Shown one piece after another: positions 1 through 64,000 of a DNA stretch of 64,000 bases. The DNA is from Bacteroidaceae bacterium (GTDB lineage Bacteria; Bacteroidota; Bacteroidia; Bacteroidales; Bacteroidaceae): positions 1 through 64,000 of the forward strand of contig JAFUWG010000029.1 in assembly GCA_017483605.1 (NCBI GenBank), read 5' to 3'. The notes under the pieces are model-generated. The model did no database searches, was not told the DNA's origin, and was given only the letters and a program-made list of their open reading frames with translations. The position numbers and the translations under genes are program-made. Position 1 is the first letter of the stretch. Every line of letters starts with the position of its first letter.

Positions 1-55
1 CGATGTCACGTTCTTCAAATGAGGTCACTTCCTTGCTCTTTTCCCTCTCGTTCAT
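1..55 (-). CDS. 5' end of an unidentified gene (partial)
   Basis: An open frame begins with ATG at 55 and runs off the window edge, encoding MNEREKSKEVTSFEERDI. Only 18 residues are visible, so the product cannot be named. Support for a real gene is indirect: a good Bacteroidetes promoter lies about 100 bp upstream on the same strand (153-184), and the intervening leader carries decamer repeats that run right up to the ATG. Confidence 0.4.
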   Translation of the reverse strand, partial: MNEREKSKEVTSFEERDI

Positions 56-106
56 CAGTCAACCGTTGTACACTCTTGTCAACTTTTGTCAACCTTGTCC
101 ACGAGA
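56..106 (-). repeat. Decamer tandem repeat in the leader of the partial gene
   Basis: Read on the minus strand, the leader is GTGGACAAG, GTTGACAAAA, GTTGACAAGA, GTGTACAACG, GTTGACTG and then ATG. These are degenerate 10-bp units in phase with the DNA helix that end at the start codon. Similar arrays with other unit lengths precede aroK, the 52-residue lipoprotein gene, the NupG-type gene and the RlmL-type gene. Function is unknown. Confidence 0.6.
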
Positions 107-152
107 TGGCAAAATAAAAGCCCTCAAAATTCTCCGCGGTAGAAATGCGTTG

Positions 153-184
153 CAAAGGTAAGCGGATTTTTGAGAACCACCAAA
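153..184 (-). promoter_or_regulatory. Bacteroidetes sigma-ABfr-type promoter
   Basis: TTTG at 181-184 (minus strand), a 20-bp spacer, then TACCTTTG at 153-160. This is an exact match to TTTG-N19-21-TAnnTTTG. It would drive the partial gene that starts at 55, giving a leader of roughly 90 nt. Confidence 0.75.
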
Positions 185-276
185 AAGCAAGCCCGAAGTG
201 TTAAAATCTAAAAGTAGTTGATATACAGCGATTTATCTTTGTGTGTTTTTCATTGTTTATGGTTGTTTAGAGGACT

Positions 277-975
277 CTAAATACAGTCCTTGAAAGCAGA
301 TTCACCGATGCTTGTCACGCTGTTGGGGATGGTAACGGAAGTCAAGCCGCGGCAATTACGGAAAGCACGACCGCCGATGCTCGTCACGCCGTTTGGGATA
401 ACCAAGTCTGTTACTTCTTCCCCATTTAAAAAAATATTGGCATGATAAAGAGGATTAGAGCCATCTCCGTCAAAAGATATGTTACACCAAGCAGCAAGGT
501 CGGTGATATACACGGAAATCAAGTCATTACAGTCAATAAAAGCAAAATAGCCGATGCTCATCACGCTGTTGGGGATGCTCAGAGAGGTCAAGCCGCTACA
601 ACCATAGAAAGAATACTCGCCGATGCTCGTCACGCTGTTGGGGATGGTAACGGAAGTCAAGTCGCGGCAATTACGGAAAGCACCCCGGCCGATGCTCGTC
701 ACGCTGTTGGGGATGGTAACGGAAGTCAAGTCACTGCAATTACGGAAAGCATCCCAGCCGATGCTCGTCACGGAATAAATGACCTCATCATACGAAAAAG
801 ATTCGGGGATAACAACTTTATCTGTGTATTTGCTATTTCCATATGTCACTTCTGCTTGTTTCTCATCTTTGTCCAAGTTATAATAGATGCCATCCACTTC
901 GACTTTCGCATTTGCATTAACTGACAGCAGCACTCCCAGTGCCACCATCATAAATTTTAATTTTTTAGTAGTCAT
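277..975 (-). CDS. BspA-like leucine-rich repeat surface protein
   Basis: A 232-residue protein with an N-terminal signal peptide (MTTKKLKFMMVALGVLLSVN, cleavage near ANA), so it is exported. The rest is LRR_5 (BspA / Treponema pallidum type) repeats of about 23 residues with the pattern LTSVTIPNSVTSIGxxAFxxC, interrupted near residues 150-185 by a non-repeat segment (ITDLAAWCNISFDGDGSN), which is common in this family. BspA proteins mediate adhesion; the ligand here is unknown. The frame stops right after a repeat (AFKDCI) without a sorting or anchoring domain, so it may be a shortened member. Its start overlaps the stop of the upstream 103-residue gene in an ATGA, implying translational coupling. 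Confidence 0.85.
   Translation of the reverse strand: MTTKKLKFMMVALGVLLSVNANAKVEVDGIYYNLDKDEKQAEVTYGNSKYTDKVVIPESFSYDEVIYSVTSIGWDAFRNCSDLTSVTIPNSVTSIGRGAFRNCRDLTSVTIPNSVTSIGEYSFYGCSGLTSLSIPNSVMSIGYFAFIDCNDLISVYITDLAAWCNISFDGDGSNPLYHANIFLNGEEVTDLVIPNGVTSIGGRAFRNCRGLTSVTIPNSVTSIGESAFKDCI
294..775. repeat. Tandem 69-bp coding repeats of the BspA-like gene
   Basis: The segment gatgctcgtcacgctgttgg and its variants recur about every 69 bp (for example near 308, 377, 558, 627 and 696), matching the 23-residue LRR period. Near-identical copies such as those at about 620-670 and 690-740 point to recent duplication or gene conversion, so the repeat number may vary between strains. Confidence 0.8.
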
Positions 976-1283
976 AATATTCCTTTTTCTATTTTGATTG
1001 GTTTATTTACTTCCACTACATGGAAATCTCGGATGGTGGCATACTCCGAAAAATGGCAAATAGCAGAATTTCCAACAAGATTCTCCACTTTAGGCTCAAA
1101 TTTAAAACGTGCATTGCCATTAAATAATACTCGTTCTGGCATGTTTTGAGCATAATCCTCGTTCAAATTGAGAGTTAATTGTGAAACATCTGTAATCGTT
1201 TCATCCTTACAGGTGAAAGCCGACTTGTCAGAAATCTTTGCTTTAATTTCTTCCTCAATTTTTTGATTAAGTGTCTTTTCCAT
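972..1283 (-). CDS. Hypothetical protein upstream of the BspA-like gene
   Basis: A 103-residue protein that I do not recognise. No signal peptide or membrane segment is visible. The N-terminus is charged and probably helical (MEKTLNQKIEEEIKAKISDK); the remainder looks beta-rich with two cysteines (positions about 24 and 74). Its stop overlaps the BspA-like start (ATGA at 972-975), so the two are likely co-translated and may act together. No consensus promoter is visible directly upstream; transcription may read through from the small unit ahead. Confidence 0.6.
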   Translation of the reverse strand: MEKTLNQKIEEEIKAKISDKSAFTCKDETITDVSQLTLNLNEDYAQNMPERVLFNGNARFKFEPKVENLVGNSAICHFSEYATIRDFHVVEVNKPIKIEKGIL

Positions 1284-1325
1284 TTTTTATTATATGTAAT
1301 TGGTTAATAAAAAACTTAAAAGGAA

Positions 1326-1351
1326 GGTCTGTAGAGATTATTCTACAGACC
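1326..1351 (-). terminator. Rho-independent terminator after the small ORF
   Basis: Perfect 10-bp inverted repeat GGTCTGTAGA / TCTACAGACC with a 6-nt loop. On the minus strand it is followed by TTCCTTTTAAGTTTTTT. It lies 19 bp after the stop of the 38-residue ORF and before the 103-residue gene. Confidence 0.75.
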
Positions 1352-1369
1352 CGAAAGCATCTCATGCAA

Positions 1370-1486
1370 TTAAAAAATGACGTATAAAACGTAGCATCTG
1401 ATACATTGCACAGCAGCCATAACGACTTTAAATGCTTTCTGTAAAACAAACACCACATTTTTAAGTGTTTTTTTCAAATTCTTCAT
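1370..1486 (-). CDS. Small cationic, hydrophobic 38-residue peptide ORF
   Basis: ATG at 1484-1486, stop TAA at 1370-1372. The peptide starts MKNLKKTLKNVVFVLQKAFK and ends with a Cys-containing hydrophobic stretch (CIRCYVLYVIF). It is lysine-rich at the N-terminus and membrane-like after that. The case for a gene is the context: a TAACTTTG -7 box on the same strand at 1616-1623 and a strong terminator 19 bp downstream, giving a transcript of about 280 nt. It could be a membrane-active peptide, a type I toxin or a leader peptide. A frame-shifted 63-codon frame in the same place is less convincing. Confidence 0.45.
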   Translation of the reverse strand: MKNLKKTLKNVVFVLQKAFKVVMAAVQCIRCYVLYVIF

Positions 1487-1688
1487 AATCATCAGAATTT
1501 TTAGGTTAATAAATAATTAATCTAAAAAATGTCGATAATCTACCTTTGATTAAATAATCTAAAGAATCTTATAATCTGCTTTATATGAAAAATCTATAGT
1601 TTGTCTTACTGGCTGCAAAGTTACGACATTCCCTTTTCCATACCTTGGAAAAAGTGTCAGAAGTTTATTACACATCCGTATAAAGTTT

Positions 1689-1898
1689 TTACGGTTTTGG
1701 GAGGTTGTCGGCAAGGTCTTGGAAGAAGTTGTGGTGGAGAGCGAGGGAGACGCGTTCGATGAGTTCGGTGTGGAGGGAGGGTTGCTTGAAGATGTAGTAC
1801 ACATTGGGACGCTCGCAGGCGATTTGCCTGGCGAGCCATGTGGGTGTGCGGTCTTGCCGCTCCAGTTCTTGTTTGATGAGTTGACCAATGTGTACCAT
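1689..1898 (-). CDS. Small helix-turn-helix regulator
   Basis: A 69-residue protein from the ATG at 1898 (MVHIGQLIKQELERQDRTPT); a second in-frame ATG at 1910 would add four residues. It resembles a compact HTH family common in Bacteroidales, starting M-x-HIG-x-L-I and continuing with W-L-A-R-x-I-x-C-x-R-x-NVY-x-IF, which reads as an HTH with recognition helix around residues 29-41. No other domain is present, so it probably binds DNA as a dimer; the target is unknown. Its start lies only 12-34 nt after the U-tract of a structured leader RNA, which suggests attenuation or read-through control. Confidence 0.75.
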   Translation of the reverse strand: MVHIGQLIKQELERQDRTPTWLARQIACERPNVYYIFKQPSLHTELIERVSLALHHNFFQDLADNLPKP

Positions 1899-1921
1899 AG
1901 TGTTTGTCATTGAAATAGAGA

Positions 1922-2146
1922 CAAAAAGAAAACGTGGACTGTTTCGTCTACGCTATCCTTGGTATCGGCAAACACCATGCAACCATATACGAGTAAAAGC
2001 CCACGCTGATAACAACATGAGCACTAACTTTTACTTTGGTTGCTTCTTCTATTTGCCGATTTCGGATAGCAAGAGTATAAAGCCAATGCTTTTTCCAATA
2101 TGTCTTTATGTCAGTTTATTTACATAGGCAATTCTTTTTGAATGAT
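1922..2146 (-). ncRNA. Structured RNA or attenuator ahead of the HTH gene
   Basis: Minus-strand transcript predicted from the promoter at 2149-2179. A long hairpin is built from nested helices: 2064-2070 with 1952-1958 (7 bp), 2052-2060 with 1964-1972 (9 bp), 2037-2043 with 1979-1985 (7 bp), 2028-2034 with 1993-1999 (7 bp) and 2016-2022 with 1999-2005 (7 bp including G-U pairs). A terminator follows: stem 1946-1951 / 1934-1939, loop GAAACA, then UUUUCUUUUU. The segment 1999-2005 can also pair with the 3' arm of the terminator. Promoter plus terminator recalls the Bacteroidales-1 RNA or a 6S-like RNA, but I cannot confirm a family match. Confidence 0.55.
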
Positions 2147-2148
2147 TG

Positions 2149-2179
2149 CAAATATACGACTAATTTTTCATGGGACAAG
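2149..2179 (-). promoter_or_regulatory. Promoter for the structured RNA / HTH gene
   Basis: Minus strand: CTTG at 2176-2179 (one mismatch to TTTG), a 19-bp spacer, then TATATTTG at 2149-2156, which fits TAnnTTTG. It places the transcript start near 2143. Confidence 0.6.
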
Positions 2180-2356
2180 GGTTTGGAGGGAAAAATTTTG
2201 AAAACAAAAATTGTAAAAAGATTGTTTAAACATAAATTGTCAGGAATTGAGCATGAATTATCATCAATTTTATGATTGAGTATCTTTTATTAGGCATAGC
2301 CAATTAAAATAATGTGGAGAGACATATCAATCAACTATTTCGGTTTATCTGTTTGT

Positions 2357-2496
2357 CAATAATGTCTTATCAAAAATATGGGTGCTGTACACCTCTCAAG
2401 TGGTCTGAGTCACACCGCTTCGGTGGTATGAGTCACAGCACCGAGGCGGTGTGACTCATACCACTTAAGAGGATACGAGTGTGTAATTTTGTCCTA
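2357..2496 (-). repeat. Dispersed 3'-end palindromic element, copy A
   Basis: One of three copies (others at 32925-33063 and 40176-40314). A 69-bp core at 2398-2466 has 28-bp arms matching at 26 of 28 positions around a 13-bp centre, and contains three modules spaced 23 bp apart, centred on TGAGTCA or TGACTCA. The border TAGGACAAAATTACAC starts at 2496 on the minus strand, 29 bp after the ribD stop. The far border (2357-2390) is the most diverged of the three copies. Strand is given as the direction of the upstream gene, ribD. Confidence 0.85.
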
Positions 2497-2525
2497 CTTA
2501 ACTACTTCAAAAAAGATGAAAGGAT

Positions 2526-3467
2526 TTATTGATTGATGTATCTCTCCACCTGGTTCCCGTTCCACGTTGTCGTTTCCGTCGCCACGATGGAGGCTGGCAG
2601 ATGTGGGGCGGGAACTTTTCCGTTGATGGGGGTGGTGCCGATTTCTCGGTAGCACTCGTCCCAGAGTTGAGCGTCGATGAAGGACTGGAGCAGTCGGGCA
2701 CCTCCCTCGACGAGCAGGGTCTGCACACCATCTTCGTAGAGACGAGTGAGCAGCGTGGGTATGTCGTGGGTCTGGATGAGGGTGAAGCCTTCTTGCAGGT
2801 TATCAACAGGGGTGTTGGCAACTACGTATTTCTTGGGAGATGGCCCATACCATGCCCTCACGTTCAACTGAGGATGGTCGATGTCGTAGGTGCGATGTCC
2901 CACGAGGATGGCTTGATGTTCGGCACGTCGCTTGTGGCAGAGCATCTGAGTGTAGGTGTTGGAGATGTGTCCGTCGATGTATCCGTCGGGCGATTCAGCC
3001 CATTTCAGCGTGACGAACGGACGGTGTTTGCTGTGATAGGTGAAAAAACGCTTGTTCAGTTCCCTGCACTCCTTTTCCAGCACGCCTACGGTGACTTCCA
3101 TGCCGGCATCTCTCAACTTCTGGATGCCCCTGCCTTGCACCTTGGCAAAAGGGTCTTGACAACCGATGACACAGCGACGGAATCCTTTCCGAATCAGCAA
3201 GTCGGCACACGGAGGGGTCTTTCCGTAGTGGCTGCAAGGTTCGAGACTCACGTAGATGGTGCTACTTGTCAACAGGTGTTCATCTTCCTTGCTGACCGAA
3301 GCACAGGCATTCACCTCGGCATGACCTTCGCCACAACGCACGTGGTAGCCTTCGCCAATGATGTGTCCGTCGTGTACAATCACGGCTCCCACCATCGGAT
3401 TGGGCTGTGCATTCTGCTGCCCGTTGCGTGCCAGTTGGATGCAGCGACGCATATATTGCTCGTCCAT
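2526..3467 (-). CDS. ribD: Riboflavin biosynthesis protein RibD (deaminase/reductase)
   Basis: Bifunctional enzyme converting 2,5-diamino-6-ribosylamino-pyrimidinone 5'-phosphate to 5-amino-6-ribitylamino-uracil 5'-phosphate, the second and third steps of riboflavin synthesis. About 313 residues. The N-terminal deaminase domain shows the zinc motifs HAEVNAC (about residues 49-55) and PCSHYGKTPPC; the C-terminal reductase domain starts around TLKWAESPDGYIDG. The frame is open to an ATG at 3560, but the preceding 31 residues are unlike the family, so MDEQYMRRC (ATG at 3467) is the better start. A TAACTTTG -7 box lies at 3589-3596. Element copy A follows the stop. No other rib gene is nearby. 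Confidence 0.92.
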   Translation of the reverse strand: MDEQYMRRCIQLARNGQQNAQPNPMVGAVIVHDGHIIGEGYHVRCGEGHAEVNACASVSKEDEHLLTSSTIYVSLEPCSHYGKTPPCADLLIRKGFRRCVIGCQDPFAKVQGRGIQKLRDAGMEVTVGVLEKECRELNKRFFTYHSKHRPFVTLKWAESPDGYIDGHISNTYTQMLCHKRRAEHQAILVGHRTYDIDHPQLNVRAWYGPSPKKYVVANTPVDNLQEGFTLIQTHDIPTLLTRLYEDGVQTLLVEGGARLLQSFIDAQLWDECYREIGTTPINGKVPAPHLPASIVATETTTWNGNQVERYINQ

Positions 3468-3707
3468 GTTGGCTTCGCCTTCTTCCTCCTTGCCAGGCAA
3501 AGCATGAGTAAACTCAACTTTGCTCTTGCTTCGTTCGTCAGTTGTCAACAATATGTCCATAAGTTGTAAAAATCGGTGTTGATAAGTGCAAAGTTAATAA
3601 AAATCACTCAATTAAGAATGACAATTCGATGATTTATCGTAAATTTGTAAATGATTTATCAACAAGGTTATCACATCAGATGTTAAATGTAAAATATAAA
3701 GTGTGAG

Positions 3708-3899
3708 ATGAGCGACGGAAATTTCAACAGGCAATTGCTGCCGAAGACGGAACTGGCTTCAGGACTCCGTGCTGGCAAGGCACAGATGAGGGCGAAGGCG
3801 GAAAAGGCTTTCGACGAGGTTGTGAACAGTTTTGTACTGGACGAGGGAGAACTGAAGGAAGCGATGAAAAAGCGGTTTATGGAACTGCTGAGACAATGA
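3708..3899 (+). CDS. Small conserved Bacteroidales protein
   Basis: A 63-residue, charged, probably helical protein (MSDGNFNRQLLPKTELASGL at the N-terminus). It resembles a small protein family I associate with Bacteroidales genomes that shares the start NFNR-x-LLP followed by SGLRAG-x-AQ; the function is unknown. It has no signal peptide or membrane segment. It is divergent from ribD, and nothing else lies in the following 660 bp. Confidence 0.6.
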   Translation: MSDGNFNRQLLPKTELASGLRAGKAQMRAKAEKAFDEVVNSFVLDEGELKEAMKKRFMELLRQ

Positions 3900-4558
3900 A
3901 TGAACTTTTAACCACAGATTACGTAACTATCCAATGAATCGCCATGGATTTTTAAGAAATAAATTGTCATAATATAAATAATTTTGGCCACAAATTTCTA
4001 TAATTATTTAAATTTATGGATAAAATTATTCTAATTATTCAAATTAGTTTCCAGAAAAACCGTATCACGACATTTCCCCACTCTATTCGTAAAATTAGAT
4101 AAATTCGTTGTTCACAACTCTGTTCATATCGCTGTTCACATCTGTGTGATAACTCAATAACAACTTACAATAACTTTTTTTGATTTTCCGAGCGAGATTT
4201 ATATGCCCGAAACGGTTTCAAATGACCAAGAAAAGTTATTCTTTTTTTTTAAAAAATTTTCATCCGTTTTTTCGTCATTTCTCAACAACCTAACTGCCTG
4301 AAAACGACCCCCTCCCCCACCCTTATGAACATTTTCAACACACTATCAACAACATCATATCAAGTTTTTAAAATTTAAAAAGAAAAAAGAGAATATATAT
4401 CATTTTGGTGATGTTTTGTCACCCTATTTATGTCAGTTTGTCACCCCTGTCAGTTGATGTTGGTGGGTGGCATGTCATTTGTGGATAGGTTTGTTTGGAT
4501 TTTGAAGTCTATACATATATCATATAATAATAACAAAACTTAAAACATAAAACGACTT
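3900..4558. other. Gene-free AT-rich region upstream of groES
   Basis: No coding frame is visible in about 660 bp. It holds three TGTTCAYA octamers with an exact 12-bp period (4109-4116, 4121-4128, 4133-4140) that resemble DnaA boxes, an AT-rich tract (about 4355-4400), and two direct repeats TTTGTCACCC at 4415-4424 and 4437-4446. No CIRCE element (TTAGCACTC-N9-GAGTGCTAA) and no clear TAnnTTTG promoter for groES was found. Confidence 0.5.
4415..4446 (+). promoter_or_regulatory. Direct repeats upstream of groES, possible operator
   Basis: Two identical decamers TTTGTCACCC start 22 bp apart, two helical turns, so a protein could bind both on one face. The first also forms the 3' arm of GGTGA-N7-TCACC. 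They sit about 115 bp before the groES start. A role in heat-shock control is inference only. Confidence 0.35.
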
Positions 4559-4831
4559 ATGAACATTCAACCATTGGCAGACAGGGTGCTGGTGCTCCCA
4601 AAGCCTGCAGAAGAAAAGACTGTCGGCGGAATCATCATTCCTGACACAGCAAAGGAAAAACCCCTCCAGGGCGAAGTTGTTGCAGTAGGCAACGGTACGA
4701 AGGATGAGGACATGGTGGTCAAGGTAGGCGACCAGGTGCTCTATGGCAAGTATTCCGGCAGCGAACTGGAGTACGAAGGTGTGAAATATCTCATCATGCG
4801 TCAGAGCGACGTACTTGCAATACTGAAGTAA
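4559..4831 (+). CDS. groES: Co-chaperonin GroES
   Basis: A 90-residue 10-kDa chaperonin, the heptameric lid of the GroEL folding chamber in the cytoplasm. It begins [20 protein letters not shown] and carries the mobile-loop region near residues 18-32 ([20 protein letters not shown]), followed by the usual GEVVAVGNG and [10 protein letters not shown] motifs. Length is normal. It is followed after 99 bp by groEL on the same strand, the standard operon. The intergenic sequence is very AT-rich with repeated AATTTAT units. Confidence 0.97.
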
Positions 4832-4879
4832 TATATAATTCATAATTTATAATTTATAATAAGACTGACGCAATGTTGA

Positions 4880-6559
<1,680 letters not shown>

Positions 6560-6590
6560 AAACAACGAATTTGATTCAATCTTAATAAGA

Positions 6591-6625
6591 AAGGCTTCGG
6601 TACAAAACGTATCGGAGCCTTTTTA
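6591..6625 (+). terminator. groEL: Terminator of the groESL operon
   Basis: Inverted repeat AAGGCTTCGGTAC / GTATCGGAGCCTT (13 bp with G-U pairs, AAAAC loop) followed by TTTTTAC, 31 bp after the groEL stop. Confidence 0.85.
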
Positions 6626-6727
6626 CATTCGTTTCCATTCGTTGCCGCTTGCGGCATTCTCTCTAAAAAAATTCGTTCAATTCGTTTCATTCGTTGTTAA
6701 AAAATATTTTCATTTATTGTCAAAAGT

Positions 6728-6758
6728 TTTGTCAATCCAATTTTTATCCATACTTTTG
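6728..6758 (+). promoter_or_regulatory. Promoter of the DUF4861 gene
   Basis: TTTG at 6728-6731, a 19-bp spacer and TACTTTTG at 6751-6758. The start codon at 6782 follows about 16 nt after the expected transcript start. Confidence 0.8.
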
Positions 6759-6781
6759 TAAAAACTAACAATGATTGACCA

Positions 6782-8017
6782 ATGAAAAAGACCTTTACTT
6801 TCTTGTTTTCCATTTTGTTGGCAACTGTCATGAACGCTGCCGACCGTGTGACCATCACCGTTTCCAATCCCATCAAACATGCCCGTGTGGAAATGGTGGA
6901 AGCGGATGCCAACCTCATTAAAAAGAAACTGGACATGGCGGAAACCATCATCGTGACCGATGCCGACGGAAAAGAAATTCCTTCTCAACTGACATGGGAC
7001 GGAAAACTCATCTTTCAGGCAGGTGTGGGAGCCAAGGGAAAATCTGTCTATTACGCCCAGAAGGGCACTCCACAGACTTACGAAGTACGTGCCAAGGGAC
7101 GTCTCTTCACAGAACGTCAGGATGAGTTCGGATGGGAAAACGACTGCGTGGCTTATCGTGTGTATGGACACGGAGGTGCTGTGGGCTACGACCTCTTCAA
7201 CAAGAGCACTTCCAAACTGATGCTCGACTACTGGTATGCCTCCGAACAGAACCAGGAGATGCGGTCTGTGAGCAAGCAACTGCATGAACGTGGCTATCAC
7301 GACTTGGCTGACCAAGTCTATAACGCTTTCTGCTATCATATCGACCACGGCAAGGGGATGGATTGCTACACCGTCGGTCCGACACTCGGAGGTGGTGCCA
7401 ATGCCCTGCTGAATGCTGACGGTACACTCTTCATGCCTCAGTGCTACAAGACTTTTGAGATACTCGATCAGGGACCTCTCCGTTTCACCGTCCGATTCAC
7501 TTATCCAGAGCAGGAATATGAAGGAAAGAAGGTGACCGAAACACGCCTCATCTCGCTCGATGCAGGCAGTCATTTCAATCGTGTCACAGTCTCTTACGAA
7601 GGACTCTCACAACCTGTCCAGATGGCTTCGGGTACGGTCGTTCACAAGTCCAACCCATCCGCCTACGTGCTCTCTCAGGAGAATGGCTATTTGGGCTATG
7701 AAGACTTGGGAGACGCCAGTGTCTATAACGCCAAATACAAGGAGGAACTGGGCAAGCAGATGGGTCATATCTACATCGGACTGCTCTATCCTCAGAAAGA
7801 CATCACCACCACCTATCAGGCTCGTGAAAACGGCATCGCCACAGGTCATGTCCTTGCCACCACTACCTACCGTCCTTCCGCCTCCTATACCTACTATTTT
7901 GGTTCGGGATGGGACAAGAATCCTTCCACCTCCTTCTCCTCTCTTTCTGCTTGGGAGGCTTTCTTGTACGACTCGGCAGCCAACGTAAGAAATCCGCTGA
8001 AACTCACGCTCAGATAA
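6782..8017 (+). CDS. Secreted DUF4861 family protein
   Basis: A 411-residue protein with a signal peptide (MKKTFTFLFSILLATVMNAA). The body matches what I know of DUF4861, a family often encoded near pectin or glycan degradation genes in Bacteroidetes, with motifs such as DEFGWENDCVAYRVYG and the terminal YYFGSGWDK region. The biochemical activity of this family is not established to my knowledge, and no polysaccharide-utilisation genes adjoin it here. It has its own promoter and is single-gene; it converges on the next transcription unit through a shared terminator. Confidence 0.8.
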   Translation: MKKTFTFLFSILLATVMNAADRVTITVSNPIKHARVEMVEADANLIKKKLDMAETIIVTDADGKEIPSQLTWDGKLIFQAGVGAKGKSVYYAQKGTPQTYEVRAKGRLFTERQDEFGWENDCVAYRVYGHGGAVGYDLFNKSTSKLMLDYWYASEQNQEMRSVSKQLHERGYHDLADQVYNAFCYHIDHGKGMDCYTVGPTLGGGANALLNADGTLFMPQCYKTFEILDQGPLRFTVRFTYPEQEYEGKKVTETRLISLDAGSHFNRVTVSYEGLSQPVQMASGTVVHKSNPSAYVLSQENGYLGYEDLGDASVYNAKYKEELGKQMGHIYIGLLYPQKDITTTYQARENGIATGHVLATTTYRPSASYTYYFGSGWDKNPSTSFSSLSAWEAFLYDSAANVRNPLKLTLR

Positions 8018-8054
8018 CATTTCGGATAGCATTGCTATCCATTAAAAAAGAAGA

Positions 8055-8076
8055 CTCTAAGCAGCAACGCTTAGAG
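8055..8076. terminator. Bidirectional terminator between convergent genes
   Basis: Perfect 8-bp stem CTCTAAGC / GCTTAGAG with a 6-nt loop. T-runs flank both sides (CCTTTTTTG on plus; CTTCTTTTTT on minus), so it can serve the DUF4861 gene and the opposing lipoprotein gene. Confidence 0.85.
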
Positions 8077-8105
8077 CCTTTTTTGTAGATGAAATGGATG
8101 TAACT

Positions 8106-9029
8106 TTATTTCTCATTCAGATAGAATGAAAGTTCCACGGTGTATTTCTTACCGCCGCTGTTGATGTCAGCACCGAGCGTGAGTGTGTAGTAACTAACCT
8201 TCTTGTATTGGCGAACATCAAACACAGCCTCACCATTCTCAAACTGGTTACCCATGTCGGCATCGTTCCAATTGTAGTGGAGGTAGCCCTTGCTGGTGTC
8301 TTTCCACGACCACTTGCCGATGTAGTGCTCACCATTCTTGAAGAAGATGCAGAAGTTTCCGTCGGCAGTAAATTCAATGCTGGTGATGACCATGTCCTCG
8401 TCGAATGATTCATCGATGCTGGCAACCGTCTTTGCGTAGGCAAGAATAGCGTTCAGGCTGGCAGCCTCGGCAGAAGTTTCAAACTGTTTCACAGCGGTGA
8501 CTCCATCCTTGTGACGCAGACGAGTCGTTGCAACTGTCCATTCGCGGCAGAGGTTTGAAGTAATCTCGTCGGCAGCCACTTTCTGACCGATAGATGCTTC
8601 GCCTTCATACTCAGTAGCCTCAATGTCGCTACCGCTCTTCAGGCTCACTTTCACACTGGTCTTCGTGCCCGTCTTGCCAGTCACTTCCACTGTGCAGTAC
8701 TCAGAACCGTCAACAGACACGACGTATGTGTTGTTGCTGGTCTTGTAAGTACCCACCACATACTTCTCGCTGCTGTCGCTTGCACGTCTCTTGGAAGAGG
8801 ATGGAGTGAGCACATTTCTGGTGATGATGGCTTTGCCAGTCTCGGAGAAGATGATTTCCTTGAAAGGTGCTGTGCTTGAACTGAAGCCGAGTGTCAGTGC
8901 TTCGTTTGCCGGTGTGGAATGGAGTGTTGGAGCCACGGGTGCTTCCACGTCATCACCATCGCTGCTACATGCCGTAAAGAATGCCAATCCTACGAAAAGC
9001 ACGGCTAAATAAAGAATGTTCTTTTTCAT
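8106..9029 (-). CDS. Lipoprotein of unknown function
   Basis: A 307-residue protein with a lipoprotein signal peptide; the lipobox is FFTAC with the modified Cys at about residue 21, followed by SSDGDD, an acidic +2 region that in Bacteroidetes is compatible with surface export. The mature part is probably beta-rich; no known domain is recognised. A segment around residues 220-260 (TADGNFCIFFKNGEHYIGKW) resembles the lipocalin-like folds of many Bacteroidales lipoproteins, but this is only an impression. It lies 55 bp after the barrel protein gene on the same strand, so the two probably form an operon. Confidence 0.8.
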   Translation of the reverse strand: MKKNILYLAVLFVGLAFFTACSSDGDDVEAPVAPTLHSTPANEALTLGFSSSTAPFKEIIFSETGKAIITRNVLTPSSSKRRASDSSEKYVVGTYKTSNNTYVVSVDGSEYCTVEVTGKTGTKTSVKVSLKSGSDIEATEYEGEASIGQKVAADEITSNLCREWTVATTRLRHKDGVTAVKQFETSAEAASLNAILAYAKTVASIDESFDEDMVITSIEFTADGNFCIFFKNGEHYIGKWSWKDTSKGYLHYNWNDADMGNQFENGEAVFDVRQYKKVSYYTLTLGADINSGGKKYTVELSFYLNEK

Positions 9030-9084
9030 TTTACTGTCAGTTTTTTTAATTGATTAGAATATGAGGTTAATGAAGTTGATTTAC

Positions 9085-9816
9085 TTAGAAGATGTTATAG
9101 TAGATGCGGAAGTTCAGCACAGGATAGATGCCAATGCCCTCGATGGTCTTGATAGCATCGTGGAAGTCCTCATCATCGACGTCGTTCCTGTCAACTTTCA
9201 CCCATCCTTCTTCGTCAGGAGAGTAAACCTTCACGGCAGGCTTTCCCCAGAACATCACGCCCAGGTCGAAAGCAGTACCGATTTTGTGCTTGGAAGAGAT
9301 GGGACGTCCGAAACCGAGACCTACGTATGGCTTGAAACTCTTGGTCTGAACTTTCAAATTCACAAGACCTTCATTGTCGGGGTGGATGAACACACCACCG
9401 ATTTCAAGTCCTTCTCCGGGATCCACCTCGATGACTCCCGTGTTGTAGATTTTTGCGAGGTCGGGAATGCCGGCATAGAAACCGCCTGTCACGTGGAAAG
9501 AACTGTTCTTGAAGGGGTAGATGTCAGCCAGGAACTTGTAGTCTGACATGCGTATCCTTCCTGTGATGTCCACGTTCTTTTCCGTACCCTTAGTGGTGTA
9601 ATCCACATCAGTGTTGAAACTGATACGTGGGAAAGTGGTGAAGCCAGTTCTCAGGGTGACATAGTGTGTGAGTGGAGCGGCAACTTCAAAACCCCAACCC
9701 GTGGTTCCCACTTCTGCACCGATGGCAAGATGGTCAAAGATTTTTTCTTGTGCCGAAGCCGGACTTGTCAGCAGCGTAGCAGCAACAAATCCAATGAGAT
9801 AAAGCACTTTCTTCAT
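9085..9816 (-). CDS. Outer-membrane beta-barrel protein
   Basis: A 243-residue protein with a cleavable signal peptide (MKKVLYLIGFVAATLLTSPA, cleavage near ASA-QEK). The mature part shows alternating hydrophobic strands and glycine/aromatic turns (AIGAEVGTTGWGFEVAAPLT, FKPYVGLGFGRPI) and ends in an aromatic residue (FRIYYNIF), all typical of a small outer-membrane barrel. Substrate or role is unknown. It is the first gene of a likely two-gene operon with the downstream lipoprotein, from the promoter at 9908-9940. Confidence 0.8.
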   Translation of the reverse strand: MKKVLYLIGFVAATLLTSPASAQEKIFDHLAIGAEVGTTGWGFEVAAPLTHYVTLRTGFTTFPRISFNTDVDYTTKGTEKNVDITGRIRMSDYKFLADIYPFKNSSFHVTGGFYAGIPDLAKIYNTGVIEVDPGEGLEIGGVFIHPDNEGLVNLKVQTKSFKPYVGLGFGRPISSKHKIGTAFDLGVMFWGKPAVKVYSPDEEGWVKVDRNDVDDEDFHDAIKTIEGIGIYPVLNFRIYYNIF

Positions 9817-9907
9817 AGTTTGTTTGGATTTAAGTGAATGAATGATAATTTGGTTTTCTAATGTTCTTTAATTCCTCGAAGTTTGTTCGATTTTTCGACA
9901 TCGAGTA

Positions 9908-9940
9908 CAAATGTATAAATTTTTCCATACATAGACCAAG
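9908..9940 (-). promoter_or_regulatory. Promoter of the barrel/lipoprotein operon
   Basis: Minus strand: CTTG at 9937-9940, a 21-bp spacer and TACATTTG at 9908-9915. It gives a leader of about 90 nt. Confidence 0.6.
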
Positions 9941-10027
9941 AAATGTTGCTGATAAATATAAGAAAAGTTAAAAAAAAATTTTTTTTCGGGCATTCAAGGC
10001 ATTTTTGTGCTGTTTTTTCCAATAAAT

Positions 10028-10058
10028 TTTGTAGTTCGGATTTTACTAACTAACTTTG
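10028..10058 (+). promoter_or_regulatory. cysE: Promoter of cysE
   Basis: TTTG at 10028-10031, a 19-bp spacer and TAACTTTG at 10051-10058, an exact consensus match, about 66 nt upstream of the likely leader end. Confidence 0.8.
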
Positions 10059-10130
10059 TTGCGGATTTTATAGAAACAGCGTTATTTATAAAGCATTGAT
10101 TGATAAAACAAAGCATAGATAAAACCCAAA

Positions 10131-11057
10131 ATGAGTGTAAAGACATTCGCTAACATTCTGACAAAGACTGTTGACGACCTCGCATGTCCTGCGTCCTACA
10201 AGGACCTCTATCACGAGCACAGTGATGGCATTCCATTGCCTTCGGGCGACGTGTTACGCCAAATTATCGACCTTGCCAGAGGAATCATCTTCCCTGGCTA
10301 CTATGGTCAGTCGAGTATCAACACAAACACACTGAAGTATCACCTTGGAGTTGGCATCGAACAACTCTATTCCCTCTTGGTCAAGCAGATTCAGGCAGGG
10401 TTGGCTTTTGCCAATTTCAGAAGCGACACATCAGACTTGGCTGCCTACGGTGCCTACAGTGCTACGACCATCAATTCCGAAATGCATCGCATAGCCGAAG
10501 ATCGTGCAGAACTATTCATCAGCCGATTGTCGGAAATACGCCGTGTGCTTGCCACCGACGTGGTGGCAGCCTTCAATGGCGACCCCGCTGCCAAGAACTA
10601 CGGAGAAATCATCAGTTGCTATCCTGTCATCAAGGAACTGACCATCTATCGCATCGCTCACGAACTGTGGAATCTGGACGTACCACTCATTCCCCGCATG
10701 TTGACCGAGATAGCCCACTCCGAAACTGGTATTGACATCCATCCGGGAGCCACCATCGGAGAGTATTTCACCATCGACCACGGTACAGGTGTGGTGATTG
10801 GCGAAACCTGCATCATCGGCAACAACGTGAAACTCTATCAGGGTGTGACGCTGGGAGCCAAGAGTTTCCCGCTCGATGCCGAAGGCAACCCCATCAAGGG
10901 CATCCCTCGCCATCCTATTCTGGAAGACGATGTCATTGTCTATTCCAACGCTTCCATTCTGGGCAGAATCACCATTGGCAAGGGAGCCACCATCGGTGGC
11001 AACATCTGGGTGACTCAAGACGTGCCAGCAGGGGCAAGCATCACTCAGAAGAGGTAG
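10131..11057 (+). CDS. cysE: Serine O-acetyltransferase
   Basis: A 308-residue enzyme acetylating L-serine with acetyl-CoA, the first step of cysteine synthesis. The N-terminal half is the helical SAT domain; the C-terminal half is a left-handed beta-helix built of hexapeptide repeats. The catalytic region reads IDIHPGATIGEYFTIDHGTG, with the active-site Asp-His pair in IDHG, and GVTLGA follows. The long N-terminal region resembles the EpsC-type/plant-like serine acetyltransferases. It ends ITQKR without a long C-terminal tail. The next gene (RlmL-type) is 73 bp downstream. Confidence 0.93.
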   Translation: MSVKTFANILTKTVDDLACPASYKDLYHEHSDGIPLPSGDVLRQIIDLARGIIFPGYYGQSSINTNTLKYHLGVGIEQLYSLLVKQIQAGLAFANFRSDTSDLAAYGAYSATTINSEMHRIAEDRAELFISRLSEIRRVLATDVVAAFNGDPAAKNYGEIISCYPVIKELTIYRIAHELWNLDVPLIPRMLTEIAHSETGIDIHPGATIGEYFTIDHGTGVVIGETCIIGNNVKLYQGVTLGAKSFPLDAEGNPIKGIPRHPILEDDVIVYSNASILGRITIGKGATIGGNIWVTQDVPAGASITQKR

Positions 11058-11080
11058 ATTTTTAGCCCGTCTGGTCTATC

Positions 11081-11116
11081 CTAGTTTAACTAGTTTTTCT
11101 AGTTTGACTAGTTTAA
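11081..11116 (+). repeat. Nonamer tandem repeat in the RlmL-type leader
   Basis: Four 9-bp units in a row: CTAGTTTAA, CTAGTTTTT, CTAGTTTGA, CTAGTTTAA, ending 14 bp before the ATG at 11131. This is part of a wider pattern of short tandem arrays preceding start codons in this window. Confidence 0.8.
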
Positions 11117-11130
11117 TAAAAAACAAGAAT

Positions 11131-12846
11131 ATGCAAGAATTCAAAATAATCGCAAAAACCTTTCAAGGGCTGGAAGAGGTCCTTGCAAAAGAACTCATCA
11201 ATCTCGGGGCAAACGATGTAGAGATTGGACGTCGCATGGTCTCATTCACAGGAGACCAGGAGATGCTGTACAAGGCAAACTTCTGTACTCGCACGGCTGT
11301 GAAGATTCTCAAACCCATCAAGGAGTTTAAGGCAACGGATGCAGACGAGGTGTATGAAGTGGTGAAGCAGATGAACTGGGAACAGTATATGGACGTGAAG
11401 AACACCTTCTTGGTGGATTCTGTCATCTTCAGCGAAAACTTCCGCCACTCCAAGTTTGTGGCATACCGTGTGAAGGACGCCATTGCCGACTATTGGAGAG
11501 ATAAGACCGACGGTGACCGCCCCAATGTGGGCATCAGCAACCCCGACATCCGCATCAATGTCCACATTGCAGAGGATGATGTGACCATTTCGCTCGACTC
11601 TTCGGGTGAAAGTCTGCATCAGCGTGGTTACAAGACTGCCACCGTGCAGGCTCCTATCAACGAAGTGCTGGCGGCTGGTCTGATTATGCTGACAGGTTGG
11701 GACGGTGAGTGCGACCTGATTGACCCCTTCTGCGGTTCAGGCACCATCTTGATTGAGGCTGCCCTGATAGCCCTGAATGTCTATCCGGGTGTCTTCCGCA
11801 AGGAATATGCCTTCGAGAAGTGGAAGGACTTTGATGCCGACCTCTTCGACCGCATCTATAATGACGACAGTCAGGAACGTGAGTTCGAGCACAAGATTTA
11901 TGGCTACGACATCAATCGTCAGGCTGTGCAGATTGCTACAGATAATGTGCTGAATGCGGGTGTGAAGGATGTGGTGAGCGTGGAGCAGCGTGACTTCTAC
12001 GAGTTTGAGCAGCCGGTGGAGAAAGCCATCATGATTACTAATCCGCCATACGGTGACCGCATCACCAGCGATGACATCTTCGACCTCTACGAGACCATTG
12101 GCAGAAATCTGAAACACAACTTTGTGGGCAACGACGCTTGGATTATCTCTCACCACGAAGAGTTGTTTGCCAAGATTGGTTTCCGTGCCTCCACACGTTT
12201 CGCCCTCTTCAATGGCTCGCTGGAGTGTGAGTTCCGCAAGTACCAGATTTTCAACGGCAGCCTGAAAGAGCGTCGTGAGGAAGGTCTGGACATCAAGTCG
12301 GATGAAGACCGCAAGCGAAACCTCAAATTCAAGCCTCACAAGAAAAATGAAGACGGCGAATGGGGTGGAGACCGCAAGACGGACGACGAGAGCCACTACT
12401 TCAAATCAAAGCCTTACAAAGAAGGCAGTCAGCGGCCATCTGGAAAGGCTGAACGCTGGAAAATGTATGAGGCTGCTGACGAGGAAGAGGCTGAAATCAT
12501 CAATCGTCACTTAGGCAAGTGGGGTGACCGCAAAGTCTATGCCGAAAGAGATGACCGCAAGTCTTCCGACCACAGAGAAAGCAAGCGTTTTGACCACAGT
12601 GACGGCAGACATTCTGACCGCAGAGACAGCAAGCCATCGGAAAGCCGCGAGTCCAGACAGGCTGCACGGAAAGAGTTCTTCTCTGGTCAGGGAGGGGCTA
12701 AAAAGCCTTTTGGTGAAAAATCGTTTGGCGAGGGTCGCAAAGACTATCGAGAAGAGAAACGTCCACGCCGAGATGATGGGAAACCTGCTCGTAAATTTGA
12801 TGGACCGAAAAAGGATGGTCGTCCGTTTCGAGGAAAAAAGGACTGA
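11131..12846 (+). CDS. rlmL: RlmL-type THUMP domain 23S rRNA (guanine-N2) methyltransferase
   Basis: A 571-residue protein (start MQEFKIIAKTFQGLEEVLAK; an ATG 27 bp upstream falls inside the leader repeats and is less likely). Residues about 45-160 form the THUMP RNA-binding domain and 165-385 the Rossmann methyltransferase with SAM motif DPFCGSGTILIEAA (about 197-210) and catalytic motif NPPYGDR (about 303). It corresponds to the N2-methylguanosine half of E. coli RlmL. From about residue 370 the protein changes to a 200-residue low-complexity tail rich in Asp, Arg, Lys, Ser and His, probably disordered and RNA-binding. The last 149 bp overlap the convergent TatD gene. Confidence 0.88.
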   Translation: MQEFKIIAKTFQGLEEVLAKELINLGANDVEIGRRMVSFTGDQEMLYKANFCTRTAVKILKPIKEFKATDADEVYEVVKQMNWEQYMDVKNTFLVDSVIFSENFRHSKFVAYRVKDAIADYWRDKTDGDRPNVGISNPDIRINVHIAEDDVTISLDSSGESLHQRGYKTATVQAPINEVLAAGLIMLTGWDGECDLIDPFCGSGTILIEAALIALNVYPGVFRKEYAFEKWKDFDADLFDRIYNDDSQEREFEHKIYGYDINRQAVQIATDNVLNAGVKDVVSVEQRDFYEFEQPVEKAIMITNPPYGDRITSDDIFDLYETIGRNLKHNFVGNDAWIISHHEELFAKIGFRASTRFALFNGSLECEFRKYQIFNGSLKERREEGLDIKSDEDRKRNLKFKPHKKNEDGEWGGDRKTDDESHYFKSKPYKEGSQRPSGKAERWKMYEAADEEEAEIINRHLGKWGDRKVYAERDDRKSSDHRESKRFDHSDGRHSDRRDSKPSESRESRQAARKEFFSGQGGAKKPFGEKSFGEGRKDYREEKRPRRDDGKPARKFDGPKKDGRPFRGKKD

Positions 12847-13402
12847 CCCTTGAACGACCCTCCTCCGCAGAAGCATTTTTGTAGAGGGAAAAGACGAGAC
12901 GCAATGTCTCTACATGATACAGATGGCAGAAGGACAGCAACAATCCTTTTGCCATCATTTGTTTTGCCTGTTCAGGTTTCCCCCTGAAGCCATGTATCAC
13001 CCACGGCTGTGCCGCCCTACCCTCTCGATGGCATTGCTCCGTCAGTTCCTTGCGGAGAGCCAGCAATTCGTCGAAAGCCTTCACACAATGTATCACCATC
13101 GGCTTCTTCACCGCTTCCGCAATGGCGATTTGAGCACGGAAAGCCTCAATTTGTACCGAAAGAGCGTCACCACGCACTTTATCCAGTCCGCACTCTCCGA
13201 TGGTCCACACACGGGGAGATGTCGTCACAGAACGCATTTTTTCCACTTTCTCTTGCCAATCGGCAGAAACATTCCACGGATGCAGCCCCACAGAAAAGGC
13301 TACGTCCGCTCGTTCATGGTCTTGCCGGAGCAGGAAATCGTCGGGACTGCAATTGAGAATACAAGGCACATCGTCCGTATGATGGGTGTGGAAATTGAAC
13401 AT
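12698..13402 (-). CDS. TatD family metal-dependent hydrolase
   Basis: A 234-residue protein from MFNFHTHHTD (ATG 13402; the frame continues upstream but unlike the family). TatD-type TIM-barrel metal sites are visible: HTHHTD at the N-terminus, IGECGLD near residue 70, VIHCVKAFDELL, VIHGFRG and FFLETDD near the end. Such proteins are Mg-dependent DNases or D-aminoacyl-tRNA-type hydrolases. Two oddities: the sequence between LSFCHLY and SPFFLETDD (HVETLRLVFSLYKNASAEEG) looks like an in-frame insertion of a palindromic repeat, and the conserved C-terminal 50 residues are encoded antisense to the RlmL-type tail. It is the last gene of the metK operon. Confidence 0.85.
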   Translation of the reverse strand: MFNFHTHHTDDVPCILNCSPDDFLLRQDHERADVAFSVGLHPWNVSADWQEKVEKMRSVTTSPRVWTIGECGLDKVRGDALSVQIEAFRAQIAIAEAVKKPMVIHCVKAFDELLALRKELTEQCHREGRAAQPWVIHGFRGKPEQAKQMMAKGLLLSFCHLYHVETLRLVFSLYKNASAEEGRSRVSPFFLETDDHPFSVHQIYEQVSHHLGVDVSLLDSLCDPRQTIFHQKAF

Positions 13403-13461
13403 GGGTAATCGTTTTTTCTTTCTTGCGGAAAAGGATGAACAGATGAAACAGCGGAGGCGTG

Positions 13462-13707
13462 CTACCAATGAAATTTTTCGGGCACGGGGTCATAGCCGCT
13501 TCCTCCCCACGGATGGCATCTGAGAATGCGTCGGCAAGCCAGATAGAACCCCTTGAAAGGCCCGTGCTTCTTGATGGCGTCCACCGCATATTGCGAACAG
13601 GTGGGGGTGTAGCGGCACGAAGGGGGCAGCATGGGGGAGATAGCCGTCCGATAGAAATAGATGGGCAGCAGCAGCAGGTAGGACAGCAAGGAGGTCAACC
13701 ATTTCAT
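13462..13707 (-). CDS. yidD: Membrane protein insertion efficiency factor YidD
   Basis: An 81-residue member of the YidD (DUF37, haemolytic) family, which assists YidC-mediated membrane insertion. It has an N-terminal amphipathic/hydrophobic segment ([20 protein letters not shown]) and the family signature [19 protein letters not shown] with [14 protein letters not shown]. Its start overlaps the rnpA stop (ATGA), the arrangement seen in many bacteria where rnpA and yidD are adjacent. Confidence 0.95.
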
Positions 13708-14147
13708 GACGCTTCTTGATTAAGTTTGTCCGCAATCCGGGCAAGTGCTTTCTTCATGCTTTTGTTCACCGAATAGAACGAAGGCAACTCATCGGTGATG
13801 CACACAAAAGCCACCGCCAGCCGGTAGTCTTTCCCTTCGAGGGTGTTCCACAGCACGTGCTTGTTGGTGCGGTAAGCCTCTCTCACCAGCCGCTTCATGC
13901 GGTTGCGGTCAACGGCATGACGGAAACGCTTTTTGGGCACAGACACCAAAATGGAGACGGGTGGCACGCCCTCTTTCCCCACATTCTTTTGCTCCATGCC
14001 CTTATCCTCTCCATCTTTTTTCTCCATCCTCATAAAAACAACTCGCAGGGGAAATGTCGCCATCGACGCATTTCCTCCTGCAAAGAGTTTGTCTATGATG
14101 AGCCTGCTGGTCAGCCGCTCCGATTTCTTCAGTGTATTTTCCATCAC
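13704..14147 (-). CDS. rnpA: Ribonuclease P protein component
   Basis: A 147-residue protein subunit of RNase P, which helps the catalytic RNA cleave the 5' leader of pre-tRNAs. The start is [20 protein letters not shown] and the RNR signature is [20 protein letters not shown]. Between beta strands (around residues 42-62) there is a charged insertion ([20 protein letters not shown]) that makes it longer than the usual ~120 residues, as in other Bacteroidetes. It overlaps yidD by ATGA. Unlike the classic rpmH-rnpA-yidD-yidC order, here it follows hemD. Confidence 0.95.
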
Positions 14148-14204
14148 ATCTCTGTCAACCTCTGTTCGGTGTAACCAGTGAAGAAAAAAAGTGCCCCCCT
14201 TCTT

Positions 14205-14945
14205 TTATGATAAAAGGGTCTTGGCGTATGCCTCGATGATGGCAGGTACGGAACGCAGTTCGGCTGTGGGCTGATAGTCCACCTTCAGTCCTGCATCTTC
14301 GGCTGCCTTGATGGTCTTGGCACCCAGACAAGCCACCTTCACCTTGCCCTGCTTGAATTTCGGGAAGTTCTTGACGAGCGAGTGGATACCTTCTGGCGAG
14401 AAGAACACCAGCATGTTGTAGTTAAACTTCTCGTCGGGAGCAAAGTCGTTCGCCACGGTGTAGTACATCACGGCTTCGTCGTGCTCCACTCCAGCCTCAT
14501 CCAGCAATGCCTTCATGTCGTCGTTGTGAGCCGACGACTGAGGAACGAAATACTTCTCGCTGCTGTGCTTTTGGATGATGGGCAGCAAGTCGGCAATGCG
14601 TCCGCTCTCAGGGAAGAAATTCTTGCGTTTGCGATACTGCACATACTTCTGGATATAGAGCGACACCTGTTCTGAAACGCAGAAATACTTCATGTCGTCG
14701 GGAATGGACACACGCAACTCTTTGCACAGGGCAAAAAAGTGGTCAATGGCATGGCGGGAGGTGAAAACGATAGCGGTATGCCCTGGAATCGAGACCTTCT
14801 GCTGGCGAAAATCCTTGGCTGACATGGGTTCAATCTTGATGAACGGATGAAAAACCAGTTCGATGTCGTATTTCTTTGCTACCTCAAAATAGGGTGACTT
14901 TTCTGTCTGAGGTCTTGGTTGAGATACTAAGATCTTTGTTGCCAT
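14205..14945 (-). CDS. hemD: Uroporphyrinogen-III synthase (HemD-like)
   Basis: A 246-residue protein (start [20 protein letters not shown]; the frame opens earlier but overlaps the previous gene). HemD enzymes cyclise hydroxymethylbilane to uroporphyrinogen III in tetrapyrrole synthesis. Sequence conservation is weak in this family; support comes from the two-lobed pattern with FTSRHAIDHFF (first lobe), FFPESGRIADLL, VMYYTV and FSPEGIHSL followed by VACLGAKTIKAAEDAGL. Its ATG overlaps the stop of the DUF4271 gene by one base. The same neighbour order metK-DUF4271-hemD-rnpA-yidD is, to my knowledge, common in Bacteroidales. Confidence 0.88.
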   Translation of the reverse strand: MATKILVSQPRPQTEKSPYFEVAKKYDIELVFHPFIKIEPMSAKDFRQQKVSIPGHTAIVFTSRHAIDHFFALCKELRVSIPDDMKYFCVSEQVSLYIQKYVQYRKRKNFFPESGRIADLLPIIQKHSSEKYFVPQSSAHNDDMKALLDEAGVEHDEAVMYYTVANDFAPDEKFNYNMLVFFSPEGIHSLVKNFPKFKQGKVKVACLGAKTIKAAEDAGLKVDYQPTAELRSVPAIIEAYAKTLLS

Positions 14946-15747
14946 CAATATATCAAATTTTTGACTATAATATTGTCGGTGAGCCAACCCGAAACATTCC
15001 ACAAGACCAGGGCTGGCAACAATTCGACGCTGCAAAAGTACAAAAAAATGGGCAAATAGCCATATTTTTTCAACTTAAAGTTACTGAAAAGCCTATAAAA
15101 TAGGAGAATTTCGTATAAAAACACTACCAAAATGGTACATGCGATGACAACACGAGGAGCACCGCCATAGAAGATGTCAACCAGCGAAATGGGATAGAAA
15201 AAGAAGGCGGTCAGCGATGTCATGGTGAAGTAACTCGACATCCAACGTTTGTTCGACTCGCTGTCGAAAAACACCCAGTTCACCACATGATAAATGCCGG
15301 CTTTCAGATACACAAACAGCAGACCGAACAATCCCCCTGCCAGAAAGAGCCAATACGGCACCCCCATCACCCCGCTCAGGCTGTAGAGTTCCGACAGGTC
15401 GTCGAAGAAAGCGAGCGACAGACTCATTGCCCCCATGAAGATGAGCGTGAACACATGCATCATTTCGCTCGAGTTGTCGCTGATATGCTCTTCGCTGTAC
15501 AGTCGCTTGCTGGTGAAGAAGTCCTTCAGCCGATGTTTCAGCATCGTTCTTCCCTTGAAGAAGATGACAGCCATGATGCAGAACATCACCGCCAAACAGA
15601 CCACGATGACATCATCACTGCCCATGGCATATCCTCGCTCTGCCATCGCCACCGTGTGGTCGGGCAGAGAGACTCCCTGCTTGTAGAACTCCGTCTGACC
15701 AATGCCGTTGGAGTTGAATGTCGTGAATATGCTGTCGTATGGGGTTG

Positions 15748-15751
<4 letters not shown>
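14945..15751 (-). CDS. DUF4271 integral membrane protein
   Basis: A 268-residue protein with an N-terminal non-membrane segment and six or seven predicted membrane helices (for example [56 protein letters not shown]). DUF4271 is a Bacteroidetes membrane family with no established function. The start chosen (ATG at 15751) overlaps the metK stop as ATGA; an upstream in-frame ATG at 15802 lies inside metK. Position in the metK-hemD-rnpA operon is conserved but does not reveal its role. Confidence 0.85.
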
Positions 15752-17073
<1,322 letters not shown>

Positions 17074-17178
17074 AATTTAATTAATAATTAACGATAAATA
17101 ATTAAGAAAATAGATGGGGAAAGAATGGGAAAACATGCACCGACAAAGAAACACCACCCGTCGTTAGGTTGTCATTGT

Positions 17179-17227
17179 CGTTTTAGCATTTTTTACTGTG
17201 GTTGCAAGCAGCCCAAATCTGTCCACA
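17179..17227 (-). promoter_or_regulatory. SAM-II-type riboswitch in the metK leader
   Basis: On the minus strand: TGTGG (P1 5' strand, 17227-17223), then ACAGATTTGGGCTGCTTGCAA, CCACA (P1 3' strand, 17201-17197) and the tail GTAAAAAATGCTAAAACG. This follows the SAM-II (SAM_alpha) pattern: short P1, a loop with GATTT and CTTGCA, and an A-rich tail with GCTAAAA that forms the pseudoknot. It starts about 10 nt after the predicted transcript start and precedes metK. The pseudoknot pairs were not modelled, and P1 is only 5 bp. Confidence 0.72.
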
Positions 17228-17243
17228 TATTGAATTTCGGGTG

Positions 17244-17275
17244 CAAAGGTACGAATAAGTGAGCGAAAAACCAAA
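17244..17275 (-). promoter_or_regulatory. metK: Promoter of the metK operon
   Basis: Minus strand: TTTG at 17272-17275, a 20-bp spacer and TACCTTTG at 17244-17251, an exact consensus. The transcript would begin near 17238 and carry a ~165-nt leader containing the SAM-II-like aptamer. Confidence 0.85.
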
Positions 17276-17433
17276 TTTATTTGAGGTTTTCCGAGCGTGA
17301 GTACCTTGGGTGAAGCCAACGGTACAGATAATATTTGATAATGAGCATCAAACAGCACAAATTTATTTCATAGTTCGAGGGGAAAAGTCCCCCCACTTTA
17401 GGGATTTCACCTTTACGATTAGGAGAATTAACA

Positions 17434-17464
17434 TTTGCCATCCACCCAAAACCACCTAACTTTG
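17434..17464 (+). promoter_or_regulatory. Promoter of the 52-residue lipoprotein gene
   Basis: TTTG at 17434-17437, a 19-bp spacer and TAACTTTG at 17457-17464, an exact consensus. Confidence 0.8.
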
Positions 17465-17511
17465 CACCAGAAACAAAAAACATCGAGCGTTAAAACCTCG
17501 CGAGTTCACGA

Positions 17512-17543
17512 ACTCAAAAACTTACAAACTCAAAAACTCAAAA
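17512..17543 (+). repeat. Octamer tandem repeat before the small lipoprotein gene
   Basis: Four 8-bp units: ACTCAAAA, ACTTACAA, ACTCAAAA, ACTCAAAA, ending 13 bp before the ATG. Nearly the same array (ACTTGCAA, ACTCAAAA, ACTCAAAA) precedes the NupG-type gene 43 kb away, and a shorter form precedes aroK. Confidence 0.85.
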
Positions 17544-17556
17544 AACAGATAGCCTT

Positions 17557-17715
17557 ATGAAGAACTTAATTCTCTTACTCTCACTGATTCTCGGTGCATT
17601 GTTGTTCCAGTCTTGCTTCTGCGAGCACGATTTTTACGGTCCAGGTTACGGCTACCATGTTCATGGGGCACCTCCTCCACCGCCACCTCCACACCACCGT
17701 CACTACGCTTGGTAA
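17557..17715 (+). CDS. 52-residue His/Pro/Tyr-rich lipoprotein
   Basis: ATG at 17557, TAA at 17713-17715. The signal peptide MKNLILLLSLILGALLFQSC ends in a lipobox (LFQSC, Cys at residue 20), so the mature lipoprotein has only about 33 residues: FCEHDFYGPGYGYHVHG followed by seven prolines and HHRHYAW. The His-rich, Pro-rich tail could bind metal or simply span the periplasm; no family is recognised. Expression is supported by an exact-consensus promoter at 17434-17464 and the octamer leader. Confidence 0.65.
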   Translation: MKNLILLLSLILGALLFQSCFCEHDFYGPGYGYHVHGAPPPPPPPHHRHYAW

Positions 17716-17730
17716 TCTCTCATAGCCAAC

Positions 17731-17819
17731 AGGGTGGAAACACCCTTCACGACAGGTTTGTAACTTTCCCTGTCCTCTGGCTGGAAATGCCCCAACAGTA
17801 GGTTTGTAACTTTCCCTAC
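17731..17819 (+). repeat. Three small stem-loops, two sharing one 12-nt loop
   Basis: AGGGTG-GAAA-CACCCT at 17731-17746; GACAGG-TTTGTAACTTTC-CCTGTC at 17751-17774; GTAGG-TTTGTAACTTTC-CCTAC at 17798-17819. The last two have identical loops but different, complementary stems. They lie just 3' of the small lipoprotein gene; none is followed by a T-run. Confidence 0.65.
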
Positions 17820-17854
17820 ACGGGACTTGACAACACCCTTTGGCTCCCCTCTCT

Positions 17855-17963
17855 CTTAAAACTAAACTTAGATTTTATAAAATCAAACTTAAATTTACAA
17901 AAATCAAACTTAAATTTATATAAATCTAACTTGAATTTTATAAAATCTAAGTTTGGTTTTAAG
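17855..17963. repeat. 109-bp AT-rich palindromic repeat, copy 1
   Basis: Begins CTTAAAACTAAACTTAG and ends with the near-complement CTAAGTTTGGTTTTAAG; the interior has ~21-bp units of the type AAACTTAAATTTATATAAATC. Copy 2, exactly the same length, is at 55553-55661. Located between the small lipoprotein gene and the convergent metallopeptidase gene. Confidence 0.85.
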
Positions 17964-18056
17964 AACACACACAGCAAAACACAGGTGAAATCTACATATA
18001 TAGCACAACGACCACAGCATGGATTTAGGTTAGATATTGTTTAGTTAGTAAAAAGA

Positions 18057-18087
18057 AGCCCCTGACACCGCGATGGTATCAGGGGCT
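18057..18087 (-). terminator. Terminator of the T9SS metallopeptidase-like gene
   Basis: Inverted repeat AGCCCCTGACACC / GGTATCAGGGGCT, 13 bp with one G-U type pair, followed on the minus strand by TCTTTTTA. It is 59 bp past the stop. Confidence 0.8.
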
Positions 18088-18145
18088 TTCATGTGGCAGC
18101 AACCTTGAGCCGTGCCACGCATTGAGTGTTTTTCGGGCAGGATTG

Positions 18146-20809
18146 TTACTTCACAATCACTTTGTAGGTATCAGATTTACCGTTGTATGTGAATCGGATG
18201 AAGTATAATCCGTGGTGGAGGTCAGACGGCAGGGTGTAGAAGTTGCCTTGCAGTTGGGCGTTATCTACCACGATGCCAGAGAGACCTACGATGTGAACCT
18301 TCACGTCGGAAGCCTCCACGCCGTCGAGTTGCAACTGGATGGTGTTGCCCGACGAGAGGACGCTGCTGAGAATCTTCACCTGGGCACGCTCGCTGTTGGC
18401 AACGGTAGGCTCCTGCTTCACATCTTCGATGCCGACAGCCTCAGCCTCGTCATAACTCTTATCGACGATGTTGTTCTCGTAGAAGAACCACTTCAGATGC
18501 GTGTCTGCAATGGCGAGGGCGTTTTCACCCAGACGGATGCGGTAGTCCCAGTGGTGCTTACGCTGTGCATCGCCCTCATAGCGATAGTCGGTGTTGACCA
18601 CCACGCAGAAGATAACGCCATTGGCAGGCTTCTTTGTCAGGTCGATACGCATCTTTCCGCAACTGACAGGTTGGCTGTAGTTGCACTCACCGCTCTTGGT
18701 GCGGTAGCAGAGGAGGGCACGTTCGGAGGTGTCTTCGGGTCGGAACTCCACTTCGGCATACGTGGCATCGCTCTTCACGTGGATAGGGATATAGTTGGCA
18801 CCGCTCCAGCCAGGGTTGGTCAACGTGTCGGGAGCCATCCATCCGTCTGTAGAGTTGCGTTGCACCGACTGATAAGGTGTGAGCACATGAGGGTCGCACT
18901 CAATCCAGCAGGGTTTCCACTCAGCCTTGACCGTCACGCCAAAGTTATTGTCAGCCACGGTACGATAGCCTTTGTCCCAACCATTGAGGTCGAAAAGAGC
19001 CAGACGGGCACGATACTGCGTGATGAGGGCACGCATGGCTGTGTCGCCGATGGAGTCGCCAATGGTGGCAAGCACATAGTTCTTGCAATAACGCCAGATC
19101 CAACCCACAGATTCGGGTCCTGCAACGGCACTCAACACGGTGGGGAAGATGTCGGCATACTGTGTGCCGCCAATCAGATTTCGCCATGTGCAAATCTGAC
19201 CACTGGCACCATACATGTTCACACCCTCGGCAGCAGGGCCACCAAACGAGCCGTCCTGCAACCAACCCGAGTAGCACTCTATCGGCATGAAAGGTGCCAA
19301 AACAGGACCTGCATTCAAGAAGCCAGGGGTGCCGTATGTGTTGTCACGGCGGGCATGAAGTTCCTGCTGTGTCCATACGTTGCCGCCCTCATGGAACCAA
19401 GAAGAACGCTTGCAGGCGTCCATGTCGGCAAAGAGGGTGTGGATGCCTTCGTGTATCATGGCTTCACGCTGAGCCTCCCAGTCGCTGTAGATGTGCTCGT
19501 TGCGGAAACTGGCAAAAGGATAGTAACTTGCCCACACGCAGGCATAGTAGCCGCCATCGGCAGATGTGGCACTCTGATAACCACCCTTTTCTGTCTTCGA
19601 TGTGTTGTCGTTGGCAAGACCAGAACCGAAAATGTACACCATCGAGTGGTAGCCATTGCGAGCACTCAAGTTGGGTGGCCAACCGATGTTTTCATAGATG
19701 TACTTGAAGTCGGTGTCGTACTTCTCCACCATGTTCTTGGCGGCTTCACGAGCCTTCTCCTGACCGCCTACGTCGGAATTGAGGTCATCGCCCCAGAAGA
19801 CCGACCACCATTCGCCCACCTCCTGATTGGCTTTCTGTCCATTCTGCTTCTTGATGTTGTGAACCTTGGTTGGAGCAGGGATATTGCCATACTCATCGTG
19901 GAAGTTGTAGCCGAACTGCGGCACCTCGCCTGTCCAGTCCCAGAAAGTGCCGAGAGGCTTGGTCTGCACATCCACATAGATACGCAATCCTGCCTGAGTG
20001 GTGGTCTTTCCGTCTGCGTCCTTATACATATAATTACAATAGTAGAAGCCCGCATCTTCGGGTGTGGCACTTTCGGTCAGCACATATTCGGGGTCAGCCT
20101 TGTAGCCACGCAACTGTTTGTTGTCGCTGTTGAGGTAGCGGACACGGTAAGTGGTGTTGTCGCCCTTGTCTGCCACGCTGAACGTCACTTTGTCGCCTGC
20201 CTGCACCTGAATGTAGTTCTGGGCGAGCCATTCGCCGTCGTTCTGACGCACCAGCGGGGTGAGTTTCCAGGTCTCGATTTCGTCCATGCGGTGGTCGAGG
20301 GTCTCCACATACGCCGGCTGGTCGCTTTCGATGCTTTCATTCTTGCCGAAAGACACGCTGAAATTGTACTGCACCGTGTCTTTGCCCTGCACGAACAGTT
20401 CGATGAAAGAGAAGGCGTTGTCTTCCGTCACACTTTCATTGTTGTGGATGAGGCTGAAGTAACCTTCTTCGTACTTGCAAGCCACACGGCGGTTCTTGTG
20501 GTTGGAAGCACAGGGAATGCCGCTTTGTGTGAACCAGAAGCCATTGCCGTAGGATTTGCTGTCGTAGGTCTTGTCGTTATATCTGCCAAGAAAAAGGATG
20601 CTGCCATCCTTCAAGCCGCGGTCAACGGCAGCAGCAGACGATGCGTTGAAAGCATCCACCAGCACGTTGGTGCTGACCTGAATGAGTGTGGGGGTTTCGG
20701 ATGTTTTTTCCACATCGCGAACCACGTTGATGTTGTAGGTCACCCTCGAGTCGGCATAACTCAGAAGGGCAAAACCTGCCATCAGGAGAGTAAGTAAGTT
20801 TTTCTTCAT
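18146..20809 (-). CDS. T9SS-secreted protein with a gluzincin-like metallopeptidase motif
   Basis: An 887-residue protein with a signal peptide (MKKNLLTLLMAGFALLSYAD). Residues about 190-290 look Ig-like (YRVRYLNSDNKQ, AGFYYCNYMY). The central region holds IHEGIHTLF (HExxH at about 451-455), and 17 residues after the second His comes WFHEGGNVW, matching the HExxH...WFxEG zinc-peptidase arrangement. The last ~75 residues (VHIVGLSGIVVDNAQ, then GLYFIRFTYNGKSDTYKVIVK split across the end) look like a type A T9SS sorting domain, so it should be displayed on or released from the cell surface. The family may be DUF6055-like; substrate and activity are unproven. A TAACTTTG box sits at 20850-20857. 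Confidence 0.75.
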   Translation of the reverse strand: MKKNLLTLLMAGFALLSYADSRVTYNINVVRDVEKTSETPTLIQVSTNVLVDAFNASSAAAVDRGLKDGSILFLGRYNDKTYDSKSYGNGFWFTQSGIPCASNHKNRRVACKYEEGYFSLIHNNESVTEDNAFSFIELFVQGKDTVQYNFSVSFGKNESIESDQPAYVETLDHRMDEIETWKLTPLVRQNDGEWLAQNYIQVQAGDKVTFSVADKGDNTTYRVRYLNSDNKQLRGYKADPEYVLTESATPEDAGFYYCNYMYKDADGKTTTQAGLRIYVDVQTKPLGTFWDWTGEVPQFGYNFHDEYGNIPAPTKVHNIKKQNGQKANQEVGEWWSVFWGDDLNSDVGGQEKAREAAKNMVEKYDTDFKYIYENIGWPPNLSARNGYHSMVYIFGSGLANDNTSKTEKGGYQSATSADGGYYACVWASYYPFASFRNEHIYSDWEAQREAMIHEGIHTLFADMDACKRSSWFHEGGNVWTQQELHARRDNTYGTPGFLNAGPVLAPFMPIECYSGWLQDGSFGGPAAEGVNMYGASGQICTWRNLIGGTQYADIFPTVLSAVAGPESVGWIWRYCKNYVLATIGDSIGDTAMRALITQYRARLALFDLNGWDKGYRTVADNNFGVTVKAEWKPCWIECDPHVLTPYQSVQRNSTDGWMAPDTLTNPGWSGANYIPIHVKSDATYAEVEFRPEDTSERALLCYRTKSGECNYSQPVSCGKMRIDLTKKPANGVIFCVVVNTDYRYEGDAQRKHHWDYRIRLGENALAIADTHLKWFFYENNIVDKSYDEAEAVGIEDVKQEPTVANSERAQVKILSSVLSSGNTIQLQLDGVEASDVKVHIVGLSGIVVDNAQLQGNFYTLPSDLHHGLYFIRFTYNGKSDTYKVIVK

Positions 20810-20956
20810 AGGACTTTGGAATAAGTTAGTTGTGTTATTTAGTTGACGGCAAAGTTACAAATCAAAAATGAAAAAAAATGCGATGAAACGGACTTTTTTT
20901 CCGCATCACCGCACTTTTTGGATGATTGTGTTATCTTTGGACGATTGTGCTATTCT

Positions 20957-23089
20957 TTATTCGAGGGTAAGTTCCTTGATGAGTCGTTTTGCATGACTGT
21001 AGTCATCCATCACCGAGAGCACCCAACGGATGTCCACACCGATGCAACGCTGCAAGGCATTGTCGAACTTGAGGTCGCCCGACATGGCTTCCCAGTTGCC
21101 GTCGAATGCCAAACCGATGACACGACCCTTGCCGTCGAACATACCTGAGCCTGAGTTGCCGCCTGTGATGTCGTTGGTGGTGAGGAAGCAAAGAGGCAGT
21201 TCGCCAGTCCGCTTGTCGATGTACTGAGGGGAGAATTTGCCTTTCTTCATCCACTTGTACACCTGAGGGATGAGTTCAAAGTCAAGGTTGTCGGGGTTCT
21301 GCTCGTGCTTGTTGAGGAAGGAACGGGGAGAAGTGATGAGGTTGGTTGCCTCTTCTTTCAGCCCTGTGGTGCCAGGAGCGAAGTCGATGGGCTTGCAAAG
21401 ACCATAACTGAGTCGCATGGTGAAGTTGGCATCGGGATAATACTCCTTGTCGTGGTTCATCTCGCGGATGCCATCGCCCAAGAGCCTTTCGTACTCACTC
21501 TCATTGCCTCTGGATGTTCCATACACGGCATAAAGGGCTGTGATGGCATCCATCGCCATGGTCACCATCGGGTCGTCTGCTGCTTCTGAGAAGTCATGCA
21601 CCTGCTTGATTTCTTCAGGACGGGCAAATACCGAGTTGGCATAGAGGTTATCTACATAAAGGCTGTAGTCACCATGCCAGATAGAATCTACTTCGTGCAT
21701 CAAGCCTTGAGGTAGGAACTGCTCGCCAGGAACATGCTCAATGTAGTTTTTCAAAAGGGCGAGAAAGACTTTTTTATCCGTAGGTACGTCAATGTCACGA
21801 TATGCCTTTTCCACTTTTTCGTGGAAGTCTCCGCTTGCACGACCATTCATCGCTCCCATCATATTCCGTACGACGAAACCCAAAATGTCACTGCCACCAT
21901 AGAAGGACTCTACCCAAAGATTGTAGGCATAGAGCGAGGAGTAATCCTGCTGGTAAGCCGTTTTCAACGAGTCGAGGATGCCGATATACTGACCACGAGC
22001 CACGGTGTCCTGTGCAGCCCACTCCATCAGTTCTTTCTCCAGTTGTTGCTTTTCGTCGATGACTTTCAGATTGTCGAGGGCTGTGTTTTGACCGAGTGAG
22101 AACTTCCAGTAGTTGGAACTGCTGGCGTGTTTAGAGGCATACATGATGCGGAGGGCATCGCTCTGGCGCATGGCTTCGTTGAGGATGTCGAGTTTCACGC
22201 CACGCGCCTGATAACGCACATCGTTGGTGGTACGCATCGTGCTTTCGATGCCGTAGGAAGAGAGGTAACGGTCTGTGCTGCCAGGATAGCCCAAGGTCAT
22301 GGCATACGAGCCGTCTTGATAACCTTGTGTGCTGACATGAGCATACTTCACCGGATGGTAGGGTACGTTGTCTTTGCTGTATTCGGCAGGGTTATTGTCC
22401 TTGTCGGCATAGATGCGGAAGACGCTGAAGTCGCAAGTCTGACGAGGCCACATCCAGTTGTCGGTGTCACCACCGTATTTGCCGAGACACTGTGGTGGGG
22501 CATAGACGAGGCGGACATCATCATAACGCTGATAAACCGAGAGCATGTACTTGCTGCCTTTGTAGAAAGGATTCACCTCGCTCTCGATGCCCTTGCCGCT
22601 ATAATCCACCATCTGCATGAGGCGGAAGGAGGTGGCATTGATGGCAGAGTCTTTTTCCAGTTCTGTCGCACCTTGTGGAACTGCCCCAAGGATGAGGTCT
22701 GTCACATCAACCGTCTTGATGTGGAAGAGCACATAGAGCCCTTCGTTGGGTAGTTCATCTTCAAATTTCTTGGCAAAAAAGCCATACTTCAGGTAGTCAT
22801 GTTTTGTGGTGGAGTGGTCTTGGATGGAACCAAAGCCGCAGTGGTGGTTGGTGAAGACCAAGCCATCAGGCGACACCACTACACCCGAACAGAAGCCACC
22901 CAACTGGATGATGGCATTGTTCAGCGATGGCTGTTCCGTACTGTACAGTTCTTCTGCCGTCAGTTCCAGTCCCATGCTGTGCAGCACAGAATCTACCTTT
23001 GCAGAGATGTTTCCCATCACCCACATGCCTTCGTCTGCACGAGCGTTGAGGCTCAAAAGGGTGAGTAAAATGAATGCGATTTTTCTCAT
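20957..23089 (-). CDS. S46 family dipeptidyl peptidase, DPP7-type
   Basis: A 710-residue periplasmic or surface serine dipeptidyl peptidase with a signal peptide (MRKIAFILLTLLSLNARA). The S46 triad regions are visible: TNHHCG (His, about residue 82), CDFSVFRIYAD (Asp) and TGGNSGSGMFDGKG (Ser, about residue 645). Eighteen residues after the catalytic Ser the residue is Gly (LAFDGNWE). In Porphyromonas gingivalis DPP11 this place is Arg673 and selects Asp/Glu at P1, while DPP7 has Gly and prefers hydrophobic residues, so DPP7-like specificity is inferred. It is the last gene of the topA operon, 9 bp after the flippase gene. Confidence 0.92.
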   Translation of the reverse strand: MRKIAFILLTLLSLNARADEGMWVMGNISAKVDSVLHSMGLELTAEELYSTEQPSLNNAIIQLGGFCSGVVVSPDGLVFTNHHCGFGSIQDHSTTKHDYLKYGFFAKKFEDELPNEGLYVLFHIKTVDVTDLILGAVPQGATELEKDSAINATSFRLMQMVDYSGKGIESEVNPFYKGSKYMLSVYQRYDDVRLVYAPPQCLGKYGGDTDNWMWPRQTCDFSVFRIYADKDNNPAEYSKDNVPYHPVKYAHVSTQGYQDGSYAMTLGYPGSTDRYLSSYGIESTMRTTNDVRYQARGVKLDILNEAMRQSDALRIMYASKHASSSNYWKFSLGQNTALDNLKVIDEKQQLEKELMEWAAQDTVARGQYIGILDSLKTAYQQDYSSLYAYNLWVESFYGGSDILGFVVRNMMGAMNGRASGDFHEKVEKAYRDIDVPTDKKVFLALLKNYIEHVPGEQFLPQGLMHEVDSIWHGDYSLYVDNLYANSVFARPEEIKQVHDFSEAADDPMVTMAMDAITALYAVYGTSRGNESEYERLLGDGIREMNHDKEYYPDANFTMRLSYGLCKPIDFAPGTTGLKEEATNLITSPRSFLNKHEQNPDNLDFELIPQVYKWMKKGKFSPQYIDKRTGELPLCFLTTNDITGGNSGSGMFDGKGRVIGLAFDGNWEAMSGDLKFDNALQRCIGVDIRWVLSVMDDYSHAKRLIKELTLE

Positions 23090-23098
23090 GTCTTGAGG

Positions 23099-24544
23099 TT
23101 ATTTTTTGAATTTCTTTCCAATTACTGGCAGACTATGCAGCGGCAGGTCTCGGTGGATGATTTCGAGAAGGAAGAGGAGGATGAGGCCTGTGTTGAGAAT
23201 GATACGCACCCAAACAGGCCATGAAGTGGGCAAATACTCCATCGCCACAAAGAGAACCACAGCCAACAGGATGTAGGTAAAAATGCCTCGAAGGTCGTAG
23301 TGGATGGGATTGAGCCGCTGACCCACGAAGTAACTGAGCAGCATAGAGGTGGCATAGCCAGCGAAGCCGCCCCACGCACATGCCATGTAACCATACTTCG
23401 GAATGAAGATGACGTTGATGGCGACGAGCACGGCACATCCTGCCAAGGAGAACCATGCTCCCCAAATGGTTTTATCGATGAGTTTATACCAGAAAGAGAG
23501 GTTGAAGTAGATGCCCATCATGATTTCAGCCACCATCACAATTGGCACGACAACGAGTCCCTCGCGGTATTCCTTACCAATGATGCACTTGAGAATGTCC
23601 ATATAGCCCATCACCACAAGGAAAGCGAAGAGCGTGAAGATGATGAAGTACTTCATTGCCACAGCATAGTACTCCTTGCTGTCCTTGTCTTTCGCCTTAG
23701 AGAACACGATGGGTTCGTAGGCATAGCGGAACGCCTGCGTAATCATCGCCATAATCATCGCCACTTTCACGCAGGCTCCATACACACCGAGTTGTGCCTT
23801 GGCATCTGCCTCGTCGCAAACCAACGGAAAGATGATTTTATCGACGGTCTGATTGAGGACACCGGCAATGCTCAGCACAAGGATAGGCCACGAATAGGAG
23901 AACATGCGGCGGAGCAGTGAGAAGTCAACCTGCCACTTCACCTTGAAAAGGTCGGGAACGAAGAAGAACGTGATGGCTGCCGTACACCAGAGATTGATGA
24001 GGAACACGTAATAGACTTCCGTCTTGCCCAACACCACGAAGTAGAGCAGATTGAAGGCGATATTGAAGAAGATGAAGAGGAATTTGAGCGACGCAAACTT
24101 GATGGGTCGCTTTTGATAACGCAGATAACTGAAGGGAATCGCTTGGATGGCATCGAGTGCAACAACCGTTGCCATCATGAGCAAGTACTCATGGTGGTCG
24201 GCATAGCCCAAAGCATCGCTGATGGGAGTGATGAACCCAAACACACCTGCCAAGAAAAGGGCTGAAAGCGTGCCAACGACTGCTATTGCCGTAGAGAACA
24301 CGGTATCGGGCTTCTCACCCTCCTTGTTGGCAAAACGGAAAAACGTGGTTTCCATGCCAAAGGTGAGGAGGGCAAGTGCCAAAGCGGTATAGGCGTAAAC
24401 GTTGACGCTCACTCCATAGTCGCCCGACTCTTTGGGCATATAGTTGGTGTAGAGCGTCACCATGAAGTAGTTCAGGAAACGCCCTACAATGCTGCTCAAA
24501 CCATAAATTGCGGTGTCTTTTGCAAGACCTTTAAGATTTGCCAT
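23099..24544 (-). CDS. Wzx-type polysaccharide flippase family membrane protein
   Basis: A 481-residue MOP-superfamily (polysaccharide biosynthesis) protein with about 14 hydrophobic helices and the typical N-terminus DTAIYGLSSIVGRFLNYFMV and YGVSVNVYAY. Such proteins flip lipid-linked sugars across the inner membrane; the substrate is unknown because no glycosyltransferase genes adjoin it. A single conserved copy in this setting is seen in many Bacteroidetes. Six bp separate it from speA and nine from the DPP gene, so it lies in the topA-aroK-speA operon. Confidence 0.88.
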   Translation of the reverse strand: MANLKGLAKDTAIYGLSSIVGRFLNYFMVTLYTNYMPKESGDYGVSVNVYAYTALALALLTFGMETTFFRFANKEGEKPDTVFSTAIAVVGTLSALFLAGVFGFITPISDALGYADHHEYLLMMATVVALDAIQAIPFSYLRYQKRPIKFASLKFLFIFFNIAFNLLYFVVLGKTEVYYVFLINLWCTAAITFFFVPDLFKVKWQVDFSLLRRMFSYSWPILVLSIAGVLNQTVDKIIFPLVCDEADAKAQLGVYGACVKVAMIMAMITQAFRYAYEPIVFSKAKDKDSKEYYAVAMKYFIIFTLFAFLVVMGYMDILKCIIGKEYREGLVVVPIVMVAEIMMGIYFNLSFWYKLIDKTIWGAWFSLAGCAVLVAINVIFIPKYGYMACAWGGFAGYATSMLLSYFVGQRLNPIHYDLRGIFTYILLAVVLFVAMEYLPTSWPVWVRIILNTGLILLFLLEIIHRDLPLHSLPVIGKKFKK

Positions 24545-24550
24545 AGACTT

Positions 24551-26446
24551 TTATTCCAAATATGTATATCCATAAAGCCCGCTTCGGTAAGTGTCAAGGA
24601 ATTCCTTGCCTTCTTCCAGGGTGATTTTGCCTTCCTTGATGGCTTGCTTCACCCAAATTTCGAGGCTGCGAACCAGTTTCTTGGGTTCATACTGCACATA
24701 ACTGAGTACATCGGCGACGGTTTCTCCGTCAATGATGTTCTTGATGTGGTAGCCGTCCTTGTCGGTGGTGACATGGATGGCATTGGTGTCGCCAAAGAGG
24801 TTGTGCATATCACCCAGAATCTCCTGATAGGCACCTACGAGGAACACGCCGATATAGTAGGAGCCCTTTTTCTTGTCCAGCGAATGCAGCGGGATGAAGT
24901 GGCTCACTCCCGTCTCGGTGGCAAACTGTGCAATCTTTCCGTCAGAGTCGCACGTGATGTCTTGCAGCGTGGCGTTGCGGTCGGGACGCTCGTTGAGTCG
25001 CTGAATGGGCATGATGGGGAAAATCTGGTCAATCGCCCAAGAGTCTGGCAGCGAATGGAAGAGCGAGAAGTTGCAGAAGTATTTGTCTGCCAAGAGTTTG
25101 TCGAGCGAATGGAACTCTTCGGGCACATGCTTCATCGTATGCACCAGCGTGTTGATTTCGCGAGCCACCGCCCAATACATCCGTTCGATTTCTGCCCGGG
25201 TCTTCAGGTCAAGAATGCCATGAGAGAAGAGGTCGAGTGCTTCTTCGCGTATCTGCTGAGCATCGTGCCAGTTCTCCAGCATATTGCGGACGTTGATGTT
25301 GCACCAGATGTCGTACAGGTCTTTTGCCAACTGGTGGTCATTCTCTCCCACCTCAAACTCATCTGGCATGGCTGGCACCTCGGTGGTTTCCAGCACCTCC
25401 ATGATGAGCACCGAGTGATGAGCCGCCAGTGAGCGACCACCCTCCGTGATGAGGTTGGGCTGAGGCACTTCGTTGCTGTTCGCTGCCTCCACAAAGGTAT
25501 AGACGCAGTTGTTCACGTACTCCTGAATGGAATAGTTCACCGAACTTTCGCTGTTGCTGGAGCGGGAACCGTCATAATCGACACCCAGTCCACCGCCGCA
25601 GTCCACAAACTCCACGCCATATCCCATCTGCCTCAACTGCACATAGAACATGCTGGCTTCACGCAGAGCGTTCTGGATGCGGCGAATCTTCGTAATTTGG
25701 CTGCCGATGTGGAAGTGAATCAACTTCAGATAGTCCTTCATGTCGTTCTCCTCAATGTACTGAAGAGCCGCCAAAAGTTCGCCCGATGTCAAGCCAAACT
25801 TGCTCGCATCGCCACCGCTCTCTTCCCATTTGCCAGAGCCTGATGCCGCCAACTTGATGCGGATGCCCATGTTGGGACGCACACCTAACTTCTTCGCTGT
25901 GCGTGTGATGATTTCCAGTTCGTTGAATTTCTCCACCACGATGAAGATGCGTTTACCCATCTTCTGGGCAAGGAGTGCCAACTCGATATAGTCCTGGTCT
26001 TTATAGCCATTGCAAATCACCAGCGAGTCACTGTCCATATTCACCGCCAGCACGGCATGAAGTTCGGGCTTCGACCCTGCCTCCAATCCGAGGTTAAACT
26101 TCTTGCCATGCTTGATGACCTCTTCCACCACGGGGCTAATCTGATTCACCTTGATGGGGTAGATGATGAAGTTTTCAGCCGTGTAGCCATACTCTTTCGC
26201 AGCCTTGTCAAAGCAGATGGCTGTCTTTTCGATGCGGTTGTCAATGATGTCGGGAAACCTGACCAGCACCGGTGCTGACACATCCCTCAAAGCGAGGTCG
26301 TCCATCACCTCCTTCAAGTCCACTTCCACGCTGTCCTTCTTCGGTGTCACTGCCACATTTCCCTTCTCGTTGATGTGGAAATAGTTAACGCCCCAACCAT
26401 TGATGCCATACAACTCGTTGGAGTCTTCAATACGCCATTTTCTCAT
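24551..26446 (-). CDS. speA: Biosynthetic arginine decarboxylase
   Basis: A 631-residue PLP enzyme (fold type III, alanine-racemase-like barrel) decarboxylating arginine to agmatine, the start of polyamine synthesis. Key motifs: YPIKVNQ with the PLP lysine (about residue 99), HFHIGSQI, and GGGLGVDYDGSRSS that binds the PLP phosphate; the end is GYTYLE. The length is typical for SpeA. Its start overlaps the aroK stop in ATGA. Confidence 0.95.
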   Translation of the reverse strand: MRKWRIEDSNELYGINGWGVNYFHINEKGNVAVTPKKDSVEVDLKEVMDDLALRDVSAPVLVRFPDIIDNRIEKTAICFDKAAKEYGYTAENFIIYPIKVNQISPVVEEVIKHGKKFNLGLEAGSKPELHAVLAVNMDSDSLVICNGYKDQDYIELALLAQKMGKRIFIVVEKFNELEIITRTAKKLGVRPNMGIRIKLAASGSGKWEESGGDASKFGLTSGELLAALQYIEENDMKDYLKLIHFHIGSQITKIRRIQNALREASMFYVQLRQMGYGVEFVDCGGGLGVDYDGSRSSNSESSVNYSIQEYVNNCVYTFVEAANSNEVPQPNLITEGGRSLAAHHSVLIMEVLETTEVPAMPDEFEVGENDHQLAKDLYDIWCNINVRNMLENWHDAQQIREEALDLFSHGILDLKTRAEIERMYWAVAREINTLVHTMKHVPEEFHSLDKLLADKYFCNFSLFHSLPDSWAIDQIFPIMPIQRLNERPDRNATLQDITCDSDGKIAQFATETGVSHFIPLHSLDKKKGSYYIGVFLVGAYQEILGDMHNLFGDTNAIHVTTDKDGYHIKNIIDGETVADVLSYVQYEPKKLVRSLEIWVKQAIKEGKITLEEGKEFLDTYRSGLYGYTYLE

Positions 26447-26967
26447 TGCACCAGTTCCATTATTTCATTTACATAATTCTTGATTTGCTCTCTTGTGTGT
26501 ATCACCTCGATGTCCACCGTGTGCTTCGCCTGCTGATAGAACGGCAAACGCTTCTGTAGCGACTCCTTGATGTAGGCGACCAGTTCTTCCTCCGTCTTCC
26601 CCTGAATGAGCGGACGCACCGTCTTGCCCATCTTCAAGTGCTCCTTCAGCACCTCGGGCGACGCGTTGAGAAATACCGTCTCGCCACGGGAGTTCATGTA
26701 TTCCATGTTGTCGAAGAAACATGGCGTACCACCTCCACACGAGATGATGATGTTCTCAAACTCAGCCACCTCATGCAGCATCTTCCGCTCTATCTCACGG
26801 AAGCCCTCTTCACCTTTCTCGGCAAAGATGTCAGGAATCTTCTTGTGGAACCTGTCCTCGATGTAGTTGTCCAAATCGTAGAACTCCAGCCCCACTTCGC
26901 GAGCAAGCACCTTCCCAATCGTGGTCTTTCCCGCACCCATGTAACCTATCAAGATGATACGCGTCAT
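26443..26967 (-). CDS. aroK: Shikimate kinase
   Basis: A 174-residue enzyme phosphorylating shikimate in aromatic amino-acid synthesis. Walker A is GYMGAGKTTIG, the shikimate-binding DLDNYIE and GFREIE motifs follow, and SCGGGTPCF precedes the lid, ending with the QKRLPFY motif. The ATG at 26967 is preferred; an in-frame TTG three codons upstream is less likely. The leader has ACCTAAAA ACTCAAAA octamers, as in two other genes of the window. It is 33 bp after topA and overlaps speA. Confidence 0.94.
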   Translation of the reverse strand: MTRIILIGYMGAGKTTIGKVLAREVGLEFYDLDNYIEDRFHKKIPDIFAEKGEEGFREIERKMLHEVAEFENIIISCGGGTPCFFDNMEYMNSRGETVFLNASPEVLKEHLKMGKTVRPLIQGKTEEELVAYIKESLQKRLPFYQQAKHTVDIEVIHTREQIKNYVNEIMELVQ

Positions 26968-27000
26968 ATTCTTCAACTTTTGAGTTTTTAGGTTGATTCC

Positions 27001-29319
27001 TCATTCTTCACTCTTCCCTTTCCTTCCCCTCTTTTCCGCCTTCGGAGCATTCACTATTTCCATACACTCCTCATACGTCAGTGTGGCAGGTTCTTTCACC
27101 GATTTTGGAATCTTATAGTTCGTGCCCTTGTACTTCATGTAGGGTCCGAACCTTCCGTTCAGAATCTCCAGTTCCGCATCCTCGGCAAATGTCTTGATGT
27201 GAGCCGATGCCTCGCTCTTCCTGCGTTCCTCAATCAGTCGGATGGCATCCTCCATCTCCAGCCTCATCGGGTCAACGTCCTTCGGAATAGACACATACTT
27301 CTTCTTGTGCAACACGTAAGGACCGAACCGACCCGTGCCAACCGTCACCGTTTCTCCTTCATACTCACCCAGCGTGCGAGGCAACTTGAACAGTTCCAGA
27401 GCCTCCTCCAGCGTGATGGTGGCAATGCTCTGCCCCTTCTTCAGTTGAGCGAACCGAGGCTTCTCGTCCTCACCCGCAATGCCAATTTGCACCATCGGGC
27501 CGAACCTGCCAATCTTTACGCTCACGGGCTTGCCCGTGCCAGGCTCCGAGCCCAACACACGCTCGCCCACCTTGTGCTCACCCTTCTCCTGCAACGTCGC
27601 ATCAATCATCGGCTCCAGTTTCCCGTAGAAGTCTTTCATCATCTCGTGCCAGTTCTCCTTCCCCTCAGCAATTTCGTCAAAGTCCTTCTCCACGTTCGCC
27701 GTGAAGTTATAATCCACAATGTCGGGGAACGACTGCATCAAGAAGTCATTCACCACCACGCCGATGTCCGTCGGAATCAGTTTGCCCTTCTCCTTCCCCA
27801 TCACCTCCTTCTTTGTGGTCTTCTTCACCTTTCCGTTCGACAGTTTCAGGATGTTGTACATCTTTTCCTCCCCCTTCTTGTCGCCCTTCTCCACATACTC
27901 ACGCTGCTGAATGGTCGAGATGGTCGGTGCATACGTAGAAGGACGGCCGATGCCCAGTTCCTCCATCTTCTTCACCAGACTTGCCTCCGTATATCGTAAC
28001 GGGTGCTGCGAAAACCGTTCCGTAGCCACCACTTCCTTCATGTCCAGTCGCTCACCCTTCTTCACGGCAGGCAGCAGCCCCTCCATTTCCTCCGTCTGCA
28101 CATCGTCGTCATACGACTCACGATACACCCTCAGGAATCCGTCGAACGTAATCACCTCGCCTGTTGCCACAAACGACGCGTCCACGCCCCTCGCCTCAAT
28201 CGTCACCGTTGTCTTTTCAGCCTCCGCATCAGCCATTTGACATGCCACCGTGCGTTTCCAAATCAAGTCATACAACCGCTTCTCCTGCGTGTTGCCGCCG
28301 ATTTCATGCTCCGATATGTACGTCGGGCGAATCGCCTCGTGAGCCTCCTGAGCACCCTTCGAACTTGTGTGGAACTGACGAGGCTTCGAATACCTCTCTC
28401 CGTGCATCTTCACGATTTCATCCTTCGTCGTGCCGATACACAGCGACGACAGGTTCACCGAGTCCGTTCGCATATAAGTGATGTGTCCCGACTCATACAG
28501 CCGCTGAGCCACCATCATCGTCTGGCTCACCGTGAAGCCCAACTTCCGTGCCGCCTCCTGCTGCAAGGTCGAAGTCGTGAACGGCGGGGCGGGACTCTTC
28601 TTCACAGGCTTCTTCTCTATGTCCGTGATGACGAATTCCTTGTCCTTGCACGAAAGCAGGAACGCCTCCGCCTCTGCCTCCGTCTTGAAGCCATGCCCCA
28701 GCGACGCCTTGATTTCCTGACCCTCCACCGTGAACACGGCACTCACTCGATAGGTCGATTCGCTCTTGAACTGCTCAATCTCCTTCTCACGCTCCACAAT
28801 CAGCCTCACCGCCACACTCTGCACCCTGCCAGCCGACAGGCTTGGCTTTAGTTTCTTCCACAGCACAGGCGACAACTTGAAGCCCACGATTCTGTCCAGC
28901 ACACGACGAGCCTGCTGAGCATTCACCAGACCCATGTCAATCGTGCGAGGATGCTCAATTGCATTCAGGATAGCCGACTTCGTAATCTCGTGAAACACAA
29001 TCCGTTTAGCCGCCTTCGGGTCGAGCCCCAGCACCTGACTCAGATGCCAACTGATAGCCTCCCCCTCGCGGTCTTCATCCGAAGCCAGCCAAACTGTTTC
29101 AGCCGCCTTCGCCTGCTTTTTCAGTTCCTTCACCACCGCCTCCTTGTCCGACGGAATCTCATACTCAGGAGCGAACGAATCCAGATTCACGCTCATCTCC
29201 TTCTTCTTCAGGTCTCTGATGTGTCCATACGAACTCATCACCTTATACTCCTTGCCCAAGAACTTTTCCAGTGTCTTCGCCTTGGCAGGAGACTCCACAA
29301 TCACCAAATTTTTCTGCAT
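27001..29319 (-). CDS. topA: DNA topoisomerase I
   Basis: A 772-residue type IA topoisomerase relaxing negative supercoils. The N-terminal TOPRIM domain starts MQKNLVIVESPAKAKTLEKF with acidic motif SDEDREGEAISWH; the catalytic Tyr is in ITYMRTDSVNLS (about residue 286). The C-terminal ~190 residues hold repeats with GRFGP (KIGRFGPMVQIG, GTGRFGPYVLHKKK, LNGRFGPYMKYKG), typical of Bacteroidetes TopA in place of zinc ribbons, and end in a basic tail. It heads the operon topA-aroK-speA-flippase-DPP7; a TACCTTTG box lies at 29360-29367. Confidence 0.97.
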   Translation of the reverse strand: MQKNLVIVESPAKAKTLEKFLGKEYKVMSSYGHIRDLKKKEMSVNLDSFAPEYEIPSDKEAVVKELKKQAKAAETVWLASDEDREGEAISWHLSQVLGLDPKAAKRIVFHEITKSAILNAIEHPRTIDMGLVNAQQARRVLDRIVGFKLSPVLWKKLKPSLSAGRVQSVAVRLIVEREKEIEQFKSESTYRVSAVFTVEGQEIKASLGHGFKTEAEAEAFLLSCKDKEFVITDIEKKPVKKSPAPPFTTSTLQQEAARKLGFTVSQTMMVAQRLYESGHITYMRTDSVNLSSLCIGTTKDEIVKMHGERYSKPRQFHTSSKGAQEAHEAIRPTYISEHEIGGNTQEKRLYDLIWKRTVACQMADAEAEKTTVTIEARGVDASFVATGEVITFDGFLRVYRESYDDDVQTEEMEGLLPAVKKGERLDMKEVVATERFSQHPLRYTEASLVKKMEELGIGRPSTYAPTISTIQQREYVEKGDKKGEEKMYNILKLSNGKVKKTTKKEVMGKEKGKLIPTDIGVVVNDFLMQSFPDIVDYNFTANVEKDFDEIAEGKENWHEMMKDFYGKLEPMIDATLQEKGEHKVGERVLGSEPGTGKPVSVKIGRFGPMVQIGIAGEDEKPRFAQLKKGQSIATITLEEALELFKLPRTLGEYEGETVTVGTGRFGPYVLHKKKYVSIPKDVDPMRLEMEDAIRLIEERRKSEASAHIKTFAEDAELEILNGRFGPYMKYKGTNYKIPKSVKEPATLTYEECMEIVNAPKAEKRGRKGKSEE

Positions 29320-29511
29320 ATATGATTCTTCGTTATGTCAAATGTTCAAAAATCGGGTGCAAAGGTACACAAAAATTTTTTCTTCCTATATAATAATGTG
29401 TAATTTTTTGAAAAAACTTTATTTTGTAACAGAATCGTAACAGGAAATATTTCAACGGGGAGAAGGAGAACCGTAACTTTGCAGCATAGAAAACCAAACA
29501 GAAAAGAAAAA

Positions 29512-31224
29512 ATGGATTCAACCTCTGAAATTTTGTGGCTGGCGTTTCGCCTCTTAGGCTCGCTGGCATTGCTGATTTTCGGCATGAAACAAATGAGTGA
29601 CACCTTGCAGAAAATGGCAGGTTCGGGACTTCGGCACGTGTTGGCACGTATGACGACCAACCGTTTTACAGGGATGCTGACGGGCATTTTGGTGACAGCC
29701 ACCGTTCAAAGTTCTACAGCCACCACGGTGATGACCGTCTCGTTTGTCAATGCAGGACTGCTCACGTTGGCACAAGCCATCTCTGTGATTATGGGAGCCA
29801 ACATCGGCACCACGCTCACAGCATGGATTATGTCGGCAGGATTCTCGTTCAACATTACTGACTTCGTTTGGCCGGCATTTCTTGTTGCCATGTTCCTCAT
29901 CTATCGGAAACGGCATGAAAATGTGGGCGATTTCCTTTTCGGTGTTGCCTTCATGTTTCTCGGTCTTGGCACATTGCGACAGACAGGAGTGGATATGAAC
30001 TTAGGCGAAAACCCTGCTGTGCTGAATTTCTTTTCCTCTTTTGACCCACAGAGTTTTACCACCACCCTGCTCTTCCTGCTTATCGGTGGTGTGCTGACCA
30101 TGTGCGTACAGTCATCGGCGGCAGTCATGGCGATTACCATGATACTTTGTTCGAGCGGTGCCCTGCCCATCTATCAAGGCATCGCCCTCGTGATGGGTGA
30201 GAACATTGGCACCACCGTTACCTCCAACCTCGCTGCCCTGACTGCTTCCACCCAAGCACGTCGTGCCGCCTTTGCTCACATGTTCTTCAATCTCTTCGGC
30301 GTATGTTGGATGTTGGTGGTGTTTCACCCCTTCGTCAATTTTGTCTGTGGCTTGGTGGGCTACGATGCCCAGATGACCAAAGAGGCTGTTGGGCAAGCGG
30401 CTTTTCTCGCCAATGCCGCCAAACTCAGTTTCGTCTTGGCAGCCTTCCACACCTGTTTCAATCTTGCCAACACCGCCATCCTCATCTGGTTCATTCCGCA
30501 GATAGAGAAGATTGTGTGCTGGGTGATTAAGGCTCAAGAAGCAGATAAAGAGACCTTCCGTCTCAAATACATCGACATGGGTCTGATGCAGACACCCGAA
30601 ATCGCGGTGCTGCAAGCCCAAAAGGAGGTCAAACTCTTTGCCGAGCGGGTGCATCAGATGTTCGACATGGTTCGTCAATTGCTGAATGAGAAGGAGAGTT
30701 CAAAATTCACCAAACTCTTCAGTCAGATAGAGACACAGGAAGACATCACCGACCAGATGGAAATAGAGATTGCCCGCTATCTGGAGCAGGTGAGCGAAGA
30801 GCATCTTTCTGACGAAACCAAGATGAAGATTCGTTTGATGATGCGTGAAATCAGCGAACTGGAAAGCATTGGTGATGCTTGCTACAACCTTGCTCGCACC
30901 ATGAATCGTCGTCAAGAGTCGGGAAAAGACTTCACCACAAAGCAGTATGTCAATCTGCAAGCCATCATGCACTTTGTGGAGGAGGCTCTGACGCAGATGA
31001 ATCGTGTGGTGGAAAATCGAGAGGAAAGCGATATTCGCGAGACCTATCGCATCGAAAACGAAATCAATGCCATGCGTCAAACGCTGAAAACCGAGAACAT
31101 CCAAGCCATCAATGACCATGAATACGACTACACCGTAGGCACCATGTACATTGACCTCGTCAACGAGTGTGAGAAACTGGGCGACTACGTGGTGAACGTG
31201 GTGCAGGCACGATTGGGCAAATAA
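29512..31224 (+). CDS. Na+/phosphate cotransporter family protein with PhoU-like tail
   Basis: A 570-residue inner-membrane protein of the NaPi-II/NptA family (start MDSTSEILWLAF; the longer frame runs into the promoter). Two inverted halves each carry the hallmark QSS motif: TVQSSTATTVMTVSF and CVQSSAAVMAITMIL. Residues from about 345 form a cytoplasmic helical PhoU-like domain (ELESIGDACYNLARTM; ECEKLGDYVVNV). It probably imports phosphate with sodium. The PhoB/PhoR-like pair 63 bp downstream on the same strand suggests regulation by phosphate. A TAACTTTG -7 box is at 29474-29481. Confidence 0.92.
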   Translation: MDSTSEILWLAFRLLGSLALLIFGMKQMSDTLQKMAGSGLRHVLARMTTNRFTGMLTGILVTATVQSSTATTVMTVSFVNAGLLTLAQAISVIMGANIGTTLTAWIMSAGFSFNITDFVWPAFLVAMFLIYRKRHENVGDFLFGVAFMFLGLGTLRQTGVDMNLGENPAVLNFFSSFDPQSFTTTLLFLLIGGVLTMCVQSSAAVMAITMILCSSGALPIYQGIALVMGENIGTTVTSNLAALTASTQARRAAFAHMFFNLFGVCWMLVVFHPFVNFVCGLVGYDAQMTKEAVGQAAFLANAAKLSFVLAAFHTCFNLANTAILIWFIPQIEKIVCWVIKAQEADKETFRLKYIDMGLMQTPEIAVLQAQKEVKLFAERVHQMFDMVRQLLNEKESSKFTKLFSQIETQEDITDQMEIEIARYLEQVSEEHLSDETKMKIRLMMREISELESIGDACYNLARTMNRRQESGKDFTTKQYVNLQAIMHFVEEALTQMNRVVENREESDIRETYRIENEINAMRQTLKTENIQAINDHEYDYTVGTMYIDLVNECEKLGDYVVNVVQARLGK

Positions 31225-31236
31225 AGCCCACGCAAA

Positions 31237-31268
31237 TTTGTGTGAAACATCTTAAAATTGTAATTTTG
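31237..31268 (+). promoter_or_regulatory. Promoter of the two-component pair
   Basis: TTTG at 31237-31240, a 20-bp spacer and TAATTTTG at 31261-31268, an exact consensus 20 bp before the response-regulator ATG. Confidence 0.82.
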
Positions 31269-31287
31269 CACCGATATCTTAAAAAAC

Positions 31288-31986
31288 ATGAACGTCATGC
31301 CCCAACACCGCATACTCATAGTCGATGACGAGCAGGACCTTTGCGAGATTCTGCGATTCAACCTGATGGCAGCAGGCTATGAGGTTGAGGAGGCGTATTC
31401 GGCAGAAGAGGCTTTGCAGAAAGGTGTGGAGAGGTTCGACCTGTTGCTGCTGGATGTGATGATGCCGGGTATGTCGGGGTTTGAGTTGGCGGTACAGTTG
31501 AAGGCATCAGATGCCACAGCCAAGGTGCCCATCATCTTTTTGACGGCCAAGGACACGGAGGACGACACCTTGACAGGCTTCGGCGTGGGTGCCGACGATT
31601 ATGTGTCAAAACCCTTTTCCGTCAAGGAGGTGCTGGCAAGGGTGAAAGCCGTGCTCAGCAGAACTGCTCCAACCGTGGAGAGGCAACCGACAACCGCCAG
31701 CCATCAGGGGCTCGTGATGAATCTTGAACACAAGACCGTGACGGTGGACGGAGAAGCCGTTTCCTTCACCAAGACCGAATTTGACCTCCTCTGGTTGCTG
31801 CTCACCCATCAGGGCAAGGTGTTCTCAAGGCAGGAACTATTGGAAAGCGTGTGGCCATGCGATGTGATTGTGACAGACAGGACGGTGGATGTGAATGTGA
31901 CCCGCATACGGAAGAAAATCGGGCCTTACGCTCCCTGCATCGTTGCCCACGTTGGCTATGGGTATCGTTTTCGAGTGAACAATTAA
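31288..31986 (+). CDS. OmpR/PhoB-family response regulator
   Basis: A 232-residue DNA-binding response regulator. Receiver domain: acidic pocket VDDEQD near residue 11, phospho-acceptor Asp in LLLLDVMMPGMSG (about residue 56), the Thr in FLTAK and the Lys in SKPFS. The C-terminal winged helix (residues about 135-230) has TKTEFDLLWLL and the recognition region SVWPCDVIVTDRTVDVNVTR. The histidine kinase starts 18 bp later. Position next to the Na/Pi cotransporter suggests a PhoB-like role; this is inference from context. Confidence 0.94.
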   Translation: MNVMPQHRILIVDDEQDLCEILRFNLMAAGYEVEEAYSAEEALQKGVERFDLLLLDVMMPGMSGFELAVQLKASDATAKVPIIFLTAKDTEDDTLTGFGVGADDYVSKPFSVKEVLARVKAVLSRTAPTVERQPTTASHQGLVMNLEHKTVTVDGEAVSFTKTEFDLLWLLLTHQGKVFSRQELLESVWPCDVIVTDRTVDVNVTRIRKKIGPYAPCIVAHVGYGYRFRVNN

Positions 31987-32003
31987 AAACTGACAATCAT
32001 AAG

Positions 32004-32927
32004 ATGACAATCGGGAAAAAAATGTTCGTCACGGTGATGGCGATTTTTCTGGTGTATGCCGTGGTCTTTCTCGTGTTTGAAGACTACGACCGCCACGTGC
32101 TCGACCCGCTCAACGAGGCGAGCGACTGGTACTTGCTGCTTTTCTCCCTGCTCGTCATGCTGATTGTCGGGTATGTGTTGCATCGCTATTCTCGCCGATT
32201 GGACGACACCATCAGCCGGCAGCAGTCGGAAGAGCAGAACAAGATGCGTCGGCAGTTGACACAGAACATCTCTCACGAACTGAAAACCCCCGTCGCCAGC
32301 ATTCTCGGCTACACAGACACCATCCTTGACACCCCCAACTTGCCACCAGACACCCAACGGCAGTTCATCGAGCGAACCAACGCACAGGCACGACGTTTGA
32401 CCGCCCTTCTGCAAGACCTCTCCACGCTGAACAGGATGGATTATGCCCCCGAAATGTTGTCGAAGGAGAGAGTGGATGTGTCCGCCTTGGTGGCTGACAT
32501 CGTACAAGAGACCTCCCTGGCATTTCAGCGAAAAAGCATGACCCTGAAGAACGAATTGCCTGAAGGCATCCATGTGCAAGGCAACTGGTCGTTGCTCTAC
32601 AGCGTCTTCCGCAACCTCTTCGACAACGCCCTTCACCATGCAGGCGAAGGCACCACGGTGGAACTCTCGGCCGAGCAACAGAAAGACACATGGGAATTTA
32701 CCTTTAGCGACAACGGTCAGGGGGTTGCCCCCGAGCACCTGCCACGCCTTTTCGAACGCTTCTACCGCATTGACAAAGGTCGTAGTCGCTCGATGGGTGG
32801 CACAGGGCTGGGACTTTCCATCGTTAAGAATGCCGTCCTCTGGCATGGCGGCACCATCCGTGTCCAGCAAAACCCGGGTGGTGGTTTGCGGTTTGCCTTT
32901 ACCCTCCCCTTTCATTCCGTCGAATAG
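32004..32927 (+). CDS. PhoR-like sensor histidine kinase
   Basis: A 307-residue kinase with two membrane helices (FVTVMAIFLVYAVVFLVF and WYLLLFSLLVMLIVGYVL) and only a short (~25-residue) periplasmic loop, no HAMP or PAS domain, then HisKA with the phospho-His in NISHELKTPVASILG (about residue 91) and HATPase motifs NLFDNALHHA, FSDNGQGV and GGTGLGLSIVKNAV. With such a small sensor loop it probably senses through a partner, possibly the PhoU-like tail of the neighbouring transporter. The TAG stop at 32925 is the first codon of element copy B. Confidence 0.93.
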   Translation: MTIGKKMFVTVMAIFLVYAVVFLVFEDYDRHVLDPLNEASDWYLLLFSLLVMLIVGYVLHRYSRRLDDTISRQQSEEQNKMRRQLTQNISHELKTPVASILGYTDTILDTPNLPPDTQRQFIERTNAQARRLTALLQDLSTLNRMDYAPEMLSKERVDVSALVADIVQETSLAFQRKSMTLKNELPEGIHVQGNWSLLYSVFRNLFDNALHHAGEGTTVELSAEQQKDTWEFTFSDNGQGVAPEHLPRLFERFYRIDKGRSRSMGGTGLGLSIVKNAVLWHGGTIRVQQNPGGGLRFAFTLPFHSVE

Positions 32928-33063
32928 GACAAAATGACACACTCGATGCCTCTAAAGTGGTGTGAGTCACACCGCCTGGGCGGTCTGAGTCACACCACCT
33001 CGGCGGTCTGAGTCAGACCACTTTCGACGTGTACAGCACGCCGTTTTAGCCACGACAAAATTG
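32925..33063 (+). repeat. Dispersed 3'-end palindromic element, copy B
   Basis: A 139-bp element starting TAGGACAAAATGACAC, whose TAG is the stop codon of the histidine kinase. The 69-bp core at 32955-33023 has three 23-bp modules centred on TGAGTCA, each nearly palindromic (for example GGTCTGAGTCAGACC). It ends with GACAAAATTG. Copy C is the same length and differs at a few positions. Confidence 0.9.
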
Positions 33064-33141
33064 ACATGACGACAAAAAAGGAGATGTCTTCAAACATCTC
33101 CTTAAAAACACTTGATGAAAGTTTCGGATTTCCTTCGTTTT

Positions 33142-34032
33142 CTATTTCCCCTGCTTTTTCTTGGCGTTCCACATGCACCAAATGCCCAGCAGGACGAAGG
33201 GGACGGAGAGGAGTTGTCCCATGTCGAGGGGCATGGATTGCTCGAAATCAACTTGCTCTTTCTTCAAGAACTCGACGAAGAAGCGGAAGGTGAAGATGGT
33301 GGCAAGGCAGAAGCCGAAATAGAAGCCAGTGCCGACGGCGATGGGCGACTGGGGTGCCATTGCCTGTGTCTTGTGCCAATGGCGGTAGATGATGACCCCG
33401 CAGACGAAGATGACGAGGTAGGCAAGGGCTTCGTAGAGTTGGGCGGGATGGCGCGGCACGGCGATGCCATCGATGAGCGACTCGTGGCTGTGGAAGATGA
33501 ATGCCCAGGGGACATCGGTGGTCTTGCCGACTATCTCGGAGTTCATCAGATTGCCCAAGCGAATGAGGCACGCCATGGAGGGGACAGAGATGGCAACATT
33601 GTCCATCACGACCCACGGCTTGACCTTGGTCTTGCGACAGTAGAGCACCATGCCAATCATGAGGCCGATGGTGCCGCCGTGGGATGCCAAGCCTTCGTAG
33701 CCGGTCAGCCGCCAACTGCCGTCGGGCATGAGACGGGCGGGAAGGAGCATCTCGATGAAACCTGTCACGCTGGTGAGGTAGTATTGGGGTTCGTAGAACA
33801 GGCAATGCCCCAGGCGTGCCCCGATGAGCACACCAAGGAAGCAATAGAAGAAGAGGGGGTCGAACTTCTCGTCCTCAATCTTCTGCTGCTTGTAGAGCCG
33901 TTGCACGATGAGGTAGGTGACGATGAACCCGAGGCACCACAGGAGGCTGTACCACCTGATGCTGAGGAAACCAATGGAGAATGCCTCGACGGAGGGTTGC
34001 CAGTCGATGAAAAGAGGTGCCATGGTCGTCAT
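33142..34032 (-). CDS. lgt: Prolipoprotein diacylglyceryl transferase
   Basis: A 296-residue inner-membrane enzyme that adds diacylglycerol to the lipobox Cys of prolipoproteins, the first step of lipoprotein maturation. About seven hydrophobic helices; motifs IRWYSLLWCLGF, GARLGHCLFYEP, HGGTIGL and the Lgt signature region RLGNLMNSEIVGKTTDVPWA with RHPAQLYEAL. The start overlaps the ychF stop (ATGA), so the two are coupled. It serves the several lipoproteins in the window. Confidence 0.96.
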   Translation of the reverse strand: MTTMAPLFIDWQPSVEAFSIGFLSIRWYSLLWCLGFIVTYLIVQRLYKQQKIEDEKFDPLFFYCFLGVLIGARLGHCLFYEPQYYLTSVTGFIEMLLPARLMPDGSWRLTGYEGLASHGGTIGLMIGMVLYCRKTKVKPWVVMDNVAISVPSMACLIRLGNLMNSEIVGKTTDVPWAFIFHSHESLIDGIAVPRHPAQLYEALAYLVIFVCGVIIYRHWHKTQAMAPQSPIAVGTGFYFGFCLATIFTFRFFVEFLKKEQVDFEQSMPLDMGQLLSVPFVLLGIWCMWNAKKKQGK

Positions 34033-35132
34033 ACGTTGAATCGGAAGTGCATGATGTCGCCATCCTGCACGACATAGTCTTTACCTTCCACACCCAGTTT
34101 GCCAGCCTCTCGCACGGCTGCTTCGCTGCCATACTTGATGTAGTCTTCATACTTGATGACTTCGGCACGGATGAAGCCTTTCTCGAAGTCGGTGTGGATG
34201 ACTCCGGCACACTGGGGGGCTTTCCATCCGCGGCGGAACGTCCATGCCTTCACTTCCATTTCGCCTGCGGTGATGAAGGTCTGCAGGTTGAGGAGGGCAT
34301 AGATGGCTTTGATGAGGCGGTTGCAGCCGCTCTCTTCCAAGCCCATGTCTTCGAGAAACATCTGCTTCTCTTCGTAACTCTCCAGTTCGGCGATGTCTGC
34401 CTCGGTTTGGGCACTGATGACGATGAGTTGGGCATTTTCGCCTTGGATGGCTTCACGCACCCTGTCCACGTAGGCATTGCCCGATTTGGCACTGGCATCG
34501 TCCACGTTGCAGACGTAGAGTACGGGCTTGGTGGTGAGCAAGAACATGTTCTTGGCTGCCAACGCCTCTTCGTCGTTCTCTGGCTGTACGGTGCGGGCAG
34601 AAAGACCCTGCTCCAACGCCTCTTTGTAGCGAAGCAGCAATCCGTACTCCACCTTGGCATCTTTGTCGTGACCCACATTGGCGAGTTTCTCCGTCTTCTT
34701 CAGACGAGCCTCGACGGTTTCCAAGTCCTTCAACTGCAACTCTGTGTCGATGATTTCCTTGTCACGCACGGGGTCAACGCTGCCATCGACGTGGACGATG
34801 TTGCCATTGTCGAAGCATCGGAGCACATGGATGATGGCGTCGCACTCGCGGATGTTGCCCAAGAACTGGTTGCCCAAGCCTTCGCCCTTGCTGGCTCCCT
34901 TGACGAGACCTGCAATGTCCACAATGTCGCACACGGCGGGCACGATGCGTCCCGGGTGTACCAACTCTGCCAACTTGGTGAGTCGCTCGTCTGGCACGCT
35001 CACCTGCCCCAGTTGGGCGTCAATCGTACAGAAAGGAAAATTTGCTGCCTGTGCCTTGGCACTGGACAGACAATTGAAAAGTGTTGATTTGCCTACGTTC
35101 GGCAGACCAACAATACCTGCTTTCAAAGCCAT
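34029..35132 (-). CDS. ychF: Redox-regulated ATPase YchF
   Basis: A 367-residue Obg-like P-loop protein (OLA1/YchF), which prefers ATP over GTP and associates with ribosomes. Motifs: Walker A GLPNVGKSTLFN, DIAGLVKGASKGEGLGN (switch region), and the C-terminal TGS domain with FFTA-equivalent AWTFRRGWKAPQCAGVIHTD and RAEVIKYEDYIKYGSE. Normal length. A TACCTTTG box lies at 35174-35181 on this strand, back to back with the promoter region of the next gene. Confidence 0.97.
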   Translation of the reverse strand: MALKAGIVGLPNVGKSTLFNCLSSAKAQAANFPFCTIDAQLGQVSVPDERLTKLAELVHPGRIVPAVCDIVDIAGLVKGASKGEGLGNQFLGNIRECDAIIHVLRCFDNGNIVHVDGSVDPVRDKEIIDTELQLKDLETVEARLKKTEKLANVGHDKDAKVEYGLLLRYKEALEQGLSARTVQPENDEEALAAKNMFLLTTKPVLYVCNVDDASAKSGNAYVDRVREAIQGENAQLIVISAQTEADIAELESYEEKQMFLEDMGLEESGCNRLIKAIYALLNLQTFITAGEMEVKAWTFRRGWKAPQCAGVIHTDFEKGFIRAEVIKYEDYIKYGSEAAVREAGKLGVEGKDYVVQDGDIMHFRFNV

Positions 35133-35229
35133 ATTTCGTTATTTTTTCTAAAATCAATGGATGAAATCCGCTGCAAAGGTACGAAATAAAATGATATTTT
35201 GTAACTTTGCACACGCTAAATCGAAAGAA

Positions 35230-36198
35230 ATGAAGAAATTGCCATATTTGTTGGTGCTTCCGATGCTGATGATTGGGTGTGTCGGGAGCAAGCCTGTAGA
35301 GACTGTGTATGTGTCGCCAGCACCTGCTTTTGACGAAGATTCTGCCTACGTGTATGTGGCGGAGCAATGCCAGTTTGGGCCTCGTGTGATGAACTCTGCT
35401 GCCCATGACTCGTGTGGTGAGTACATCGCCCGGCAGTTCAAGCGTTTCGGTGCCACGGTCTATGACCAGTATGCCGATGCCACGCTGTATGACGGCACCC
35501 CTGTGAGGATGAGGAACATCATCGCATCGTACAATCCTGATGCCTCGGCACGCATCTTGATTTCGGGACATTGGGACAGCCGTCCGTGGGCTGATAACGA
35601 CCCTGACGAGGAGAAGCACCACACGCCCATTGATGGGGCAAACGACGGTGGCAGTTCGGTGGGCATCCTGTTGGAAATTGCCCGTCAACTGCAACTGCAG
35701 GCAGATTCTGGTAAGGTGAAGGTGGGTGTTGACCTCATCTGTTGGGATGCGGAGGACAGCGGTGAGTCGGGAGGACTGAAGGAGAGCAGTTGGTGTCTGG
35801 GCAGCCAATACTGGTCGGGGGTTCGCCACATCGACGGCTATACGGCTCGCTATGGCATCAACCTCGACATGGTGGGTGGCAACAACACGGTGTTCTATCG
35901 TGAGCAGATTTCGATGGCATACGCCCCTTCCATCGTGGATAAGGTGTGGGCGGCAGCACATCGCATCGGCTACGGAAAGTATTTCAGTTATGACGACAAG
36001 GGAGGTGGCATCACGGACGACCACGTGCAGGTGAACCGCGGCGGCATTCCTTGCATCGACGTGATAGGTACTGACACGCAGGACGGGGGCTTCCCCGCCA
36101 CTTGGCACACGGTGAATGACAACATCAAAAATATCAACCGAGAAACACTCAAGGCAGTCGGTCAGACCATGCTTGAGGTAATATGGACAGAACAATGA
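35230..36198 (+). CDS. M28-type glutaminyl-peptide cyclotransferase-like lipoprotein
   Basis: A 322-residue lipoprotein (start MKKLPYLLVLPMLMIGC, lipobox LMIGC; an upstream in-frame ATG lies in the promoter). The fold is a zinc M28/glutaminyl cyclase type: ISGHWDSRPWADNDP, DGANDGGSSVGILLE, LICWDAEDSGESGG, LDMVGG and DDHVQVNRGGIPCIDVIG supply metal ligands and acidic residues. In Bacteroidetes such proteins cyclise N-terminal glutamine of exported proteins exposed after signal peptidase cleavage; aminopeptidase activity is the alternative. A TAACTTTG box lies at 35202-35209. The stop overlaps sufE by ATGA. Confidence 0.88.
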   Translation: MKKLPYLLVLPMLMIGCVGSKPVETVYVSPAPAFDEDSAYVYVAEQCQFGPRVMNSAAHDSCGEYIARQFKRFGATVYDQYADATLYDGTPVRMRNIIASYNPDASARILISGHWDSRPWADNDPDEEKHHTPIDGANDGGSSVGILLEIARQLQLQADSGKVKVGVDLICWDAEDSGESGGLKESSWCLGSQYWSGVRHIDGYTARYGINLDMVGGNNTVFYREQISMAYAPSIVDKVWAAAHRIGYGKYFSYDDKGGGITDDHVQVNRGGIPCIDVIGTDTQDGGFPATWHTVNDNIKNINRETLKAVGQTMLEVIWTEQ

Positions 36199-36620
36199 CA
36201 ATAGAAGAAATACAGCAAGAGGTGGTCGAAGAGTTTGAAGGTTTCGACGACTGGATGGACAAGTATCAGATGCTCATCGACCTGGGCAGCGAGCAGGAGC
36301 CCCTGCCGGAGAAGTACAAAGTGGAAAGCAACCTCATTGATGGTTGCCAGAGCCGCGTGTGGCTGCAAGCCGACCTGACACCCGAAGGGAACATTCACTT
36401 TCAGGCAGAGAGTGATGCCCTCATCGTGAAGGGCATTGTGGCACTACTCATCCGTGTGCTGGACAACCACACGCCTGATGAGATTCTTTCTGCCGACCTC
36501 CACTTCATCGAAGACATCGGCCTGAAGGAACACCTCTCCCCCACTCGTAGCAATGGTCTGCTCGCCATGATGAAGCAGATGAAACTCTACGCAATGGCAT
36601 TCAAGGCAAAAACAGCATGA
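36195..36620 (+). CDS. sufE: SufE-like cysteine desulfuration protein
   Basis: A 141-residue SufE family protein (start MTIEEIQQEV, whose ATG overlaps the previous stop; another ATG is four codons upstream). SufE accepts persulfide sulfur from SufS through a conserved Cys, here in NLIDGCQSRVWLQ (about residue 57), for Fe-S cluster assembly. The C-terminal LSPTRSNGLLAMM is the usual family motif. No suf genes are adjacent. Its stop overlaps the start of the ABC exporter. Confidence 0.93.
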   Translation: MTIEEIQQEVVEEFEGFDDWMDKYQMLIDLGSEQEPLPEKYKVESNLIDGCQSRVWLQADLTPEGNIHFQAESDALIVKGIVALLIRVLDNHTPDEILSADLHFIEDIGLKEHLSPTRSNGLLAMMKQMKLYAMAFKAKTA

Positions 36621-38455
36621 AAGAATTTTTCCTTCAAATGGGCAAGTACTTTGCCCGCTACAAGAAATACATTGTCGGCACGTTCTTGATGAACATACTG
36701 GCAGCCTTGTTCAATGTGTTTTCGTTCTCCATTCTGCTGCCCATCTTGAACATTCTCTTCAAGGTGGACACGCAACGGTACGAGTTCATCGAATGGGGTT
36801 CGAAGGGTGTGGGCGACTTGCTGGAGGTGGTGAAGAACAACGGCTATTACTACTCGCAGTTGATGGTGGACACGTATGGTCCTGCCACCACATTGCTGAT
36901 GCTGGGTGTGATTCTTGCCACGCTCACCCTGTTCAAGACGGGCACCTACTTTGCTGGTTCTGCCATGCTGATGCCCCTGCGTACAGGCATTGTGCGTGAC
37001 ATTCGTGTGGACATCTACAAGAAGATTCTTTCGCTGCCGCTCTCTTTCTTCTCGGAGGAAAGGAAAGGCGATATTCTGGCACGTGTCAGCACGGATGTGA
37101 ACGAGATAGACAGCAGCATCACCTCGTCGCTCGACATGATCATCAAGAATCCTATCTTCATTCTGGTGTATGTAGGTACGATGTTCGCCATGAGTTGGCA
37201 ACTCACGTTGTTCACGCTGTTGGTTGTGCCGCTGTTGGCTGGTGGAATTGGTCGCATTGGCAAGAAACTGAAGCAGAAATCGCTCTTTGCCCAATCGAAA
37301 TGGAGCGACGGCATCAGCCAGATAGAGGAGACGTTGGGTGGACTCCGCATCATCAAGGCGTTCATCGCCGAGAAGAAGATGGAAGACCGCTTCAACAAGG
37401 TGAACAACGAGTATCGCAATGCCGCCATGCGGGTTGCCATCCGTCAGTCTGCTGCTCACCCTGTGAGTGAGTTTTTGGGCACGTGTATGATTGTGGTGGT
37501 CCTGTGGTTTGGCGGCTATCTGATTTTCTCGGGCAATAGCCCTATCAATGCCAACGACTTCATCTACTATCTGGTCATCCTGTACACCACCCTGCAACCC
37601 ATCAAAGACTTGTCTAAAGCGGGCTACAGCATCCAGAAGGGATTGGCTTCGATGGAACGTATCAACAAGATTCTTCATGCCGAAAACTACATCAAGGAAC
37701 TGCCTCAACCCGAACAGATTGAGGAACTGAAGACCTCCATCCAGATAGACCATGTGAGTTTTGCCTACACGGAGGGACGCACCATTTTGCACGACATCAA
37801 CATCACCATTCCAAAGGGAAAGACCATCGCCTTGGTGGGTCAGTCGGGGTCGGGAAAGAGCACATTGGTGGATTTGATTCCTCGCTACCACGATGTCACT
37901 TCTGGTGCCATCCTGATTGATGGCAAGGATGTGCGTAAACTCTCCATCCGTTCGCTTCGCAGTTTGATTGGCAATGTGAACCAGGAGGCGATTCTCTTCA
38001 ACGATACGGTATTTAACAACATTGCTTTCGGTGTGGACAACGCCACACAGGAGCAGGTGGAAGCGGCTGCCAGAATTGCCAATGCCCACGAGTTTATCAT
38101 GGAGATGGAGAATGGTTATCAGACGAATGTGGGAGACCGTGGCGGAAGGCTTTCAGGCGGGCAGCGTCAGCGTATCTCCATCGCTCGTGCCATTCTCAAG
38201 AATCCTCCTATTCTCATTCTTGACGAAGCCACCTCTGCCCTCGACACGGAGAGCGAACGGCTGGTGCAGGACGCATTGGAGAAACTGATGAAGTCGCGTA
38301 CCACCATCGCCATTGCCCACCGTTTGTCAACCATCAAGAACGCAGACGAAATCTATGTTCTTCACGAGGGTAAAATCGTAGAGCGTGGCACACACGAAGA
38401 GTTGATAGCCATGAACGGTTATTATAAAAAACTGAATGATATGCAGGCTTTGTAG
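36617..38455 (+). CDS. MsbA-like ABC exporter (fused permease and ATPase)
   Basis: A 612-residue half-transporter. The first ~340 residues form a six-helix ABC exporter membrane domain (NILAALFNVFSFSILLPIL, LIFSGNSPINANDFIYYLVI); the rest is the ATPase: Walker A VGQSGSGKST (about residue 408), Q-loop NVNQEAILF, signature RLSGGQRQRISIARA, Walker B ILILDEATSALD and the H-loop IAHRLSTI. It would work as a homodimer exporting lipid or drug substrates; lipid A flipping is plausible but unproven. ATGA-coupled to sufE; no clear operon logic. Confidence 0.93.
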   Translation: MKEFFLQMGKYFARYKKYIVGTFLMNILAALFNVFSFSILLPILNILFKVDTQRYEFIEWGSKGVGDLLEVVKNNGYYYSQLMVDTYGPATTLLMLGVILATLTLFKTGTYFAGSAMLMPLRTGIVRDIRVDIYKKILSLPLSFFSEERKGDILARVSTDVNEIDSSITSSLDMIIKNPIFILVYVGTMFAMSWQLTLFTLLVVPLLAGGIGRIGKKLKQKSLFAQSKWSDGISQIEETLGGLRIIKAFIAEKKMEDRFNKVNNEYRNAAMRVAIRQSAAHPVSEFLGTCMIVVVLWFGGYLIFSGNSPINANDFIYYLVILYTTLQPIKDLSKAGYSIQKGLASMERINKILHAENYIKELPQPEQIEELKTSIQIDHVSFAYTEGRTILHDINITIPKGKTIALVGQSGSGKSTLVDLIPRYHDVTSGAILIDGKDVRKLSIRSLRSLIGNVNQEAILFNDTVFNNIAFGVDNATQEQVEAAARIANAHEFIMEMENGYQTNVGDRGGRLSGGQRQRISIARAILKNPPILILDEATSALDTESERLVQDALEKLMKSRTTIAIAHRLSTIKNADEIYVLHEGKIVERGTHEELIAMNGYYKKLNDMQAL

Positions 38456-38477
38456 CGTCCGCATGGTGCTACAAAGC
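38447..38477. terminator. Hairpin between convergent ABC exporter and dprA genes
   Basis: Perfect 10-bp inverted repeat GCTTTGTAGC / GCTACAAAGC; the TAG inside the left arm is the exporter stop codon. No T-run follows on either strand, so intrinsic termination is uncertain. Confidence 0.45.
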
Positions 38478-38485
38478 CCCCTACT

Positions 38486-39622
38486 CTACCCTATTTTCCG
38501 CACCAACCTGTACCTTGCTCCGCCAAGAGCCTTGACGATGCCTTTCATTTCAAGGTCGAACAAAATCATACTGGCACGCGAGTAAGGGATGTTGGTGTCG
38601 AAAGCAATCTGATTGATGTGTTTGTCGTCCACCGTCTTCAAGGCGTTGACCAAGGCTTGTTCCTCATCGCTAAGGTCGGGGAACAAATCCTGTTGTACGG
38701 CTTGGGAACGTACCGCATCGTCGGCTGCACGATGCCAACCCAAAGCCTCCAGCATGTCTTCCGCACCCGTCAGGAGCGTTGCCTGATTCTCTCTGATCAG
38801 TTTGTTGCACCCGGCACTGTACTCGTCGTACACACGGCCAGGGAAGGCAAAAACATCGCGATTGTAACTATTAGACAGTTCGGCCGTGATGAGTGAACCA
38901 CCTTTCTTCGGACTCTCCACCACCACACAAGCATCACTCATGCCCGCCACAATGCGGTTGCGACGCACAAAATTCATCTTCTCCGGTCGAGTTTGCGTGG
39001 TGTATTCCGTCAGCAATCCCCCACCCTGATGAATCATGTCGGCAGCGGTTTGCCGATGCATGGAAGGATAGATATTGTCCAGCCCATGAGCCAGCACGGC
39101 AACCGTGTCGATGCCGTTATCCAGAGCGGCACGATGGGCACAGATGTCGATGCCGTATGCCAATCCGCTGACAATCAGCACGTCTGGGCAGAGCGTCTTC
39201 AGTTCGGCGACAAAATTGCGGCAGACCTCTCTGCCATATTCCGAACATTTCCGTGTGCCCACCACATTGATGACGTGCTGACGATTGAGGTCGGCATCGC
39301 CATAGTTGAACAGCACCAAAGGGGCGTCTTCGCACTCTTTGAGCCGCTGTGGATAGGCATCGTCGTTCAGCGTCAGAACCTTCAGCCGTTTTTTCTCCAC
39401 AAACTCCATCTCCTGCTCCGCCTCCTGCGTGGCATCCTCCACGTGGGAAAGTGCCTCCACCAGACGTGGGCTGGCATCGGGAATGACACTCACGATGTCC
39501 TTCCGATGGGCAAATACCTCACTGGCCGAACCCAGAGCGTCATACAGCGTTCGGGCATTCAGCAGACTCAAGCCTTTCAGTTTCGTCAGGGCAATCGCAC
39601 AGATGAGTTCTTGGGTGTTCAC
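38486..39622 (-). CDS. dprA: DNA processing protein DprA
   Basis: A 378-residue Smf/DprA protein, which binds incoming single-stranded DNA and loads RecA during transformation. The N-terminal helical domain is followed by the extended Rossmann fold with VVGTRKCSEYGR, VSGLAYGIDICAHRAALD, TVAVLAHGLDNIYP and FVRRNRIVAGMSDACVVVES. A C-terminal winged-helix region (from about 310) is present. The start overlaps the thioesterase stop by four bases, so they are co-transcribed from the promoter at 40059-40090. Confidence 0.95.
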   Translation of the reverse strand: MNTQELICAIALTKLKGLSLLNARTLYDALGSASEVFAHRKDIVSVIPDASPRLVEALSHVEDATQEAEQEMEFVEKKRLKVLTLNDDAYPQRLKECEDAPLVLFNYGDADLNRQHVINVVGTRKCSEYGREVCRNFVAELKTLCPDVLIVSGLAYGIDICAHRAALDNGIDTVAVLAHGLDNIYPSMHRQTAADMIHQGGGLLTEYTTQTRPEKMNFVRRNRIVAGMSDACVVVESPKKGGSLITAELSNSYNRDVFAFPGRVYDEYSAGCNKLIRENQATLLTGAEDMLEALGWHRAADDAVRSQAVQQDLFPDLSDEEQALVNALKTVDDKHINQIAFDTNIPYSRASMILFDLEMKGIVKALGGARYRLVRKIG

Positions 39623-40026
39623 TGGGCAATGAAAGGGGCAAATTTTTCGTTCAATTCAGCACTCTCAGACAGGCGGCCGTTCACCAGGCACACCGAATCC
39701 ACCTGGGCACGGATGCAGAGTTTCTCATCTGGCAGGCGGAAGATGTCCTGCATGAAGATGTACCGCACTCCATCCTTCTTAATCCACAACCGGCTCACAT
39801 ATTCGTCGCCGCTCTTCAAGGGCACCTTGAACTGCATGGTCAAGCGAGCCACCACCGCATCCGTTCCCTGCTCATGCAGCCGGGCGAAACTGATGTCGTG
39901 AGCCAGCAAAAACTCATGGCGGCAATGCTCCAGATAATGCTGATAGTTCGCGTTGTTCACAATTCCCTGAAGGTCGCACTCATAGTCGCGCACCTTATCC
40001 TTCAATTCAAAAATGTAATTTGCCAT
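39619..40026 (-). CDS. Acyl-CoA thioesterase, YbgC/4HBT hotdog family
   Basis: A 135-residue single hotdog-fold protein (start MANYIFELKDKVRDYECDLQ). The active-site Asp-type motif is YECDLQGIVNNANYQHYLEH, similar to YbgC/FcbC thioesterases (which usually read RxxDxDxxGHVNN), so the substrate is likely a short or medium acyl thioester. It has an exact-consensus promoter and overlaps dprA, so it is the first gene of that pair. Confidence 0.9.
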   Translation of the reverse strand: MANYIFELKDKVRDYECDLQGIVNNANYQHYLEHCRHEFLLAHDISFARLHEQGTDAVVARLTMQFKVPLKSGDEYVSRLWIKKDGVRYIFMQDIFRLPDEKLCIRAQVDSVCLVNGRLSESAELNEKFAPFIAQ

Positions 40027-40058
40027 ATCAATCCTATTCTCTCTTTCATTCCTTTTTG

Positions 40059-40090
40059 CAAAGGTAGCCCTTTTCTCCGAATATAGCAAA
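40059..40090 (-). promoter_or_regulatory. Promoter of the thioesterase-dprA operon
   Basis: Minus strand: TTTG at 40087-40090, a 20-bp spacer and TACCTTTG at 40059-40066, an exact consensus. Confidence 0.85.
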
Positions 40091-40175
40091 TCTTACACCC
40101 TTTTTATTCACACAAAGGGCGTGCGGGAGGGTAAAAACACCATCCGGGGACGAATCGGGGTGTCCCCTATGAGTG

Positions 40176-40314
40176 CAATTTTGTCGCCCCTAAAACGGCG
40201 TGCCGTACACGTCGAAAGTGGTCTGAGTCAGACCGCTGAAGTGGTGTGACTCAGACCACCCGGGCGGTGTGACTCACACCACTTGAGAGGCATCGGGCGT
40301 GTCATTTTGTCCTA
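40176..40314 (-). repeat. Dispersed 3'-end palindromic element, copy C
   Basis: A 139-bp element oriented like the upstream gene (minus). It starts TAGGACAAAATGACAC, with TAG being the stop of the EEP-family gene, and ends GACAAAATTG. Core at 40216-40284 with modules GGTCTGAGTCAGACC, GGTGTGACTCAGACC and GGTGTGACTCACACC at a 23-bp period. Same length as copy B; one turn of each module has exchanged pairs (C..G for G..C), keeping the palindromes. Confidence 0.9.
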
Positions 40315-41364
40315 TTGCGGGGTGGAAGGAAGGAGGTTAAAGCGTGTCATGATGGGGAGATGGTCGCTGACGCCTCCTTTGTAGATGGGACCGAGGTAGG
40401 TGCGGCGGGGTTTGATGTCGCCATGGGTGGGGTCGGGCTCGATGAGGAAGGGGAGGGAGAGGATGCGAGAGAGGGTGGGGGAAAGGGTGGTGGTGTGGGT
40501 GAGAATATGGTCGAGGGTGGACCACTCGCCTTGATATTTGTAGGTGCCTGGCTTGAGGCGGGCGGTTTGGTCTTTCAAGGGGAGATGACGGGTGAGGGCT
40601 TTGAGTTGAGGGGAGCGGGAGTCGGCGTTGAAATCGCCCATGAGGATGAGGTTGGGATGCTGTCTGCAAGCGAGGACGGAATCGAGGTTTTCTTGCAGCA
40701 GGGCAACCACTTTCATGCTGCGTCGCTGGGCTTCTGCTCCGCCTCGTTTGGAGGGGAGATGGAGGACATAGACATCCAGCGTGTCGCCACTTGCGATGGT
40801 GCCGGCAACGTGCAGGATGTCGCGGGTGGGGTGTTCAGGAATGTGCGGCTTTATGTGCTGAGTATCAACGGGATGAAAGGTGAACGGGGAATAGAGTAGG
40901 GCGACATCGATGCCACGTTCGTCGTCGGAATGGGTCATGATGTAATGATAGCCCAAATTGACGAGTGGGGTGCGACGGGTCAGGTATTCCATCACGGTGT
41001 CGTTTTCCACTTCGCAAAGGCCGACCAGGTCGATAGGTCTGTCCTCGTCTGCTGCAGCAATGACTTTGGCGACGTTTTTGAGTTTTTTGAACAGTCGTCC
41101 TTTCGTCCAGTGGTGGTCGCCTTCAGCACAAAACTCAAGGTCGTTTTTGCCTTCGTCGTGGATGGTGTCGAAGGCGTTTTCGATGTTGTAGGAAAGGACG
41201 GTGAAGGGGTGTTGGGCATTGGCGTCGGCTGCTCTTATCAAGCATGAAAAGAAGATGATGAAACACAAAGATGGGAAAGAAATAAAAGATGCCATTCGGG
41301 ATGTTGGCCAACGATGCACTGGCCTATCTTTTATCTCTTTCCCACCTTTATTTAAAATAGTCAT
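40312..41364 (-). CDS. Secreted endonuclease/exonuclease/phosphatase family protein
   Basis: A 350-residue EEP-superfamily protein. A hydrophobic signal segment (MASFISFPSLCFIIFFSC) begins at residue 24, so ATG 41295 is an alternative start; cleavage is near ADANA. Catalytic motifs: LSYNIEN (Asn), GLCEVEND (metal-binding Glu), VLHLPSKRGG, LMGDFNADS (Asp, Asn) and GGVSDHLPIM (Asp-His). Secreted Bacteroidetes members may act on nucleic acids or phosphorylated sugars; the substrate is unknown. It follows polA by 12 bp on the same strand. Element copy C begins at its stop codon. Confidence 0.88.
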   Translation of the reverse strand: MTILNKGGKEIKDRPVHRWPTSRMASFISFPSLCFIIFFSCLIRAADANAQHPFTVLSYNIENAFDTIHDEGKNDLEFCAEGDHHWTKGRLFKKLKNVAKVIAAADEDRPIDLVGLCEVENDTVMEYLTRRTPLVNLGYHYIMTHSDDERGIDVALLYSPFTFHPVDTQHIKPHIPEHPTRDILHVAGTIASGDTLDVYVLHLPSKRGGAEAQRRSMKVVALLQENLDSVLACRQHPNLILMGDFNADSRSPQLKALTRHLPLKDQTARLKPGTYKYQGEWSTLDHILTHTTTLSPTLSRILSLPFLIEPDPTHGDIKPRRTYLGPIYKGGVSDHLPIMTRFNLLPSTPQ

Positions 41365-41376
41365 CGCCCCCGAATC

Positions 41377-44250
41377 TTAGTGTGCTTCGAGCCAATTGCT
41401 GCCCCATCCGCAGTCGGCATAGAGTGGGACGGAGAGTTTGATGGCATTCTGCATCTCATTGATAACCAGTTCTTGAAGCCGTTCTTTCTCTTCGGGCACA
41501 ACGGAGAAGTTGAGTTCGTCGTGCACCTGCAGAATCATCTTCGACTTCAAGCCCTGCTCTCTCATCTTTTGGTCGATATGAATCATTGCCACCTTGATGA
41601 TGTCGGCAGCCGTTCCCTGGATGGGGGCATTGATGGCGTTGCGTTCGGCATAACCTCTGACGACGGCATTGCGGGAGTTGATGTCGGGCAGTTGGCAACG
41701 ACGTCCGAACAGCGTCTCTGTGTAGCCCTTTTGGCGTGCCTGTTCGATGCTTCTGTCCATGTAGGCTTTCACACCAGGATAGGTGGTGAAATAGTCGTCG
41801 ATGAGTTGTTTTGCCTCGCTTCGGCTCACCTCCATTCGCTCTGCCAATCCGAAGGCGGAAATGCCGTAGATGATGCCGAAATTGGCAGTTTTTGCCTTGC
41901 GTCGCATGTCGCTGGTCACGTCGTGGATATCCACTTTGAAGATTTTGGCGGCGGTGGCTTGATGGATGTCGTGACCGCTATTGAAGTCCTCCACCATGTT
42001 GTGGTCTTGGCTGAGATGTGCCATCAGTCGCAGTTCTATCTGGCTGTAGTCGGCAGAGAAAAACTCCTCTCCTTCGTCGGGGATGAACGCCTTACGCACC
42101 TCCTTGCCGTTCTCGTCGCGGATGGGGATGTTCTGCAGGTTGGGGTTGCTGGAAGAGAGGCGGCCCGTGGCGGTCACCGCTTGATTGTAAGATGTGTGGA
42201 TATGCCCTGTGCGGGGGTTGACCAGTTGGGGTAGGGCATCGATGTAGGTGCTGAGCAGTTTCTTGTAGCCGCGATAATCGAGAATCTTCTCCACCACAGG
42301 GTGTTTGCTCTTCAGGGCAAGCAACGTTGCCTCGTCGGTCACATACTGCCCCGTTTTGGTCTTCTTGGGCTTGGAGTCGATTTTGAGTTGGTCGAAGAGC
42401 AATTCGCCAATCTGCTTGGGCGAACTGATGTTCAGTTCCTGCCCTGCCACCTCGCGGATTTCCTGCTCGATGGCGTCCATGCGTTCGGTGAAGATGCGTG
42501 AGGTCTCTGCCAGCGAGTCGCGGTCGATGCGGGCACCGTTCATCTCCATGCGTGCCAGCACGGGGACAAGGGGCATTTCCACGTCGTCGAAAAGTTGGAA
42601 GAGCCCTTTTTCGTGCAGTTCCTTTTCGAGCAGATTTTTGAGTTTGAGGGTCACATCAGCGTCTTCAGCCGCATACTCATACACGTCTTTCGGGTCTAAC
42701 TCTCGCATGGATCTCTGTTTCTTGCCAGAGCCAATCAAGGCATCGATATGGATGGTTCGGTATTGCAAATAGACCTCAGCCAGATAATCCATGTTGTGGC
42801 GAAGTTCGGGTGCGAGGATGTAGTGGGCAATCATGGTGTCGAACATCTTGCCTTCGAGGTGGATGCCATAGTTGGCGAGCACCATCATGTCGTATTTGAT
42901 GTTCTGACCAATTTTCAAAATTTTCTCTGATTCGTAGATGGCCTTGAACGTGTTAACAATTTTTAAGGCTTTCTCAAAATCTTCGCCCGACCATCCTCCA
43001 TGGCTCGGCACAGGAACGTAAAATGCCTCTCCTTCTTGCACGGCGAAACTCAAACCGACCAATTTGGCAGAAACGGCATCCACTGAAGTGGTTTCTGTAT
43101 CTAAACTGACAAAATCGAAAGTCAACAATTTTGCAGCCAATTTCCCCATTTCTTCCTCCGAATCAATAAGTTGGTAATCGTGAGGCGTGGTGCTCAAGTC
43201 GCTGAGATTTGAAAAAAATAGGTCGCCTTGTCCCTCGGCTGGAGATTTTGGCTCTTTTTTTGCCTCAGAAACGGGTGTTTGAGATGCCGGAGTGGGATTT
43301 CCGAACAAGTCACCACTGAAAAGGTCGGGTTGCTTAGGTTGGGTTGTTGTTTTGTTGGCAGTAGGGTAGGGGGAGGTGGGCTCGCCACCGAAAACTCGCT
43401 TCAGCAACGTGCGGAACTCCAGACGCTCAAAAATCTCTTTCAAGGCCTCTTCGTCGATGGGTTCCCGTTTAAGGCTTTCGAGGTCGAGGGTCACAGGAAC
43501 GTCTGTCCTGATTTCAGCGAGGAACTTGGACATTTTGATGTCCTCTACGTGCTCTTCCACCTTCTTCTTCATCGCCCCTTTCAGTTGCTCGGTATTGGCA
43601 AGCAGATTCTCGATGTTGCCAAATTCGTTGATGAGTTTCACGGCTGTCTTCTCTCCCACACCCGGACAGCCAGGGTAGTTGTCTGATGAGTCGCCCATCA
43701 AACCCAACAGATCGATGACTTGAGACACCTGGCTAATGCCATATTTCGCCAACACCTCTTTTTCGCCCAAGATGTCGAAGCCACCGTCAAACCGTGGTTT
43801 GTACATCTTCACGTTCTTGCCCACCAACTGCCCATAGTCCTTGTCGGGGGTTATCATATAGGTGTCAATTTCCCCGATGGATTCGCTCTGTTTTGCTAAA
43901 GTGCCGATGACATCGTCTGCCTCATATCCTGGCACTTCAATCACGGGTATGCGATAGGCTTTCAACACATCTTTTATAATAGGCACCGCAAAACGGATGC
44001 CTTCGGGAGTTTCCTCTCGTTGGGCTTTGTACGCAGGAAATGCTTCGTGACGGAACGTAGGACCATGAGGGTCGAACGCCACACCGATATACTCGGGATT
44101 CTCTTTGTTCAGAATCTCTTCGAGGGTATTGACAAAACCCAGCACCGCCGATGTGTTTTCACCTTTGCTGTTGATGCGTGGGTTCTTGATGAAGCCATAG
44201 TAAGCCCGATAAATCAATGCGTAAGCATCGAGAAGAAACAGTTTTTTCAT
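41377..44250 (-). CDS. polA: DNA polymerase I
   Basis: A 957-residue family A polymerase for Okazaki fragment processing and repair (start MKKLFLLDAYALIYRAYYGF; the frame continues upstream into the divergent promoter). Residues 1-~290 form the 5' nuclease domain. The 3'-5' exonuclease motif FVSLDTETTSVD near residue 381 keeps the DxE pair, so proofreading is likely active. Polymerase motifs A (SADYSQIELRLMAHL, about 730), B (RRKAKTANFGIIYG, about 783) and C (VHDELNF, about 913) are intact. A Pro/Ser/Thr/Lys-rich linker near 315-365 is longer than in E. coli. Confidence 0.97.
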   Translation of the reverse strand: MKKLFLLDAYALIYRAYYGFIKNPRINSKGENTSAVLGFVNTLEEILNKENPEYIGVAFDPHGPTFRHEAFPAYKAQREETPEGIRFAVPIIKDVLKAYRIPVIEVPGYEADDVIGTLAKQSESIGEIDTYMITPDKDYGQLVGKNVKMYKPRFDGGFDILGEKEVLAKYGISQVSQVIDLLGLMGDSSDNYPGCPGVGEKTAVKLINEFGNIENLLANTEQLKGAMKKKVEEHVEDIKMSKFLAEIRTDVPVTLDLESLKREPIDEEALKEIFERLEFRTLLKRVFGGEPTSPYPTANKTTTQPKQPDLFSGDLFGNPTPASQTPVSEAKKEPKSPAEGQGDLFFSNLSDLSTTPHDYQLIDSEEEMGKLAAKLLTFDFVSLDTETTSVDAVSAKLVGLSFAVQEGEAFYVPVPSHGGWSGEDFEKALKIVNTFKAIYESEKILKIGQNIKYDMMVLANYGIHLEGKMFDTMIAHYILAPELRHNMDYLAEVYLQYRTIHIDALIGSGKKQRSMRELDPKDVYEYAAEDADVTLKLKNLLEKELHEKGLFQLFDDVEMPLVPVLARMEMNGARIDRDSLAETSRIFTERMDAIEQEIREVAGQELNISSPKQIGELLFDQLKIDSKPKKTKTGQYVTDEATLLALKSKHPVVEKILDYRGYKKLLSTYIDALPQLVNPRTGHIHTSYNQAVTATGRLSSSNPNLQNIPIRDENGKEVRKAFIPDEGEEFFSADYSQIELRLMAHLSQDHNMVEDFNSGHDIHQATAAKIFKVDIHDVTSDMRRKAKTANFGIIYGISAFGLAERMEVSRSEAKQLIDDYFTTYPGVKAYMDRSIEQARQKGYTETLFGRRCQLPDINSRNAVVRGYAERNAINAPIQGTAADIIKVAMIHIDQKMREQGLKSKMILQVHDELNFSVVPEEKERLQELVINEMQNAIKLSVPLYADCGWGSNWLEAH

Positions 44251-44327
44251 GTCTTTTTGGATTTTGTGTGTAAACTTACGAAAAATATTTGAAAAAAGCA
44301 GTATCTTTGCATTCGAATTTTCAAAAT

Positions 44328-45305
44328 ATGGACGCATTACAGCAAATACGCAAACCGATTGATGTAGAAATGACTCGCTATAAGCAAGTCTTTGATTCTT
44401 ATCTTCAGCACTCCAATCCTATCTTGCAGGAAGTGTTGGGCAAGATTGCTCGCCGAAGAGGGAAGATGATGCGTCCTATGCTCACGCTTCTCACTGCTAA
44501 AATGCTGTCTGGAGAAGCCAATGACAACGCCATTTATACTGCTGCAACCTTCGAGTTTTTCCACACCGCCAGCCTTGTGCATGATGACATTGTGGATGAG
44601 AGCGAGGAGCGTCGTGGTCAGCAGTCGGTCAATGACGCATACGGCAATCAAGTGGCGGTGTTGGTGGGCGATTTCATCTTGGCTAATGCGCTGCTTTGTG
44701 CTGCTAAGACTAAAAGTTCTCGATTGATTGAAATTGTTTCCATTGCGGCACAGAATCTTGCCAGCGGTGAACTGCTCCAGTTGAACAATGTACAGAACAC
44801 CGACATCAACGAAGAGGTATATTTCGACATCATTCGCAACAAAACTGCCGCTCTCTTTGCTGCTTGTGCAGAGGGTGGGGCAATGTCCACTTCTGCCGAT
44901 GAAATGGACATAAATGTCATGAGAACCTTCGGTGAATACTTAGGCATTTGCTTTCAAATTCGCGATGACATTTTTGACTATCACCACGATGCCTCTGTAG
45001 GGAAACCGACAGGCAATGACATGAAGGAAGGCAAATTGACACTTCCACTTATTCATGCATTACTCGCAACGAACAACGAAGAGATGCTGACGCTTGCCCG
45101 GAAGGTGAAAGCACGGAGCGTGACACAAGATGAGGTCATCATTTTGGTCGATTTCACCAAGGAAAATGGCGGTATGGAATATGCTGTCGAAGTGATGGAA
45201 GATTATGCCCAAAAAGCAAAGAGCCTGCTTGACCGTTACCCTTCGTCCGATGCCAAGCAAGCCCTTTTCGCTTATGTTGACTTTGTCATTGACCGTCAAC
45301 TGTAG
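44328..45305 (+). CDS. Polyprenyl (trans-isoprenyl) diphosphate synthase
   Basis: A 325-residue all-helical prenyltransferase (start MDALQQIRKPIDVEMTRYKQ; the frame extends 13 codons upstream into the promoter). First Asp-rich motif LVHDDIVDESEERRG, second FQIRDDIFDYHHD, and basic residues in GKIARRRGKMMRPML. Chain length is not evident; the residue arrangement fits a medium or long-chain enzyme (octaprenyl-like) for menaquinone side chains. A TATCTTTG -7 box is at 44302-44309. It converges on deoC with only 6 bp between stops. Confidence 0.92.
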   Translation: MDALQQIRKPIDVEMTRYKQVFDSYLQHSNPILQEVLGKIARRRGKMMRPMLTLLTAKMLSGEANDNAIYTAATFEFFHTASLVHDDIVDESEERRGQQSVNDAYGNQVAVLVGDFILANALLCAAKTKSSRLIEIVSIAAQNLASGELLQLNNVQNTDINEEVYFDIIRNKTAALFAACAEGGAMSTSADEMDINVMRTFGEYLGICFQIRDDIFDYHHDASVGKPTGNDMKEGKLTLPLIHALLATNNEEMLTLARKVKARSVTQDEVIILVDFTKENGGMEYAVEVMEDYAQKAKSLLDRYPSSDAKQALFAYVDFVIDRQL

Positions 45306-45311
45306 ATGTTT

Positions 45312-46199
45312 TTAGAAGAATTTTACTTCTTTTCCTTCAATTTCGGAAAGAAGTTTGTTTGCCAAAGAACTGGTTCCGAGGCGCAGCCATTGGTTGGTCA
45401 ACCATTTCTCACCAAGCACTTCCTTTACAATGGTATAATAAACCAGAGCATCTTGCACAGTCTTCATGCCACCTGCGGGTTTGAAACCTATCTGGATGCC
45501 AGTCTTTTCGTAATATTCCTTGATGGCTTGGCACATCACGAAGGCTGCTTCGGGTGTGGCGGCAGGTTCTAATTTACCAGTAGATGTTTTGATATAATCT
45601 GCTCCTGCATACATCGCTAAAAGACTGGCTTTCTTAATGTTAGATGCTGTTTTCAAACATCCTGTTTCAAGAATCGTCTTCAATTTTCTCTCGCCACAAA
45701 CCGCCTTGATTTCTGCGATTTCATCACACATTCCTTCATAATCCCCTGATAGGAACTTGCCAACAGGGATGACGATGTCAATCTCGGTGGCACCATCTTT
45801 CAAGGCGAGGGCTGTTTCTGCAATCTTCACTTCCACAAAAGACTGGCTGGAAGGGAAACAGGCTGAAACACAGGCAATTTCCACTTCTTCATTCTCCAAT
45901 GTGTCATGACAAATCCTGGCAAAATTAGGATACACGCATACGGTTGCAACATGTCCCAACTCTGGATATACATCGTCAAACTTATTGACTTTTTCTACAA
46001 AACGGAGTACGCTGTCTTCGCTATCCGTGGTCTTTAATGTGGTGAGTTCCACGCTGTTAAGGAGGAACTTCTTCACTTCTACTGTATCATTCTCCTGCAA
46101 ATGCTCTTTCAGAAGAATTTCTACTTGGCGAGCCACTTGCTCGTCATCCAACTCCAAGTGATACTCACTTAGAACTTTTTCATACTTGCTGTCTTCCAT
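45312..46199 (-). CDS. deoC: Deoxyribose-phosphate aldolase
   Basis: A 295-residue class I aldolase splitting 2-deoxyribose 5-phosphate into glyceraldehyde 3-phosphate and acetaldehyde. The Schiff-base Lys is in YIKTSTGK (about residue 203), the second Lys in IGFKPAGGMKT, and EIDIVIPVGKFLSGDY is conserved. It is longer than the ~220-residue bacterial form, with an N-terminal extension as in the E. coli-like/DERA 2 group. It lies 7 bp after dtd in the mnmG-apt-uvrC-dtd cluster. Confidence 0.95.
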   Translation of the reverse strand: MEDSKYEKVLSEYHLELDDEQVARQVEILLKEHLQENDTVEVKKFLLNSVELTTLKTTDSEDSVLRFVEKVNKFDDVYPELGHVATVCVYPNFARICHDTLENEEVEIACVSACFPSSQSFVEVKIAETALALKDGATEIDIVIPVGKFLSGDYEGMCDEIAEIKAVCGERKLKTILETGCLKTASNIKKASLLAMYAGADYIKTSTGKLEPAATPEAAFVMCQAIKEYYEKTGIQIGFKPAGGMKTVQDALVYYTIVKEVLGEKWLTNQWLRLGTSSLANKLLSEIEGKEVKFF

Positions 46200-46206
46200 T
46201 TTTCTT

Positions 46207-46659
46207 TTATTCTTTGTTTTTAGTGTCCATACAAATGGTTACGGGACCGTCGTTGAGCAGTTCCACTTTCATGTCTGCGCCAAATTCTCCCGTCTGTACT
46301 TTACCTGCCAGATTATCCGATAAAACCGAACAAAATCGTTCGTAAAGTGGTATTGTCACCTCATGGCTTCCTGCTCTCAGATAGGAGGGACGATTCCCTT
46401 TCTTATAACTTGCCCAAAGGGTAAATTGGCTGACCACTAAGACCTCGCCATCTACATCCATAATAGACTTATTCATCACGCCGTTCTCATCATCAAAGAC
46501 GCGTAAGCCACAAATTTTCTTTGCCAGCCATTGTATATCTTCCTCTGTATCAGCATTTTCACAACCAAGAAGCACCAAATAGCCGTGACCAATTGATGCT
46601 TTGACTTGCCCATCAATCGTGACGGATGCTCTTGAAACTCTTTGTATGACTGTTCTCAT
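46207..46659 (-). CDS. dtd: D-aminoacyl-tRNA deacylase
   Basis: A 150-residue homodimeric enzyme removing D-amino acids from mischarged tRNA. It starts MRTVIQRVSRASVTIDGQVK (the frame extends into uvrC), and the two family motifs are present: SQFTLWAS and the NxPVT-type NDGPVTICMD near the C-terminus that carry the cross-dimer Gly-cisPro function (here GP in DGPVT). It follows uvrC by 22 bp. Confidence 0.95.
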   Translation of the reverse strand: MRTVIQRVSRASVTIDGQVKASIGHGYLVLLGCENADTEEDIQWLAKKICGLRVFDDENGVMNKSIMDVDGEVLVVSQFTLWASYKKGNRPSYLRAGSHEVTIPLYERFCSVLSDNLAGKVQTGEFGADMKVELLNDGPVTICMDTKNKE

Positions 46660-46681
46660 AAAATATAAAGATGTATCAATT

Positions 46682-48499
46682 TTATTCATGAAAGGCTTCT
46701 TGCAACAACTGAGCCTTTGCTGTTCCGACAACAGATACAAGTTGTTCATAATCAGCCTTTTTTATTCTTTTAAGGCTCTTGAAATGCTTGAGTAGCAAGG
46801 TCTTGGTTGTAGCACCAATTCCTTTGATGTGATCAAGTTCCGATTCTGTAGTGTGTTTGGCTCGTTTCTGCTTGTGGAAAGTGATAGCAAAGCGGTGAAC
46901 CTCGTCTTGTATCTGCGTGAGCAGTTTGAAGAGTGGGCTGTCCATCTCGATGCCCACTACTTTTTGTGGAAAACCAAACAATAGTTCGTTCGTCCGGTGG
47001 TGGCTGTCCTTGGCAAGTCCTGCAATGGGAATTTCTAAGTGCAGTTGGTCTTCTATAACCTTCCGAACCACTTCCATTTGTCCCTTTCCACCGTCGGTAA
47101 TGATTAAGTCGGGTAGGGGAGTTTCTTCAGCAATTGCTCGGCTGTACTTTCGGTACACCACCTCGCTCATAGATGCATAATCATCAGGGCCAATGACCGT
47201 CTTGATATTATACTTTCTATAATCGTTTTTGGATTTCCTTCCACCGATGAATACGACACATCCCGCTACTGCATCTTGCCCCATAATATTAGAATTGTCA
47301 AAGCACTCTATACGCATGGGGAGTTTCTCCAGTTTTAGTTTGCGTTGTAGTTCTTTGAGAATGTTGATATTTCGTTGGTCAGGATTAAGTCGTTCTGCTT
47401 GTTTGAGTGCATCAATGCGGTATTGCCTTACATTTGCTTCGGAAAGAAAGAGAAGTTTTTTCTTGTCTCCGGCTTTTGGCACGATGAATTGGGCATCTTT
47501 TAGCGTGAAATCCAGTTCAAAAGGAATGACTATTTCCTTTGACTCGCTTCCATATTTTTCTCTCATACCAACAATCGCAAGCGAAAGAATTTCTTCGGGT
47601 GTCTCGTCCAGGCGTTTTCTATATTCATTGGTGAAGACTTGCGTAATGCATCCGTTCACGACATGCATGTAGTTGATATACGCTTTGTTTTCATCATCCT
47701 CAATGCTGAAAACATCGATGTTTTGGTTGGTACTGGTGATGACTCGGCTTTTACTGTCGAAGTCTTTTGCCAACAAATATTTCCTCTTTACCGCTTCCGC
47801 TTCCAGAAATCTTTCCTGTATTGCCAATTCTTGCATTTCTGTTTGCAACCGTTGACAAAGGTTTCGAGTATTGCCGCTCAAGATTTCTTTCACTTCTTCG
47901 ATTTGCTTTAAGTAATCTTCATGGGTTTGGCGTCCGACACAAGGGGCTTTGCATTTGCCAATATCAAAATAAAGGCAACTTTTGATTTTCCCTTGTTCTA
48001 TCTTTTCTTGGCTGATATACGTATGACAGAGACGGATTTGATAGAGTTTGTCAATCAGTTCCAACATGGCATTCAATGTTCCCGTGTGGCTGAAAGGACC
48101 GTAATAGGTTCCTGCCTTTTTATCGATGTTTCGGGTTTTGATGACACGAGGCAGATATTCATTGGTGATGCAAACGGAAGGGTAGGTCTTCCCGTCTTTC
48201 AACAGAATGTTGTAGAAAGGCTGATGCTCCTTAATGAGATTGTTCTCCTGAATCAGTGCATCTTCATCTGTCGGAACCACCACATATTTGATGTCTTGAA
48301 TCTTGCTGACAAGAATCTGTGTCTTTCGGTTCTTGGGAGAGTTGTTGAAATAGGAACTGACACGACGCTTCAAGTTCTTTGCCTTGCCCACATAAATTAC
48401 CCTGCCATCTTTATCGAGATATTGATAGCATCCAGGTTCTTCACTAAGGCTATTGACAATCACCTTCAAACGTTGTAGCCGTTCTTCGTCCTTTGTCAT
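46682..48499 (-). CDS. uvrC: UvrABC excinuclease subunit C
   Basis: A 605-residue nuclease making both incisions in nucleotide excision repair. The GIY-YIG domain is at about 18-95 (GCYQYLDKDGRVIYVGKAKN), the UVR motif is near 200-235, the RNase H-like domain follows with ECFDNSNIMG and LIITDGGKGQ, and the C-terminal HhH region is LDHIKGIGATTKTLLLKHF. Full length. A parS-type site lies 33 bp upstream of its start. Confidence 0.97.
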   Translation of the reverse strand: MTKDEERLQRLKVIVNSLSEEPGCYQYLDKDGRVIYVGKAKNLKRRVSSYFNNSPKNRKTQILVSKIQDIKYVVVPTDEDALIQENNLIKEHQPFYNILLKDGKTYPSVCITNEYLPRVIKTRNIDKKAGTYYGPFSHTGTLNAMLELIDKLYQIRLCHTYISQEKIEQGKIKSCLYFDIGKCKAPCVGRQTHEDYLKQIEEVKEILSGNTRNLCQRLQTEMQELAIQERFLEAEAVKRKYLLAKDFDSKSRVITSTNQNIDVFSIEDDENKAYINYMHVVNGCITQVFTNEYRKRLDETPEEILSLAIVGMREKYGSESKEIVIPFELDFTLKDAQFIVPKAGDKKKLLFLSEANVRQYRIDALKQAERLNPDQRNINILKELQRKLKLEKLPMRIECFDNSNIMGQDAVAGCVVFIGGRKSKNDYRKYNIKTVIGPDDYASMSEVVYRKYSRAIAEETPLPDLIITDGGKGQMEVVRKVIEDQLHLEIPIAGLAKDSHHRTNELLFGFPQKVVGIEMDSPLFKLLTQIQDEVHRFAITFHKQKRAKHTTESELDHIKGIGATTKTLLLKHFKSLKRIKKADYEQLVSVVGTAKAQLLQEAFHE

Positions 48500-48531
48500 C
48501 TTTGTTGAAGCGTTACTTTAACCGCATAAAG

Positions 48532-48547
48532 TGTTCCACGTGAAACA
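48532..48547. other. parS-type ParB binding site 1
   Basis: TGTTCCACGTGAAACA, an exact match to the ParB (Spo0J) consensus TGTTNCACGTGAAACA. It lies between uvrC and apt. A second exact match, in inverted orientation, is 681 bp away at 49213-49228. Confidence 0.85.
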
Positions 48548-48603
48548 TTCTCTTTCTAACTTGCCAATTATCAGCAAGTAGTGTGAAAATGCTGAATGGC
48601 TTG

Positions 48604-49134
48604 TTAAACACGAATGAGGGTTGTTACTTCGATCCCATCACCGATTGCCTCACGACCTTTCAGTCCTTCATCGCGAATCTCGATGACAAAGTTCATATAG
48701 CATTTCTTGGGGTTGAACTTCTTGACGAGATTCCATGCTGCTTTGATGGTTCCTCCTGTTGCCAGCAGATCGTCGTGTAGGAGTATCACATCATTTTCTT
48801 CAATAGCATCAACATGAATCTCGATGGTGTCAGTGCCATATTCCTTCGCGTAAGACTCTTGAAGTGTCTTGTAAGGCAATTTGCCTGGCTTGCGAGCCAT
48901 CACGAATCCAGCATTCAGACGACGTGCCAAGATGGCCCCCATCACATAGCCACGGGTTTCGAGCCCAACAACTTTTGTAATACCCTTGTCTTTGTAAAGT
49001 TCATAGAGTTCTTCTTCCATGATTTCAAGTGCCTTGGCGTCCTTGAAAAGCGTGGTTACATCGCGGAAGTTGACACCTGGCTGTGGAAAGTCAGGGATGC
49101 TACGAAGATGGTCTAATAGATACTGATTGTTCAT
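48604..49134 (-). CDS. apt: Adenine phosphoribosyltransferase
   Basis: A 176-residue salvage enzyme joining adenine to PRPP to give AMP. The PRPP-binding loop is VILLHDDLLATGGTIKAA (about residue 115-130), preceded by the substrate-side motifs GLETRGYVMG and RKPGKLPYKT. Length and start (MNNQYLLDHLRSIPDFPQPG) are typical. It sits alone between two parS-type sites. Confidence 0.96.
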   Translation of the reverse strand: MNNQYLLDHLRSIPDFPQPGVNFRDVTTLFKDAKALEIMEEELYELYKDKGITKVVGLETRGYVMGAILARRLNAGFVMARKPGKLPYKTLQESYAKEYGTDTIEIHVDAIEENDVILLHDDLLATGGTIKAAWNLVKKFNPKKCYMNFVIEIRDEGLKGREAIGDGIEVTTLIRV

Positions 49135-49212
49135 TGTCTTTTGATAATTGTTATATTGTTTATTGAGTTTTCGCTTTGTAAGTGATTGATTTTACTCTTT
49201 ATACGTCCAACT

Positions 49213-49228
49213 TGTTTCACGTGGAACA
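49213..49228. other. parS-type ParB binding site 2
   Basis: TGTTTCACGTGGAACA, the reverse complement of site 1 and an exact match to the parS consensus. It lies 13 bp after the mnmG stop and upstream of apt. Confidence 0.85.
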
Positions 49229-49240
49229 TCGAGCGTTGCT

Positions 49241-51148
49241 TTAACGTCCCATCAGAACAAGCATGATGTTGATGTCGGAGGGTGAGACACCCGGAATGCG
49301 AGAAGCCTGTGCTAAAGTGACGGGCTGTATTGCTTGGAGTTTCTGCCGAGCCTCGATGGAGATTTGGGTCATGTTGGGATAATCAAACTTCCCCTCGATT
49401 TTGATATTCTCCAAACGAACCATCTTCTCTGCCATCTGTTGCTCACGGTAGATGTATCCTTTATACTTTATCTGTATCTCTGCTGCCTCAATGATTTCTT
49501 CCTTTCGAGGCTCGTCGGCAAGGATGCGGTCGAGGGCTTTGCGAAGCGGCTCGATGTGAGGGGCGATGTTGGCGATGTTGATTTGTGGTCGTCCCAACAG
49601 TTCCTCCAATTTGCAACCTTGACGCAGTGGGGTAGTGCCGAGGGCTTCGAGGGCGGGATTGATAAGTGTTGGCTTCAATGAAAAGTTGGAAATAAACTCG
49701 ATGATAGCATCTCGTTTTTCTTTTTTCGACAACATGAGTTGATAGCGTTCCTCTGATGCAAGCCCCAGGTGATATGACTTTTCCGTGAGACGCATGTCGG
49801 CATCATCTTGACGGAGCAGGATGCGATACTCGGCACGAGAAGTGAACATACGGTAAGGCTCATCCACGCCTTTGGTGACAAGGTCGTCGATAAGCACACC
49901 AATATAGGCCTCGTTACGTTGGAGGGTGAAAGGCTCTCCGTTGTTGAGGGAGGTGACGCTGCAGTTGATGGCAGCATTGATGCCGGCGATGATACCTTGA
50001 CCAGCGGCCTCCTCATAGCCAGTCGTTCCATTCACCTGACCCGCAAAGAAGAGGTTTTTGACCACCTTCGATTCGAGCGAGTGGGTGAGTTGTGTCGGGT
50101 CGAAAAAGTCATATTCGATGGCATAGCCAGGACGGTAGATGTCCAGATGGCGGAATGCTGGAATCTGGTGGAGCGCGTTCAACTGTATATCGAGCGGAAG
50201 AGACGAAGAGAAACCGTTCAGGTACATCTCGTTCGTGCTCTCTCCTTCTGGCTCGAGAAACAGCATGTGCTCGTCTCTGTCAGGGAACGTATGCAGTTTC
50301 GTCTCAATGCTGGGACAGTAGCGAGGACCGATACTTTGGATTTGTCCATTGTAAAGCGGCGAGTCTGCCAATCCCGAACGGAGCACATCGTGAACAGCCG
50401 TATTGGTATAACATATCCAACAGGGCAAATTGTTACGTGACGACACTGCCTGATGCTCCGTTGGCATATAAGAGAACTGGTGAAAATCGTGGTCACCGTC
50501 TTGTTTCTCCATCAACGAGAAATCCACGCTACGTTTGTCAATACGCACAGGCGTACCCGTCTTCATCCGACCAGCACGAATGCCATGCTTCGTGATAGAT
50601 TCTGTCAGTTCAAGCGATGCCGCTTCGGCACATCGTCCACCAGGAATCTTCACCCTGCCGATGTGCATGAGGCCATTCAGGAATGTGCCCGCGGTGATAA
50701 TGACGCACTTGGCACGAAACTCGGCTCCATAGTAGGTCTTTACACCTTGAACTTCTTGATTTTCAACAAGTAATTCCCTTACTTGGTCTTGCCAGATGTG
50801 CAGATTGGGCGTGTTTTCCAAGATTTCACGCCATGCCCAAATGAACTTGTTGCGGTCGCACTGAGCACGAGGGCTCCATACGGCAGGACCTTTCGATAGG
50901 TTTAACATCCTGAATTGCAGGCTACAACGGTCTGTCACAATACCTGTCATGCCTCCCAAGGCATCAATCTCACGAACAATCTGCCCTTTGGCGATACCAC
51001 CAATGGCAGGATTGCACGACATCTGTGCAATCTTGTTCATGTCCATCGTGATGAGACACGTTTGGGCACCCAATCGGGCAGCAGCGGCAGCCGCTTCACA
51101 TCCTGCGTGACCGGCTCCCACCACCACTACATCATAGTTGAAAATCAT
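49241..51148 (-). CDS. mnmG: tRNA uridine-5-carboxymethylaminomethyl modification enzyme MnmG
   Basis: A 635-residue FAD enzyme that with MnmE modifies U34 of several tRNAs. The start is MIFNYDVVVVGAGHAGCEAA (dinucleotide-binding GxGxxG at about 12-17; the frame extends upstream without homology). Other conserved parts are CNPAIGGIAKGQIVREIDAL, PAVWSPRAQCDR, GTFLNGLMHIG and the C-terminal helical MnmE/tRNA-binding region, ending GVSPSDINIMLVLMGR. A TATCTTTG box is at 51171-51178. In many bacteria mnmG (gidA) is origin-proximal, which agrees with the parS sites here. Confidence 0.97.
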   Translation of the reverse strand: MIFNYDVVVVGAGHAGCEAAAAAARLGAQTCLITMDMNKIAQMSCNPAIGGIAKGQIVREIDALGGMTGIVTDRCSLQFRMLNLSKGPAVWSPRAQCDRNKFIWAWREILENTPNLHIWQDQVRELLVENQEVQGVKTYYGAEFRAKCVIITAGTFLNGLMHIGRVKIPGGRCAEAASLELTESITKHGIRAGRMKTGTPVRIDKRSVDFSLMEKQDGDHDFHQFSYMPTEHQAVSSRNNLPCWICYTNTAVHDVLRSGLADSPLYNGQIQSIGPRYCPSIETKLHTFPDRDEHMLFLEPEGESTNEMYLNGFSSSLPLDIQLNALHQIPAFRHLDIYRPGYAIEYDFFDPTQLTHSLESKVVKNLFFAGQVNGTTGYEEAAGQGIIAGINAAINCSVTSLNNGEPFTLQRNEAYIGVLIDDLVTKGVDEPYRMFTSRAEYRILLRQDDADMRLTEKSYHLGLASEERYQLMLSKKEKRDAIIEFISNFSLKPTLINPALEALGTTPLRQGCKLEELLGRPQINIANIAPHIEPLRKALDRILADEPRKEEIIEAAEIQIKYKGYIYREQQMAEKMVRLENIKIEGKFDYPNMTQISIEARQKLQAIQPVTLAQASRIPGVSPSDINIMLVLMGR

Positions 51149-51228
51149 CTTCTTCTGCCAGAAATTTTTGCAAAGATAATAGAAAAGCAACAAAAACCGA
51201 AGCCAAAGAGACACAAAAAGCACAAAAG

Positions 51229-51261
51229 TTTGTTAAGATTGCAAAATAATTCATAAATTTG
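51229..51261 (+). promoter_or_regulatory. Promoter of the 1319-residue surface protein gene
   Basis: TTTG at 51229-51232, a 21-bp spacer and TAAATTTG at 51254-51261. The leader would be about 105 nt. Confidence 0.75.
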
Positions 51262-51374
51262 CAAGCGTTGACCTAAAAAGGAAAGCCTTGCCAACCTTTA
51301 ACGATAGCAGAGTTTTGATGACAACTTTATACTAATTTTATATATACTAACTTAATCTATAAACTTTATTCACA

Positions 51375-54300
51375 ATGAACAAATTTGTATTCTTCATTGC
51401 ATCTCTGTTCGTAAGTGTAACATCCTTTGCTCAATGGACAAAGCCGGCAGATCCTGCTGTAACTCCGCTTGCCGTGGGTGAAGAATTGTACCTTTACAAC
51501 AAAGATGCTGGTGCCTTTTTTGTAGGTGCCAATGACTGGGGCACACGAGCCAGTGTTAGCGAAACATCAGGTCACAAAGTGATTCTGGTTCAGTCTGAAG
51601 AGGATGCCAATGCATACCTCATCACCAACGCCGCCGAGACAGCCACAGAGTTCCTACCGCTCTACATCAAATCGGATGGCATTTGGGTGGATGAAAGTGG
51701 GAACAACACAGGTGATGACCTTTTCACGTTTGTTGCTCAAGGTGGAAATACCTACAAAATAGGGTTCTCCACTTTGAACAAAGACTTCAATCCCACACAG
51801 TATCCAGATGCTTATCTGGGACTCATTCCCTCGAAGAATGATACACGTATCTATATGTGTGACCCCGAAAATTCTGATGGGTACGCTATGGCGGACTGTC
51901 AACTTACTTGGTACTTCGTCTCTGCTTCAAACTATGTTGCTCGTATCGCGGCTATTGCACAATATAATGCTGCTGTAGCACTTGGCGAATCGATAGCCGA
52001 AGCAGAAAAAGTGAGCGGTGTGGATGCCGCTACGCTGAAAGCGGCAAAAGATGCCTACGCCAACACTTCCAGCAAGCCCGAAGACATGGAGGCACAGAAG
52101 AAAGCCCTTGATGCTGCCATCTTCAATGCCAAGTTGAACATCGCCACGGTTGAAAATCCTGTGGAAGTGCTTGCACCTCTTGGCATCGCTACAGACTTTA
52201 ACGACAGCGATTTCACGGGCTGGACATCCACAACGGGTGCTTCCAACAAGCAGGCTTCCAACGGCAACAACGCCAAGGATTACAATGTGACAGGCAACCA
52301 CTACGAGAACTGGAACTGGGATGCCTTCTCCATCGGTAAGGTTTCAGCAACCGCTACAGGTCTGCCAGCAGGTTATTATTGTCTGACTGCCTTGGCTTTT
52401 GCTAACGTGACAGGTGGAACTTACCTGTATGCTGGCGACATTCAGAAGATAATCACTGCTACTCAAATTGACATTGAGCAACCGATGGAAATCAATGCTG
52501 TTGTAAATGATGGCAAGTTGGAGTTCGGTATTGATGTACAAACAAAAGGTCCCAACTGGATCGGTTTGGACAATGTTTATCTGTATTATTGGGGGTTTTC
52601 TGACGCTGTCTTTAGGCATGTGGTGGCTAAGATTATTGATGCAGAGCCCGACTATGAGAAATTGTTGGCTGATGGTGAAGTTTATTGCCAAAGTTCTGTT
52701 TATAAGACCTATTTGGCAGCAAGAGGCGTTTTGTTCGAAGAGAATATAGTTAATGTTGATGAAGGAAAGAAAAAAATCACAACATTCAACGCCGCTTCTA
52801 AAGCCCTCACAGAAAGCATTGCTGCCTACAAAGTATTCCTTGACAAGTACAACGAGGCTGACGCATGGCTCAACTCCACGACCAGCGAAAGCGACGAGGT
52901 GAACCTTCTTGCCGACTACTTGATGACCGACAGCGAAGCCGCAGGCGACTTCAACAAGAACGGTGGTGCTCTTTATGTCCTGACAGAAGGACTGCTCGAC
53001 AACACCCAGATTGTTGCCGAAGCCGATTACCTCGACAAGATTCTGAAGGATGCCATGGCAAATGCCATGTCTGATGGTGACGATTGCACCGGTCTGCTCA
53101 AGAATCCTAAGTTTGCCGAGGCAGGCGGATGGCTGGGCGTGACGAACACCAGCATCACTTGGCCAGCCGGCAACACCGATGTTTATCCTGTGATGCAGGC
53201 ACACAACGTGGCTTGTAACGTTTACCAAGAGTTGACAGGCTTGCAGAATGGTCTTTATGAGTTCAACCTTCAGGCAGCCTTCCGTCCTGGCGATGCTTAC
53301 ACCGACGAGTACGAAGCCATCGCAACGGCTTACGCTTACATCAACTCTTTCGAAACCAAGATTCCGTCGGGCAACATCCCAGACGACGTGACCCTGAACG
53401 AACCAGAAGAGGCATCCACCGCATTTGCCGATGCCAAGTTCCCTGTCACAGTGTATGGTTTGGTTACCGACGGCACCATGAAACTGGGTGTGACCAACAA
53501 GGTGCGTACCATCGAGAACTGCCGCCTCTGGGCAGGTGGTGCCACACTCATTTTCCGTGGCAAGAACGCCGACGTGCTGACTCAGGTCATCGCACAGACA
53601 TTGCCCAACGCTCAGGCACTCCTCAGCAACTATGCAGGTCAGCCCGAGTTGGACGACCTCTCCGATGCCATTGCCGACGCTCAGGGTTCAGACGACGCTT
53701 ACGAGGCTTTGGTTGAGTTGAAGAAAGCCATGGAGGCTGTCGAAGAAGGCACAACCCTCTATACGAACTTTGCCGTTGCCCTCAAGACGCTCTCCGATGC
53801 CATCGCTGGCAACACCACAGCCACTCAGGCAACCGTCAACAACGCCAAGGCTGTTCTTGACAAAGCACAGCAGGCTTACGATGCCAAGTCTTACAACAAC
53901 GCCGAGGTGGAACAGACCATCTCCGACCTCAACGCAGCCTCTGTGGCTGTGAAGATGGGTGGCGGCACGGCTACCGAAGAGAATCCCGAGGATTACACTT
54001 CTGTCATTGTCAACAACGACTTTGACCCTGCTCGTGGCGACAAGAACACTTCCACCATCGAAGGCTGGACCACAACAACACTCAACGGCTACAAGGAGCA
54101 CACCGCTTCCTACAACAAGAACACCTTCGCTCTCAGCCAGGCACTCTCAGGTCTGCCAAAGGGCAAGTACAAGGTGACCGTTCACGCTTTCTACCGTGCC
54201 GGTAGTTACGACGAAGAGGCAGCCAACATCAACAACGGTGTTGACACTCACCTCGCCAAGTTCTATGCCAAGACTTCGGTTGACACCTTCGAGAAGGCCG

Positions 54301-55334
54301 TGATGAACCTCTCCGAAGGCGGCTTGAAGGGCGGCGAAACCGTTCCTGATGGAGCCAAGACAACCACCATCAACGGCATCGTTGTTCCCGACGGAACCAG
54401 TGCATCCGTTGCCTTCTACAACGCAGGTTACTATCTCAACGAACTCGACTTCACCGTGGGCGAGGACGGAGCAGCCACCATCGGTATGCACCTCGACCAG
54501 ACCATCGGTTCTAACGACTACGTCGTGATTGGCGAGTGGAAACTCTGGTACATGGGCGACCCAGACGCAGGTGCTACCGAAGAGGATGTCACCAGCCTGA
54601 TTGTCAACAACAACTTCGACCCCGCTCGTGGCGATAAGAACACTTCCACCATCGAAGGCTGGACCACCACAACCCTCAACGGCTACAAGCAGAACACCGC
54701 TTCTTACAACAAGAACACCTTTGCCCTCAGCCAGACACTTTCAGGTCTGCCAGAAGGTACTTACAAGGTGACCGTTCATGCCTTCTACCGTGCCGGTAGT
54801 TACGAAGAGGAAGAAGCCAACATCAACAGCGGTGTTGACACCCATCGCACCATCCTCTACGCAGCCACTTCCGACGAGACCTACTCCAAGCCCGTGATGA
54901 ACCTCTCCGAAGGCGGTGTAAGGTCGGCAGACGAAGTGCCAGAAGGAGTCAATACCAGAACCATCAACGGCATCATCGTTCCTGACGGAACCACTCCTTC
55001 CGTTGCTTTCTACAACGCAGGCTACTACCTCAACGAACTGCCATTCTACGTGGGCAACGACGGCACCGTCACCATCGGTATGCACCTCGACGAGACCATC
55101 GGTTCTAACGACTACGTGGTGGTAGGCGAGTGGAGACTCTACTACTATGGCTCGGGCAAGAACGCCGACATCCTCGGTAGCGACCCAGATGCCATCCGTC
55201 AGATGGACGCACTGGCAGGCGAAACACCTGTTGCCATCTATTCTGTTTCCGGTGCTCGCCTTGCTGCTCCACAGAAGGGCATCAACATCGTGAAGTATCA
55301 GAACGGACAAACCAGAAAGATTCTGGTGAAGTAA
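51375..55334 (+). CDS. Large T9SS surface protein with tandem binding modules
   Basis: A 1319-residue protein with a signal peptide (MNKFVFFIASLFVSVTSFAQ). From the N-terminus: a beta-rich domain (about 25-185), Ala-rich helical stretches of FIVAR-like character (about 190-260 and 770-865), galactose-binding-like beta-sandwich modules (about 270-400 and 570-745), and two nearly identical ~185-residue modules at about 875-1065 and 1074-1258, each starting VNN(D/N)FDPARGDKNTSTIEGW. The end (VAIYSVSGARLAAPQKGINI, then ILVK) is a type A T9SS sorting signal. It probably binds glycans or host ligands; no catalytic domain is recognised. It is monocistronic with its own promoter and terminator. Confidence 0.85.
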   Translation: MNKFVFFIASLFVSVTSFAQWTKPADPAVTPLAVGEELYLYNKDAGAFFVGANDWGTRASVSETSGHKVILVQSEEDANAYLITNAAETATEFLPLYIKSDGIWVDESGNNTGDDLFTFVAQGGNTYKIGFSTLNKDFNPTQYPDAYLGLIPSKNDTRIYMCDPENSDGYAMADCQLTWYFVSASNYVARIAAIAQYNAAVALGESIAEAEKVSGVDAATLKAAKDAYANTSSKPEDMEAQKKALDAAIFNAKLNIATVENPVEVLAPLGIATDFNDSDFTGWTSTTGASNKQASNGNNAKDYNVTGNHYENWNWDAFSIGKVSATATGLPAGYYCLTALAFANVTGGTYLYAGDIQKIITATQIDIEQPMEINAVVNDGKLEFGIDVQTKGPNWIGLDNVYLYYWGFSDAVFRHVVAKIIDAEPDYEKLLADGEVYCQSSVYKTYLAARGVLFEENIVNVDEGKKKITTFNAASKALTESIAAYKVFLDKYNEADAWLNSTTSESDEVNLLADYLMTDSEAAGDFNKNGGALYVLTEGLLDNTQIVAEADYLDKILKDAMANAMSDGDDCTGLLKNPKFAEAGGWLGVTNTSITWPAGNTDVYPVMQAHNVACNVYQELTGLQNGLYEFNLQAAFRPGDAYTDEYEAIATAYAYINSFETKIPSGNIPDDVTLNEPEEASTAFADAKFPVTVYGLVTDGTMKLGVTNKVRTIENCRLWAGGATLIFRGKNADVLTQVIAQTLPNAQALLSNYAGQPELDDLSDAIADAQGSDDAYEALVELKKAMEAVEEGTTLYTNFAVALKTLSDAIAGNTTATQATVNNAKAVLDKAQQAYDAKSYNNAEVEQTISDLNAASVAVKMGGGTATEENPEDYTSVIVNNDFDPARGDKNTSTIEGWTTTTLNGYKEHTASYNKNTFALSQALSGLPKGKYKVTVHAFYRAGSYDEEAANINNGVDTHLAKFYAKTSVDTFEKAVMNLSEGGLKGGETVPDGAKTTTINGIVVPDGTSASVAFYNAGYYLNELDFTVGEDGAATIGMHLDQTIGSNDYVVIGEWKLWYMGDPDAGATEEDVTSLIVNNNFDPARGDKNTSTIEGWTTTTLNGYKQNTASYNKNTFALSQTLSGLPEGTYKVTVHAFYRAGSYEEEEANINSGVDTHRTILYAATSDETYSKPVMNLSEGGVRSADEVPEGVNTRTINGIIVPDGTTPSVAFYNAGYYLNELPFYVGNDGTVTIGMHLDETIGSNDYVVVGEWRLYYYGSGKNADILGSDPDAIRQMDALAGETPVAIYSVSGARLAAPQKGINIVKYQNGQTRKILVK
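53997..55150 (+). repeat. Two ~0.55-kb tandem coding repeats
   Basis: Segments 53997-54563 and 54588-55150 encode the duplicated C-terminal modules and share long identical stretches (for example gacaagaacacttccaccat and tcggttctaacgactacgt). This makes the locus prone to unequal recombination, so module number may vary between strains. Confidence 0.85.
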
Positions 55335-55375
55335 AAAACCGCGTGAGGTGAAACTCTGACACCTCGCCGTCCCAA

Positions 55376-55411
55376 GGGGACGCATGGCATACCGCTGTGC
55401 GTCCCCTTTTT
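55376..55411 (+). terminator. Terminator of the 1319-residue protein gene
   Basis: Stem GGGGACGCA / TGCGTCCCC with a 13-nt loop, followed by TTTTT. A second, weaker hairpin (GAGGTG / CACCTC) lies just before it. Confidence 0.88.
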
Positions 55412-55487
55412 CTGTCCCGACCTCCCTGCAACTTCCCCGCCCACCCAACTTTTTTGTGCTCCCAATCCCCCTATCATCCCGAAAAGT

Positions 55488-55518
55488 TTTGATATTCAGC
55501 AGATTCTTGCTACCTTTG
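55488..55518 (+). promoter_or_regulatory. Promoter of the THUMP-like methyltransferase gene
   Basis: TTTG at 55488-55491, a 19-bp spacer and TACCTTTG at 55511-55518, an exact consensus. The ~170-nt leader contains the 109-bp AT-rich palindrome. Confidence 0.82.
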
Positions 55519-55552
55519 CCGCAGAAATGAAGAGGCGGAGGCTCGAAGGGCT

Positions 55553-55661
55553 CTTAAAACTAAAGTTAGATTTTATAAAATTAAACTTAAATTTTATAAA
55601 ATTGAACTTAAATTTATATAAATCTAACTTGAATTTTATAAAATCTAACTTTAGTTTTAAG
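55553..55661. repeat. 109-bp AT-rich palindromic repeat, copy 2
   Basis: Same length and layout as 17855-17963. The outer arms are CTTAAAACTAAAGTTAG and CTAACTTTAGTTTTAAG, perfectly complementary; copy 1 has C..G where this copy has G..C, a compensatory change. It is placed in the 5' leader of the downstream gene. Confidence 0.88.
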
Positions 55662-55696
55662 AATGCTCCGAGTTTCGGCATGAAAGAGACACTGGC

Positions 55697-56926
55697 ATGG
55701 CAACAATGTGGACACCCGATTTACGTGATTTTATACAGCGGCATCTTGACGACGATACTGCCGAACTGCTGTTGGCGGCAAGGAAGTATCCCGACATTGA
55801 TGTGCCTTTTGCGGTGGAGCAAATCGAGGCTCGCAAACGGCTGAAGACGAAGTTGCCGACGTGGTATGCCAATCCTGAACTCATCATGGGCGGACGTATT
55901 CCTGCCGAGCAGTGCAGTTCGGAGGTGACGGCGAGATATAAGCGAAGCATCGTCGAGGGGGAGAGTCTTTGCGACATGACGGGCGGCATGGGCGTTGACT
56001 TCTGGTATCTGTCGGAGGGCATGAAGCGTGCCATCTACACAGAGCGGCAGGAGCGGCTCTGCGAGGTGGCGAAACACAATTTTGAGGCACTGAGCGACGG
56101 GCATCACCCTGTGGCGGAAATCAGGGTGGGGGATGGACAAAAATTGCCCATTCCATCGGTGGAAGTGGTCTATATAGACCCTGCCAGAAGAGCCTCCGAC
56201 GGAAGCCGGGTGTATGCGATGGAAGATTGCGAACCGAACATCATCGACTGGCAGGACGAACTGTTGCGACATGCCCAGACGGTGCTGGTGAAACTTTCGC
56301 CGATGGTGGACATCACCGATGCCCTGCGAAAGTTGCGGCAGGTGACGGATGTCTATGTGGTAGGGGTGAAAAACGAGTGCAAGGAAGTGCTGGTGAAGCA
56401 AAGACCCACCCCAACCCTCCCTGTTGAGGGAGGGAGCGACCCTGCGGGGTGTGTGAGGGTGCATTGTGTGGACTTTCTCGCTTCTTCAACGGTGCAATAT
56501 ACCTTCACTTTCCCCGATGAAATGGCGGAAATGGTGTCGGCGGGAGAAGGGGTGAAGGCATATCTTTATGAACCCGATGTCACCCTGATGAAAGCACGGG
56601 CGTGGGGCAGCCTTTGCCACCGATATGGCATTGCCCAACTCGACCACGAGACCCGTCTGATGACTTCCGACCGTCTCATTCCCGACTTCCCGGGCCGTAT
56701 CTTTGTGGTCGATGAGCAAATCCCTTTCTCCTCCAAAAACCTCAAACGCCTCAAACGGCAAATCCCCCAAGCCAACATCGCCACCCGAAACTTCCCACTC
56801 ACTGCCGACCAACTGCGGAATCGCACCGGCATCAAGGACGGTGGCGAGGTGTACCTCTTCGGGGCGAAAGTGAGGGGAGTGGGTGATTTACTCCTGAGGT
56901 GCCATAAAACCACCACCAACTTTTGA
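55697..56926 (+). CDS. Class I SAM-dependent methyltransferase with THUMP-like domain
   Basis: A 409-residue protein. The N-terminal helical region leads to a Rossmann methyltransferase: motif I SLCDMTGGMGVDFWYLS (about residues 95-110), YTERQERLCEVAKHN, and motif IV VVYIDPARR. The C-terminal part (from about 300) is the THUMP-like domain seen in Bacteroidetes homologs (FPGRIFVVDEQIPFS through DGGEVYLFGAK). It probably modifies RNA; the target is unknown. At residues about 236-255 (KQRPTPTLPVEGGSDPAGCV) a GC-rich palindromic repeat has been inserted in frame. The ATG at 55697 is preferred; a different-frame leader ORF precedes it. Confidence 0.82.
   Translation: MATMWTPDLRDFIQRHLDDDTAELLLAARKYPDIDVPFAVEQIEARKRLKTKLPTWYANPELIMGGRIPAEQCSSEVTARYKRSIVEGESLCDMTGGMGVDFWYLSEGMKRAIYTERQERLCEVAKHNFEALSDGHHPVAEIRVGDGQKLPIPSVEVVYIDPARRASDGSRVYAMEDCEPNIIDWQDELLRHAQTVLVKLSPMVDITDALRKLRQVTDVYVVGVKNECKEVLVKQRPTPTLPVEGGSDPAGCVRVHCVDFLASSTVQYTFTFPDEMAEMVSAGEGVKAYLYEPDVTLMKARAWGSLCHRYGIAQLDHETRLMTSDRLIPDFPGRIFVVDEQIPFSSKNLKRLKRQIPQANIATRNFPLTADQLRNRTGIKDGGEVYLFGAKVRGVGDLLLRCHKTTTNF
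56402..56461. repeat. REP-like GC-rich palindrome inside a coding sequence
   Basis: Inner hairpin CCCTCCCT-GTTG-AGGGAGGG (56415-56434) flanked by CACCCC (56408-56413) and GGGGTG (56446-56451). It is translated in frame by the methyltransferase gene. Its composition (Pro/Gly codons) differs from the surrounding domain. Confidence 0.7.
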
Positions 56927-56954
56927 TAAAATCAAAAAATTTTCCGTACCTTTG
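56922..56954 (+). promoter_or_regulatory. Promoter of the U32 peptidase gene
   Basis: TTTG at 56922-56925, a 21-bp spacer and TACCTTTG at 56947-56954. The start codon begins at 56960, so the transcript would have almost no leader. Confidence 0.82.
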
Positions 56955-56959
56955 CACAC

Positions 56960-58216
56960 ATGAAACGTTCTGATTTTGAAATCATGGCTCCTGTGGGCAG
57001 TCGCGAGAGTTTGGCGGTAGCCATCAAGGCGGGGGCTAATTCGGTATATTTTGGCATCGGGAAGTTGAACATGCGAAGCCACAGTGCCAACGACTTCACG
57101 GTGGATGACCTGCGGGAGATTGCGGCGGTGTGTCACGAGCACGGGTTGCAGTCTTACCTGACGGTGAACACGATTATCTATGGCGAAGACATCCCGACGA
57201 TGCACGAAATTGTGGATGCGGCGAAGGAGGCAAACATCTCGGCGGTGATTGCCAGCGATGTGGCGGTGATGACCTACTGCCGACAGGTGGGGCAGGAGGT
57301 GCATCTGAGCACGCAGTTGAACATCTCCAACATTGAGGCATTGAAATTCTATGCCCAGTTTGCCGATGTGGTGGTGCTGGCAAGAGAACTGAACATGTGG
57401 CAGGTGCGGGACATTTATCGGCAGATTGTGGAGCAGGACATTCGGGGTCCGAAGGGGGAGTTGATTCGCATCGAGATGTTCTGCCACGGGGCTTTGTGCA
57501 TGGCGATTAGCGGCAAGTGCTACCTCTCGTTGCAGAATGCGGGACGAAGTGCCAATCGGGGCGAGTGCGTGCAGATATGCCGCCGTGGCTATGAGGTGAC
57601 AGACCTCGAGACGGGAACGCAGTTGGCGATTGACAATAAGTACATCATGTCACCTCGCGACCTGAAGACGATACGGTTTATCGATGTGATGATGAACGCC
57701 GGTGTGCGTGTGCTGAAGATTGAGGGTCGTGCCAGAGGACCAGAATACGTATATACAGTGGTGAAGGCATACGACGAAGCCATTCAGTCGGTGCTCGACC
57801 ATACGTTCACCGAGGAGAAGAAAGATGAATGGGACCGTCAACTTGCAACCGTGTTCAACCGCGGCTTTTGGGATGGCTATTACCAGGGGCAAAAACTGGG
57901 CGAGTGGTGCGAGGTGTACGGCAGTCGGGCAACGGAGAAGAAGGTGTATGTGGGCAAGTGCATGAAGTATTTCTCGAAGATTGGCGTGGCTGAATTCCTG
58001 ATTGAGAATGTGGACTTGCACGTGGGCGACAAGATATTGGTGACGGGCACGACGACAGGAGCACTCATCCAGTCCTGTGATGAAATCCGCTTCGACCTCG
58101 AACCGGTACAGACAGCCACCCGAGGGCAACACATCAGCATCAAGGTGAACGACCGAGTGCGGGTGAACGACAAACTTTATGTGCTGGAACCTGCCGACCG
58201 ATTGACACAACAATAA
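56960..58216 (+). CDS. U32 family peptidase / RNA-hydroxylation type protein
   Basis: A 418-residue U32 family protein: MKRSDFEIMAPVGSRESLAV at the start, YFGIGKLNMRSHSANDF, and the U32 signature region FCHGALCMAISGKCYLS with CVQICRRGY carrying conserved cysteines. Family members include collagenase-like PrtC and the RNA-modification proteins RlhA/TrhP; the Cys pattern fits the latter group, so tRNA or rRNA hydroxylation is the favoured role (inference). The -7 box ends only 5 bp before the ATG, suggesting a leaderless mRNA. The MG-like secreted protein gene follows 11 bp downstream. Confidence 0.88.
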   Translation: MKRSDFEIMAPVGSRESLAVAIKAGANSVYFGIGKLNMRSHSANDFTVDDLREIAAVCHEHGLQSYLTVNTIIYGEDIPTMHEIVDAAKEANISAVIASDVAVMTYCRQVGQEVHLSTQLNISNIEALKFYAQFADVVVLARELNMWQVRDIYRQIVEQDIRGPKGELIRIEMFCHGALCMAISGKCYLSLQNAGRSANRGECVQICRRGYEVTDLETGTQLAIDNKYIMSPRDLKTIRFIDVMMNAGVRVLKIEGRARGPEYVYTVVKAYDEAIQSVLDHTFTEEKKDEWDRQLATVFNRGFWDGYYQGQKLGEWCEVYGSRATEKKVYVGKCMKYFSKIGVAEFLIENVDLHVGDKILVTGTTTGALIQSCDEIRFDLEPVQTATRGQHISIKVNDRVRVNDKLYVLEPADRLTQQ

Positions 58217-58227
58217 AAATAAGACCA

Positions 58228-60996
58228 ATGAAACGACTTTTACTCACCTCCATCCTTTGTTGGGTTGCTGTTGCCGGTGTGATGGCACAAGAAAACAGCG
58301 ACTTGGCAGGCATTCTCTCCTACATGAAGCGGGCGATGATGTTTTCCCAAGCCATGCCGCAGGAGAAGGTGTACCTGCATTTCGACAACACGGGGTATTT
58401 CAAGGGTGAAACCATCTGGTTCAAAGGCTATGTGGTGAGGGCGGACAATGGCAAACCCACCGACATGAGTGCCGTGTTGTACGTGGAGTTGGTGAACCCT
58501 TCGGGCGATGTGGTGGAAACACGGAAACTGCCCATTCAGAACGGTACGGCATACGGTGACATCCGACTGGACAGCCTTTACACGACCGGGTTTTATGAAG
58601 TTCGTGCTTACACTCGCTATATGACCAACTGGGGCAATGGAGGCATCTTCTCGCGGGTCTTCCCTGTGTTCAGGGCACCCTCGAGAGAAGGCGATTACTC
58701 CAAGATGGTGATGGATGATTTTGGCTATCGAAAGCGACTCCCCAATGTCCGAATGAAGGACGAACTGAACGACACGCAGAACGGTTTGCGGGTGCAATTC
58801 TATCCCGAAGGGGGCAAACTGATCAAGGGGCTTCCCAACCGTGTGGCTTTCTTGGCGATGGACAAAACAGGGGCTTCCCTCGAAACCAACGGTGCCCTAC
58901 TGGACGATAAAAAGCAGGAAATCAGTATGGTCAGCACCATCCGGGAGGGTAGGGGAATATTCGAGGTAAAACCTGACGGAAAAGCCAAATATCTTCGTTT
59001 AGCGGACCGAAAGGGTCGGCAGCACGACATCCTCCTTCCCGATGCCGAGGAAGAAGGCCTGGCAATGCAACTGAACACGCTGAAAGACGAAACCATCGAG
59101 GCGACCATTTATGCCACCCCTTCCCTGCAAGGGAGACTCTTGGGTTACACCCTCATCCACAACGGCAAGGTGCTTCAGGCAGACACCGTCTATGCAGAAC
59201 CTGCCATGATGCTGCCCTTCGACCGTCCTTCGCTGCCAGCAGGCGTGAGTCAACTCACTTTCTTCACTGCCGACGGACACATCCAGACAGAACGTCAATT
59301 TTTCATCTGTCCACAAGGAGGCGATGCCGACACCATCCGTTTTTCTTCCCCACAGGCATTCCCCAAACCCTGCAAGAAAGTGACGGTCAACATTCAGGCA
59401 CAGCCTAACAGCAGCCTCTCTTTCTCTGCCATCGATGCCGCCACCATGACCAACGGCCGTGAAGGAAACGCCCTCACATGGCTCTTGCTGTCGAGCGACA
59501 TCAAGGGATACATCGCCGACCCCGGCTATTACTTCGAGAGCGATGACCGCGACCATCGCCGAGCCGCCGACCTGCTCATGATGGTGCAAGGCTGGCGACG
59601 TTACGACTGGGCACTTATGGCAAATGCTATCCCACAGAACGAGGGCTACACCCTCTTCAACGACACGACCGCCCACTTCACCCAACCCATCGAAGACCAA
59701 CTTTATGTTTTCGGCACGCTCGGTCAGAAGCGGAAACGCAACACCACCGACGGGGTTGACCTCTCCATGTACTTCTACAATCAGCAGGGACAGCACCTCG
59801 AAGGAACCACCGTGACCGACTCGGCGGGCAACTATGCCTTTGCCTTGCCCAACATCGACGGCGAATGGAAACTCATCATCAACACCCAAAAGGACGATAA
59901 GGATGCCAACTACTTCGTGGGCATCGATCGCCATTTTTCTCCGTTGCGTCGCTGGCTTTCACCCGACGAGACCCAGACCATCGACCTGCTCCGTCCCAAC
60001 CTCTTCAACACCGATGCCTCCAAGAAAGCCGCTGCCGAAGAGCACGAATACATCCCCATTCAGCGGCGGGAACACGTGCTGCCAACCGTTGTGGTCAAAG
60101 CCCGCCGACGCATCTTCGAGGGAGCCCGAGCCGCATGGGAATCTGAGACACAAGGACAGCGATACGCCTCCCTCTACTACAATGCCGACACCGATGCCGA
60201 TATGTTTGCCGACCAAGGCAGGCAGGTGCCAGGGTTCTACGAGTGGCTCCACTTTCGCAATCCCTTCTTCGGAGGCAAGGACGAAGAGTATGCCACCACC
60301 GAGAGTGCTGCAGCCGACGAGGCTGATGCCGCCATGGCAGGTGACCGAACAGCCACTTTGGGCGACATGACAGGTGGCCTGATGAACGAACTGGACATGG
60401 CACAACAGTCGGAAATGGAAGACATCGACGACCCCTTCGCTGGCATGGCTTTCGAAACCACAGCCAAGCAGCATCGCATCTCCGTTGATGGATTAGGCTA
60501 CAAAAACCGTCCCATTGTTTGGATTCTCAACAATGCCTACGGAGCCATCACCCACCTTGGCAGCACCAAGTTCGAGGGCTTCGATGTCCACTCACCCTCC
60601 ACTGAAGATATGCCCGTCTTCATCGACGAAATCAAAGCCGTCTATGTGACAGAGGATGCGAATGCCTACACACGTTACCTCTCTACCCGGCCAACCATTC
60701 CCAATCCTATCACGGTGTTCATCTATACACACAATACCTTCCAGACGAAGCAAAAAGGTCTCCGCAACACCTACTTCCAAGGCTACAACAAGCCTTCCAC
60801 CTTCGAGATGGACGACTACACCGCCCTTCCCCCGATGGAAGACTATCGTCGTACCCTCTTCTGGGCACCCGACGTGAAGACCGACACCCAAGGCAATGCC
60901 ACCGTCGAGTTCTTCAACAACTCGTCCTGCCACGAGATGTACATCTCCTGCGAAGGCATGACACCCGAAGGAAAAATGATGGTAAATGAAGAATGA
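58228..60996 (+). CDS. Secreted alpha-2-macroglobulin-like (MG2-domain) protein
   Basis: A 922-residue protein with a signal peptide (MKRLLLTSILCWVAVAGVMA). The N-terminal part has the macroglobulin-type motif EKVYLHFDNTGYFKGETIWF followed by MG-like beta domains (YVVRADNGKPTDMSAVLYVE). A carboxypeptidase-regulatory-like fold is around 490-560 (GTTVTDSAGNYAFALPN). The C-terminal third has a TonB-plug-like segment (RPIVWILNNAYG, DEIKAVYV) and ends with RTLFWAPDVKTDTQGNATVE. Such proteins are common in Bacteroidetes; the function is unknown. No thioester motif is visible. It is 11 bp after the U32 gene and overlaps a possible start of the NupG-type gene. Confidence 0.78.
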   Translation: MKRLLLTSILCWVAVAGVMAQENSDLAGILSYMKRAMMFSQAMPQEKVYLHFDNTGYFKGETIWFKGYVVRADNGKPTDMSAVLYVELVNPSGDVVETRKLPIQNGTAYGDIRLDSLYTTGFYEVRAYTRYMTNWGNGGIFSRVFPVFRAPSREGDYSKMVMDDFGYRKRLPNVRMKDELNDTQNGLRVQFYPEGGKLIKGLPNRVAFLAMDKTGASLETNGALLDDKKQEISMVSTIREGRGIFEVKPDGKAKYLRLADRKGRQHDILLPDAEEEGLAMQLNTLKDETIEATIYATPSLQGRLLGYTLIHNGKVLQADTVYAEPAMMLPFDRPSLPAGVSQLTFFTADGHIQTERQFFICPQGGDADTIRFSSPQAFPKPCKKVTVNIQAQPNSSLSFSAIDAATMTNGREGNALTWLLLSSDIKGYIADPGYYFESDDRDHRRAADLLMMVQGWRRYDWALMANAIPQNEGYTLFNDTTAHFTQPIEDQLYVFGTLGQKRKRNTTDGVDLSMYFYNQQGQHLEGTTVTDSAGNYAFALPNIDGEWKLIINTQKDDKDANYFVGIDRHFSPLRRWLSPDETQTIDLLRPNLFNTDASKKAAAEEHEYIPIQRREHVLPTVVVKARRRIFEGARAAWESETQGQRYASLYYNADTDADMFADQGRQVPGFYEWLHFRNPFFGGKDEEYATTESAAADEADAAMAGDRTATLGDMTGGLMNELDMAQQSEMEDIDDPFAGMAFETTAKQHRISVDGLGYKNRPIVWILNNAYGAITHLGSTKFEGFDVHSPSTEDMPVFIDEIKAVYVTEDANAYTRYLSTRPTIPNPITVFIYTHNTFQTKQKGLRNTYFQGYNKPSTFEMDDYTALPPMEDYRRTLFWAPDVKTDTQGNATVEFFNNSSCHEMYISCEGMTPEGKMMVNEE

Positions 60997-61028
60997 ACTT
61001 GCAAACTCAAAAACTCAAAAATTCAACC
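60997..61028 (+). repeat. Octamer tandem repeat before the NupG-type gene
   Basis: Units ACTTGCAA, ACTCAAAA, ACTCAAAA, ATTCAACC, ending 3 bp before the ATG at 61032. The first three match the array before the 52-residue lipoprotein gene at 23 of 24 positions. Confidence 0.85.
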
Positions 61029-61031
61029 GAT

Positions 61032-62309
61032 ATGAAAAATATGCGTCTCCGCCTCATCATCATGAACTTTCTCGAGTTCGCAGCATGGGGCTCTTACCTC
61101 ACCTCTATGGGGGCTTACCTCTCCAAAGCAGGACTGGGCACCGACATCGGCAACTACTACGCCATGCAGGGTGTCGTTTCCATCTTTATGCCAGCCATCA
61201 TGGGCATCATTGCCGACCGTTGGGTGCAGGCACAACGACTGCTCTCCTTCTGTCACTTCATGGCGGCGGTCTTCATGGGACTCAGCGCGTGGGTCGGGCT
61301 TTCTGCTCTTGCCAATGGCACACAAGTAGATGGCACCGTGATGTTTGCCTTCTATTCCCTCAGCGTCGCGTTCTACATGCCAACGCTCGCGCTCTCCAAC
61401 TCTGTGGCTTACACCTCGCTCGACAAGGCTGGGCTCGACACCGTCAAAGCCTTCCCGCCCATCCGCGTGTTTGGCACCATCGGCTTTATTTGTGCCATGC
61501 TCTTCGTCGATTTCACGGGCTATCAGAACACCTCCATGCAGTTCGTCGTGTCAGGAGCCATCAGCATTGCCCTTGCTGCCTACGCTCTCACGTTGCCTAC
61601 CTGTCCTGTCGAACGCAACAACGCCAGCCAATCCATCGCTGAAGCCTTTGGACTCAAGGCGTTCACCCTTTTCCGCGACAAGAAGATGGCATTCTTCTTC
61701 ATCTTCTCCTTTCTGCTGGGCGTTTCCCTCCAGATAACCAACGGCTATGCCAACCCCTACATCCAGTCCTTTGGCGAAAATCCTGAATATCAGGGACTCT
61801 TCTTCGTCACCCACAGCAACCTGCTCGTCTCCCTCTCCCAGATGTCTGAGACCCTCTGCATCCTGCTCATTCCGTTCTTCCTCAAGCGATATGGCATCAA
61901 GAAGGTCATGCTCATCGCCATGTTTGCATGGGTGCTCCGCTTCGGCTTCTTCGGTCTTGGCAATCCGGGCGACGGTGTGTGGCTCTTCATTCTCAGTTGC
62001 ATCGTTTATGGTGTGGCGTTCGACTTCTTCAACGTCTCAGGCTCCCTCTTCGTCGATAAAGAGACTGACATCACCATGCGTTCCTCCGCACAGGGACTCT
62101 TCATCCTCATGACCAACGGACTCGGAGCCACCATCGGCTCCCTCGCCGCCAAAGCCATTATCAACCACTTCGTCTTTGCTGAAGGCCTCACCCTCGCTCA
62201 GCAGGCACAGGGCTGGCAGACCTCGTGGTATATCTTCTCAGGCTACGCACTGGTCGTTGCCATTGCCTTCGCCATCCTGTTCGAATATAAACACGTGAGA
62301 GAATCATGA
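61032..62309 (+). CDS. NupG-type nucleoside:H+ symporter (MFS)
   Basis: A 425-residue inner-membrane permease with 12 predicted helices. It resembles the nucleoside:H+ symporter (NupG/XapB) family: [20 protein letters not shown] at the N-terminus, [16 protein letters not shown] in the first loop, and [15 protein letters not shown] in the C-terminal half. The frame is also open from an ATG at 60993 that overlaps the previous stop, but those 13 codons are the octamer repeat, so MKNMRLRL is preferred. Its stop overlaps ruvB by ATGA. Confidence 0.9.
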
Positions 62310-63349
62310 CAGACGAAACTTTCGACATCAGAGAACAACGCACCACCAAGGACAAGGACTTTGAGAATGCCCTTCGTCCCCTCCGCTTTGAGGATTTCAG
62401 CGGGCAGACCAAAGTGGTGGAGAACCTTAGCGTCTTTGTCGAGGCAGCCCGTTTCCGTGGCGAGCCTCTCGACCACACCCTTCTGCATGGCCCTCCAGGA
62501 CTGGGCAAGACGACCCTTTCCAACATCATCGCCAACGAACTCGGCGTGGGCTTCAAGGTCACTTCGGGCCCCGTGCTCGACAAGCCTGGCGACCTCGCTG
62601 GCATCCTCACCTCGCTGGAGGAGAACGATGTGCTCTTCATCGACGAAATCCACCGCCTCTCCCCCGTGGTGGAGGAGTACCTCTATTCGGCGATGGAGGA
62701 CTATCGCATCGACATTATGATAGACAAGGGGCCTTCCGCTCGTTCCATCCAGATAGACCTCAATCCCTTCACCCTTGTGGGGGCAACCACTCGTAGCGGA
62801 CTTCTCACCGCCCCTCTCCGTGCTCGCTTCGGCATCAACCTTCACCTCGAATACTACGATGCCGACGTGCTCACCAAGATTATTCTCCGCTCCGCCCACT
62901 TGCTCGGCATCCCCTGCGAGTTCGATGCTGCTGCCGAGATTGCGGGACGTTCACGCGGCACACCTCGTATCGCCAACGCTCTTCTGCGTCGAGTGCGAGA
63001 CTTTGCCCAGGTGAAAGGCAACGGCACCATCGACCTCTCCATTGCCCACATGGCACTCGAAGCCCTCAACATCGACCGCTTCGGGCTCGACGAAATCGAT
63101 AACAAAATCCTGCTCACCATCATCGACAAGTTCCGTGGAGGCCCCGTCGGTGTCGGCACCATCGCCACCGCCATTGGCGAAGACACAGGCACCTTGGAGG
63201 AGGTCTATGAACCTTTCCTCATCAAAGAAGGCTTCATCAAGCGCACTCCGCGCGGCCGCGAAGTCACCGAACTTGCCTATCGCCACCTTGGGCGAAGCCC
63301 GTGGGTCAACCCTAAGGACAGCAGCGGGATGGGAAACTTGTTTGAGTGA
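62306..63349 (+). CDS. ruvB: Holliday junction branch migration ATPase RuvB
   Basis: A 347-residue AAA+ motor that drives RuvA-bound Holliday junctions. Motifs: [11 protein letters not shown], Walker [14 protein letters not shown], Walker [11 protein letters not shown], sensor 1 LVGATTRSG, the arginine finger region [14 protein letters not shown], and the C-terminal winged helix with [18 protein letters not shown]. Length is typical. Its last 38 bp overlap the convergent sirtuin gene. Confidence 0.97.
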
Positions 63350-64000
63350 AGGCGATGAAATTCTTCACCTCCGGAGTCATCAACTGTGGATAGTCACGGT
63401 TCATCCGCACCAGCGTCGTGTGAGGAAACTGAGCCGCCATCCGTTCGAAAGGAAAGCGGATGATGCTGGGAGTGTTGAAGCCAACACCCAGTTCGAGCAG
63501 CAGCAGGTGCCCCGTGCGTGCTTTTTCCACAAACTCGCTGTAGCGTTCGGCTTGCCGATGCCAGTACTCATCCTCCACGAAAGTGTCGTCGCAACGGAGG
63601 TTGGGGCTCATCAGTTCGCCCGTCTCCGGCACACGAGGCACCAGTTCCGAGGGGATGCGGCAGTCGTGGATGGCAGGAAGGGCTTTCTCCACCCATTCCT
63701 GATTATGATAGAGCACTTGCGGCTCTCCGCTTCGAGGCTGCAAGTAGGCATAGTCGCCCTGCACGGCAAAGAGACGCTCCGTGTCGAATCCTGCCTTCTC
63801 GAACTGCCCGTCCACATTGGTGGTGATGACGAAATAGTCCTTCCCCTCCACCCATTGCAGCAAATCCTTGTAGAGTGCCTTCGCCTCAGGGCGGTAGCGG
63901 GCAAACCAGATGTGCTTTGCCCAATAGGCCCAACGCTCCTCCTCCGTCTCGAAGGGATAGAACGAGGAGGAATAGAGGTCGGTGATGCCGTACTTCTCTA
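63312..64000 (-). CDS. Sir2 family protein, C-terminal part (partial)
   Basis: The frame enters from the right edge and stops at 63312; about 229 codons are visible (from [20 protein letters not shown]). It belongs to the bacterial Sir2-like group with [20 protein letters not shown] and [11 protein letters not shown] followed by [20 protein letters not shown] and [17 protein letters not shown]. The N-terminal NAD-binding GAGxS motif lies outside the window. The zinc-binding cysteines expected after GDYxxxQ and near PKCPxCG are replaced (QPRSGEPQ and VPETGEL), so the zinc module looks lost. The substrate is unknown. Confidence 0.78.

Follow-up and report, generated by a model that had tools for sequence, protein, structure and literature searches.

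In REP/BIME systems, dispersed intergenic palindromes are tied to one resident gene, RAYT (TnpA-REP), which has the same palindromes next to it. MatP-matS, SlmA, and Noc use dispersed palindromic chromosomal sites that stand singly, each read by a dedicated protein of unrelated fold. HU proteins are usually regarded as not sequence specific. The HU-HIG family was reportedly defined by Burroughs et al. in 2017, and we know of no described target site for its proteins; in the literature searched, the founding 2017 paper aside, no description was found of an HU-HIG cognate site or of the repeat reported here. REPs are described as carrying a GTAG/CGTC end tag (PMC3733652). The BrickBuilt MITE of Porphyromonas gingivalis is described as 1 to 22.8 imperfect direct repeats with IS5-like 12-nt ends in 19 copies (PMC4596501), and the HU protein PG0121 of P. 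gingivalis is described as binding a 77-bp inverted repeat (PMC3969353).

The element described here lies in a 64,000-nt stretch of a Bacteroidaceae genome (the window). As in REP/BIME-RAYT systems, its arrays are dispersed and intergenic, with a matching array at one resident gene, but the partner is an HU-family protein and the arrays mostly have three modules. It resembles BrickBuilt, as described in PMC4596501, in its occurrence in Bacteroidales, 23-nt periodic unit, intergenic placement, inverted-repeat ends, and predicted long stem-loops. Unlike BrickBuilt, it mostly consists of three near-invariant palindromes, forms at least 81 arrays in the source genome, and is linked to an HU-HIG gene. 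An HU superfamily protein is probably involved, as in known HU/IHF systems, but here there is a defined word, three per array, genome-wide, with paralogue-specific versions. Like the sites of MatP, SlmA, and Noc, the arrays are palindromic and scattered over the chromosome; they differ in being triple, in having a similar scaffold, and in carrying words that vary with the paralogue. The partner protein is a member of the HU-HIG family (PF18291), and what is added here is a candidate cognate DNA site.

Copies of the element in the window

Three copies of 139 to 140 bp had been noted in a sequence-only reading of this DNA, and all are present: copy A (140 bp, 2357 to 2496, minus strand; modules 2402 to 2416, 2425 to 2439, and 2448 to 2462), copy B (139 bp, 32925 to 33063, plus strand; modules 32959 to 32973, 32982 to 32996, and 33005 to 33019), and copy C (139 bp, 40176 to 40314, minus strand; modules 40220 to 40234, 40243 to 40257, and 40266 to 40280). 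When 20 bp of flank is included in the alignment, their mean column identity is 84%. The core does consist of three 23-bp units, as that reading described, with the second and third modules of copy A differing from the exact 15-bp word. It also forms the proposed inverted repeat, the two 40-nt arms of copy A being 88% complementary. The proposed borders and length hold in part: the ends are long imperfect terminal inverted repeats, but the recognizable part is only about 90 bp in several relatives (by eye). In copy B, the left terminal repeat (TAGGACAAAATGACACACTCG...CCTCTAAAGT) occupies positions 32925 to 32958 (plus strand), and the right one, more diverged by eye, occupies 33020 to 33063 (plus strand).

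A histidine-kinase-like open frame upstream of copy B (31851 to 32927) ends with the TAG at the element's left end as its stop codon, and the open frame upstream of copy C (40312 to 41364, minus strand) likewise uses the TAG of that copy (40312 to 40314, minus strand). This coincidence was seen in three copies of the source genome (window positions 32925 and 40312, and L260), that is, in 3 of 23 left ends facing a gene's 3' end. On the flanks of copy A, the 3' end of its ribD-like neighbor recurs in inverted form (2314 to 2334 and 2529 to 2549; 21 nt, 90%), which is perhaps a template-switch scar at the palindrome.

An Rfam search gave no match for the element at the gathering score, in keeping with the earlier statement that no matching described family was known, and the below-threshold matches at copy B were only microRNA or sRNA models. 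Elsewhere in the window, a SAM-II riboswitch at 17173 to 17232 (minus strand) scored 57.3 bits, above its gathering score.

Structure of the word and the arrays

The source genome (56 contigs, 3.06 Mb, 81.5% complete) carries the 15-bp word GGTSTGASTCASACC at 283 places with at most one mismatch, compared with 0 for a reversed-pattern control. With 275 exact words, the genome-wide copy number, a low value of which would have spoken against the sequence-only reading, is high. By itself, the heptamer TGASTCA occurs in the window about as often as chance predicts (13 times versus 12.83 expected), and therefore the signal is the 15-bp word together with its 23-bp spacing.

A total of 156 distinct arrays, 75 from the source genome and 81 from other genomes, were collected for anatomy, the latter leaving out L143, L151, L153, and L156, which are single 15-mers from unrelated organisms. 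Three modules are present in 70 of the 75 and 69 of the 81 arrays, spaced by 23 bp in 143 of 147 steps in the source genome and by 23 or 24 bp in the others. The 12 fixed positions of the word show four deviations across 222 modules of the source genome, with two mismatches per module permitted. At positions 4, 8, and 12, all but 3 of 666 cases show G or C, in near-equal numbers; such a preference, which nearly excludes A and T, would be compatible with a protein that reads the minor groove, as HU/IHF proteins do. The words are surrounded by inverted terminal repeats that are imperfect and about 35 bp long (by eye), a feature also of MITEs, and the arrays of many relatives have in common at least an inner part like CCTCAAAA...TTTTGAGG (by eye).

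One array at a contig end of the source genome (L257, G000 C56) has four modules within a long near-perfect inverted duplication, for which a fold-back event and an assembly artefact are alternatives. Several arrays of the longer subfamily (L029, L035, and L037) are followed on their right flanks by another repeat family, which is AT rich (AATTCATGAAAAATTCATGG..., GGCTACGCCGAGCTAAAGG...), and something similar adjoins copy A at about 2240 to 2280 of the window (both by eye).

Distribution and genomic context

Among 201 genomes of the family, GGTSTGASTCASACC, hereinafter the TGA word, occurs in nine. All nine are among the 13 sampled genomes of the genus to which the window belongs, and none of the 188 from other genera has it. 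Within this uncultured genus, 18 of 45 genomes contain it in 2 to 275 copies each, the lowest being G224 with only 2 versus one reversed-control match. Among the matches listed, the named relatives are uncultured Prevotellaceae, Bacteroidaceae, or Bacteroidales, mostly rumen metagenome genomes by isolate name, and those in unrelated organisms are single 15-mers. A pattern search of viral contigs found no two modules at 23 or 24 bp, and blastn of copy B found no match in plasmid and phage records.

The arrays are intergenic, with gene overlap in 0 of 79 arrays of the source genome and 4 of 96 others (genes called by an in-house hexamer-based finder). They lie closer to 3' than to 5' gene ends, the median distances being 125 versus 283 bp in the source genome and 88.5 versus 248 bp elsewhere. 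This proximity, the very stable folding of copies A to C (z of -4.0 to -9.8), and the A4/T4 tracts often found beside the stem (by eye) would all suit a structured RNA, or a terminator working in both directions, within 3' untranslated regions. Such a role is nevertheless highly improbable, given that strand bias is absent, that the letters are near-invariant instead of changing in pairs, and that arrays also occupy divergent intergenic regions (8 of 67 non-edge places in the source genome and 20 of 72 in others). Relative to tandem transcription, array orientation is the same in 19, opposite in 14, and undefined in 1 case in the source genome and 13, 16, and 3, respectively, in other species.

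A stranded form of the folded RNA suggested by the sequence-only reading is not supported, given this lack of orientation bias and the lack of consistent pairing at variable positions, where no covariation was found. Paired changes that keep the palindromes, which it had described, are not a general rule, since positions 4 and 12 of the middle module are complementary in only 3% of 70 source-genome arrays and 14% of 69 arrays from other species. For the position pairs that a stem would join, within or between modules, complementarity reaches at most 74% of arrays. Compared with permuted partners, arm complementarity within the same element is uneven, with positions above and below the permuted mean (the other-species set being of mixed species). 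Because the arrays are intergenic, nearer to 3' ends, and found on either strand, an architectural or local regulatory role at the DNA level is likelier than an RNA role.

An HU-HIG gene with an array in its leader

The genes that flank arrays were clustered. One family, encoding a 133-amino-acid HU-like protein, recurs in five genomes, and here the array follows the promoter and precedes the start codon; another cluster is the ychF gene, with six members. Pfam HU-HIG (PF18291) scores above its cutoff of 26.2 bits in all eight proteins scanned (39.9 and 39.4 bits, 50.7 bits for the source-genome protein, and 53.6 to 73.9 bits for five paralogues), the remaining paralogues being assigned by BLAST similarity only. 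The partner protein also matches NCBIfam TIGR01201, below its cutoff. Close orthologues (at least 72% identity and at least 208.8 bits, the next best match being 100.5 bits) are present in 21 of the 45 genomes as 23 gene copies.

Two to four modules lie within 520 bp of the ATG in 21 of the 23 gene copies, the exceptions being G202 with one module and G231 with none. The array is 29 to 30 bp from the ATG in 15 of the 22 gene copies with a module. In 20 of these 22, the array starts 11 to 12 or 33 to 35 bp after a TAnnTTTG motif, which we take to be the Bacteroidota -7 box; in G201 and G202 the box is 88 and 124 bp away. At the HU-HIG gene of the source genome (G000 C42:44317), the array begins 12 bp after the box and lies 214 bp before the ATG. 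As a background set, 148 array-gene pairs in which the 5' end of the gene faces the array were compared: TAnnTTTG precedes the array by no more than 75 bp in 4 of the 5 HU-HIG pairs and in 0 of the 143 other pairs. An AlphaFold model of the protein had a mean pLDDT of 40, too poor for use.

Co-occurrence of gene and arrays and the variant word

The close HU-HIG orthologue is present in all 18 genomes with the TGA word and in 3 of the 27 others (G081, G014, and G214). These three and G224 carry a variant word, GGTSAGASTCTSACC (AGA type), in the HU-HIG leader. Before searching, AGA words were forecast in high numbers genome-wide in G081, G014, G214, and G224, perhaps also in G231 and G213, with few or none in TGA-type genomes. 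The exact words found were 53 in G224, 12 in G214, 11 in G081, and 9 in G014, as forecast; there were 13 in G063, 9 in G209, 5 in G213, 3 in G231, 2 each in the source genome and G113, 1 in G208 (a lone 15-mer, L385), and 0 in the rest. The AGA words of G063, G209, the source genome, and G113 went beyond the forecast. The HU-HIG gene copy of G063 has an AGA array in its leader, as does the second copy of G213, and of the two copies in G113 one has a TGA array and the other an AGA array.

With both word types counted, at least two words are present in 21 of 21 gene carriers versus 0 of 24 other genomes (Fisher test, 2.6e-13, which ignores kinship), and all 45 genomes show agreement between gene and arrays. 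In a tree of 30 genomes built from the single gene Lgt, from which G224 and G215 were left out for their odd sequences, the trait needs 5 to 6 changes; three independent pairs on well-supported branches are all concordant, too few for significance.

The change of the word from TGA..TCA to AGA..TCT is matched in the protein. Column 85 is N in 14 of 14 TGA-type and S in 7 of 7 AGA-type proteins, a count that sets aside the G213 copy with a mixed array (N) and the G231 protein without a leader array (S), and column 17 differs between the types likewise. Both columns also follow the protein tree, as the TGA/AGA split itself largely does. There are exceptions: G209 and the source genome, in which only N85 copies were found, carry 9 and 2 AGA words, and G231 (S85) has 7 TGA and 3 AGA words.

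Conservation and spread of the arrays

G169 and G183 represent two species that are about 10% diverged. Their contigs G169 C3 (187 kb) and G183 C21 run collinearly, with an identity of about 90 to 95%, and all eight arrays of this stretch are common to both. Over the recognized G169 arrays (30 of 32 fetched places, L326 and L329 not being recognized as arrays of at least two modules), 26 arrays align with a G183 array at the same locus, one of which lacks the first module in G183. Matches to two more (G169C1:87946 and L327) reach the corresponding G183 array region, and the remaining two fall outside the comparison. All 28 comparable arrays are thus occupied in G183 (26 aligned and 2 reached from flanks), and neither gain nor loss was seen in comparable regions. 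In the 26 aligned arrays, the changed sites are 3 of 924 at fixed positions, 29 of 460 in spacers, 122 of 1,036 in the arms within 20 bp, and 579 of 5,666 in flanks; within the word, 9 of 77 are changed at the central position, 3 of 77 at position 4, and 1 of 77 at position 12. The word, with as many as three mismatches allowed in each module, was used to find the G169 arrays but not their G183 counterparts, so that the changes in G183 are free of this bias. The arrays are not decaying junk.

The central-base changes comprise a G/C swap in 8 of 77 modules and one G/T change; among the 579 flank substitutions, 39 are G/C. The central G/C flip can be read as inversion of the palindrome center by template switching. 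Template switching that inverts the centers of inverted repeats is described in yeast (PMC8604942).

Upstream of ychF, words occur within about 350 bp in 6 of 20 relatives (G169, G183, G207, G098, G127, and G210), and in four of the six the site looks identical with diverged spacers and arms (by eye); a variant array occupies this place in G213 (by eye). Between the source genome and G169 or G183, a flanking gene is shared by only 3 of 81 source-genome arrays. This turnover in distant species and the ends of the element suggest a slow, transposition-like spread.

A palindromic repeat of the MITE or REP-like kind, non-autonomous, mobilized by a transposase, and merely present as an old insertion in the HU-HIG leader, would account for the terminal inverted repeats, the 2 to 275 words per genome, the intergenic placement, the positions that mostly differ in distant species, and the 3 of 23 element ends whose TAG serves as a stop codon. 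The left-end sequence has 47 matches in the source genome. That genome has one Y1_Tnp gene (E of 7.7e-19), and some other array genomes give weak matches. We consider this explanation unlikely as a whole, as it leaves unexplained why the word is conserved far above its flanks and why its spacing is conserved before one gene family. In a transposase search that covered the Y1_Tnp family alone, moreover, no Y1_Tnp (PF01797) was found at an E value of 0.001 in G183, G169, G155, G113, G098, and G042, which carry 22 to 109 words each. REP/RAYT as a required driver was rejected on the same result, no Y1_Tnp match being found in these six array-bearing genomes.

The sequence-only interpretation is supported in part: a high-copy intergenic family exists, but neither a stranded folded RNA nor a currently jumping element is supported. 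The non-autonomous repeat it proposed fits the terminal inverted repeats and the spread, but the array positions and words conserved between the two species speak against current jumping.

Proposed function of the arrays

The dispersed elements are probably binding arrays for the small HU-HIG (HU/IHF superfamily) protein, which would regulate itself through the array in its leader; this assignment is drawn from comparative sequence analysis. HU-HIG dimers would bind the 15-bp palindromes GGTSTGASTCASACC, and three palindromes at 23 to 24 bp would gather three dimers into a single compact nucleoprotein complex. The leader array, lying downstream of the protein's own promoter, would let the protein turn down its own synthesis. 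The autoregulation idea has a precedent in Escherichia coli, in which HU is described as negatively regulating hupA and hupB, with the hupA promoter overlapping a large inverted repeat (PMC3969353). The dispersed arrays would be the same sites copied around the chromosome by some dispersal step and afterwards kept by selection as protein-bound sites, and a chromosome-organizing or local regulatory role is more likely for them than pure parasitism. If this is right, HU-HIG proteins gain defined, directly testable target sequences, protein and DNA word would have changed together in one family, the words would be a natural set for learning how the HU-type arm reads DNA, and a class of dispersed palindromic repeats of Bacteroidota would be explained without a transposase.

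Distant HU-HIG genes and other words

Arrays were also sought upstream of 22 more distant HU-HIG genes, comprising 20 better-scoring matches (5 from the source genome and 15 from eleven relatives) and the second HU-HIG gene of G169 and G183. A triple palindrome scoring at least 53 lies upstream of 15 of the 22 versus 7 of 527 control genes (Fisher test, 3.4e-19), in a comparison in which the G169 and G183 genes are partly orthologous, neither group is independent, and control upstreams carrying the window's word are left out. All 15 arrays have 23-bp spacing and words unlike that of the window, such as GTACCCCTCGGGTAC (G000_C51 and G209_C32), GACCACGACGTGGTC (G000_C52), GACGTGGGGCACGTC (G209_C13), and GGACTGGAGCAGTCC (G213_C4); the upstreams include mutual orthologues and represent about nine different words (by eye). 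The other 7 of the 22 fall under the array threshold, with one (G214_C81) showing two modules. Six of the seven controls over the threshold are two arrays of the second HU-HIG word, two orthologous TGCGCA-type places, and two that share one AACACACC-type repeat block.

The second word, GAYRTCGWCGAYRTC, stands upstream of the second HU-HIG gene in G169 and G183 and forms further arrays, three triple ones in G169 and four triple ones plus one pair in G183, in about 0.5 Mb each; there are also a few single matches, and single-base-shuffle controls gave 1 and 0. For the words of two source-genome paralogues, about 287 kb sampled around the window's word showed no array apart from the one at the gene itself. 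Dispersal is thus shown for two HU-HIG lineages only, namely, the window's, with both of its word types, and that of the second HU-HIG gene. In many arrays of distant paralogues the outer arms resemble one another (by eye), so that an exchangeable word apparently sits on a shared scaffold.

The dozens of arrays near other genes could instead reflect an operator for some other regulator, with HU-HIG as just one target. This is decidedly improbable in view of the leader position, seen only at HU-HIG genes among the 148 pairs, and of the words, which change along with the HU-HIG paralogues, other paralogues carrying other words at their own genes. For the preferred HU-HIG reading, the paralogue words allow a broader version, towards which we lean slightly: the HU-HIG paralogues of Bacteroidota may constitute a DNA-word code, in which each would have its own 15-bp palindrome, repeated three times at about 23 bp on a common scaffold (CCTCAAAA...TTTTGAGG-like arms), and would control itself, some arrays having spread over the chromosome. 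Lineage-specific HU-HIG expansion would then reflect the diversification of nucleoid proteins that read specific sequences and have dispersed sites of their own. Such a system of two parts would be distinct from classical regulons and from transposons alike.

Palindromes of a further type, TGCGCASSSTGCGCA, recur every 23 bp upstream of a small lipoprotein-like gene with orthologous copies in G169 (C3 near 62 kb) and G183 (C21 near 64 kb) and are possibly another array word. Tandem AACACACC...GTATGTT units with a 23-bp period lie between two genes at about 212 to 216 kb of G183 C21.
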